Assembly: GCA_014801815.1 (NCBI GenBank) | Contig: JAAVDM010000022.1 | Coordinates: forward strand, 1 to 34,052 | Direction of reading: 5' to 3' | DNA: 34,052 nt | Origin: Bacteroides sp. | GTDB taxonomy: Bacteria > Bacteroidota > Bacteroidia > Bacteroidales > Muribaculaceae | Shown here: positions 1-34,052 of the stretch, piece after piece | Numbering within the stretch: position 1 is the stretch's first letter | How the letters are laid out: every line of letters begins with the position of its first letter | Notes under the pieces: model-generated | Database searches by the model: none | The model's input: only the letters and a program-made list of their open reading frames with translations | Told to the model about the DNA's origin: nothing | Program-made: the position numbers and the translations under genes

Positions 1-258
1 AATCTTTTCAAAATTTTCTGTTTCAAGACTCAGAGTTATGTCCTTACCGATAATACTTCCGCAGGTTTTGAACTGTATTTCACTTTCGGTCTCTTGGGGG
101 CCTTTTAGCATACGGAATCTGAGAGTATTAGGCTGTAGAAGACATTGTGTAAGTATGAAATTATCTACCTTAAACAAATCGCCTTCTATCTCAATAAGGA
201 AGCCATCTGACCTGACGTCATCAATTGTAAGGGTAAATCTTGAAACAGTTGTTGACAT
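1..258 (-). CDS. tssI: VgrG/TssI spike protein, N-terminal part (truncated by window edge)
   Basis: Reading leftward from an ATG at 258, 86 codons run open to the window edge. The product starts MSTTVSRFTLTIDD and continues with PNTLRFRM, ETESEIQF, CGSIIGKDITLSL. This is the pattern I know for the N-terminus of Bacteroidota VgrG, the trimeric spike at the tip of the T6SS tube. Only the N-terminal base domain is visible, so any C-terminal effector extension cannot be judged. It begins 6 bp after the second hcp gene, so it is almost certainly in the same operon. The opposite-strand frame over this stretch has no recognisable features and is treated as a shadow. The assignment rests on sequence pattern plus T6SS context. 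Confidence 0.82.
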   Translation of the reverse strand, partial: MSTTVSRFTLTIDDVRSDGFLIEIEGDLFKVDNFILTQCLLQPNTLRFRMLKGPQETESEIQFKTCGSIIGKDITLSLETENFEKI

Positions 259-264
259 AGTGAT

Positions 265-750
265 TTAGAATGGATTGAATTTATTTGTAATCGTGCTGCG
301 GAGATAATCAGTGAGATTAGATTTTAGCATGTCGGCCGAGTCTTTAGTCCATGCATTAGTAAAGAGCGAGGTATTGACACTTCCTATCATGATTACCTGT
401 GCTGATATTTTTATAGTAGTGTACATCAGTTTGGCATCGTGATCATTAAAATAGTCCTTGAGTTCAATACAATAAGCGTTTGCAAAACTGACAGTCTTAT
501 AACTTCTTTTGTTATCATTTGAATAAAGGCAGAAGCGTAAGATTCCGGCTTTTACCTCAGACTTATGAAACATCCAGTTATAAAAAAACATATCGTCGTC
601 ATTTGTTGATGGGATAACTATTGTTATCTCACCTCCTTTAGGACGGGAAGTCGGTTTGCCGGTATCATCTATAGATTGTGAGAACTTATAGTCACATTCT
701 ACGACTCCGTAGGTTCGGCCACCAATCTTCAAACTTCCGTGTAAAGCCAT
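265..750 (-). CDS. tssD: Hcp/TssD family tube protein, second paralogue (161 aa)
   Basis: TssD/Hcp proteins stack as hexameric rings to form the inner tube of the T6SS. The protein opens MALHGSLKIGGRTYGVVECDYKF and carries GKPTSRPKGGEITIVI, which parallels GQPTGTTRGGKITVKV in the upstream paralogue; this segment is diagnostic for Bacteroidota TssD. At 161 aa it is longer than the 134-aa paralogue, with about 30 extra C-terminal residues (roughly 130-161). Those residues might carry or recruit cargo, or cap the tube; this is inference. It sits between hcp-1 and vgrG. A 46-bp perfect palindrome separates it from hcp-1, so its expression may be lower than that of the main tube protein. Confidence 0.85.
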   Translation of the reverse strand: MALHGSLKIGGRTYGVVECDYKFSQSIDDTGKPTSRPKGGEITIVIPSTNDDDMFFYNWMFHKSEVKAGILRFCLYSNDNKRSYKTVSFANAYCIELKDYFNDHDAKLMYTTIKISAQVIMIGSVNTSLFTNAWTKDSADMLKSNLTDYLRSTITNKFNPF

Positions 751-764
751 ATATAGTGTGTTAA

Positions 765-810
765 GTCTTTGTTAAGGTAAGTCTTAGCTAAGACTTACCT
801 TAACAAAGAC
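765..810. terminator. 46-bp perfect palindrome between the two hcp genes
   Basis: Two 23-bp arms (starting GTCTTTGTTAAGG) are exact reverse complements with no unpaired loop, centred between 787 and 788. It lies 7 bp beyond the stop of the 134-aa hcp and 15 bp before the start of the 161-aa hcp, inside the minus-strand operon. In RNA it would form a very stable stem. No U-tract follows on either strand, so it may act as a partial terminator or as an RNA-stabilising 3' end for the abundant first hcp message rather than a complete stop. Confidence 0.75.
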
Positions 811-816
811 AGACGA

Positions 817-1221
817 TTAGTTGTCAATAGTCCAACGGTTGTTGTGACGTGCGTTTCCTACCTGAATCTCCTTAGCACTGATAGTGAACTCTTCGTACTG
901 GAGAATATCGTTGGTAGAGTCGTAAGTCTCGGCATACTCTACTACGTAGCCCTCTTTAAAAGAGAGATGCTTCATTTCACCACCCTGACGGTTTGGGAAT
1001 GAGATTGTACCCGATTTGCTCATGTAGGTGTCTATCATCCACTCCAGGATGTCTGTGTTGCCGTCGTCGTTAGACTTTACCTTAACGGTAATCTTGCCAC
1101 CACGGGTTGTACCTGTGGGCTGACCTTCAATGTCAGTGTTCTGGTTGAGTTCGTACTTCACGAACAGTACTTCACGCTCCTGAATACCATCGGCGGAAAT
1201 AGTTGCGGTTCTTGTTGCCAT
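817..1221 (-). CDS. tssD: Hcp/TssD T6SS tube protein, principal (134 aa)
   Basis: This is an Hcp-family protein of the usual Bacteroidota TssD length. It would polymerise into the inner tube that is fired out of the cell by sheath contraction. Visible markers are the N-terminal MATRTATISADGIQEREVLFVKYE strand pattern, GQPTGTTRGGKITVKV (about 37-53), the central ILEWMIDTYMSKSGTISFPN helix-strand segment (about 58-78), and a C-terminal EEFTISAKEIQVGNARHNN. It lies directly after tssC (49 bp gap) and before the strong palindrome at 765-810. This is the expected arrangement for the most heavily expressed structural gene. It is probably the main tube subunit of the two paralogues. Confidence 0.9.
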   Translation of the reverse strand: MATRTATISADGIQEREVLFVKYELNQNTDIEGQPTGTTRGGKITVKVKSNDDGNTDILEWMIDTYMSKSGTISFPNRQGGEMKHLSFKEGYVVEYAETYDSTNDILQYEEFTISAKEIQVGNARHNNRWTIDN

Positions 1222-1270
1222 AAATGTTATTTTAATTTATGAATAGGGGATTATAAATCCGTATAGTAAG

Positions 1271-2659
1271 TTATTTTACATTCTGATCCCAGTCTACACC
1301 GGCTGTGCCATTGTGACCTGTAAGCTCTATCAAGAAGTTTTTAGCTGCAAAGAACGGTTTGAGTTCAACCTGAATAGATATATCTTTTGTCTTAGGATCC
1401 TGATTAATACCTTTCAAACTATAGTTTTCAATCAGGCGGCCGGGACCTTTATAATCACTGAGAAAATCATGTACTGCCTGCTGTAGCTCTGCTTTTACAG
1501 AAGAATTCCAGTTAGTGAATGCCTCGTCGTTAAAGAAATTCTGGAATACTTTTGCCATCCAGTCAAATACACGTACTATCGGATATTCCTGCAGACCGAG
1601 AGTTGCTCCGTTATACAGAGAGCGGTTAGAGAATGCCATGACACGACCATCCTCTTCCACAATGGGGATAACACCTTGGTCTATAATAGCAGCTATTTCT
1701 GATTTTCGCATTCCCATTCTGGCTCCTTTGATGTTGCTCAGAGTACCGTATTTCTTACCGGCAATGCCCTGGGCAATAACTACATCTTCGGTATTGGTCA
1801 TACGTCCGGCCAAAGCAGCCGAAGCCGGTAAATACAAGTCATCGTCTTCGTTAGCTATTTCAGATTTTTTACGGCCTAATATATAATTACATGTCATTAC
1901 GACGTTGGCAAGCTGTACATCCTGACCTTGTAGATTAGCATCGTCAAGCTCCTCCTTAAGCATACTGAAATTAAGACTGTCTTTAAAATCAGTTATGAGA
2001 AGAACTTTATTCTTATAGGCTGTCGTCGCCCACATTCTGATTACGTCACTGTCGCCCACATAGCCCGGTATAACCAAAAGGGAATAGTTGTTTTTGAGGC
2101 TTAGACGGTCATAATATTGTTCAAGCTCATCACGTACTGTGACAGTATCCTCCGAGTCGTATGATTCGAGTTCACTCTTATCTACGTTCATAAGTGTGAC
2201 ACAATCAACCTTAGACTGGCCTGCATTTGCAAAGAATGAATCGAGTGTACGGTAAGTAACTTCGAGCGCACGTATCTCTTCATGTATATTAAAGAGATTT
2301 GTGCTTAAATTTTCTTTAGCTTTCTCACAACGTTCATTGCACATGTCAATGATTGTCATAGGATCCGAGTCACCGTTTTCAAGAATTTCAATCCACATAT
2401 CAAGCTCATTTTTAACCTTTTTACGGGTTTCTTCGTATGTGGACTCAGTAAGGAATATATTCTTTACAGCTTTTCTACGGGGATCGAGATTCTCAGCTCC
2501 TTTTATAAGGCCCTTTATCAACTGAAAGCCTCCGAATTTGTCAAGGCCTTTAAGCCCTGTCTGCAGTTGTTCCGCAGGATTGACTGATGCTTCAGTTTCT
2601 CTGAATTGAAGATTCTCTTCAGCAAGATTGCCGGTATTTAATTGTTCCTGTATTGACAT
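1271..2659 (-). CDS. tssC: TssC, large contractile-sheath subunit
   Basis: TssC (VipB) forms, with TssB, the contractile sheath around the Hcp tube. The 462-aa product has the Bacteroidota TssC features: an acidic N-terminal third with ESTYEETRKKVKNELDMWIE, the central DRLSLKNNYSLLVIPGYVG and VLLITDFKDSLNFSMLKEEL segments, LPASAALAGRMTNTEDVVIAQG, a YPIVRVFDWMAKVFQNFFNDEAF helix, and a C-terminal ISIQVELKPFFAAKNFLIELTGH. The last is the conserved inter-subunit beta handshake region. It starts 11 bp after tssB ends, so sheath genes are tightly coupled. Length is slightly below that of proteobacterial TssC, which is normal for this subtype. Confidence 0.92.
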   Translation of the reverse strand: MSIQEQLNTGNLAEENLQFRETEASVNPAEQLQTGLKGLDKFGGFQLIKGLIKGAENLDPRRKAVKNIFLTESTYEETRKKVKNELDMWIEILENGDSDPMTIIDMCNERCEKAKENLSTNLFNIHEEIRALEVTYRTLDSFFANAGQSKVDCVTLMNVDKSELESYDSEDTVTVRDELEQYYDRLSLKNNYSLLVIPGYVGDSDVIRMWATTAYKNKVLLITDFKDSLNFSMLKEELDDANLQGQDVQLANVVMTCNYILGRKKSEIANEDDDLYLPASAALAGRMTNTEDVVIAQGIAGKKYGTLSNIKGARMGMRKSEIAAIIDQGVIPIVEEDGRVMAFSNRSLYNGATLGLQEYPIVRVFDWMAKVFQNFFNDEAFTNWNSSVKAELQQAVHDFLSDYKGPGRLIENYSLKGINQDPKTKDISIQVELKPFFAAKNFLIELTGHNGTAGVDWDQNVK

Positions 2660-2670
2660 AAACTTAATGA

Positions 2671-3126
2671 TTATTCAGCATTTTCAATCTCTGACTTCAG
2701 AGCTTTCAGAACTTTTAAAAGATTTTCTCTTGATGCCGGATCTTTGAGAGCATTGCGTAAAGGCTTATTCTTCTGCAACTGACGTATAATAGCGTTATAG
2801 GCATCAATTTTAGCTTTTTTATCAGAAAGCAAAGCACTCTGTTCAATCAGCTGATCATCTTCAAAATCTTTTATCTGACGGAAAACAAAATCTTCGTAGA
2901 CTGACCCTCCTTCTTCAGTCTCAAGAGCTACACTTTCCTTTGAAGGTTGATAATGTTCAAATACATCCTTCATGTTCTTAGCTCTGAATCCTTCACGTTC
3001 TTCGTCTGTATTAGGCGCTTGATCAGTAAACTGATCAACATAAAGAGTACGGTTCTGAGGAAACTCTATTATGCCATCCTGTGCATCGGTATCCAGGACT
3101 TTAGTAATGACAGTTTTCTTTGCCAT
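2671..3126 (-). CDS. tssB: TssB, small contractile-sheath subunit
   Basis: This is the small sheath subunit (VipA-like), 151 aa from the ATG at 3126: MAKKTVITKVLDTDAQDGIIEFPQ. The frame is open back to a TTG at 3213 that overlaps the tssH stop. That would add 29 low-complexity Pro/Gln/Asn residues (EPPEQQPENNSTQNN), but the family-like N-terminus begins at MAKKTV, so I chose 3126. The middle is acidic. The C-terminus is a long predicted helix/coiled coil (LSDKKAKIDAYNAIIRQL through LKALKSEIENAE), as expected for TssB. The 79-bp gap to tssH would be translated only if the TTG start is used. It pairs with TssC encoded 11 bp downstream. Confidence 0.88.
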   Translation of the reverse strand: MAKKTVITKVLDTDAQDGIIEFPQNRTLYVDQFTDQAPNTDEEREGFRAKNMKDVFEHYQPSKESVALETEEGGSVYEDFVFRQIKDFEDDQLIEQSALLSDKKAKIDAYNAIIRQLQKNKPLRNALKDPASRENLLKVLKALKSEIENAE

Positions 3127-3205
3127 AGGTGGTATATTGTTTTGTGTTGAATTATTTTCGGGTTGCTGCTCTGGAGGCTCAGTAGTATGTCGTCCCAGTA
3201 TACAA

Positions 3206-5437
3206 TTAATCAATTTCCCAAACTATTTCATTCCTTTCTGCATCATGCTTCATAAAGACAGTATCACCGGCTTTAAGATCACCGGCTATTATCATTTTTG
3301 AAAGGGGGCGTCTGATTTCTTTTCTTATGATTCCCAAGACTGGACGTGCACCGTAGTGGGTATTAAATCCTACCTTAGTAATGTACTGTTTCGCAGTTTC
3401 ATCAATCTCCAGATTTATATCCTGACTGTTAAGTGATTTAATAAGATTCTGAATGTGTATATCAAAAATCTTATATATCATTTCTTTTGTAATAGGAGAG
3501 AAAGGTAGAATCTCAGTGAGACGTGCCATAAATTCAGGTCTGAACTGACCTTGCATTATTTCCAGCATTTCGTCATGTGTGGGAATATGATTTGCTTCGA
3601 AGGATTTGAAAATATACTCACTTCCAATATTAGAAGTAAAAATAATTAAGGCATTAGAGAAATCACCTACACGTCCGAGCCGGTCGTGTAATTTACCCTC
3701 ATCGAGAATCTGTAGAAACAGATCGAATACTGATCTATGCGCTTTTTCTATTTCGTCAAAAAGTACTACTGAATAAGGGTGCTGGCGTATCTGATTTACT
3801 AATAGACCTCCTTCTTCATATCCTACATATCCCGGAGGAGCGCCATAAAGAAGCGCTACCGAATGTTCTTCTTTATATTCAGACATATCGAATCTCAGAA
3901 TTGAAGTCTCATCATTGAAAAGGAATTCTGCAAGAGATTTCGCCAGTTCTGTTTTTCCTGTTCCTGTAGGACCAAGGAAAAAGAAGGATCCGATAGGTTG
4001 CCCTTTCTTATTTAATCCGGATCTTGATTCATATATAGCGTCAAGAATACTTTTGATAGCGTGATTTTGTCCGACTACTCGCTTATGGAGTATAATTTCC
4101 GCGTTAGATAGTTTTTCTCTTTCCTCTGACTGAATGTTACCTATTGGTAAACCGGTCATTGAGGCTACTACATCCTTGACATGCTCCTTATTTATTATAG
4201 GAGGTTTATTATTATCGTTTAATTCAAGATGTATTTTTAAAGACGCCATAGCCCGGTCAAGTAAATCTATGGCAGAAGATGGAAGACTTTTTTCGGGTAT
4301 ATATCTTTTGGCCAGTCTTACGATGTCTTCTGTAACTTTTTCAGATAAGTCAATCTTATGAAAATCACTGTATGACGGTGCTTTAGCCGCAAGTATCTCT
4401 ATGGCTTCTTCTTCGGACGGCTCATCTACTGTAATTTTTTCGCAATACGATATTAGTTCCTTATCTTTTTCGATATCTTTAGTAAATCCATCAATAGAAG
4501 AAGTAAGTATAACCTGAATTTGATTTTTTGCTAATAAGCGTTTGAGTAATGGTAATATTCCGTTAAGTACAGATTGTTTGTCCATTACTCTGTCAAATTC
4601 CTCAATTATGAGAAGTGGTTGCGGATGACAGTGTAATTCGTCACAAACTTTTTTAAATCTATCTTCGATTTCACCCTTATATGATACACCTTGAGATAAT
4701 GTGATTACATCTAATTCTACAGGATAGATATTACTTAGCGAACTGGGTCCTTTATGTTTTATTCTTTTGAGAAATGCCTGTATAAGACTTGTTTTTCCGA
4801 CTCCTGGCTCACCTGTGATTATTATATTTGCTTTATCTTTTCTTGACAGAGCTTCTGTCATATTACGAATTTTAGTGTCAAATCCAATAATTTCATTGTT
4901 AAAATCATTATCTGTAAATACTTTCAGATAAGATGTAATTATGGGTTGAGCTATTGTGATATTTTCATTAATTACAGAGGGAATATCTTGATTATAATTG
5001 GTAAGTTGGAATAAGGTATTAAGAATATTATTATGTGATAGTGGGAGAGTCTTAAGTTGATCGACTGAAAATCCGATTCCAGGAGTTATTACAGCAGCTA
5101 ACAGGGCTTTAAACTCATTATTATTATCAGATTTCTGATTTATTCTTATAGTCTCTTTTATAGTACTTTTAGTTTCTTCCGAAAGTTTTATTTCTCTCAT
5201 AGGATAAACTGATTTCGGAGCTTGACTAACTCTTACATCTGCCCAATCAAGAATATAATAATAATCTGAATTAAGAGTATTTTCTATGAAATCAATTAAA
5301 TCTATATCTTTGTGTAATAATGCACGGAGAATATGAGCCGATTCTATCTGTGGAGAATTATTGTCAAGTGCAAATGATTTTGCTATATGTAGAAAATCGT
5401 TTGGTAGTGTAGAAAGATATTCAATATATTTATTCAT
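3206..5437 (-). CDS. tssH: TssH/ClpV, AAA+ ATPase that recycles the T6SS sheath
   Basis: TssH disassembles contracted TssBC sheath. The 743-aa product has an N-terminal Clp-repeat-like domain (about 1-150). AAA1 has Walker A GEPGVGKTS (209-217) and a Walker-B-like LLIIEEFDR (275-283). A short linker contains TGLPIGNI (428-435). AAA2 has Walker A GPTGTGKTE (489-497), Walker B VVLFDEIEKAH (557-567), FRPEFMARL as the arginine-finger segment and GARP as sensor 2. The linker lacks a ClpB-length middle domain. In AAA1 the segment IEKDKELISYCEK replaces the ClpB-type IEKDxxLERRF, so the paired arginine fingers are missing; AAA2 looks intact. It is the first structural T6SS gene, 32 bp after the nusG-like gene. 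Confidence 0.92.
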   Translation of the reverse strand: MNKYIEYLSTLPNDFLHIAKSFALDNNSPQIESAHILRALLHKDIDLIDFIENTLNSDYYYILDWADVRVSQAPKSVYPMREIKLSEETKSTIKETIRINQKSDNNNEFKALLAAVITPGIGFSVDQLKTLPLSHNNILNTLFQLTNYNQDIPSVINENITIAQPIITSYLKVFTDNDFNNEIIGFDTKIRNMTEALSRKDKANIIITGEPGVGKTSLIQAFLKRIKHKGPSSLSNIYPVELDVITLSQGVSYKGEIEDRFKKVCDELHCHPQPLLIIEEFDRVMDKQSVLNGILPLLKRLLAKNQIQVILTSSIDGFTKDIEKDKELISYCEKITVDEPSEEEAIEILAAKAPSYSDFHKIDLSEKVTEDIVRLAKRYIPEKSLPSSAIDLLDRAMASLKIHLELNDNNKPPIINKEHVKDVVASMTGLPIGNIQSEEREKLSNAEIILHKRVVGQNHAIKSILDAIYESRSGLNKKGQPIGSFFFLGPTGTGKTELAKSLAEFLFNDETSILRFDMSEYKEEHSVALLYGAPPGYVGYEEGGLLVNQIRQHPYSVVLFDEIEKAHRSVFDLFLQILDEGKLHDRLGRVGDFSNALIIFTSNIGSEYIFKSFEANHIPTHDEMLEIMQGQFRPEFMARLTEILPFSPITKEMIYKIFDIHIQNLIKSLNSQDINLEIDETAKQYITKVGFNTHYGARPVLGIIRKEIRRPLSKMIIAGDLKAGDTVFMKHDAERNEIVWEID

Positions 5438-5469
5438 TATCTATGTACTATGTAATATGGGTCTATACT

Positions 5470-6081
5470 TCATTTCTTTTTTGAGGGAATTAGTTCAACG
5501 TTTATAGTTTCTATGGCGAGACGTGCATTCCCCAAAAATTCAATGTTTATAATTATTTCACTCTGTTTTGCGTCAATATAACGTACTTCACCCTCCAGTC
5601 CGGTCAGTTTACCCCTAATGACTCTTACAAAATCTCCTTTCTTATAAGGTTTGGACGTAAAAGTGATTGGTATGTCGGAGTGTCCAAGCATAAAACGGAG
5701 TCGTTCTATCTGATCATTAGGAATTATAGCTAAGGGTTTATTTCCATTTTGCATAGTTAGACCGGCTTTATTGGTCATAAATCTATGTATAAATGGCAAA
5801 GCTACAATTTCTTTACGAACTGTTTCTGTACAATGGATAAAGACTATAGATGGAATTACTACACGGTTAACTTTTGTACGTCTTCCATTCTTCCATAGAC
5901 GATATTCTTCTTGAATTGGTACATAGCAATCATAGCCTAATTTCTTAAGTTTATCACCAACAGCTTTCTCTGTATTATGATTGACGATAGCTATATACCA
6001 TTCACTTTTTTCCATGCCTACGGCGTCGCCAACGCCAATAGGCACTGTCGTAACGTTACTCGTAACTGTATAGGCACTCAT
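5470..6081 (-). CDS. NusG-family (UpxY-like) transcription antiterminator heading the T6SS operon
   Basis: The protein is a 203-aa specialised NusG paralogue. An NGN domain covers about 27-130 (EWYIAIVNHNTEKAVGDKL, then LGYDCYVPIQEEYRLWKNGRR, VVIPSIVFIHC, FMTNKAG). A C-terminal KOW domain covers about 146-176 (YKKGDFVRVIRGKLTGLEGEV). In Bacteroides, UpxY proteins of this build are the first genes of capsule operons and allow RNA polymerase to read through that operon. Here the following genes are T6SS genes, so I infer processive antitermination of the T6SS operon. A second possible start (MEKSEW, ATG at 6015) would remove a 22-residue tail not typical of NusG. No recognisable promoter faces this gene as assembled: the nearest promoters point the other way inside the 6112-6311 inverted-repeat segment. 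Confidence 0.88.
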   Translation of the reverse strand: MSAYTVTSNVTTVPIGVGDAVGMEKSEWYIAIVNHNTEKAVGDKLKKLGYDCYVPIQEEYRLWKNGRRTKVNRVVIPSIVFIHCTETVRKEIVALPFIHRFMTNKAGLTMQNGNKPLAIIPNDQIERLRFMLGHSDIPITFTSKPYKKGDFVRVIRGKLTGLEGEVRYIDAKQSEIIINIEFLGNARLAIETINVELIPSKKK

Positions 6082-6111
6082 CTTACTGAATCCTTTGTTC
6101 CGAAGTCCGCA

Positions 6112-6311
6112 CTCTTAGGTAAGAGATATGGATGAGATATAAGTTGTTAATTTACTGTTTAATATAAATTGTTAAATTTGTATTTTTCTAAACATGATTA
6201 TAATTATACATCTTAATTGACATATTTTTAAAAACTTTTACTTACGAAATAATTTATATATCAGATTTTTTTTATAACTTTGCTTTTAGTTAAGTATCTC
6301 TTACCTAAGAG
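6112..6311. promoter_or_regulatory. Candidate invertible promoter (phase-variation switch) of the T6SS operon, OFF orientation
   Basis: CTCTTAGGTAAGAGATA at 6112-6128 is repeated as its exact reverse complement at 6295-6311, bounding a 166-bp AT-rich segment. Each repeat is itself a dyad (CTCTTA-GG-TAAGAG) with an asymmetric centre, as expected of a tyrosine-recombinase crossover site. Inside, promoter elements TAACTTTG (6275-6282) and TAAATTTG (6173-6180) both read rightward, away from the nusG-like/T6SS operon that begins at 6081. No CAAAnnTA (a minus-strand -7 element) occurs in the segment or between it and the gene. Inversion would put TAACTTTG at 6141-6148 facing the operon, with a leader of about 54 nt. 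A tyrosine recombinase gene lies 132 bp away. This matches known Bacteroides invertible-promoter design; its use for a T6SS is inferred. Confidence 0.78.
6275..6282 (+). promoter_or_regulatory. Promoter -7 element TAACTTTG inside the switch
   Basis: This is a perfect match to the Bacteroidales -7 consensus TAnnTTTG, followed by C as is common. The upstream -33 region is AT-rich with no clear TTG. In this orientation transcription would start near 6288 and run into the hairpin at 6310-6389 and then antisense to the recombinase gene. No plus-strand gene lies downstream, so it makes sense only after inversion. Confidence 0.65.
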
Positions 6312-6389
6312 ATACTTAAAACAATAGTTCCATTAACGTCTAAAAATCAAATTGTTTAGACGTTAATGGAACTATTGTTTTAAGTATCT
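6310..6389. terminator. 35-bp perfect inverted repeat beside the switch (insulating hairpin)
   Basis: The arms 6310-6344 and 6355-6389 are exact reverse complements over 35 bp, with a 10-nt loop (AATCAAATTG). It lies 53 bp beyond the stop codon of the recombinase gene, so it probably terminates that transcript before it reaches the T6SS. It would also stop rightward transcription from the OFF-oriented promoter. No U-tract is present. The outer ten bases (AGATACTTAA) are shared with the right repeat of the switch, where they can instead pair with TTAAGTATCT at 6290-6299, so two mutually exclusive folds exist. Confidence 0.7.
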
Positions 6390-6442
6390 AACTGTAATTT
6401 GGGGATAATAAAAATAAAATGGTGAGGAGAGAGGGGTGGAGG

Positions 6443-7684
6443 TTATTTGAGGGCTTTGAGGATAAGGGAGTTGGCGCGATCGACGACAGAGGTGTCGAGG
6501 GAAGCGAGATAGATGCGGGTGGTCGTTTCGGAATCGTGGCCCATGCCTTCGCTGATGACGCTGATGGGTATGCCTTGCGCTTTGGCTACGGAGGCCCAGC
6601 TGTGGCGGGCGACGTAGAGAGTAAGGGGTACGGTGACACCGACCATAGGTGCTATCTTTTTGAGGCTATGGTTGATGTTGTAGGCGGTGTTGCGGTAGGT
6701 ACTGCGTTCGTCAGCGTCGGGACGGCGTATTATGGGTAGCAGGTATGGGGTGATATTCTCCGGATATTTATCAAGGAGGTGTTGCATGTCGCGGGTCCAT
6801 TCGATGGTGAGCTGTTGGCCGGTCTTGCGTCTGCGATAGATTATGTAGCCCTCGGCAAGATCAATTTTGCGCAGGAAGGCCATGTCGATAAAACTCATGC
6901 CCCGGAGCATGAAACTGAGCATAAACATGTCGCGTGCATAGTCGAGCGTTGGAGAGTTGGAAAGGTCAAGACGTTTTATTTTCTTGATGATGGCAAGCGG
7001 AAGAGCGCGTTTGACGGTTTTGTCGACACCGGTATAGACATGACGGAATGGATTGTGATTTTCGATGATTTCATCTTCGACAGCACGGTTATAGACGGCA
7101 CGGAGTATACGTATATAAAAGGAGATGGTGTTAGGTGCTACACCCCGGTTCTGATGCCATGCCTGATAGGCTTCAAGCACATCGGAGTTGAGTGCATCAA
7201 GCATAAGGTCGTTGTTGGGCAGACGTGAGAGCTGGCCTGTGTCGTATGTATCAAGAAACTTACGGAAGCTGTTGAGCGTGGCGGTGTAAGTCTCGGCAGT
7301 GCGTGTCTTGCCGTTCTGTCGAAGACGTATGATTATATTCTGCATAAAATTAAATAGGGTGTATTGGTCCGCGTAGCGCTCGAATTCGTCGATTACGTCT
7401 TCAGGGGTATAGACAATACCGGCACGGTCCAGACGGCCGATTATGCGTGTGAGTCGGTCAACATCGCGGCGTATGCACTCGCGTACGGACTTGACGATGT
7501 GGCGTCGCTCGTTACGGTGTCGGTCGATTACTACCAAGGAGCGTTTTTCGTCCCACTCTGATGGAAATACCTGACACTCTGAAAGCAGGACCTTAACCTT
7601 ACGCTCATGCATGATCTGATAGTAGACAGTGCCCTCGTGGTCAGCGACAGTCGAGGGACGGAACTTTACTTTTATCGTAGCCAT
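6443..7684 (-). CDS. Tyrosine recombinase (Bacteroidales phage-integrase/invertase family)
   Basis: The protein is a 413-aa site-specific recombinase. It has an N-terminal arm-type domain (about 1-95), a SAM-like core-binding domain (about 108-212, FNFMQNIIIRL, TAETYTATLNSFRKFL, NTISFYIRILRAVYNRAV) and a catalytic domain. Visible catalytic residues are Arg261 (LRGMSFIDMAFL), Lys287 (RRRKTGQ), Arg360 in YVARHSWAS with the Bacteroidota-typical Tyr at the first HxxR position, His383 (GMGHDS) and the nucleophile Tyr392 (TTRIYL). All are present, so it should be active. Its gene ends 132 bp from the inverted repeats at 6112-6311, which makes it the likely enzyme that flips that segment. Its base composition looks GC-richer than the adjacent T6SS genes. 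Alternatively it could be a genomic-island integrase, but no attachment duplication was found. Confidence 0.93.
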   Translation of the reverse strand: MATIKVKFRPSTVADHEGTVYYQIMHERKVKVLLSECQVFPSEWDEKRSLVVIDRHRNERRHIVKSVRECIRRDVDRLTRIIGRLDRAGIVYTPEDVIDEFERYADQYTLFNFMQNIIIRLRQNGKTRTAETYTATLNSFRKFLDTYDTGQLSRLPNNDLMLDALNSDVLEAYQAWHQNRGVAPNTISFYIRILRAVYNRAVEDEIIENHNPFRHVYTGVDKTVKRALPLAIIKKIKRLDLSNSPTLDYARDMFMLSFMLRGMSFIDMAFLRKIDLAEGYIIYRRRKTGQQLTIEWTRDMQHLLDKYPENITPYLLPIIRRPDADERSTYRNTAYNINHSLKKIAPMVGVTVPLTLYVARHSWASVAKAQGIPISVISEGMGHDSETTTRIYLASLDTSVVDRANSLILKALK

Positions 7685-7715
7685 TTCTTTTTGGTTTTTT
7701 GCTTATATTTCACCG

Positions 7716-7723
7716 CAAAGGTA
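7716..7723 (-). promoter_or_regulatory. Promoter -7 element of the recombinase gene
   Basis: CAAAGGTA on the plus strand reads TACCTTTG on the minus strand, a full match to TAnnTTTG followed by C. It lies 32 bp upstream of the recombinase ATG, leaving a leader of roughly 25 nt. Confidence 0.7.
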
Positions 7724-7820
7724 AACTCTTGAAAGGGTAAAATAAGCCCTCAGAAGAGGCTGTTACAGACTTGTATATGCGATTAAAAATAAAGTTAGCG
7801 GTTATCTCACGGAATTTTAG

Positions 7821-7828
7821 TAATTTTG
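7821..7828 (+). promoter_or_regulatory. Promoter -7 element of the HU gene
   Basis: TAATTTTG matches TAnnTTTG. A TTAG that could serve as the -33 element lies at 7795-7798. The HU start codon follows 40 bp downstream. Confidence 0.68.
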
Positions 7829-7868
7829 CAGTCTAAAACCCCAATAACTTAAAAACGATATAATAGAT

Positions 7869-8159
7869 ATGACAAAAGCAGAGATAGCAAGTGAGATAGC
7901 CAAGACCACAGGTCTTGACAAATCAGCTGTAGTCACAGTAATTGAACAGTTCATGAGCGTGGTAAAGGATAGTCTTTCCCGTGGTGAACATGTTTACCTG
8001 CGCGGGTTCGGCAGTTTTATAATCAAGACACGTGCTGAGAAAACAGGCCGAAACATTTCCAAGAACACAGCTCTTATCATACCGGCTCACAATATTCCAG
8101 CTTTTAAGCCGGCTCCGGCTTTCAAGGAGGAAGTAGCCAAACTTGATACAGAAGCTTAA
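7869..8159 (+). CDS. HU-family nucleoid DNA-binding protein
   Basis: The protein is a 96-aa HU/IHF-type dimeric DNA-bending protein. The helical N-terminus MTKAEIASEIAKTTGLDKSAVVTVIEQFM is followed by VYLRGFGSF and the DNA-binding beta arm with GRNISKNTALIIPAHNIPAFKPAPAFK, which is the Bacteroidota HU signature. Length is normal for the family. It is a monocistronic gene with its own promoter and a strong terminator, divergent from the recombinase gene. HU-type proteins commonly assist site-specific inversion by bending DNA, so a role at the nearby switch is possible. It could equally be the housekeeping copy. Confidence 0.95.
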   Translation: MTKAEIASEIAKTTGLDKSAVVTVIEQFMSVVKDSLSRGEHVYLRGFGSFIIKTRAEKTGRNISKNTALIIPAHNIPAFKPAPAFKEEVAKLDTEA

Positions 8160-8180
8160 ATCCACAGACCCTGTTAAGTA

Positions 8181-8217
8181 ATGAAGAGAGCGCGTATTCA
8201 ATACGCGCTCTCTTCAT
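8181..8217. terminator. Bidirectional terminator hairpin between HU and the sigma-like gene
   Basis: The 18-bp perfect arms ATGAAGAGAGCGCGTATT (8181-8198) and their complement (8200-8217) are separated by a single base. It sits between the convergent 3' ends of the HU gene and the sigma-like gene. Confidence 0.85.
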
Positions 8218-8253
8218 GTTCAATCGCCAACGACACGGCCGTCGTCGGGTAGG

Positions 8254-9225
8254 TCAGTTTGTATGAAGGTTCCACCATGTGCGCACGGCAATGCGGAACT
8301 GTCTGTTAAGTCTTGAATAACGATTGTCTATCCATGTGCTACGCACTTTATAGTGTTCGGCAAGGCGGGCGGAAGGTGTGTCCTTGAAAAAACGTTCGCA
8401 CCATATTTCACGGTCTCGTTCCTCCCACTTCAATTCATCTATTATATCCAATATGAAATTATGAACGTTCTGGTCCCAATCGGTGCGTCCGGCAGGATCG
8501 GCCAGAAGTTCACGCAGTAACTGTCGGGAGTCAGTGATTTCATCGTCGTCGATACGATCATGCCATACCTGCCAGCGGAGTTCAGGGTTGATGGGACGCT
8601 TTGTCGAGAGAGCCAGCTCGGCGTATGGATTCTCTGTATTGAGCAACTGTTCGATAAGATTCTTTTCGGCTGTCCTGAGAATGTCGGAGGCGGTTTCATG
8701 GTTGCCGAAAGCTTTGTCTATCTCGGCGTCGGGAAGTTTTCTGACGTAGTACATCTCAAGCGCCTTATGCTGACCGGGTATATACACAAGGTCAACAATA
8801 GCCTGACGCACATTTGTGTCTCTGATGCCACGTAGTCTGAGGCGGTAATCTGTAGTGCGCGTGTCGCATATCGGAGAGATATAACGCTCCTCGACGAGAT
8901 AATCATACGTAGCCTGTGATGCTATTTTGGTCATCCAGTTGTGTGGTGTGGTTTCTCCCTTGTATGAACTCAGACGTGCCCAATGGTTTTCCCAGCATGA
9001 GAGATAGGTCAAGCTGCTGACTCCGGCGGCTGTGAGCTCGGTGCCGAAAGAGCGGTTGTAGCTGTTTGCTATACTCTGCATTCTGCTGAACATTTCGACA
9101 AAGAAGAAAAATCTGGCAGCCTTCTCGTCAGTCTTGATTAAGTTCATCATGAGCAGTGCGTTGCCGCGCACTGCATCAAGCGGGGGATAGCGGAGGCTTT
9201 GATAAGTGTCGTTAGCTCGTTTCAT
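8254..9225 (-). CDS. Sigma-70-like regulatory protein of unusual layout
   Basis: The 323-aa soluble protein has an N-terminal half that resembles sigma region 2. The segment YLSCWENHWARLSSYKGETTPHNWMTKIASQATYDYLVEE (about 74-113) follows the pattern 'l..y.g.s.f.tWl..Ia.n...d.lr' of ECF sigma factors. After it, LVYIPGQHKALEMYYVRKLPDAEIDKAFGNHETASDILRTAEKNLIEQL resembles a region-4 helix-turn-helix. The C-terminus (WEERDREIWCERFFKDTPSARLAEHYKVRSTWIDNRYSRLNRQFRIAV) looks like a second region-4-type module. ECF factors usually have one region 4 and about 180-200 aa, so this is larger and possibly has a duplicated sigma-4 domain. It is the last gene of a leftward run that starts with Sir2. Regulatory target unknown; DNA-binding is inferred from pattern only. 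Confidence 0.6.
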   Translation of the reverse strand: MKRANDTYQSLRYPPLDAVRGNALLMMNLIKTDEKAARFFFFVEMFSRMQSIANSYNRSFGTELTAAGVSSLTYLSCWENHWARLSSYKGETTPHNWMTKIASQATYDYLVEERYISPICDTRTTDYRLRLRGIRDTNVRQAIVDLVYIPGQHKALEMYYVRKLPDAEIDKAFGNHETASDILRTAEKNLIEQLLNTENPYAELALSTKRPINPELRWQVWHDRIDDDEITDSRQLLRELLADPAGRTDWDQNVHNFILDIIDELKWEERDREIWCERFFKDTPSARLAEHYKVRSTWIDNRYSRLNRQFRIAVRTWWNLHTN

Positions 9226-9336
9226 ATCAGATAGTTTTAAGTGGTTATGGCAAGCAGTAGTCTTCCTGTGGCAGTAAGAATGTCAGGCCCGGAAGCTACG
9301 GAACAGAGGGTACAGGCTTGCCAACGCCGCAGACGG

Positions 9337-9516
9337 CTATCCGAGTATGTTATAGATAGGAGATTTGACTTTGGCAAGTAATTCGGCAACAGTGCCAAGC
9401 TCAGGAGGGGGGCAAGGCACCGGCGACAGACTGTTATCAGTCTGCATTGCTTTGGCATATATATTATCTATGAGTCGACTTTCGCATGATGACCCGTTAC
9501 TGTTGTCGTCCGTCAT
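9337..9516 (-). CDS. Small hypothetical protein coupled to the Sir2 gene (59 aa)
   Basis: A 59-aa frame starts MTDDNSNGSSCESRLIDNIY and ends LAKVKSPIYNILG. Its ATG overlaps the ancestral stop of the Sir2 reading frame as ATGA (9513-9516), the classical arrangement of translationally coupled genes; this is the main reason to believe it. No domain or signal peptide is recognisable, and the middle is Pro-rich (SPVPCPPPELG). After its TAG the next 100 bp before the sigma-like gene show no convincing frame. It may be a real small protein or the 5' part of a decayed longer gene. Confidence 0.4.
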   Translation of the reverse strand: MTDDNSNGSSCESRLIDNIYAKAMQTDNSLSPVPCPPPELGTVAELLAKVKSPIYNILG

Positions 9517-10256
9517 GCCTGTATGGATTGATTTAAGATCTGACGGAAACTTTCGAGTCCGGTTGAGGCCGGTTCGGAGATATGGGTAAAAGGTTATCGG
9601 CTCTGTACGGGTAGATTCACTTCGCCCGGGTCTATTACGAACACCCGGCAACCGGACTTTGTCTTAGAGAGCAGATCAGCAGCCGGAAATACCAGCATCG
9701 AACTTCCTACGACTACGAAATAATCTGCCTGACGTGTGGCCTGAAGAGCCTTCTGCCATAAACGTTTGTCGATGTTTTCGTCAAAGTAGATTACGAAAGG
9801 CCGTATCTGTGAGCCGTCAGGAGCTTTGTCACCGATTCTGATGTCGGGATTGTCAGTATCTATTGGCAAAGGACGATAGGGATTAGCTGAGGAGGTATTT
9901 TTCAAAGCCTCTCCGTGCAGATAAATCACATTAGTCGAACCTGCACGGGTATGGTAATCATCGCCGTTCTGTGTTATGACAGTGATGTCGAAATCTTTTT
10001 CGAGTTCGGCTATTATGTGATGTCCCTCGTTCGGACTATGAGCCATTATGGCACGTCGCAGCGTATTGAAGAAGTCAAGCATAGCTTGCCGGCGCTCGTT
10101 GCAGTCACTGCGGCGTCCGCAATACCATGAACGAGCCGAGGCAACCCGCTCTACATCGAGCCGGTTCCAGATACCTTCATGGCCGCGAAATACCGGTAGA
10201 CCGCTCTCACGACTCATACCGGCACCGGTAAAGAAGACTATTTTTTTCTTCTCCAT
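9513..10256 (-). pseudogene. Sir2-family NAD-dependent deacylase, interrupted by an in-frame stop near the C-terminus
   Basis: Sir2 enzymes remove acyl groups from lysines using NAD. The first 220 residues show the family signatures: FFTGAGMSRESGLPVFRG (NAD-binding GAGxSxxSGIPxFRG), TQNGDDYHTRAGS, the catalytic His in IYLHGE, and VVVGSSMLVFPAADLL. The frame then stops at TAA (9594-9596) after EVNLPVQSR. In the SAME frame the next 26 codons read PFTHISEPASTGLESFRQIL..., which is the expected Sir2 C-terminal strand and helix, ending at TGA 9513-9515. So a single nonsense change has probably removed the last helix. TQNGDD carries Gly where Val or Ile is usual. No zinc-ribbon CxxC pairs are seen, consistent with a zinc-free subgroup. 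The 220-aa product might retain some activity. Confidence 0.8.
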
Positions 10257-10449
10257 AGCGTTACGAGGTTGATAAATAATGTGATATTATTGCCCATCTG
10301 CCATGTCATCATTCTGAGCAAATATTTGTAAGTCAGATGAGTAGAAATGGAAATGTCCGGAATCCGAATTCCCGTGTGCAAATGTAACATGTAATTCCGA
10401 ACGTTGCAAGAGTTTAGGTCAAATATTTTCATGTTTACAAATTTTTTAG

Positions 10450-10560
10450 TCAGTTGATGAAGTCAAGCCGGTGTATTATACAGCCGAAATCGGCTACTTC
10501 AGGAGTATCTATGTCAAGACTCCGGCGCATGCTGAGATGACGCGCCAGATACTTTTCTAA
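10450..10560 (-). pseudogene. C-terminal scrap of an unrecognised gene (36 codons)
   Basis: Directly downstream of the TAG at 10561, 36 leftward codons read LEKYLARHLSMRRSLDIDTP...RLDFIN before TGA. Composition and codon use look protein-like (mixed helix, charged residues). The only ATG is 26 codons from the end, and a terminator hairpin lies immediately upstream (10572-10641). I read it as the tail of a gene whose 5' part is gone. I cannot identify the parent family. The remainder of the 10257-10662 gap shows only AT-rich DNA and the terminator. Confidence 0.3.
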
Positions 10561-10571
10561 CTAAGAGAGAA

Positions 10572-10641
10572 TAAACACACGGTATCTCTTACTTCCGGAA
10601 TAAAAATTTTTATTTCGGGGGTGAGAGATACCGTGTGTTTA
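10572..10641. terminator. Long hairpin terminator of the receptor-lipoprotein operon
   Basis: The arms at 10572-10591 (TAAACACACGGTATCTCTTA) and 10622-10641 pair over 20 bp with one mismatch. An inner CCGGAATAAAAA / TTTTTATTTCGG stem continues the helix. It begins 22 bp beyond the stop codon of the outer-membrane receptor gene. Confidence 0.75.
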
Positions 10642-10662
10642 CAGAGAAGCAGAGTGTTTGCT

Positions 10663-12834
10663 CTATAAGGTACCGTCTTTTGTTAGACGGTAGTTGTCTG
10701 AGCTATTTTCGATACGGCGTGAGCGGAAGGTTTTACCTGAGTTGAAATTGTAGGTGAGGGATACTTTGGCGTTAAGATAGTTTTTGGTACGCCCTATGTT
10801 GCTGTAACCCTCATATACGGTGCGTATTCTGCTCTGACGTTGAAGTGTGTTTTCAAGTCCGAGAGACAGAAGCCAGTGTTTGCCGAACCGTTTCTGTATT
10901 GTCGGGTCGATGTTAAGGATAGGGTAGACGTGTATGTTACCTATTTTCATTTTTGAATTATAGAAACAGTTAAGAGTGATACTGAAATCTTTAGGCAGTA
11001 AGAAAGTTGTGCTTATCACTGACCGTATGTAGCCGAATGTGTCGTATGGGGCGCCGGCTTTGAGTTGTTGGGAGGTAAGAACATACGTCAGACTTGAGTA
11101 GAGAGTCCACCATCTTGTGAGATTCAGAAAACCATCGCCGTGGACGAATATACTGTGATCTTTGCCTTCGTTGTCCCATGTAAGATACATTCTTTCCGGA
11201 TAGTCCGTATCTGAAATGATCATCTGTCTTATGGGCTTGTCTGTCTGCGAGTACCCTGTAGCTACTGTGAATTTTGAAGCAAGCACAAAGTCGAGGCTGA
11301 CTGCATCGGTGAAGCTCGGTGTCAAAGCCGGATTTCCGACAGTGTAGTAGTAATCTGATACCTGTCTTACGACCGGATTCAAAGATTGGAACGATGGACG
11401 TCTGATATTCCGGTAGTAACCCGTACTCACTGTGTAATTACCGGTTTCTGTCAGGCTGAAAGAGATGTTGGCGTTAGGAAACAGGTTAAATTCGTTATTG
11501 TTAACCGTATATGGGAGGTTACGATGAGAGTTGGTATTGAAATACTCACCGCGTATTCCGGCTTTGAATTTCCACCTTCCGGTCTGTGCATTTGCTGACA
11601 CGTACACTGCAGCTATATTTTCGGTATAAGAGTTGTCATAGTCGTAGACAGAATTATCAATCCACTGTGCCCCGCCGAGATAATGATGCCATGAGGTATA
11701 GGCTATATCATTGAAGGTATAGCGTGCGCCGACGTTCAGACTCAGAGCGGAACTGAACACCTTACGCAGAGATAAATCGGTGACGAATATATTGTATCGG
11801 TTGGTGTTGTCAGTAGTATAAACAGAGTCCGTCTGCAGGTCGCTCCATGACATCATGTTATTTTCAGCTACGGAGGAAGACTGATAATTGTAACTTGAAA
11901 TCAGTTTCAGTACCGAACCTTCCTCATCAAGAGAATGTGACCAGTTGAGAGTGGCGTTAAAGTTCCGGAATCTGTTATGATTTACGTATTCACCGCAGGT
12001 AGTCGCTGTAGTTTCGGTTTTGATGCTCTCCGTATGTGAAGTGGAGTTTTGGCGTGACAGGTCGGAATTATAATCGAGCTGTAGTCCTAACCGGTCCGAG
12101 TCTGATGGATCGAAGAAGAGCGCTGCCATAATATTATCCTGCAGAACTTTATTCTTGTGGTGTGAGATACCATCGAGACTCAGCGATTCGATTGTATTAG
12201 TCGAATAGCGGTATGTGGTATAACGTTCTGAAGGACTGCCGTTGAGGTTACCGTTAACACTTACTGTCCATTTGCCGCTGTGCAGACTCACGTTACCGAA
12301 AGGGTTGTACCATTGTTTGTATTCGCCTGCCGTCACGTTTATACCTGCCGCTCCGCTGATGCCATCAACACGTCTGCGTTTCAGATTTATACGGATAACA
12401 CCTCCTGCGGAGTCCGCATTGTATTCCGCTCCGGCTTTGGGGATTATCTCGATAGTTGAGATGTCTGATGACCTGATACTTTTCAGATATGTCATAAGTT
12501 GCGAACCGGACATATTGATTTTACGGTCGTCAATATATACGGTGGTACCGCCCTGGCCGTAGATAGACAGTGTATCGTCAGTGGCCCATACACCGGGTGC
12601 TGTGGCGAGGAGTTCTTTAGCATCTTTTCCGGTGGATAACGGATTAGCTGCCACATTTAGTACCGTGCGGTCGGCCTCTCTTATGACAACAGGTGCCTTG
12701 ACCACAACTTCACTGAGAGCCGTGACGTCAGGTTCTGATACGGAATCGGGTTCTGATACATGACTGTTTGACTCCTGAGCTTTTAATACCGGAGAGAGCA
12801 GAAATAATACAATATAGAATAGCAGCCGTTTCAT
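10663..12834 (-). CDS. TonB-dependent-receptor-type outer-membrane beta-barrel protein
   Basis: The 723-aa outer-membrane protein has a signal peptide (MKRLLFYIVLFLLSPVLKA, cleavage near residue 19). A plug-like domain at about 40-155 includes LSEVVVKAPVVIREADRTVLNV, ELLATAPGVWATDDTLSIYGQ, TTVYIDDRKINMSG, IEIIPKAGAEYNADSAGGVIRI. A long run of amphipathic beta strands follows, ending with an aromatic strand SLTYNFNSGKTFRS. Many Bacteroidota relatives carry an N-terminal carboxypeptidase-regulatory-like domain; it is absent here. No ligand can be assigned. The start codon overlaps the stop of the upstream lipoprotein gene (ATGA), so the two are translationally coupled and probably act together. 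The divergent two-component genes probably control them. Confidence 0.87.
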   Translation of the reverse strand: MKRLLFYIVLFLLSPVLKAQESNSHVSEPDSVSEPDVTALSEVVVKAPVVIREADRTVLNVAANPLSTGKDAKELLATAPGVWATDDTLSIYGQGGTTVYIDDRKINMSGSQLMTYLKSIRSSDISTIEIIPKAGAEYNADSAGGVIRINLKRRRVDGISGAAGINVTAGEYKQWYNPFGNVSLHSGKWTVSVNGNLNGSPSERYTTYRYSTNTIESLSLDGISHHKNKVLQDNIMAALFFDPSDSDRLGLQLDYNSDLSRQNSTSHTESIKTETTATTCGEYVNHNRFRNFNATLNWSHSLDEEGSVLKLISSYNYQSSSVAENNMMSWSDLQTDSVYTTDNTNRYNIFVTDLSLRKVFSSALSLNVGARYTFNDIAYTSWHHYLGGAQWIDNSVYDYDNSYTENIAAVYVSANAQTGRWKFKAGIRGEYFNTNSHRNLPYTVNNNEFNLFPNANISFSLTETGNYTVSTGYYRNIRRPSFQSLNPVVRQVSDYYYTVGNPALTPSFTDAVSLDFVLASKFTVATGYSQTDKPIRQMIISDTDYPERMYLTWDNEGKDHSIFVHGDGFLNLTRWWTLYSSLTYVLTSQQLKAGAPYDTFGYIRSVISTTFLLPKDFSITLNCFYNSKMKIGNIHVYPILNIDPTIQKRFGKHWLLSLGLENTLQRQSRIRTVYEGYSNIGRTKNYLNAKVSLTYNFNSGKTFRSRRIENSSDNYRLTKDGTL

Positions 12835-13571
12835 TTCTTTCTGTTTTTTTGTTCCTGACCGATTTTATAGTTTGAGAAAGCCAGTTCGCGGTGACAGTTG
12901 ACTAAATGTGACCAAAATTCCACATAGTGCTCATAGTCGTTTAAGTCATGGCGGTAAAACGATTTTCTGATGGTAACCGGGATACCGGCTTTCTGTAGAG
13001 CTTTTGTAGAGGTCTGAAATACAAATATCTGGGCTATCGGCTCATCACCATAATCGTAAAAATCGACGACAAGTATCCGCTTATTCTTGCGGTCGAAATA
13101 AGTATAGGTGTACATCTCTGTAGGAGTTCTTTTCCATGCTTCTACATCGTCTTCATATATCCACATGGTATAAGGTCTTTCATCAGTAAGAGATGATGAA
13201 AGAGAAGAGGGTCTTGTCAGCTGCACACCTTCTTTCGGTCTTACGAACATAGTCTGCATATTCGGGGCGTAAAACAGTATCTCCGCACTGTCAAGACGTG
13301 CGGTATGCAGTATATCGGAAATTAATTTATCCATACCGGGATATTTTACGAGTGAATCAACCGAGGATATGATAGGCAACGGGTCCGGAATCAGAACATT
13401 ACCGAAAGTCATACGGTAAGTGGTATCACGGTCTATAATCTGTCCGTAATAATTGCTGATGTACCAGTCACGGTCTGCGAATATGAGCGCTTTGCGCGTG
13501 CTGCAGCCTGCAAGCATAAGAATGATTGCCGTTACAATCGGGAGCTGTCTCAATGATAAGGAAGTTTTCAT
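12831..13571 (-). CDS. Unknown lipoprotein coupled to the outer-membrane receptor
   Basis: The 246-aa protein has a lipoprotein signal: a hydrophobic stretch ending LMLAGCSTRK, with Cys at about residue 23 as the acylation site. The mature part is mixed alpha/beta with many aromatics (RDWYISNYYGQIIDRDTTYRMTFGNVL, YTMWIYEDDVEAWKR, YFDRKNKRILVVDFYDYGDEPIAQIFVFQ). I do not recognise a family. It is the first gene of the operon behind a good promoter, and its stop overlaps the receptor start by 4 bp. It is plausibly the surface or periplasmic partner of the receptor, as SusD-type lipoproteins are for SusC, but it shows no SusD or TPR pattern. Regulation by the adjacent kinase/regulator pair is inferred. 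Confidence 0.82.
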   Translation of the reverse strand: MKTSLSLRQLPIVTAIILMLAGCSTRKALIFADRDWYISNYYGQIIDRDTTYRMTFGNVLIPDPLPIISSVDSLVKYPGMDKLISDILHTARLDSAEILFYAPNMQTMFVRPKEGVQLTRPSSLSSSLTDERPYTMWIYEDDVEAWKRTPTEMYTYTYFDRKNKRILVVDFYDYGDEPIAQIFVFQTSTKALQKAGIPVTIRKSFYRHDLNDYEHYVEFWSHLVNCHRELAFSNYKIGQEQKNRKK

Positions 13572-13597
13572 AAAAATGTCTGATTGGTTACTTACCG

Positions 13598-13605
13598 CAA
13601 AATTA
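13598..13605 (-). promoter_or_regulatory. Promoter -7 element of the lipoprotein-receptor operon
   Basis: CAAAATTA on the plus strand reads TAATTTTG on the minus strand, followed by C. This gives a start near 13591 and a leader of about 20 nt. The first TAGTCTTAG operator repeat (13624-13632) sits at the -33 position, the right place for an activator. Confidence 0.7.
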
Positions 13606-13623
13606 CCCTATAGGCCACTCCGA

Positions 13624-13663
13624 TAGTCTTAGTTGAACCTTCTTTAGTCTTAGTTAGTCTTAG
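13624..13663. promoter_or_regulatory. Three phased TAGTCTTAG direct repeats (probable response-regulator operator)
   Basis: Identical 9-mers TAGTCTTAG begin at 13624, 13645 and 13655. The spacings of 21 and 10 bp put all three on the same face of the helix. OmpR/PhoB-type regulators typically bind such direct repeats, and one is encoded by the divergent operon. The array lies between the two divergent promoters. Confidence 0.6.
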
Positions 13664-13691
13664 CTGAGAGAAACGGTATGGTAAAATTGTG

Positions 13692-13699
13692 TAATTTTG
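13692..13699 (+). promoter_or_regulatory. Promoter -7 element of the kinase/regulator operon
   Basis: TAATTTTG followed by C matches the -7 consensus. The kinase ATG is only 4 bp beyond it, at about the expected start site, so the mRNA may be leaderless. Confidence 0.55.
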
Positions 13700-13703
13700 C
13701 ATT

Positions 13704-15026
13704 ATGCAACGTTTCAGAATAATCACAACTATCTGCCTGACGTCCATTCTGCTTATGGTTGCCGGCAACGTATGGTACCTGTATGGACTTTATGATACGA
13801 TAAAGATACAGACAGTGCGAACTGTCAGCGAATGTGTGCGTCGTGCCGACATACTTGAGATAATCACCCGTATCAACAGTTCTTCATCGTTCGGTAATGA
13901 TGATTCGTTTATTAAGCTGACACTAATAGTGCAGGGTGAGAAGACACCGGACGGAGGATATGACTACCCCAATATTCTGGAGAGGTTAGGACAGACTATG
14001 AGCGGTTATTTCCATCTCATAGAAAAGTCGGATACTCTGATGGCCGGAAGAAACTATGCCATAGTTGACAGCATATTCCGCAAGGAACTGAATAATGCCG
14101 GACTTTATCCGAGTGAGGCCATGATATGTCCCTCGTCCGAGAAACCGGACAATCTGAAAAATATGTGGTCGGTTGATTTTTCTATCTCCGAAGGACAGCC
14201 GCCCGTCTACACGGCTTATTTCAGTGCGCTTAACGGTCATATTCTGTCTCAGATGTCAGGTATTATAGCCACCTCGGCAGGTATGCTTGCTCTGACCGGA
14301 TTTTTGATATGGTATCTGCTTCATAGTGTGGGTAAACTGCGCACCATAGAACAGATGAAAGATGACTTTACACACAACATGACTCACGAACTGAAAACAC
14401 CTGTGGCTGTAGCTTACTCTGCGGCCGATTCCATGTTGCGTTATTATGACCAAAGTGATGAAGTAAGAAACAGGAAGTTTTTGAAAATCATAATGCAACG
14501 TCTGAGTTTTCTGTCCGGAATGATTGAGAATATTCTGTCAATGAGCATGGAACGTTTTAAGACAATGAAACTGAATATTGAGGCTGTTGAACTCAGACCG
14601 CTTGTGACCGAGATTGCCGGAATGTATGAACTGAAAGCTGATAAACCTGTGACAATCATGATAGATATTCCGGAGGGTCTTAGTATTATGGCTGATTCGC
14701 TGCATCTTGGCAATGTTATTTCCAATCTTATAGACAATGCAGTGAAATATTCGGGTGATTCTGTTACGGTTGCCATTGCCGCCGATTCAGGAACCATATC
14801 GGTGACAGATGACGGAATAGGCATAGCGAAAGAGAATCTGCCTTACATTTTTGATAAGTTCTATCGTGTGGCTTCGGGCGACCGCTACGAAACAGGCGGT
14901 TACGGTCTCGGACTTTTCTATGTCAGACAGATCACGGAATTGCTCGGTTGGAGTGTAGACGTCAGCAGTCGTCCGGGTAAAGGAACTGTATTTACGATTA
15001 AACTCAGAAAAGATGAAAAAAGATAA
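13704..15026 (+). CDS. Membrane sensor histidine kinase
   Basis: The 440-aa inner-membrane sensor kinase has TM1 at about 7-27, a periplasmic sensor domain (about 30-182) with no family I recognise, and TM2 at about 185-207. The dimerisation domain has the H-box DFTHNMTHELKTPVA (phosphoacceptor His228). An HATPase domain has the N-box NVISNLIDNAVKYS (Asn345), G1 DDGIGIA (369-375), the F-box FDKFYR and G2 GGYGLGL. All catalytic motifs are intact, and there is no HAMP or PAS domain between TM2 and the H-box. The 3' end overlaps the response-regulator gene by 14 bp. The start codon cannot be moved downstream without cutting TM1, although the promoter lies immediately upstream. Confidence 0.95.
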   Translation: MQRFRIITTICLTSILLMVAGNVWYLYGLYDTIKIQTVRTVSECVRRADILEIITRINSSSSFGNDDSFIKLTLIVQGEKTPDGGYDYPNILERLGQTMSGYFHLIEKSDTLMAGRNYAIVDSIFRKELNNAGLYPSEAMICPSSEKPDNLKNMWSVDFSISEGQPPVYTAYFSALNGHILSQMSGIIATSAGMLALTGFLIWYLLHSVGKLRTIEQMKDDFTHNMTHELKTPVAVAYSAADSMLRYYDQSDEVRNRKFLKIIMQRLSFLSGMIENILSMSMERFKTMKLNIEAVELRPLVTEIAGMYELKADKPVTIMIDIPEGLSIMADSLHLGNVISNLIDNAVKYSGDSVTVAIAADSGTISVTDDGIGIAKENLPYIFDKFYRVASGDRYETGGYGLGLFYVRQITELLGWSVDVSSRPGKGTVFTIKLRKDEKR

Positions 15027-15699
15027 GGTTCTTTTAGTGGAAGATGATTCCACGCTATCGTTCATTATTGAAGATGCTCTGACCCGTGAAGGATTCGAAG
15101 TGGTATGTGCCGCAAACGGAGAGGGGGGACTACATCTATTTCAGTCCGTACAACCTGATGTTATTGTGGCCGATGTGATGATGCCGCGTATGGACGGCTT
15201 CGAAATGGTACGGTTCATAAGGCTTACAGCACCGGCGGTGCCTGTATTGTTCCTTACAGCACGCACTGCTCTTGACGATGTGGTCAGAGGCTTTGAAATC
15301 GGTGCTAATGATTACATACGCAAGCCGTTTCAGATTCTTGAACTTGTAGTACGTATAAAAGCACTGCTGAAAAGAAGAAACAGGAGAGCAGCCGAGGATG
15401 CAAAACTTACCGTCGGTGACTGCTCCCTTGACTTTTCTTCTCAACGGTTGAAAGTAGGCAGGAATACAATAGAACTGTCCCATACCGAGGCTGTAATCAT
15501 AGATGAGATGTTCCGTCATCCCAGCGAAGTGGTTGAAGCGAAGACACTGATGTACCGGATATGGCAGAACGATGATTATAACAATCTCAACCGTCTGCAC
15601 GGATTCATCTACAAAATACGCAAATATCTATCCGCTTCAACAACCCTTGAGCTTATAAATATACGTGGTATTGGCTATAAACTTACGGTAGGCGGCTGA
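15013..15699 (+). CDS. OmpR/PhoB-family response regulator
   Basis: The 228-aa protein has a receiver domain (1-118) with the acidic pocket D11/D12, phosphoacceptor Asp54 (VADVMMPRMDG), Thr82 and Lys104 (RKPF). A winged-helix DNA-binding domain follows (about 130-226; LSHTEAVIIDEMFRHPSEVVEAKTLMYRIW, LHGFIYKIRKYL, IRGIGYKLTV). It is the partner of the kinase with which it overlaps by 14 bp. The most likely target is the divergent lipoprotein-receptor operon through the phased repeats at 13624-13663, which also border its own promoter, suggesting autoregulation. Pairing is firm from operon structure; the target is inferred. Confidence 0.95.
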   Translation: MKKDKVLLVEDDSTLSFIIEDALTREGFEVVCAANGEGGLHLFQSVQPDVIVADVMMPRMDGFEMVRFIRLTAPAVPVLFLTARTALDDVVRGFEIGANDYIRKPFQILELVVRIKALLKRRNRRAAEDAKLTVGDCSLDFSSQRLKVGRNTIELSHTEAVIIDEMFRHPSEVVEAKTLMYRIWQNDDYNNLNRLHGFIYKIRKYLSASTTLELINIRGIGYKLTVGG

Positions 15700-15733
15700 T
15701 AGCCTTTCTCCGTATATACGTTAACAGAAGGGG

Positions 15734-16401
15734 TCAGTGCTTATTGAGTTCTGATACTTTAGCTACAAGCCGGCGTCCGATTTCGTAACAGGCTTGTTCA
15801 TCAAGCGGGAACTGTCTGTCACGGTGTATACATTTCTCTTCCTCACTGAACAGTGACATATCTATTTTTGAGTAATCGGCAAACTGGTAGGTGTCACAAG
15901 AGAAATACTGTTCGGCATAACCGAGTACTCTTTCAAGTTTCTCACGGTTTGAGCCGAGAATTACAGGATAATGATATTGATCCAGCCATTTTTCCGGACA
16001 GTTCATTGTGAAAATTATTGCTGCCGGCATATACGGTCAAGTATTCTCTGTCTTATGCCGTCTTCATAGAGATAGCTGTCAAGAGGAAACAGAAATCTCT
16101 CAATAAAGGCACGGGTATAGGCCGTAGGGTAGGAGAAATAGACCGGCGAGCCTATTACTATGGCATCGGCCTCAAGTGCTTTTTCAAGTATAAGAGCATC
16201 GCGCACTGCGCATAAACCGTGAGTTTTGCTACCTTTGCGTTTACACGCGAAACAGCTGACACAGCCTTTGAACTGCTGTGAGTAGAGATTTATCATTTCC
16301 GTTTCAGCGCCTGTTGAGGCTGCACCTTCAAGCGCTTTACCCACTAATGTGGCTGTATTCCACTGTTTGCGCGGGCTACCGTTTATACCGAGTATTTTCA
16401 T
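15734..16401 (-). pseudogene. Flavodoxin-like NAD(P)H-dependent FMN reductase, split by a one-base frameshift
   Basis: The first frame (ATG 16401) reads MKILGINGSPRKQWNTATLVGKALEGA, the FMN phosphate-binding loop, then CVSCFACKRKG and VIGSPVYFSYPTAYTRAFIERFLFPLD, and ends out of frame as RICRQQ-stop at 16015. The second frame picks up without a gap: MPAAIIFTMNCPEKWLDQYHYPVILGSN...VSELNKH. The family continues LDRI(M)PAAIIFTMN, so one base is missing around 16028-16032 (CGTATATGCC where CGTATAATGCC would restore the frame). The restored protein would be about 222 aa, normal for iron-sulfur-flavoprotein/NADPH-dependent FMN reductases with a Cys-rich CxxCxxC loop. The second half has its own ATG at the junction. 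It could be a real mutation, an assembly error, or re-initiation producing two fragments. Confidence 0.82.
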
Positions 16402-16500
16402 GTGTTTGTTTTTTGTGGTTTCTATAAGGGAGTATCCGGACTTAAGTAGGAGTCTGTCAAATTAAATCTTTCCCTTTATTTGGACACTTGGAAGGTCAGA

Positions 16501-16695
16501 TAAGTAGCTCTTAAAAATTAATGAACATATAAAACGTAGTTATTTTTGAGGCGATTCGGGTGCGGAGCGAAGGAGAATACTTCAGTATTCGACTGAGTGA
16601 CAAGCACGAAGCGGCCAAAAATAACAAGTTTTATTGTTCAAGATTCAAAAACTGTATCTCAAAACATATATCGTTTAATTTTTAAGAGCTACTTA
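16501..16695. mobile_element. 195-bp MITE-like foldback element, copy A
   Basis: The ends are perfect 20-bp terminal inverted repeats: TAAGTAGCTCTTAAAAATTA at 16501-16520 and its complement at 16676-16695. Inside lies a second dyad (GTTATTTTTG 16539-16548 with CAAAAATAAC 16616-16625) and at the centre a small hairpin (GAATAC...GTATTC, 16575-16590), so the whole element can fold on itself. There is no coding capacity. A second element of exactly the same length and plan lies at 26511-26705, and a deleted relative at 21460-21539. It is inserted upstream of the ompA-type promoter. Confidence 0.75.
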
Positions 16696-16840
16696 CTCTC
16701 TAAGAGACATTGGGTGTCTGTATATGGGTTGGGCTGTTTAACTTTCCTATGAGAAAGTTGAGAGATGAAGTATAAAAGTCATTGGAGAAGATAACCAAAT
16801 TAAAAAAGATTAAGAAAATATATAAAAATTTTTATAAAAT

Positions 16841-16848
16841 TATTTTTG
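16841..16848 (+). promoter_or_regulatory. Promoter -7 element of the ompA-type gene, with a long leader
   Basis: TATTTTTG matches the -7 consensus in a very AT-rich tract. The start codon is 234 bp downstream, so the mRNA would have an untranslated leader of about 225 nt, long enough for post-transcriptional control. No other good promoter match lies closer. The rest of the 16696-17081 interval holds a small hairpin near 16740-16758 (AACTTTC...GAAAGTT) and no gene. Confidence 0.5.
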
Positions 16849-17081
16849 TTGATACACAGTGATATAACTATCGGAGTAAATAAAAAAACATCACATTTCT
16901 TAACAAATTAAGAACTTTTTTTAAAATAAGTCATTATATAGACAGACGACAATCTTAATGTTGAGAATGACGAATGACAAAAGGATATAAGAGAGGTTCA
17001 TTACTCCACATGAGATTTTCTGAAAAAGGTACTTTGGAGCTAACCCCTCCATTTTAATTAAAGCTAAACCAATTTTAAACT

Positions 17082-18230
17082 ATGAAAAAAATTATCATTA
17101 CTACAGCTATGGCATTAGTCTCCATGTTCGTAGCGTCTGCCCAGAAAGCAATCGAGACTCCGAAATTTGGAGAGAACTGGTCGCTCGGTATCAAAGGTGG
17201 TGTTACTACACCTATGTCTAACAACGCATTCTTCGGTGCAATGCGTCCTGTAGTTGGTCTTCAGCTTGACAAGAAAATAACTCCGACTTTCAGAGTTGGT
17301 GCTGAGAGTCTGTTTGGAATAAATACCTCTTCTGTAAGAGGCCCTCACAGCAAAACAGCTTTTGATGATTCGTATGTAGGTGCATTCGGAGCTGTAAATC
17401 TGTTTAATCTCTTCGGAGGTTATCCCGGTCACACACGTCCGTTCGATATCGAGGCTCAGGCCGGTGCAGGTTGGGGGCACAGATTCGAGACTGCTGTTAA
17501 GGATATAAACTATTTCGGTACTAAAGCCGGTCTTAACTTCAATTTCAATGTAAGTGATGAAGTTACAGTATCAGTAAGCCCGTCAGTTCTCTGGAACATG
17601 AGCGGTGAGCCGAAGGTTGAGCAGGCTTCTGCTTCTTATGATAAGAATCGTGCCAATTTCAATCTTACAGCAGGTGTTGCCTATAACTTTGGCGGTAACG
17701 GCTTCAGAGTCGTAAGGCCTTACGATCAGGCTGAGGTAGACGCTCTTAACGGTCAGATTAACAGTCTCCGTGGCACAGTTGACGCTCAGGCCGCTGAGAA
17801 CGCAGCTCTCGCTGCAAAAGCAGCTTCTCTTGCAAGCCAGGTTGAACAGCTTAGAAATCAGCCTCCGAAGGTAGTTGAGCAGGTTAAGGTTAAGAACAAC
17901 CTTGAGTCAGTACGCTATGTCTTCTTCAAGATAGGTTCTTCTGTAATCGGTGCTGACCAGCAGCCGAATGTAGAAATGATTGCCGCTTACCTCAACAATC
18001 ACCCCGGAAGCAAGGTTGTCATCAAGGGCTATGCTTCAAAAGACGGTCCGGAAGAGCTGAACATCCGTCTCGCCAATCAGCGTGCCAACTCTGTTAAGGA
18101 TGCTCTTATGAAGCGCTATAAGATTCCTGCATCGAGAATCCAGGCCGAAGGTTGCGGTATCGGTGAGATGTTCGAGGAAGAATCATGGAACCGCGTAGCA
18201 ATCTGTATCCTTGAAACAGGTACGAAATAA
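17082..18230 (+). CDS. OmpA-family outer-membrane protein with peptidoglycan-binding domain
   Basis: The 382-aa protein has a signal peptide MKKIIITTAMALVSMFVASA (cleavage before QK, residue 21). An eight-stranded-type beta-barrel domain follows (about 30-205, alternating pattern, ending LTAGVAYNFGGNGFR). A linker with a short coiled coil is Ala/Leu-rich with heptads (VDALNGQINSLRGTVDAQAAENAALAAK..., about 218-264). The OmpA/Pal domain spans about 270-382 (VFFKIGSSVIGADQQPNVEMIAAYL, VVIKGYASKDGPEELNIRLANQRANSVKDAL, RVAICI). Such proteins anchor the outer membrane to peptidoglycan and are among the most abundant proteins of Bacteroidota. It is monocistronic: a long AT-rich leader before it and a strong terminator directly after. 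Codon use looks biased toward a highly expressed gene. Confidence 0.95.
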   Translation: MKKIIITTAMALVSMFVASAQKAIETPKFGENWSLGIKGGVTTPMSNNAFFGAMRPVVGLQLDKKITPTFRVGAESLFGINTSSVRGPHSKTAFDDSYVGAFGAVNLFNLFGGYPGHTRPFDIEAQAGAGWGHRFETAVKDINYFGTKAGLNFNFNVSDEVTVSVSPSVLWNMSGEPKVEQASASYDKNRANFNLTAGVAYNFGGNGFRVVRPYDQAEVDALNGQINSLRGTVDAQAAENAALAAKAASLASQVEQLRNQPPKVVEQVKVKNNLESVRYVFFKIGSSVIGADQQPNVEMIAAYLNNHPGSKVVIKGYASKDGPEELNIRLANQRANSVKDALMKRYKIPASRIQAEGCGIGEMFEEESWNRVAICILETGTK

Positions 18231-18275
18231 TACATTGTGCAGATTATAAAAGACACTGAACAGTAAATATCTATA

Positions 18276-18313
18276 ATAAAGTCCGGGCTGCTTGTAAGCG
18301 GCCCGGACTTTAT
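18276..18313 (+). terminator. Terminator of the ompA-type gene
   Basis: The 13-bp perfect arms ATAAAGTCCGGGC and GCCCGGACTTTAT enclose a loop that itself can pair (GCTT/AAGC). It lies 46 bp past the stop codon. Its right edge overlaps the first possible ATG (18312) of the following regulator, which is one reason to prefer the second ATG. Confidence 0.85.
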
Positions 18314-18326
18314 GCGTTTGAAATAT

Positions 18327-18679
18327 ATGGAAGAAGATTTGAATGTTATAGGTGAGGAACTGCGTGAGAAAGACTGTCCTGATCTGCGTCGAAATATTCT
18401 ATCGGTACTTGACACTCTTGATGTGCTGTCGGGTAAGTGGACTGTTCCGGTGGCATGGCTATAATCAAGGGACATTCACGTTTTTCCGCAATCAGAGATT
18501 TTTGGTCCGGCCTGACCGATAAGGTACTGTATACTACACTCAATCATCTTATTCTCAATCGTATGGTGATAAAAAAAGGAGAGAATTATATTATCACCGA
18601 ACATGGTGTATCACTTTATAAAGTAATACAGGAAATGTGTGCCTGGGGACAACGTCACCGACATGTAATGTTGGAATGA
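18327..18679 (+). pseudogene. HxlR-type winged-helix regulator, broken by a one-base frameshift
   Basis: The frame beginning MEEDLNVIGEELREKDCPDLRRNILSVLDTLDVLSGKWTVPV shows the HxlR hallmark (conserved Cys, then GGKW-like SGKW) but ends at TAA 18462-18464. The +1 frame carries on with MAIIKGHSRFSAIRDFWSGLTDKVLYTTLNHLILNRMVIKK...IITEHGVSLYKVIQEMCAWGQRH, the exact remainder of an HxlR domain (GxxRFxxI, LTxKxLxxxLxxLxxxxxI, W G). One base is missing at about 18453-18455; adding it restores a protein of about 118 aa. HxlR proteins are redox- or aldehyde-responsive repressors, commonly next to the reductase they control. The broken flavodoxin-like reductase 2 kb away may once have been its target, but ompA lies between. 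It could also be a sequencing error. Confidence 0.8.
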
Positions 18680-18801
18680 TAAGATAACTCTCTCCGGAAC
18701 GGAATAGATTTTTTATGACCTATGTTGGACTGATTATTTGCGTTATAGCGGTCACCTTATGTTGATTGATTTCTTGCCGATCATATATAAAATTCCTCCA
18801 T

Positions 18802-18815
18802 TTAAGAGCTACTTA
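18802..18815. repeat. Solo end of the 195-bp MITE-like element
   Basis: TTAAGAGCTACTTA is identical to the right terminus of copy A (16676-16695 includes the same string). Nothing of the element body is present on either side, so it is a scar or an independent occurrence of the end motif. Confidence 0.4.
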
Positions 18816-18850
18816 TCTATTACAATATATCATATAATAAATATATTTGT

Positions 18851-18858
18851 TATTTTTG
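18851..18858 (+). promoter_or_regulatory. Promoter -7 element of the small ORF-hipBA operon
   Basis: TATTTTTG, followed by C, lies 24 bp before the ATG of the 50-codon ORF. An overlapping match (TATATTTG, 18842-18849) is the alternative. Confidence 0.55.
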
Positions 18859-18881
18859 CATAATTAAAAGATAGATTGAGC

Positions 18882-19034
18882 ATGGTAGAGGAAGCTTCTT
18901 CGAATAAGACCAATGTCTTGCAGAGACTACTATTCAAAACAAACATCGAAATTCAACGAATGATTTATCAACAATTTTGTAGAGAGGAAAAGAGCTACTA
19001 TACATCTGGTTTTACGGAGCAGAATCTAATTTGA
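18882..19034 (+). CDS. Small hypothetical protein leading the hipBA operon (50 aa)
   Basis: Fifty codons from ATG 18882 read MVEEASSNKTNVLQRLLFKTNIEI... and end FTEQNLI-stop. Support comes from position: a good promoter sits 24 bp upstream, and its TGA (19032-19034) lies 5 bp before the hipB ATG, a spacing typical of coupled genes. No family is recognised; composition suggests a soluble, mostly helical, Gln/Glu-rich peptide. It could be an accessory antitoxin subunit, a leader peptide, or a chance frame. It is too short and too different to be the HipS subunit of HipBST systems, and the HipA downstream is full length. Confidence 0.5.
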   Translation: MVEEASSNKTNVLQRLLFKTNIEIQRMIYQQFCREEKSYYTSGFTEQNLI

Positions 19035-19039
19035 ATAAA

Positions 19040-19360
19040 ATGGCAAAAAACACTATGGGAACTAAATTACCCCGAAAGTTGGAGCAAAAAATGGCTATTA
19101 TGGGTGAGCAGATAAAACTTGCCCGGTTACGTCGTAACCTCTCTATAGCTCAGGTCGCGGAACGAGCCACTTGCTCGCCTCTTACGATAAACCGTATTGA
19201 AAAAGGGTCTCCGACTGTTTCAATCGGTATCTATGCCCGTGTTCTCTATGCCCTACAATTGGATGACGATCTTCTGCTAATTGCAAAGGAAGATATCCTT
19301 GGTCGTACATTACAGGATTTAAGCCTTAAGCATCGTCAACGTGCATCAAAGAAAGAATAA
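19040..19360 (+). CDS. hipB: HipB-type XRE antitoxin/repressor
   Basis: The 106-aa helix-turn-helix protein has MGEQIKLARLRRNLSIAQVAERATCSPLTINRIEKGSPTVSIGIYARVLYALQLDDDLLLIA, a complete Cro/XRE domain at about 25-85. A basic tail ending RQRASKKE follows. HipB binds and neutralises HipA and represses the operon. I start it at ATG 19040 (MAKNTMGT). The frame extends three codons further to a TTG that overlaps the stop of the small ORF. It is followed 3 bp later by hipA, the canonical antitoxin-toxin order. The symbol is used in the family sense. Confidence 0.88.
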   Translation: MAKNTMGTKLPRKLEQKMAIMGEQIKLARLRRNLSIAQVAERATCSPLTINRIEKGSPTVSIGIYARVLYALQLDDDLLLIAKEDILGRTLQDLSLKHRQRASKKE

Positions 19361-19363
19361 GTT

Positions 19364-20620
19364 ATGAAGAAGTTATATGTATATGCTGATTTTGATTGGC
19401 TCGACACGCCCCAACTGATTGGAGAATTGTCGTATGACTTGGTTCGTGGCAGCGAGACATACGGTTTCTCGTATGATAAGGAATGGCTTGTAAAATATGG
19501 CGACGTGTTTCTCAGTGAAGATTTACAGAACTATCCCGGAATTCAGTACTCTCGTCCTGAACGGGATATATTTGCCTGTTTCTCCGATGCACTGCCTGAC
19601 CGCTGGGGACGTACATTGCTGAATCGTCGTGAGCAGATTGTCGCTTCTGAAGAAAAACGACCGGTTCGTCGTCTCACATCTTTTGACTACCTGAAGGGAA
19701 TTGATGACGAGTCACGAATGGGTGGTTTCCGATTTGCGGAAATACCCGGTGGTAAGTTCATCAATTGCGAAGCCAGTTTGCGAGTGCCACCATTGGCAAG
19801 TGTCAGAGAGCTTATGCACGCAGCTTATGAGATTGAAGTCAGTGAGGAAAAGCATCTTTTACCATCAAAAAAATGGCTCTCTCAGTTGCTACATTCGGGC
19901 ACATCGCTCGGTGGAGCAAGACCAAAAGCCTCCGTCATTGACGAGGATGGTAAATTGACTGTCGCTAAGTTCCCTTCACGAAAAGATGATTATGATATTG
20001 GACTTTGGGAGCATTTCAGTCATGTTATGGGTCGGAAAGCCGGATTGAATGTAGCTGCGACACGTACAATTCCGGGAGATGATTATCATATCTTGCTCTC
20101 AAAGCGATTTGACCGCAGCGATATTGGTAAGAGAGTACATTTCGCGTCAGCGTTGACTCTCCTTGGACTGACCGATGGCGACAACGCATCTGCCGGCTAT
20201 GGTTATCCCGATATAGTTGATTTTATTATCCAACATGGCAGTAATGTTAAACAAAATTTAGAAGAGTTATATCGTCGTGTTGCATTTTACATCGTTGTCG
20301 GAAACTCAGATGATCATTTCCGCAATCATGGTTTTTTATTGACGCGCAAGGGCTGGGAACTTTCCCCTGCATACGATATCAATCCGACCCTTTCCGATAA
20401 TCAAAGCCTCTTGATTAACTGCTCGACAAATGAAGCAGACCTGGATATTCTTTGGGAATCATCCGAAGAATATATGCTATCTGCCGAAAAAGCTAAATTC
20501 ATCATTAACGAAGTAAAATCAGCAATGAAATCATGGCGAGATGAGGCTCGGAAACTTAGACTACCGCAACGCGAGATAGATATGTTTGCATTTCACTTTG
20601 ATAAATGGATAAGCGATTAA
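19364..20620 (+). CDS. hipA: HipA-type serine/threonine kinase toxin
   Basis: HipA toxins phosphorylate a translation factor or tRNA synthetase and cause growth arrest; HipB counteracts this. The 418-aa product has the N-terminal HipA subdomain (about 1-105; GELSYDL, FSYDKEWL, FACFSDALPDRWGRTLL). The kinase core has the Ser-containing loop SGTSLGGARPK (Ser181, equivalent to the autophosphorylated loop), LTVAKFPS with Lys202, the catalytic loop GNSDDHFRNHGFL (Asp316/Asp317, Asn321) and the metal-binding AYDINPT (Asp338). All essential residues are visible, so it should be active. Length matches full-length HipA rather than the short HipT. A small hairpin 48 bp downstream likely terminates the operon. 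Confidence 0.93.
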   Translation: MKKLYVYADFDWLDTPQLIGELSYDLVRGSETYGFSYDKEWLVKYGDVFLSEDLQNYPGIQYSRPERDIFACFSDALPDRWGRTLLNRREQIVASEEKRPVRRLTSFDYLKGIDDESRMGGFRFAEIPGGKFINCEASLRVPPLASVRELMHAAYEIEVSEEKHLLPSKKWLSQLLHSGTSLGGARPKASVIDEDGKLTVAKFPSRKDDYDIGLWEHFSHVMGRKAGLNVAATRTIPGDDYHILLSKRFDRSDIGKRVHFASALTLLGLTDGDNASAGYGYPDIVDFIIQHGSNVKQNLEELYRRVAFYIVVGNSDDHFRNHGFLLTRKGWELSPAYDINPTLSDNQSLLINCSTNEADLDILWESSEEYMLSAEKAKFIINEVKSAMKSWRDEARKLRLPQREIDMFAFHFDKWISD

Positions 20621-20667
20621 GTGGTTAAGCGAAGGAACAATTCGTGAGATAATTTGTCTGAAGTTGT

Positions 20668-20691
20668 TTACACTTATTTCTATAAGTGTAA
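20668..20691 (+). terminator. Weak terminator after hipA
   Basis: The 10-bp perfect arms TTACACTTAT / ATAAGTGTAA are separated by TTCT, 48 bp after the hipA stop. AT-rich DNA follows. Nothing else was recognised from 20692 to the cupin promoter. Confidence 0.5.
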
Positions 20692-20902
20692 TAAAATAGT
20701 AAAATAATTAAAATACAGCGTATTCCGTAAATTTACTTAAAAAATTTCACAAATCAAATTAGTTTAAATAACCTCAGCTACTTAGATAATAAAGTTGTGA
20801 CAGATATATTGAAAAAAGAAAATCGCTGATATTCACAAATAATTACTTTGAGGTAAGTAGGTTACTTCTCAGTAATGTCTTGTGGTAATGAAGAATAAAA
20901 TG

Positions 20903-20910
20903 TAAATTTG
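20903..20910 (+). promoter_or_regulatory. Promoter -7 element of the cupin gene
   Basis: TAAATTTG followed by C matches the -7 consensus and lies 67 bp before the cupin ATG, implying a leader of about 60 nt. Confidence 0.6.
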
Positions 20911-20977
20911 CAATATATGAATGAAGAATAGCTTTTTGTAGAAAAAGTTGGTGTAAATTATTATCAATTCTAAATAT

Positions 20978-21388
20978 ATGAACCAGATCAAGACAATTAA
21001 TAAGGGTGAGAAATTAGCCCATGCCTCAGTCGGCAATCTGCACGGCTTCGAGGGTAAACAGTTTGTGAAAGACGCTACTGGTGCAACTTCATGCGAGATT
21101 TCATTCGGCACTCTTCCCGCCGGCGAGACAGTGCCTTTCTTCCACAGCCATAAAGAGAATGAGGAAAATTACATAATTCTTTCCGGTGCCGGAAGATTTC
21201 AGGTTGACGATGATGTGTTCGATGTGGCTGAGGGTTCTGTAATCAGAGTGGCAACCAATTGCGATCGTAATCTCAAATGCACTTCGGCTGAACCGATGAC
21301 ATATATCTGCATTCAGGCCAAAGAGGGAAGTCTCGGCGGTTATACCATGACAGACGCTGCAATCACAGAGCGTGAGAACCTACTTTGA
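20978..21388 (+). CDS. Single-domain cupin protein
   Basis: The 136-aa small beta-barrel protein has cupin motif 1 at LPAGETVPFFHSHKENEENYIILSG. His56, His58 and Glu63 are placed to bind a metal. Motif 2 (about 83-100, VAEGSVIRVATNCDRNLKC) is weak: the usual PxxxxHxxxN is replaced by VATNCDRNL, so the fourth metal ligand is not obvious. Such proteins range from isomerases to ligand sensors and the substrate cannot be told. It is transcribed alone, with its own promoter and a very strong hairpin 11 bp after the stop. The start ATG (MNQIKTINKGEKL) fits the family N-terminus. Confidence 0.85.
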   Translation: MNQIKTINKGEKLAHASVGNLHGFEGKQFVKDATGATSCEISFGTLPAGETVPFFHSHKENEENYIILSGAGRFQVDDDVFDVAEGSVIRVATNCDRNLKCTSAEPMTYICIQAKEGSLGGYTMTDAAITERENLL

Positions 21389-21399
21389 TTCTGATATAG

Positions 21400-21459
21400 C
21401 TGATATTAATACGGACGGTCTTAAAACCTCGGTTTTAAGACCGTCCGTATTAATATCAG
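21400..21459. terminator. 29-bp perfect hairpin after the cupin gene
   Basis: The arms 21400-21428 and 21431-21459 are exact complements, with a 2-nt loop (TC). It lacks a U-tract. Like the palindrome at 765-810, it belongs to the class of very long loop-poor hairpins at gene ends in this window. Confidence 0.75.
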
Positions 21460-21539
21460 TTCTTAAAAATTAAAGATATATGGTTTCAGTTACAGTCTTT
21501 GAATCTTGAATATGTTCATTAATTTTTAAGGGATGCTTA
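21460..21539. mobile_element. Internally deleted copy of the 195-bp MITE-like element (copy D)
   Basis: The left 50 bp (TCTTAAAAATTAAAGATATA... to TTTGAATCTTGAA) match the reverse complement of the right arm of copy A. The right 30 bp (TATGTTCATTAATTTTTAAG) match the reverse complement of its left arm. The central 110 bp or so are missing, with the junction right after CTTGAA. Internal deletion with retained ends is typical of MITEs. It lies between two terminator hairpins. Confidence 0.65.
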
Positions 21540-21584
21540 TCATTTGCCTTATACAACGTAGTGTGTTAAGAAACTTTGTGATAT

Positions 21585-21620
21585 AATAGAACCTCGGTTT
21601 GAGAAAACCGAGGTTCTATT
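21585..21620 (+). terminator. Second hairpin terminator between the cupin and GNAT genes
   Basis: The 16-bp perfect arms AATAGAACCTCGGTTT / AAACCGAGGTTCTATT are separated by GAGA and followed on the plus strand by a T-rich TGTGTTTTT. The remainder of the gap to 21797 shows no gene. Confidence 0.75.
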
Positions 21621-21797
21621 TGTGTTTTTCAGTAGATTATAAAATCTCAGATTTGATTATCTGACGATAATTTTACTTGTTTCGGAACCTTCTTACGGAT
21701 ATAGATGTTGGGAGTCTATTCTCCCGGATTTTTCCGTAAAAATGCTTGATTAACGGAACACAAATTCTATCTGCGAATCTTTTGGAAGTAGAGTGGG

Positions 21798-22322
21798 TTA
21801 GAGTAATTTTTCGAATGCTTTGCGTGAGCCTTTTTCATAGTATATTTCTCCGCAATAGCTGAAACCTGATTTTTCCAGCAGATGCAGCATGGCATAATTA
21901 TCGTAATTGGTATCGACTCTGAAAGCGTCTACACCACGTGAAAGTGCCAAATGTTCGACAGCTTTGAGAAAGTCTCTTCCGAGTCCGCGGCGTTCCTGCT
22001 GCTGTGACACAGCCAGACGGTGTACCACTACGTATGGTCTGTCCGCCAGCCACGCTCCTGTGATGTAACTATATGCCGGCTCCCCGTCAAATACGACTGC
22101 GCCGTATGCTACTACTTTGCCGTTAAGATCCAGCACATAGCCGGTTCCGTTTTCTATGTCTGCCTGTATGTGTGTTTCATTAGGGTAGTTTTCATTCCAT
22201 TGCTGTTTACCTTGTTCAAGCATACGCTTGACAGCCATTTTCAATATTTCGGTGATAGCAGGTAAATCTTTCGGTGTGGCGGTTCTGAAAATCAGACCAT
22301 CTGCTAAAGTATCATTATACAT
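21798..22322 (-). CDS. GNAT-family N-acetyltransferase
   Basis: The 174-aa GNAT-fold protein transfers an acetyl group from acetyl-CoA to an unknown amine. It shows FRTATPKDLPAITEILKMAV (beta1-alpha1), GKVVAYGAVVFDGEP (beta2-beta3), and VVHRLAVSQQQERRGLGRDFLKAVEHLAL, which contains the acetyl-CoA pyrophosphate loop Q/RxxGxG/A as RRGLGR. The C-terminus YAMLHLLEKSGFSYCGEIYYEKGSRKAFEKLL is typical. The gene is single, with its promoter about 23 bp upstream, divergent from the P-loop protein gene. Substrate cannot be inferred. Confidence 0.88.
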   Translation of the reverse strand: MYNDTLADGLIFRTATPKDLPAITEILKMAVKRMLEQGKQQWNENYPNETHIQADIENGTGYVLDLNGKVVAYGAVVFDGEPAYSYITGAWLADRPYVVVHRLAVSQQQERRGLGRDFLKAVEHLALSRGVDAFRVDTNYDNYAMLHLLEKSGFSYCGEIYYEKGSRKAFEKLL

Positions 22323-22344
22323 AATCGGTAATATTAAGTTTGTG

Positions 22345-22352
22345 CAAATATA
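22345..22352 (-). promoter_or_regulatory. Promoter -7 element of the GNAT gene
   Basis: CAAATATA on the plus strand reads TATATTTG leftward, 22 bp upstream of the GNAT ATG. It is back-to-back with the rightward promoter at 22388-22395. Confidence 0.6.
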
Positions 22353-22387
22353 ATAAAAATTGACCGGTATGTCTTTTCGAGTTAGGT

Positions 22388-22395
22388 TAATTTTG
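22388..22395 (+). promoter_or_regulatory. Promoter -7 element of the P-loop protein gene
   Basis: TAATTTTG is a full -7 match, 53 bp before the ATG. Confidence 0.6.
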
Positions 22396-22448
22396 TAACT
22401 TTAAAGCTAATTAAATTGAAATAAATTAATTGATTAAATCACAGAGAA

Positions 22449-22961
22449 ATGACTAAAGACGAAATTGCCACTTCCAGAATATTGATTATAGGTTGTCCCG
22501 GGTCGGGTAAGAGTACATTTGCGCGTAAACTTGCTACGCTGACCGGCCTGCCGCTCTATTATCTTGATATGCTTTGGCACAAGGCTGACCGTACCACCGT
22601 AAGCCGTGAGGAGTTTGATATAGAGCTTGACAGGATTCTGCAACGTGACAAATGGATTATAGACGGTAATTATACACGCACTCTACGACACAGGATAAAA
22701 ATGTGTGAAACTGTATTTCTGTTTGACTTACCTACTGAAGTGTGTATCGAAGGGGTGAAGCAGCGTATCGGTCGTAAACGGCCCGATATGCCCTGGGTGG
22801 AGAGGGAGTTAGATGAAGATTTCCGTCAGTGGATACTCAACTTCCGTAAAGAACAACTGCCGGAAATCCGCTCAATTCTGTCAGAAAGAGGTGCTCATGT
22901 AAAGCTCATTATCTTCCGCTCACGTCTCGAAGCTGACGCCTATATCGGCAGTCCGGCATGA
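22449..22961 (+). CDS. Adenylate-kinase-like P-loop protein (topology-modulation/FlaR-like family)
   Basis: The 170-aa cytoplasmic NTPase has Walker A GCPGSGKST (15-23). Downstream are LYYLDMLWHK (about 36-45), WIIDGNYTRTLRHRI (about 73-87) and VFLFDLPTEVC (Walker-B-like, about 93-103). The order 'LDxLxW ... WIIDGNY ... R' is that of the adenylate-kinase-like proteins often annotated as DNA topology modulation protein; true function of that family is poorly defined. The C-terminal half is basic and helical (KQRIGRKRPDMPW, FRQWILNFRKEQLPEIRSIL). It is monocistronic. No frameshift or missing motif. Confidence 0.82.
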   Translation: MTKDEIATSRILIIGCPGSGKSTFARKLATLTGLPLYYLDMLWHKADRTTVSREEFDIELDRILQRDKWIIDGNYTRTLRHRIKMCETVFLFDLPTEVCIEGVKQRIGRKRPDMPWVERELDEDFRQWILNFRKEQLPEIRSILSERGAHVKLIIFRSRLEADAYIGSPA

Positions 22962-22995
22962 AGTTGGTTTATCAGCTGTGATTAGGTTAAGAATT

Positions 22996-23781
22996 TCAGA
23001 TAGGTAACTCAGCTGAGTGTACGAATAGGCCGATTAAGATAAGAAGTAATAAGTAAATTAAAGCAGCTACGAGCAGATAGAGAATAAAATGCCTGATACG
23101 GCTTTTTAAAGAATTAATTGGAAAAGCTTTATATAAACTTATACAGCAAATGATAATTGAATAACAGACTTCCAGCCATGAGCACAGAGATTGTGCTACG
23201 ACAGAAAGTGGACTCAGAAGAATACTGAAAAGCAGAATGGCTGTGGCCATATATATCATTGCCGTGAAATACTCAGCAAGATTATATTTCTTAGCTCCTG
23301 CTTTCCCATATACGATAGGTATAGCCAGCAAAGCCGGTATATAGATAATAAGATTCTGAGCTATTGTGTTAGTCATTAGGAAATTAGCGATATAGAATAC
23401 AACTCTGTATATGAGAGGTAACTCTATACCGTTTATATTCGAAACCGCAGGTTGCGATTCGGAGGAAATAAGTCCTGATACGACCGTGTTGATGAAGCAC
23501 ACCAATATAAGTATTGTTACGGGAGGTGTGTAGCGAATCCGGCGGCATTGAATGTAGTCGCGAATCACTTTCCACGGATGCACAAGAAGCTGCCACGCCG
23601 TAGCGACAAAACCTTTATTGATACGTGACAAACTTGATGCAAGTCCGATGAAGAAGGTCTTGTTCTCAAGTCTCTTTTCCTTGACCGACTGACCGCAGTC
23701 AGGACAAAAGTTGGAAGTGCAGGAACATCCGCAGTTCCTGCACTTTATAATAGTCTTGGTGTTTTCAGATGATTCAGTCAT
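22996..23781 (-). CDS. DUF3667-type membrane protein with N-terminal zinc ribbon
   Basis: The 261-aa protein begins with a zinc ribbon, CRNCGCSCTSNFCPDCGQ (two CxxC pairs, about residues 14-31). A conserved amphipathic stretch follows (FIGLASSLSRINKGFVATAWQLLVHPWKVIRDYI..RRIRYTPPVTILIL), and then about five hydrophobic segments (near 90-112, 127-160, 173-195, 205-222, 233-258). This layout matches the DUF3667 family as I know it; function is unknown. The ATG lies 21 bp after the stop of the upstream esterase gene on the same strand, so the two are probably co-transcribed. Confidence 0.78.
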   Translation of the reverse strand: MTESSENTKTIIKCRNCGCSCTSNFCPDCGQSVKEKRLENKTFFIGLASSLSRINKGFVATAWQLLVHPWKVIRDYIQCRRIRYTPPVTILILVCFINTVVSGLISSESQPAVSNINGIELPLIYRVVFYIANFLMTNTIAQNLIIYIPALLAIPIVYGKAGAKKYNLAEYFTAMIYMATAILLFSILLSPLSVVAQSLCSWLEVCYSIIICCISLYKAFPINSLKSRIRHFILYLLVAALIYLLLLILIGLFVHSAELPI

Positions 23782-23802
23782 TATAAGTCAGAACCATTGT
23801 AC

Positions 23803-24957
23803 TTAAAATGTCTTATAGTATTTTACAGCCTTCGCCGGAGATGAGATGCGCAGATTGCCCGGCTCTCCATTCGTTATGAAAAACGCATTCTCCCAGCTTC
23901 CTTTCGTAAATTTGAATTCAGCAGGCAACTGTAGGTTGAGGTCTATAACCCTTGTGGTGTCATTAAGGACTTTCATCTTTACTCCTTCCGGCTTCCAGTT
24001 GGCAAGTGCCGGCTGATTTCCTGTGATGTATACATCTCCATCTACTGACGAGCCCGTAAGTTCTATATGAACCGGATAGAATTTATTGTCAATGAATACC
24101 GGGTTATATCGATATGTGGCATAATCCCTCAGCGCACGCATATGCACAGGCAAGATAACCTGATTGTGGTCGTATTCAGGGAGGTCAATCACTTCCAGTT
24201 TAATATGGCCGGGTATGGAAACAGAGTCAAGGAATGTTTTTGTATTCTCCCAACTGTCTCTCCACACCTTCGGGAACTGATACAGCGTATCAGTTTCGAG
24301 ACCTTCACTACCCATTGAGAGGGCTATGAAACGCGGACGGCTCCCGGCAAAATCGAAATTCTTGATCATGTTGGCGTAATAGTCATCGTCCCAAGCCATA
24401 TTCGGCGAAATGGCAATGATGTCGTCAAACATATCATCCTGTGTCATTGCATCGATCACAAACGATGCCCCCAAGGAGTGCCCTATTCCTGCGTTATGTC
24501 CGGAAGTGCGGTAGTTGGAATCAATGTAGGGCATGAGTTCCTCCTTCAGGAACTTCTTGAATTTGTCAACACTTCCGTAGTAAGGTGTGGTCATCTGCCA
24601 ATGCTGTGGAACGGGCAGGAAGTCGTTGTTTCTATTATATTCTATCTCCCAGTGAGTCGGATTCGCAACACCGACCACAATATACTGGCGGTCGTTGTTC
24701 GGAGTTTGAAGAGCGAAGTGAAGCAATGACTGCACCAAATCAAAACTGGCTCGTGCCTGTGAATCGAAGACGTAGATTACGTCATAGTCGACCTCAGGGT
24801 TTTCATCATAAGCCTCCGGGGTGTAGATGAGAACCGGACGCTTGAACGAGAACAACGGTGAGTCAAATTCCTTGTATTCGACTCTTGCAATTTCCTGAGC
24901 TGTAACACTGCATACCGGAAGCAGCAGAGTCATCAGGAATTGAGTAGGACGTTTCAT
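23803..24957 (-). CDS. Secreted alpha/beta-hydrolase esterase with CBM20-like C-terminal domain
   Basis: The 384-aa protein starts at ATG 24957 (MKRPTQFLMTLLLPVCSVTAQE). The frame is open for 44 more codons upstream, but those have no signal-peptide character. Cleavage is probably near residue 20. The esterase domain (about 30-285) has RPVLIYTPEAYDE, YDVIYVFDSQ, the nucleophile elbow GHSLGAS (Ser161), and a candidate catalytic His263 in LPEYDHNQV. This is the Fes/IroE-like or esterase-D fold. The C-terminal 90 residues read HIELTGSSVDGDVYITGNQPALANWKPEGVKMKVLNDTTRVIDLNL...EFKFTKGSWENA, closely following the starch-binding CBM20 pattern. It may act on an acylated glycan in the periplasm or at the surface; substrate unknown. 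Confidence 0.85.
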   Translation of the reverse strand: MKRPTQFLMTLLLPVCSVTAQEIARVEYKEFDSPLFSFKRPVLIYTPEAYDENPEVDYDVIYVFDSQARASFDLVQSLLHFALQTPNNDRQYIVVGVANPTHWEIEYNRNNDFLPVPQHWQMTTPYYGSVDKFKKFLKEELMPYIDSNYRTSGHNAGIGHSLGASFVIDAMTQDDMFDDIIAISPNMAWDDDYYANMIKNFDFAGSRPRFIALSMGSEGLETDTLYQFPKVWRDSWENTKTFLDSVSIPGHIKLEVIDLPEYDHNQVILPVHMRALRDYATYRYNPVFIDNKFYPVHIELTGSSVDGDVYITGNQPALANWKPEGVKMKVLNDTTRVIDLNLQLPAEFKFTKGSWENAFFITNGEPGNLRISSPAKAVKYYKTF

Positions 24958-25222
24958 AATATTGTAGCCTAAGCTGTCGGCCCCTAACTTAATTAAGTGG
25001 AAAATGAAGAAACGTGAGCCAACTATGCCACGTCTTAGTTTGAAGGTCGTAGGAAAACCCTTTGTGCAGATGTAACAATAGCAGCCCACGCTATACGCGT
25101 GAGAACCACTATGCTATCTCTCGCACAAATTTGTGAATTTCCTACGTTCTCAAACTACAAGATAAGCATAACGCTTCTTAATTTACTAAAATGTCGTGGA
25201 TTTGCCTCAGCCAATCCGGCCA

Positions 25223-25230
25223 CAAAATTA
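25223..25230 (-). promoter_or_regulatory. Candidate promoter -7 element for the esterase operon
   Basis: CAAAATTA reads TAATTTTG leftward. The esterase ATG is 265 bp downstream, so the leader would be about 260 nt. No closer match was seen in the 24958-25292 interval, which otherwise holds no gene I can support. Confidence 0.4.
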
Positions 25231-25292
25231 GTAAATTTCTTTCAATACCTTGCCATTCAGGAGCTCAAACCGTCTGATGCTGTCGTATATGA

Positions 25293-25514
25293 TTAGCGTC
25301 TACCGAAGACAATACCTTTCTTCACACGTTTCCGGTATATGTTGAAACGATCAAAACTAAAGTAAGTCAAAATTATAATACTGCATAATTCAAACCATGC
25401 CATGCCTGACGTCGGTACCATAGCAACTTTCCATATACGGGCTAAGGTACACATAATACCGATACACATAAGTGTTAATGCTATATTGCGTTTTGTGCGA
25501 TTGCTGAGTTTCAT
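25293..25514 (-). CDS. Small hypothetical membrane protein (73 aa)
   Basis: MKLSNRTKRNIALTLMCIGIMCTLARIWKVA has a basic N-terminus and a first hydrophobic segment at about 11-27. A second follows at about 38-53 (MAWFELCSIIILTYFSF), and then a basic tail ending KRVKKGIVFGRR. Two membrane passes with both basic ends on the cytoplasmic side fit the positive-inside rule, which supports a genuine small protein. No family recognised. It is separated from the GNAT gene upstream by a structured 156-bp gap. Confidence 0.55.
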   Translation of the reverse strand: MKLSNRTKRNIALTLMCIGIMCTLARIWKVAMVPTSGMAWFELCSIIILTYFSFDRFNIYRKRVKKGIVFGRR

Positions 25515-25551
25515 GCTTTTTGAGGTTAAATATATGTGTGAAGCTAATGAT

Positions 25552-25638
25552 TACAATAGTTTGGTAAAATTATATATTTTACCAAATATCAATAAATTAC
25601 TGCGAGTTGATATTCTCAGGAACTACCGAACTATTGTA
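25552..25638. repeat. Nested inverted repeats with two exclusive folds
   Basis: The outer arms TACAATAGTTTGGTA (25552-25566) and TACCGAACTATTGTA (25624-25638) pair with one mismatch. The left arm alternatively joins a local 11-bp perfect hairpin (TTTGGTAAAAT 25560-25570 with 25576-25586, loop TATAT). A third dyad, ATATCAA / TTGATAT, lies inside. It may be the GNAT terminator or a leader structure of the small membrane protein gene. Confidence 0.5.
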
Positions 25639-25670
25639 AGTGAAAAAATTCAATGATTTTGCATGAATGA

Positions 25671-26249
25671 TTATTCCCAAAGCAGATGATTCATTAGATG
25701 ACCTGCAAAGGGCCGTTGCCCGACTTTTTTGAAACCGACTGCTTCGTAAAGTCTGTAGGCACGTGAATTGTCAGTGTCACAGAGCAATCCGAGTGGCTTG
25801 CCGATTGTGTCAGCTTTGCTCTTGGCATCAGCGATAAGAGCCTTTGCCACACCTTGACCTCTGAACTGAGGTAATACCATGATTGTATCAAGATAGAATT
25901 CGTCCGGTTCCGTTTCTCCCGGTAGAGTCTCTATGTCTTCATCGCTTATACCCCAGCCTAATATGGTGTTAGCCTCATAAAAAAACGGACGGCGGAGTCT
26001 TTTTAAATCTGCACCGTCGTAGCTTATACATACTCCCATCGGTGTGCCATCGTCAGTCATGGCAATCCGTGTGTTGAGATAAGAATACTGGGAATCATTA
26101 CGCTTCGCAAGTCTTTCAAAGATGTCGTGTACTTCCTGTGGTGAGCTGTTCTCTCCGGCGAGACTGTTTGTAATATCCGTTCCGATAGCTTCAAGAATAG
26201 CATCGGCAATCAGTGAAGCATTTTCACTGCTGGCAGTTTTTATAATCAT
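25671..26249 (-). CDS. GNAT-family N-acetyltransferase
   Basis: The 192-aa GNAT protein contains MIIKTASSENASLIADAILEAIG, MGVCISYDGADL, and the core FYLDTIMVLPQFRGQGVAKALIADAKSKA with acetyl-CoA loop QFRGQGVA (Q/RxxGxA form). The C-terminal DNSRAYRLYEAVGFKKVGQRPF is the characteristic 'N..A..lYe..GF' motif. It is monocistronic on the minus strand. No clear -7 element lies within 100 bp upstream. Substrate unknown. It differs clearly from the other two GNATs of the window, so it is not a local duplicate. Confidence 0.88.
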   Translation of the reverse strand: MIIKTASSENASLIADAILEAIGTDITNSLAGENSSPQEVHDIFERLAKRNDSQYSYLNTRIAMTDDGTPMGVCISYDGADLKRLRRPFFYEANTILGWGISDEDIETLPGETEPDEFYLDTIMVLPQFRGQGVAKALIADAKSKADTIGKPLGLLCDTDNSRAYRLYEAVGFKKVGQRPFAGHLMNHLLWE

Positions 26250-26314
26250 GGTTTATCAATATCAAATGGTAGGTTATACTTTTGGGGAAAACTATATGTA
26301 TGGAATAGTCGGTT

Positions 26315-26512
26315 CTAAGAGTGTGTTTAGTTTAAAATGATTTTAGTACAAAGAGAGATTTGGGGATGATTTTACAAAGTTGAAGAGGGCGCGATACGGG
26401 CATCGCGACCGATGAAATCTTTGTAAAAGCGCCCAAGATCCTTTGTGATGAAATCAAAAATTAATAATACATATTCAAATCTTTAATTTGGTTTAAAACT
26501 AAACACATTCTA
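26315..26512. mobile_element. Second type of foldback element, abutting MITE-like copy B
   Basis: The ends TAAGAGTGTGTTTAGTTT and AAACTAAACACATTCTAAG are inverted repeats with two mismatches. Inside, GATTTTACAAAG and CTTTGTAAAA form a second dyad around a GC-rich core (GGGCGCGATACGGGCATCGCG). The plan (outer ends, inner dyad, core hairpin, about 198 bp) parallels the 195-bp element but the sequence is different. Its right end touches the left end of copy B. Confidence 0.55.
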
Positions 26513-26705
26513 AGTATCTCTTAAAAATTAATGCACATATAGAACACAGTTATTTTTGAGATGATTTGGACTCGGATCTAAGGAGAATACTGAGGTATTT
26601 GACTGAGTGACAAGTCCGAGGCGGCTAAAAATAACAAGTTTTATAGTTCAATATTCAACAGTTTTACCTGAAAATGTATATCGTCTAATTTTTAAGAATG
26701 ACTTA
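26511..26705. mobile_element. 195-bp MITE-like foldback element, copy B
   Basis: It has the same length and order as copy A: end TAAGTATCTCTTAAAAATTA, inner GTTATTTTTG...AAAAATAAC dyad, conserved GACTGAGTGACAAG and TAACAAGTTTTAT blocks, and right end TAATTTTTAAGAATGACTTA. The terminal repeats have diverged (14 of 20 positions still pair). The central hairpin of copy A is weakened here (GAATACTGAGGTATTTG). No coding capacity. The following 219 bp up to the MFS gene contain no gene and no convincing -7 element. Confidence 0.75.
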
Positions 26706-26924
26706 TAGATACAAAATTAGCTATTTTTTTGAAAAGTCACTACCTGAATCTTTATTGTTATTAAGGTTGCAAAACCTATAGGTAAGAAATAAATCTGACG
26801 GATTTTACTCATTTCGGACAGACGGTGTGAAGCGTTCCTTGCTTTCAGAATAGAGCTGTATCGCTATGGTAAACAGTGAACATAAGATTGAAAGCAGTTG
26901 TTTCAAAAGTAAAATTTAGAACAA

Positions 26925-28160
26925 ATGGCTTCTGATTCCACTGTTAAACCGACTGTATCCGATCTATCGCCGGCTCCGAAGCATTACGGCGTCTTTGTAG
27001 CGTTTATAGCTATTATTGGTGCGTTTTCTTCATTGGTTAATGATATGTATCTCCCAACAATTCCTTCGATGATGAAGGAATTTCACACCACGCCCTCAAT
27101 GACTCAGATGGGTATTTCGATGGCAATGGCTGGAATGGGAATAGGTTCGGTATTGTGGGGTTCCGCCAGTGACCGCTACGGGCGAAAGCCAATTCTAATA
27201 ATCTCGTTGATAATATTCGTATTATCGACGGCACTGTCACTCTTTTCGCACACAATCACTTTTTTTATTGTATGCCGTCTTTTTCAGGGTCTGGGGGCAG
27301 GTGGAGCTATGGTGCTCTCGACATCTATTCCGGCTGATGTATATATGGGGCGTCAGCTTGCCAAACTAATGGCAATAATGGGTGCTGTCAATGGTGTGGC
27401 TCCGGCACTTGGGCCGGTTCTGGGTGGTTTCATGACAGATTGGGTAGGTTGGCACGGTATTTTTGTAGTGCTGCTGGCGATAGGGGTTGGCATGACCTTC
27501 TGGACAACCCGCTATAATGAGACACTTCCGCCGCAGCGGCGCCTTAAGACAGGAAGTCTCTCCGGTTATCTTAAGGCTTACCGCTCACTTTTCACTAACG
27601 GACGTTTTATGATCTACGTCACTATCAAGGCGGTGGCCATAGGTCTTCTTTATGCCTACATTGCATCTGCTCCGTTTATTATTCAGACACATTATGGCTT
27701 TGATGCTATGACATTCGGTCTGATTTTCGGAGGCAATGCTCTTGCCATGAGTATAGGCTCGTCGCTGGCATTGCGTTTCAAAGTCATGAAGCAGGGAATG
27801 GTAGTGGGGTGTGTAGGTATGTTTGTGTTTGCAGTAGCCGAGGCTGTGGTGATGTGGAATGAGGCTTCGTTTTTATTATATGAGCTTTGTGCTGTGCCGA
27901 TGCTGCTTTTCTCCGGTATGATATTCTCAAGCGCCAACACACTGTCGATGGAGGTGGGGCGTGAAGAGGCCGGAACGGCGTCGGCTATACTCAGTGTGGT
28001 CAAGTACGCCTTTGCCGCTGTGGTCTCTCCGCTTGTGGGTCTCGGTAACATGTTCCATTCAACGGCAATCGCTTTTGTAGCCGTTACTTCCATCGCTCTT
28101 GTTCTGTCATGGAAGGCTAGCCGTCTCACATCACTTGCCGAGATGGAACGCACTGAATGA
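26925..28160 (+). CDS. Bcr/CflA-type MFS drug exporter
   Basis: The 411-aa protein has 12 predicted membrane segments. Family markers are the TM1 end LVNDMYLPTIPSMM with Asp40, as in Bcr/CflA, the loop 2-3 motif A GSASDRYGRKP (79-89), CRLFQGLGAGGAMVLS in TM4, and the antiporter motif NGVAPALGPVLGGFM in TM5 (motif C, GPxxGG). These are proton-driven exporters of drugs or small metabolites. The ATG at 26925 (MASDSTVKPTVSDL) gives a cytoplasmic N-tail of about 20 residues. It stands alone, converging on the outer-membrane receptor gene 32 bp downstream; MITE-like copy B lies upstream and might influence its transcription. Confidence 0.92.
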   Translation: MASDSTVKPTVSDLSPAPKHYGVFVAFIAIIGAFSSLVNDMYLPTIPSMMKEFHTTPSMTQMGISMAMAGMGIGSVLWGSASDRYGRKPILIISLIIFVLSTALSLFSHTITFFIVCRLFQGLGAGGAMVLSTSIPADVYMGRQLAKLMAIMGAVNGVAPALGPVLGGFMTDWVGWHGIFVVLLAIGVGMTFWTTRYNETLPPQRRLKTGSLSGYLKAYRSLFTNGRFMIYVTIKAVAIGLLYAYIASAPFIIQTHYGFDAMTFGLIFGGNALAMSIGSSLALRFKVMKQGMVVGCVGMFVFAVAEAVVMWNEASFLLYELCAVPMLLFSGMIFSSANTLSMEVGREEAGTASAILSVVKYAFAAVVSPLVGLGNMFHSTAIAFVAVTSIALVLSWKASRLTSLAEMERTE

Positions 28161-28191
28161 ATTGCGCTCCATAATCATAATTCGGTTGGCA

Positions 28192-30258
28192 TTATCTGTT
28201 GTCTTTGGTTTCACGGTAATCCTGTATGCCGTCGACAACATCGACATTTACTTCTTTGCCACCTGAGAAATTCCATATAAGTGACAGACCAATATTCTGT
28301 ACAGGTGTGGTGTATTTATATGATATTTTATTCATACCGGATTGTCTGTCAAGTCTGCGGCGGTTCCCTGCGGGCGTAAATTCAACGGCTATCTGAAGAT
28401 TATTGTTAAAGAATGTCTTGTATATACGGCCTTCGATATTGTAAACGGCGTGATAGGTGCGGTCGAGAGTGCGGAAAGTAGGTTCAAAATTCAGATTGAG
28501 CATACTTCCCCAGTCTCCGGAAAATGAAAAGTTGTTGTTGAGAGCGAAGTATTCTTTGAAACGTGTGTTTCCGTAATGGGTATTGTCGATTGTGATATTT
28601 TCAGGTGTAATCTCAATACGTCCTGATAATTTGAATTTCCACCATCTGAGAGGTGCTTCTATCCATTCGGCTCCAAAGCCCCACACTCCCTGACCGGAAA
28701 TGTTAATAGGTTTCGTATAGAATACATCATGATTTTCGACACTTTGAAAAGTCTGCCAATATATTCTGTTATGTGAGTGTGCGTAGAGGGCTGTTATATT
28801 AATTTTATTTCTGAATAAAGATACTCCTGCCATAATCATATCGGCCGACTGCGCCTTCAGATCAGGATTGCCGACGGTGTAGTTATAGGAATCCTCCCAA
28901 TTTATCACGGACGATATTGCAGAATATGGAATATCGCTTAACGTATGCTTGTAATTAAGCATGAAGGCATGATTCATCTTTGCACCGAACGGCATCATTA
29001 TCTGTACGGTAGGATTTATGGCCCACTGTGTGTTGTCGGTTGTGACTTTAGCGTTTCTGTCCTCGTAACTTATCTTATTTAGCTGCCAGTTAAGACCTGC
29101 GCTGTAACGCAGTTTCCGGATAATACCTTGAGCTGAAGCGTACACAACGGGAGTGAGGCCTGAGGTTGCGGAGGGACTGGTGCTGATGTTAAAGCGATCG
29201 CTTTCAACCGAGATGACCGGAGTAAAAGCTGACGAAATCTTTTGAACGGAAGTACCGAATTTCCATGTTAAATTCCGGCTGTGCGGATAAAGAAAATCAG
29301 CTTTGAATTTCCATAGATTGAGGTTATTTTTGTTATGAGTCGCTCCGGCATTTTCAGCGGCGAGAGTGTAACTGGTGTGTTCATGGCCGTTACGGTTGAG
29401 GTAGTCGGCTATGAGTTCCATTACAGCGCCCTCGTGGTTGAGAGGCATACTGAATTGCAGCGTTCCTTCCTGAACGGTTGTGCTCGTCCGTTTATCTATT
29501 GCCGACATGATATTGCCGTCAGATGATAGTGAGAAGGGCTTTGAGGAGGTGGTGGCGATAAGGTAGCTTGCACCTAATTGTACACCTGAGTTAAATTGTT
29601 GTACAAGACTAAGACGGTTTCTGAAGTCGAATCCGTCTGAACGTGTGTTTTCAGTCAGAAATGTGTTTAATTCCGGACCGATGAGCCATTGTTCGGCAGT
29701 TTCCTGAAGTTTTGAGCCGCCAATATAAAAGTTGTCGTAGATACTTAGGTTTTTATAACGGTAATTAATTATCCCACTCAATCCTTCGTTACCGAAACCG
29801 CAGGAACGATACCAGTCGGCATCGGCCGTTACACTCCCGTAATATCCGCCTTCAGGGGGACGACGAAGAGTAATCAGTATCGACCCTCCGCTTAATGCTG
29901 CATTTTGGTCGGCGCCTGCAAGATACCTGACCTGTATCTTGTCAATCATTTCTCCGGGGAGATTGTCAAGTTCCGAAAGGTCGGAAAGTTTCACACCATC
30001 AATATAAATCTCGCTGACGGCAAGACCGTTAATTTTGAAAGTACCGTTCTCACGTGAGATATTGGGAAGAAAAGGAAGTACGTCGACTGCCATTTTCCCT
30101 CTGGCAATATCTGTGCCGCGCAGGTTGGTGGTATAGCCGTCTGCGCTGTTTGTAGTACGTGAAGCGACTGCCGTTACTTCCTGAAGCCGGCTCTCTTTTT
30201 GTGCTTGTGCCGACAGCATACCGTATGCTGAGATGAGGGCGAATAATAACTTTTTCAT
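28192..30258 (-). CDS. TonB-dependent-receptor-type outer-membrane beta-barrel protein
   Basis: The 688-aa protein has a signal peptide MKKLLFALISAYGMLSAQA (cleavage before QK, about residue 20). The plug-like domain (about 22-140) reads LQEVTAVASRTTNSADGYTTNL, VLPFLPNISRENGTFKINGLAVSEIYIDGVKLSD, IDKIQVRYLAGADQNAALSGGSILITL. Many barrel strands follow, ending IGLSLIWNFSGGKEVNVDVVD. As in the receptor at 10663-12834, the N-terminal carboxypeptidase-like domain is missing, but the two are not close copies. It is transcribed alone from a promoter about 28 bp upstream. The adjacent TPR-LuxR regulator may control it, though nothing in the sequence proves that. Ligand unknown. Confidence 0.87.
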   Translation of the reverse strand: MKKLLFALISAYGMLSAQAQKESRLQEVTAVASRTTNSADGYTTNLRGTDIARGKMAVDVLPFLPNISRENGTFKINGLAVSEIYIDGVKLSDLSELDNLPGEMIDKIQVRYLAGADQNAALSGGSILITLRRPPEGGYYGSVTADADWYRSCGFGNEGLSGIINYRYKNLSIYDNFYIGGSKLQETAEQWLIGPELNTFLTENTRSDGFDFRNRLSLVQQFNSGVQLGASYLIATTSSKPFSLSSDGNIMSAIDKRTSTTVQEGTLQFSMPLNHEGAVMELIADYLNRNGHEHTSYTLAAENAGATHNKNNLNLWKFKADFLYPHSRNLTWKFGTSVQKISSAFTPVISVESDRFNISTSPSATSGLTPVVYASAQGIIRKLRYSAGLNWQLNKISYEDRNAKVTTDNTQWAINPTVQIMMPFGAKMNHAFMLNYKHTLSDIPYSAISSVINWEDSYNYTVGNPDLKAQSADMIMAGVSLFRNKINITALYAHSHNRIYWQTFQSVENHDVFYTKPINISGQGVWGFGAEWIEAPLRWWKFKLSGRIEITPENITIDNTHYGNTRFKEYFALNNNFSFSGDWGSMLNLNFEPTFRTLDRTYHAVYNIEGRIYKTFFNNNLQIAVEFTPAGNRRRLDRQSGMNKISYKYTTPVQNIGLSLIWNFSGGKEVNVDVVDGIQDYRETKDNR

Positions 30259-30285
30259 ATCATCGATATTTGAAATTCAACACCG

Positions 30286-30293
30286 CAAAATTA
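30286..30293 (-). promoter_or_regulatory. Promoter -7 element of the second receptor gene
   Basis: CAAAATTA reads TAATTTTG leftward and is followed by C. It lies 27 bp upstream of the receptor ATG. Confidence 0.65.
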
Positions 30294-30434
30294 GGCTGAA
30301 AATACCGTTTCAGCCTACTTAAACAGTAATGAAATTATCTTAAATGATGATATGTAAAGTTTTGATAATCAGTAAAGATTATATTACAAAACTCTTAAAT
30401 GAACTGTTCGGCATCTTAAGCCCCGATATGGCTG

Positions 30435-32090
30435 TCAGCGGGCGGAGTCAAGAACCTCCATAAAGTCCTCTTTTGCCTGAAGTCCGAGCTTCTTTCTTAT
30501 GGCAGTCTTACTGACATAGATTGAATTTGATGACTGCTGTACAAGCACACTTATTTCTTTAGTGGAGAATCCGCCCTTAATCAGACAGAGTATCTGAATC
30601 TCTCTTTCTGAAAATAATCCGGGATATTTATTCAGAAGTTTTTCGTGAAAACCTTTGTACAGTTCATCTATGACCGGGTAAAGGTCTGACCATTTTACAA
30701 GACTGTCTATCGGTGTGTCGGAATTGCCGATATTGCTGATTTTACGTAGTGCATCTTGATTTTGTGCAGTCGGTGCTTCAGCGAACGCCTTGATAATGCC
30801 GAGCTGCTGCAGAAGAAGTCTTTTAAGTAAGCCCTGTTTCCTGTCGGTAGCAGGGTTAGCTGCCGATTTTAACAGTTCTTCCAATGTGTCAATACGTTCT
30901 TCAGCTTCCATAAGTCTGTTACGTCGCTTGCGTGATAAGAACCAGAAAAATATAATACCGATAGCACTCATAAATACGATAAGTATGATGACTATCCACA
31001 TTCTCTGGTGCCTGATAGTCAGTTCATAATTACTTCTGCTCAAATCGTATGCTGACTCCAAAGCGTCGTTGCGTTCCTGTTTCTTTGTTTCAAGGTCTTT
31101 ACTTACTTTCCTTAGTGACTGAGCTACGTTTGTGATTCTACTCAGAGAGAGTGCTCCGGTCTTCTTATAGTCTATTGTTATTTTGAGAAAATCGAGATAG
31201 GAGGCTGCCACAACATCTTTGTCTGTAATGTCAATACCGCTTTTATCAATAATTCCGAGATATTTTTCGGCTTTCTCAATATCCCCGGCGTTCATATTGA
31301 GATTCACCAAAGGGATATAAAATTCTATCAGTCTTGAAGCCGGAGCATTACCCATTCTTTGTATTATATCTTCAAGAATCGTAACTGCTTTGGCTGCTGT
31401 TTCTCTTCTCTCTCCGAGTGCGCCGGCGTAGTTCATACGCAGATATAGCCATTCGTCCGAACCTGCCGCCGGTGCGTACGGTAACGAAAAAAGCGAGTCG
31501 CAGTGTGCGACCGCCTCGGTGCTGCGCCCTAAGGAGATAAGAGGTATGATTTTCTTGATTTCAAAATCCAGTCGTTCTGTATCATTTTCGGCCAGTTTTA
31601 TCTGACGGTCTATTATCTCCAAAGATTTTTCAAAATCTTTGTCAGCAAATGAGAACCCAAGCAACTCCTGATTGAGCTGTCGGCGGATATTGACGGGCAT
31701 TTCAGATGAAAGTGATTCGATAAGATCAGATGCTTCAGTATTCCTGTCAAGAACACGTAAATGCATGGCTTGAGCTATTGAAGCCTCAATATATGATGTC
31801 GTATCACCGATAGACTTAAAGAAATCTATTGACTGAACAAGCATCGTGTCTGCAACGAGTGAACGACCCATATATAAGTTGGTGCGGGCGTGGCTAAGTC
31901 CGTAACGGGCTTTATCCGCTTCGTCGTCCAGCGAATTATAATCGATTTCCTTGAGAAGAATATACGCACTGTCGGGTTGCTCTTCAAGTATTTGTTGGAT
32001 GTTTGTCAGCTTATCCCGTGTAGTGTCGCCGCATGACTGTAGACTTATCAAAGCAATGATTCCCGTCAGGACAGGTATCATATACTTCAT
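30435..32090 (-). CDS. Membrane-tethered TPR regulator with C-terminal LuxR-type HTH
   Basis: The 551-aa protein starts at ATG 32090. An in-frame ATG at 32126 would add 12 residues in front of a perfectly good lipoprotein signal, MKYMIPVLTGIIALISLQSC (Cys20), so the inner start is preferred. Helical TPR-like repeats cover about 25-350 outside the cytoplasm. One TM follows at 364-385 (MWIVIILIVFMSAIGIIFFWFL), then a cytoplasmic coiled coil (about 388-410). The HTH at 493-545 reads FSEREIQILCLIKGGFSTKEISVLVQQSSNSIYVSKTAIRKKLG. This periplasmic-TPR/TM/HTH layout is common in Bacteroidota and allows direct signalling across the inner membrane. Target genes unknown; the neighbouring receptor is a candidate. 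Confidence 0.88.
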   Translation of the reverse strand: MKYMIPVLTGIIALISLQSCGDTTRDKLTNIQQILEEQPDSAYILLKEIDYNSLDDEADKARYGLSHARTNLYMGRSLVADTMLVQSIDFFKSIGDTTSYIEASIAQAMHLRVLDRNTEASDLIESLSSEMPVNIRRQLNQELLGFSFADKDFEKSLEIIDRQIKLAENDTERLDFEIKKIIPLISLGRSTEAVAHCDSLFSLPYAPAAGSDEWLYLRMNYAGALGERRETAAKAVTILEDIIQRMGNAPASRLIEFYIPLVNLNMNAGDIEKAEKYLGIIDKSGIDITDKDVVAASYLDFLKITIDYKKTGALSLSRITNVAQSLRKVSKDLETKKQERNDALESAYDLSRSNYELTIRHQRMWIVIILIVFMSAIGIIFFWFLSRKRRNRLMEAEERIDTLEELLKSAANPATDRKQGLLKRLLLQQLGIIKAFAEAPTAQNQDALRKISNIGNSDTPIDSLVKWSDLYPVIDELYKGFHEKLLNKYPGLFSEREIQILCLIKGGFSTKEISVLVQQSSNSIYVSKTAIRKKLGLQAKEDFMEVLDSAR

Positions 32091-32307
32091 ATAAAACCGA
32101 CCCTTCTGTAATATAATGTTACTCATTATTTCTGCTGATATTCAGTGTATACTATGGAGATTGGGTATTACAGTTGCAGACTCCGTAGTAATTTTTTCCA
32201 TAATATTCGTTTATGCAAAATATAATGTGTGAGACTGACCTCACAAGAAGAATTAAACTTTGGGTAAGTTATTGCTTAACTTATAATTATCATTTTATTC
32301 TGCGATA

Positions 32308-32315
32308 CAAAAGTA
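32308..32315 (-). promoter_or_regulatory. Candidate promoter -7 element of the TPR-LuxR gene
   Basis: CAAAAGTA reads TACTTTTG leftward. It lies 218 bp upstream of the preferred ATG, so the leader would be about 210 nt. Confidence 0.45.
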
Positions 32316-32361
32316 CAAAAAATAATCGGTGATAGGGTAGGTGAGTAGTAAAAAAGATATG

Positions 32362-32922
32362 TTACGGTTGAGTTGCTTCGGCCTTTCTCGCTATGTTGAC
32401 CATATTCCTTACAAACTCGGTTTTTGCTTCTGTATAGCCATCGCGGTTATGTCGGTATTCCGGTAATAAACTTAGTTTTAACTGTTCGTAATCTTTTGCG
32501 GTGTGCGGATGGGAAATAAGATAATCGCGGAAGTAAATTTCATCATTATCACCGGGTAAATGAAAATGAATATGAAATACTTTATCGGCGTATCCGGCGA
32601 CTGTGTAGCCTTTATTGAAGCTCATACGGTTGTCTGAAACAGACATACAGATATATCCGTTGGCTTCCATCATACTTCTCAGGTATACCCATTCTGTCTG
32701 CGGTGTAATCTCTACGAGAATATCGACAATGGGTTTAGCCTGAATGTCCGGTATAGCTGTGCTTCCGATATGGTTAATTATCGGTGCGTAATCTGATAAT
32801 AGACCTGATAGAAATTTTATCTCCTCTTCTGCATAGACTGACCATTCTCTTTTGTGCGGTGAAAGAACTATCGGAAACAGTTCCCATAATTCCTCTAATG
32901 ACATATCTTTCAGATTTTTCAT
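32362..32922 (-). CDS. GrpB-family (UPF0157) nucleotidyltransferase-like protein
   Basis: The 186-aa protein carries the nucleotidyltransferase signature INHIGSTAIPDIQAKPIVDILVEI (about 49-72), with the GS pair and the metal-binding Asp in VDILVE. It also has HIHFHLPGDNDEIYFRDYLISHP (about 116-138) and DYEQLKLSLLPEYRHNRDGYTEAKTEFVRNMV, all typical of GrpB proteins. The fold is that of small-molecule or tRNA nucleotidyltransferases; the substrate is unknown for the family. The N-terminus MKNLKDMSLEELWELFPIVLSPHKREW fits the family start. Probably single-gene. Confidence 0.88.
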   Translation of the reverse strand: MKNLKDMSLEELWELFPIVLSPHKREWSVYAEEEIKFLSGLLSDYAPIINHIGSTAIPDIQAKPIVDILVEITPQTEWVYLRSMMEANGYICMSVSDNRMSFNKGYTVAGYADKVFHIHFHLPGDNDEIYFRDYLISHPHTAKDYEQLKLSLLPEYRHNRDGYTEAKTEFVRNMVNIARKAEATQP

Positions 32923-33034
32923 TATTTTCTATCAGATACAGAATGATTGTTGGCTTATATATTTATTCTACCGAGAGCTCAGGCCGGTGCTTCTCCGAGC
33001 AAAGAGCTGATGTCGTTATATTCTTTCGGAAGTT

Positions 33035-33155
33035 GCTGTAAGCTCTGTCCGGTGTTTGCCGGCGTAAGATTTGATATTCCTCGTTTGTCATCACGTGGAA
33101 ATGCTCTGTCCGCATATCTCCGAGCGGAGAGATGATGTCGTCAGTATCATATTCG
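33035..33155. repeat. Decayed tandem copy of the 3' end of the adjacent GNAT gene
   Basis: With a period of 121 bp, the stretch starting GCTGTAAGCTCTGTCCGGTG repeats the sequence starting at 33156, including the last 25 or so codons of the GNAT gene. On the minus strand it still reads SPLGDMRTEHFHVMTNEEYQ against SPLGDVRTEHFHVMTNEEYQ in the gene. A third, internally deleted unit can be traced at about 32978-33034 (CTCCGAGC...GCTGTAAG). Copies differ at roughly one base in eight by eye. Confidence 0.75.
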
Positions 33156-33164
33156 GCTGTAAGC

Positions 33165-33719
33165 TCAGTCCGGTGTTTGTCGGCGTAAAGCTTGATATTC
33201 CTCGTTTGTCATTACGTGGAAATGTTCTGTCCGCACATCTCCGAGCGGGGAGATGATATCTTTATTTGTATGGTGGTATCTGAAACCACTTTTTTCACAG
33301 ACTCTTTTCGATTTGGAATTGCCATCATAATATCCGCACCAGACAGCCTTAAGACCCAGTTCATTAAAACTTCTTGAAAGCAAAGCCCTGACAGCTTCTG
33401 GAATTAACCCCTGTCCCCAATAAGGTTTTCCAATCCAGTAGCCTATCTCCGCTTCGTCTTGTCGCATCTCGGTAGAGTGTAGACCGTCAGACAGAATTAT
33501 CCCGCAACTGCCTACAACTTCTCCTGTCGCTTTCAGTATCACCGCATATACCTCAGGCGCAGCAAACACAGTCCGGATTATTTCCAGACTGTTCTCTACC
33601 GAAGTATGCACAGGCCACCCGGCAATCGGTCCCACGTCCGGATCGCTCGCATATTTATATAGTGCCTGCGCATCGTCTTCATACCATGGTCTGAGAATCA
33701 ATCGGTCTGTTTCTATCAT
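33165..33719 (-). CDS. RimJ/RimL-type GNAT N-acetyltransferase
   Basis: The 184-aa protein belongs to the Acetyltransf_3 (RimJ/RimL-like) branch. MIETDRLILRPWYEDDAQALYKYASDPDVGPIAGWPVHTSVENS is the typical start. Further segments are VVGSCGIIL, AEIGYWIGKPYWGQGLIPEAVRALL (acetyl-CoA loop GQGLIPEA), LKAVWCGYYDGNSKSKRVCEKSGFRY and a C-terminal HFHVMTNEEYQALRR. Substrate could be an N-terminus, an antibiotic or a small amine; the sequence does not decide. Its 3' end lies in a tandem-repeat zone: the last codons are duplicated downstream. The stop TGA replaces an AGA found in the neighbouring repeat unit, so repeat units differ in where the frame ends. Confidence 0.9.
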   Translation of the reverse strand: MIETDRLILRPWYEDDAQALYKYASDPDVGPIAGWPVHTSVENSLEIIRTVFAAPEVYAVILKATGEVVGSCGIILSDGLHSTEMRQDEAEIGYWIGKPYWGQGLIPEAVRALLSRSFNELGLKAVWCGYYDGNSKSKRVCEKSGFRYHHTNKDIISPLGDVRTEHFHVMTNEEYQALRRQTPD

Positions 33720-33772
33720 TATATCGTAATATCTGAGTTTTATTATTGGAGTAAGTATCTTATTTTATCCCG

Positions 33773-33780
33773 CAAAGATA
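33773..33780 (-). promoter_or_regulatory. Promoter -7 element of the RimJ/RimL-type gene
   Basis: CAAAGATA reads TATCTTTG leftward and is followed by C, 53 bp upstream of the ATG. Confidence 0.65.
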
Positions 33781-33917
33781 GTAAATATAATCGAAAATAT
33801 TTTGTCCTGCTTTTAATGAAGGAGTCTGAAACAATGGTTGGGTAAATTTTAATATAAAAAAATTAACATTCTAACAGGGAAGTGCTAAATGTTGCCAACA
33901 GCCTGAACACAAAACGG

Positions 33918-33984
33918 CGGGCAGCCGTATGAGTAAAAAAATAATAAAATAAAAATATAAAAATGAACCTCATACAGTTGCCCG
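33918..33984 (+). promoter_or_regulatory. Leader hairpin placing the start codon of the last gene in its loop
   Basis: The arms CGGGCAGCCGTATGAG (33918-33933) and CTCATACAGTTGCCCG (33969-33984) pair over 16 bp with one G-U and one C-A. The 35-nt loop is almost only A and T and contains the ATG at 33963. The right arm is codons 3-8 of the gene. It could control translation initiation or mark a regulator-binding RNA. Confidence 0.55.
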
Positions 33985-34052
33985 TCAAATTTGAAGAGGC
34001 CGTCTCGTCGGTCCTCAAAGATATAACGCCTGAGATGAAGAACAGTTTCAGC
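33963..34052 (+). CDS. Unidentified protein, N-terminal 30 codons (truncated by window edge)
   Basis: ATG at 33963 opens a frame without stop to the window end: MNLIQLPVKFEEAVSSVLKD continuing ITPEMKNSFS. It has no signal peptide or membrane segment in this part and reads like an amphipathic helical start. It is preceded by an A-rich stretch typical of Bacteroidales ribosome landing sites and by the hairpin at 33918-33984. I cannot name the family from 30 residues. Confidence 0.6.
   Translation, partial: MNLIQLPVKFEEAVSSVLKDITPEMKNSFS

Follow-up and report, generated by a model that had tools for sequence, protein, structure and literature searches.

The invertible promoters of the Bacteroides capsule operons (Krinos 2001; Coyne 2003, Mpi) are summarised in a 2025 review (PMC12632263), which in its accessible parts also enumerates the molecules that inversion affects in this group, without the type VI secretion system (T6SS) among them. 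As far as the available text goes, capsule promoters have inverted repeats around the promoter, UpxY as product of the first gene and an orientation that sets ON or OFF, and the locus described below shares this plan. It differs in its cargo, a T6SS, and in its neighbouring gene, which encodes a tyrosine recombinase, whereas the capsule promoters have Mpi. Mpi is a serine recombinase. B. fragilis reportedly also has tyrosine site-specific recombinases (Tsr) with invertible promoters, said to have been described by Weinacht in 2004. Likened to our case by description only, the Tsr enzymes share with it a tyrosine recombinase thought to invert promoter segments; they act before outer surface proteins, whereas the recombinase in our DNA stands before a contact-dependent weapon.

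In 2022 Yan, Hall and Jiang described antibiotic resistance genes under invertible promoters (IP-ARG), and section 7 of their paper names T6SS operons, in one phrase, among the contents of variable regions that lie downstream of such promoters in class-3 elements (PMC8748976, accessible parts). In both cases new cargo has captured a capsule-type promoter together with a local invertase and upxY. The IP-ARG cargo is resistance genes on integrative elements, with no T6SS control described in those parts, whereas here the segment precedes UpxY-TssH in several families. The T6SS loci GA1, GA2 and GA3 of gut Bacteroidales (PMC4714493; PMC8102008; PMC12694586, a preprint whose accessible text reports, for the Muribaculaceae species CAG-485, a T6SS element) have Bacteroidales T6SS genes in common with ours and were compared through the papers' text alone. 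In the available portions of that text, PMC4714493 and PMC8102008 make no mention of a promoter or of UpxY (the word "invertible" occurs once in PMC8102008, on assembly), and PMC12694586 makes none of inversion or phase variation. The open-licence literature, as far as its text was accessible, yielded no other statement of inversion controlling a T6SS. Heritable ON/OFF control of a T6SS is found in the sci1 system of enteroaggregative E. coli, which has a Fur/Dam-methylation switch; that switch is epigenetic and works without DNA inversion. The combination of invertible promoter, UpxY and local recombinase is already known, and its T6SS version appears to be well supported by the comparisons given below.

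The window, the whole stretch of DNA that was analysed, is the entire contig JAAVDM010000022.1 (34,052 nt; contig C22 of genome G000) of a Bacteroides sp. of the Muribaculaceae. It contains a left, operon-side inverted repeat (6112-6128) and a right, recombinase-side one (6295-6311), both predicted recombination sites, which are complementary at 17 of 17 bases and enclose 166 bp (6129-6294), as a sequence-only reading of the window had stated. The left repeat has the core TAGGTA between CTCT and AGAG. The segment is intergenic and, as in a Bacteroidales invertible promoter (inverton), exact inverted repeats flank a short stretch. A chance origin of the repeats is ruled out by simulation: when first-order Markov copies were made of the 34-kb window, none of the 100 held an exact inverted repeat of at least 15 bases at a spacing of 50-500 bp (one of 13 bases arose in 23 of the 100), and 5000 simulations confined to the local 600 bp never reached a repeat of 17 bases.

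The right repeat sits within a 30-nt palindrome (6290-6319), which the sequence-only reading had missed, together with a perfect 35-bp hairpin (6310-6389; fold -50.2 kcal/mol, z -14.5) in the gap between the segment and the recombinase gene. The hairpin is possibly an insulator or terminator. A conserved hairpin insulator is unsupported: among the eight loci folded, a hairpin of this kind was found in the window only, and L063, L084 and L104 are nearly without structure there.

Also missed was a second, unrelated 21-nt inverted repeat (16501-16521 / 16675-16695, 153 bp apart), whose arm is partly common to the repeat of another locus in the genome (L036; 6603/6678) and which has the look of a dispersed element and not of a promoter switch. 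By analogy the repeats before the T6SS operon could belong to a dispersed repeat or mark where a mobile element ends. This fits the pair at 16501-16695 and does not fit 6112-6311, which is intergenic, carries a relative of the promoters at two polysaccharide-type loci and is found in seven other species too, again directly in front of UpxY-TssH; for the T6SS segment we regard it as very improbable.

As Bacteroidales-type -7 consensus we took TAnnTTTG. Between 6082 and 6442 exact matches are limited to TAAATTTG (6173-6180) and TAACTTTG (6275-6282, 12 bp from the right repeat), both on the + strand and pointing away from the operon. None points toward it in 6082-6442 or in the four intra-operon gaps examined, and the nearest operon-facing candidate is TATTTTTA, with one mismatch, at 6416 on the - strand, outside the segment; the earlier claim that both good -7 elements face away holds with this proviso. 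The two elements are called promoters by their match to the -7 consensus alone, without a demonstrated good -33 element. Inversion would bring TAACTTTG to 6141-6148, where it would face the first start codon (6081) from a distance of about 60 bp, upstream of upxY. We consider it likely that the 166-bp segment is an invertible promoter switching the T6SS operon, that the adjoining recombinase acts on the 17-bp repeats and that the assembly has caught the segment in the OFF orientation.

The operon, on the - strand, begins with the gene of a UpxY-family NusG-like antiterminator (5470-6081; NF033644, 120.4 bits against a cut-off of 100). It continues with a TssH/ClpV-type AAA ATPase (3206-5437), which has Clp-type domains, scores below the NCBIfam cut-offs for TssH and ClpB and is named by synteny with T6SS loci; a sheath protein without a family above cut-off, placed as TssB by its position only, which is kept between TssH and TssC (2671-3213); the TssC sheath protein (1271-2659; PF17541, 6e-130); two TssD/Hcp proteins (817-1221 and 265-750; both PF17642); and the N-terminal part of VgrG (1-258), cut by the contig end, whose first 84 residues show 61% identity to L093 VgrG. 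The remainder of vgrG matches at the very end of contig C39, which we infer from the split gene to continue the operon after C22. The ORFs listed across a further 19 kb of C39 (L155) all read in one direction and include genes for gp25/TssE (33.5 bits against a cut-off of 27.2, with no single stretch under the E-value limit), a DUF4280 protein, an E1-like ThiF protein and a sub-cut-off E2-like match. With these the Bacteroidales T6SS set of TssC, TssD, VgrG, gp25/TssE and TssH (the last by synteny) is present. The earlier description of a whole T6SS operon at the switch stands as to the operon; the window itself covers only its first 6 kb or so, and the rest apparently lies on the other contig. 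As a side observation, the stretch 3444-12863 of L155 (C39), within the T6SS run, holds the ThiF gene, the E2-like match and a weak JAB match, and a sub-cut-off E2-like match is also found in a Barnesiella T6SS locus (L055, 18222-18893).

The gene adjoining the segment on its other side encodes a tyrosine recombinase (6443-7684, - strand; PF13102, PF00589, PF17293), the predicted local invertase, and not a serine invertase of the Mpi type, a statement that concerns this neighbour gene only. It is an open reading frame lying 131 bp beyond the right repeat. R261, K287, R360, H361, H383 and Y392, to which we assign the catalytic roles, are invariant in all eight aligned recombinases, three of them partial, as is Tyr357, which stands where HxxR has its first His. 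The gene had been called intact from the sequence, and these residues agree with that. Divergent from it lies an HU/IHF-like gene (7869-8159), which could encode an accessory bending protein or be there by coincidence.

A T6SS (PF17541) was found in 13 of the family's 347 genomes, counting that of the window. Of the 12 others, four carry repeats before UpxY-TssH (G346, G300, G154, G112) and seven do not, one of which (G008, L035) has a 13-base repeat of A and T only, without CTCT/AGAG arms, upstream of its T6SS genes; the contig of G333 is too short. From named genomes the best 80 of 191 TssC relatives were kept, and ten were set aside with TssH missing or with less than 1 kb before it. A UpxY-like gene is found in 41 of the 70 assessable loci, and seven have exact repeats of at least 18 bases within 1.5 kb upstream of TssH, in every case before a UpxY-like gene. 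These seven are the four family loci and those of Candidatus Cryptobacteroides merdavium (L053), Barnesiella sp. An22 (L055) and a Tidjanibacter MAG (L084). Elsewhere in the 70 loci such repeats occur only three times, with a fourth in one of the ten set aside. A related recombinase lies within 3 kb upstream in five of the 70, all among the seven with repeats (Fisher P 1.7e-6); the available stretches of L059 and L093 contain none, the contig of L059 starting 95 bp before the repeat.

The segment is not a feature of all Bacteroidales T6SS, an idea rejected by its absence from 63 of the 70 assessable loci and from all 17 loci of an order-wide sample. In that sample 18 of 393 genomes, the window's included, have a T6SS; the 17 loci, several of them short stretches, belong to 16 of the 17 others (G664 left out), and three of them have a 13-base repeat without CTCT/AGAG arms. 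In a TssC tree made by a quick method (80 rows, many open forks, one of the 80 loci dropped out, set-aside loci scored as segment-free), one group of nine loci contains six of the eight that bear the switch, and the switch label requires 5 changes against 7.8 when shuffled, one of them forced by well-supported branches; a single origin of the T6SS switch and several origins would both fit. Control of a T6SS by an invertible promoter looks like a recurrent Bacteroidales arrangement. The sequence-only reading had transferred the capsule logic (repeats around an outward-pointing promoter-like element, a tyrosine recombinase and a NusG-like first gene) to a T6SS, and the seven other species support it, as do two oppositely oriented polysaccharide-type loci in the same genome.

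Within 400 bp upstream of T6SS-UpxY loci without repeats, an operon-facing -7 element is present in 28 of 33 and an away-facing one in 11 of 33; with repeats the figures are 2 of 7 and 6 of 7. Counting the window, the operon-facing element is found in 2 of 8 loci with repeats as against 28 of 33 without (P 0.002). The forward element is rare at repeat-bearing loci and usual elsewhere, so that OFF amounts to the absence of this usual element. These counts bear on the idea that the segment matters little and that the T6SS is transcribed mainly from elsewhere, by read-through from the recombinase gene, which is codirectional with the operon, or from an unrecognised promoter, the -7 motifs being consensus matches only and one-mismatch motifs existing besides. 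The usual presence of an upstream forward element at loci without repeats argues against it, as do the hairpin standing between recombinase gene and segment and the lack of an exact operon-facing -7 element in 6082-6442 and in the intra-operon gaps examined, and we hold it to be improbable.

The same genome harbors eight segments of this repeat family, the window's included (on C15, C19, C22, C30, C34 and C56 and two on C58). With the region as DNA query, two further promoter-plus-repeat stretches were retrieved, on C15 and C56, which are 80% identical to the window over about 60 bases (6257-6321 and 6258-6316, respectively) and are bounded by the same type of repeat. In them TAACTTTG points at the operon (L006 and L007), opposite to the window. 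The first gene after the C56 promoter encodes a NusG-domain protein 43% identical to the window UpxY; that on C15 is a weak UpxY relative only (26% over 120 residues, no Pfam match). Read by eye from their translations, the genes that follow look like polysaccharide genes. The window's recombinase has two paralogues in the genome (69% and 66% identical), each with a repeat pair beside the 3' end of its gene, both OFF, one segment preceding a kinase-VWA-PP2C gene set and the other genes without Pfam match. A pattern search added the repeat pairs on C19, C30 and C58.

Sites were searched as CTCT, 4-7 bases and AGAG, in pairs 130-300 bp apart, which left out the C19 pair as too wide; T6SS loci entered the count via their exact repeats and genus loci via similarity to the C34 segment or recombinase. 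The central bases vary among loci (37 distinct first-site cores in 53 pairs of equal length, orientation not unified), and within a locus both copies are exact complements in 48 of the 53 pairs, against 2.2 expected with shuffled partners (2000 shuffles, maximum 8). The 48 comprise 8 T6SS pairs, 6 from the window's own genome and 34 in 33 of 49 loci of its genus; the remaining five are alternative registers (2) and extra sites (3). In the window the core is the same in both repeats (TAGGTA/TACCTA). Because tyrosine recombinases need identical crossover cores, matching cores within loci are what is expected of a working system.

The segment might also invert mainly through a related recombinase acting in trans, given the two others with 66-69% identity in the genome and the several segments of the family that have no close recombinase relative beside them. 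The cores mostly differ between segments, and at T6SS loci the local recombinase is always accompanied by repeats (5 of 5); we judge the in-trans route to be rather unlikely and keep to the adjoining enzyme.

Across species, seven T6SS loci are OFF (the window, L053, L055, L063, L084, L093 and L104) and one is ON (L059), the call for L063 being the least certain, with two further -7-like elements inside its segment that face the operon. In the genus of the window 65 of 111 genomes matched the C34 segment, and of the 29 best other loci, which were read, 17 have repeats beside a related recombinase (14 OFF, 3 unclear, none ON); repeats were not found in the other 12, five of which have less than 800 bp of sequence after the recombinase. 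In nine of the 14 OFF loci the match that had retrieved them covered only the recombinase end, and selection by the OFF-oriented query is therefore unlikely. Segments without an adjoining recombinase point in both directions (toward a neighbouring gene start in, e.g., L192, L203 and L206, away from one in L189, L197 and L201) in a set of 20 loci, 16 with repeats, one of which, L194, stands beside a recombinase and is OFF. The genus of G154 is represented here by three genomes, two with a T6SS, both OFF. Altogether the recombinase-adjacent segments are OFF in 23 of 23 classifiable cases (6 T6SS loci, 2 more in the window genome, 14 genus loci and L194), with 3 more unclear. The census points to a strongly OFF-biased switch, not an even mixture, and a population would be mostly OFF. 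In a post hoc look, 4 of 20 places have a contig end no more than 200 bp from the matched sequence, versus 0.47 expected, which hints at mixed orientations and is not relied on, as repeats also break assemblies.

A run of 23 OFF without an ON is also what a relic would give, a segment that once inverted and is now locked OFF, with a silent or seldom used T6SS. A dead switch should decay, and the repeats are identical within a locus while the cores differ between loci; moreover the recombinase gene is open with all its active-site residues and the T6SS genes in the window are open, which makes the relic an unlikely explanation.

In the switch that we favor, the neighbouring tyrosine recombinase would recombine the two 17-bp repeats, and in the ON orientation TAACTTTG would fire into upxY. 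UpxY would then probably act as antiterminator and carry the polymerase through the long operon, over the genes for TssH, the TssB-position protein, TssC, two Hcp and VgrG to the further genes on the second contig. As the sequence-only reading proposed, only part of the population would fire. A fair coin does not account for the OFF bias next to recombinase genes, which may come from the cost of expression or from feedback of the outward promoter onto the convergent recombinase gene; in the window the hairpin at 6310-6389 could weaken such feedback. As a tentative model, possible though less probable than not, the switch might restore itself: in OFF the promoter would damp the recombinase by antisense transcription, in ON it would fire the T6SS and free the recombinase, with a quick flip back, so that a small minority of cells would pulse its T6SS briefly, by a capsule-derived device that T6SS loci across Muribaculaceae, Barnesiellaceae, Rikenellaceae and relatives would have in common.

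If the proposed switch is real, the heritable and reversible control that gut Bacteroidales use for capsules extends to a costly contact-dependent weapon. Isolates that are T6SS-positive by genome could then be silent, and the results of competition experiments would depend on orientation. Through the UpxY gene the choice of capsule might be linked to expression of the weapon. A testable prediction is that recombinase-adjacent segments are almost always OFF.

Several observations were made beside these. Among the 70 assessable loci, 34 have a UpxY-like gene directly before TssH yet no repeats (e.g., L064-L069), many of them Prevotella-type records, and antiterminator-led T6SS operons may be common. 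In the window genome, L036 (C34, 1-4492) has a recombinase and a repeat-flanked promoter-like element, OFF, before kinase, VWA and PP2C genes, a set that to us is reminiscent of TerY-P triads. In L135 (C58, 3671-5510) the promoter-like element faces a gene for 347 amino acids with a sub-cut-off NusG match, whose upstream part is overlapped by a weak recombinase similarity (20-24%). Single sites of the repeat family with complementary cores occur on two contigs (L156, C28:44639; L157, C63:63353), with no exact partner repeat of at least 11 bases with such arms within 600 bp of either. Finally, in L133 (C19, 3731-4257) a segment of the invertible type lies between two divergent, homologous DUF3575 genes, and its promoter could serve the one gene or the other as an either/or switch.
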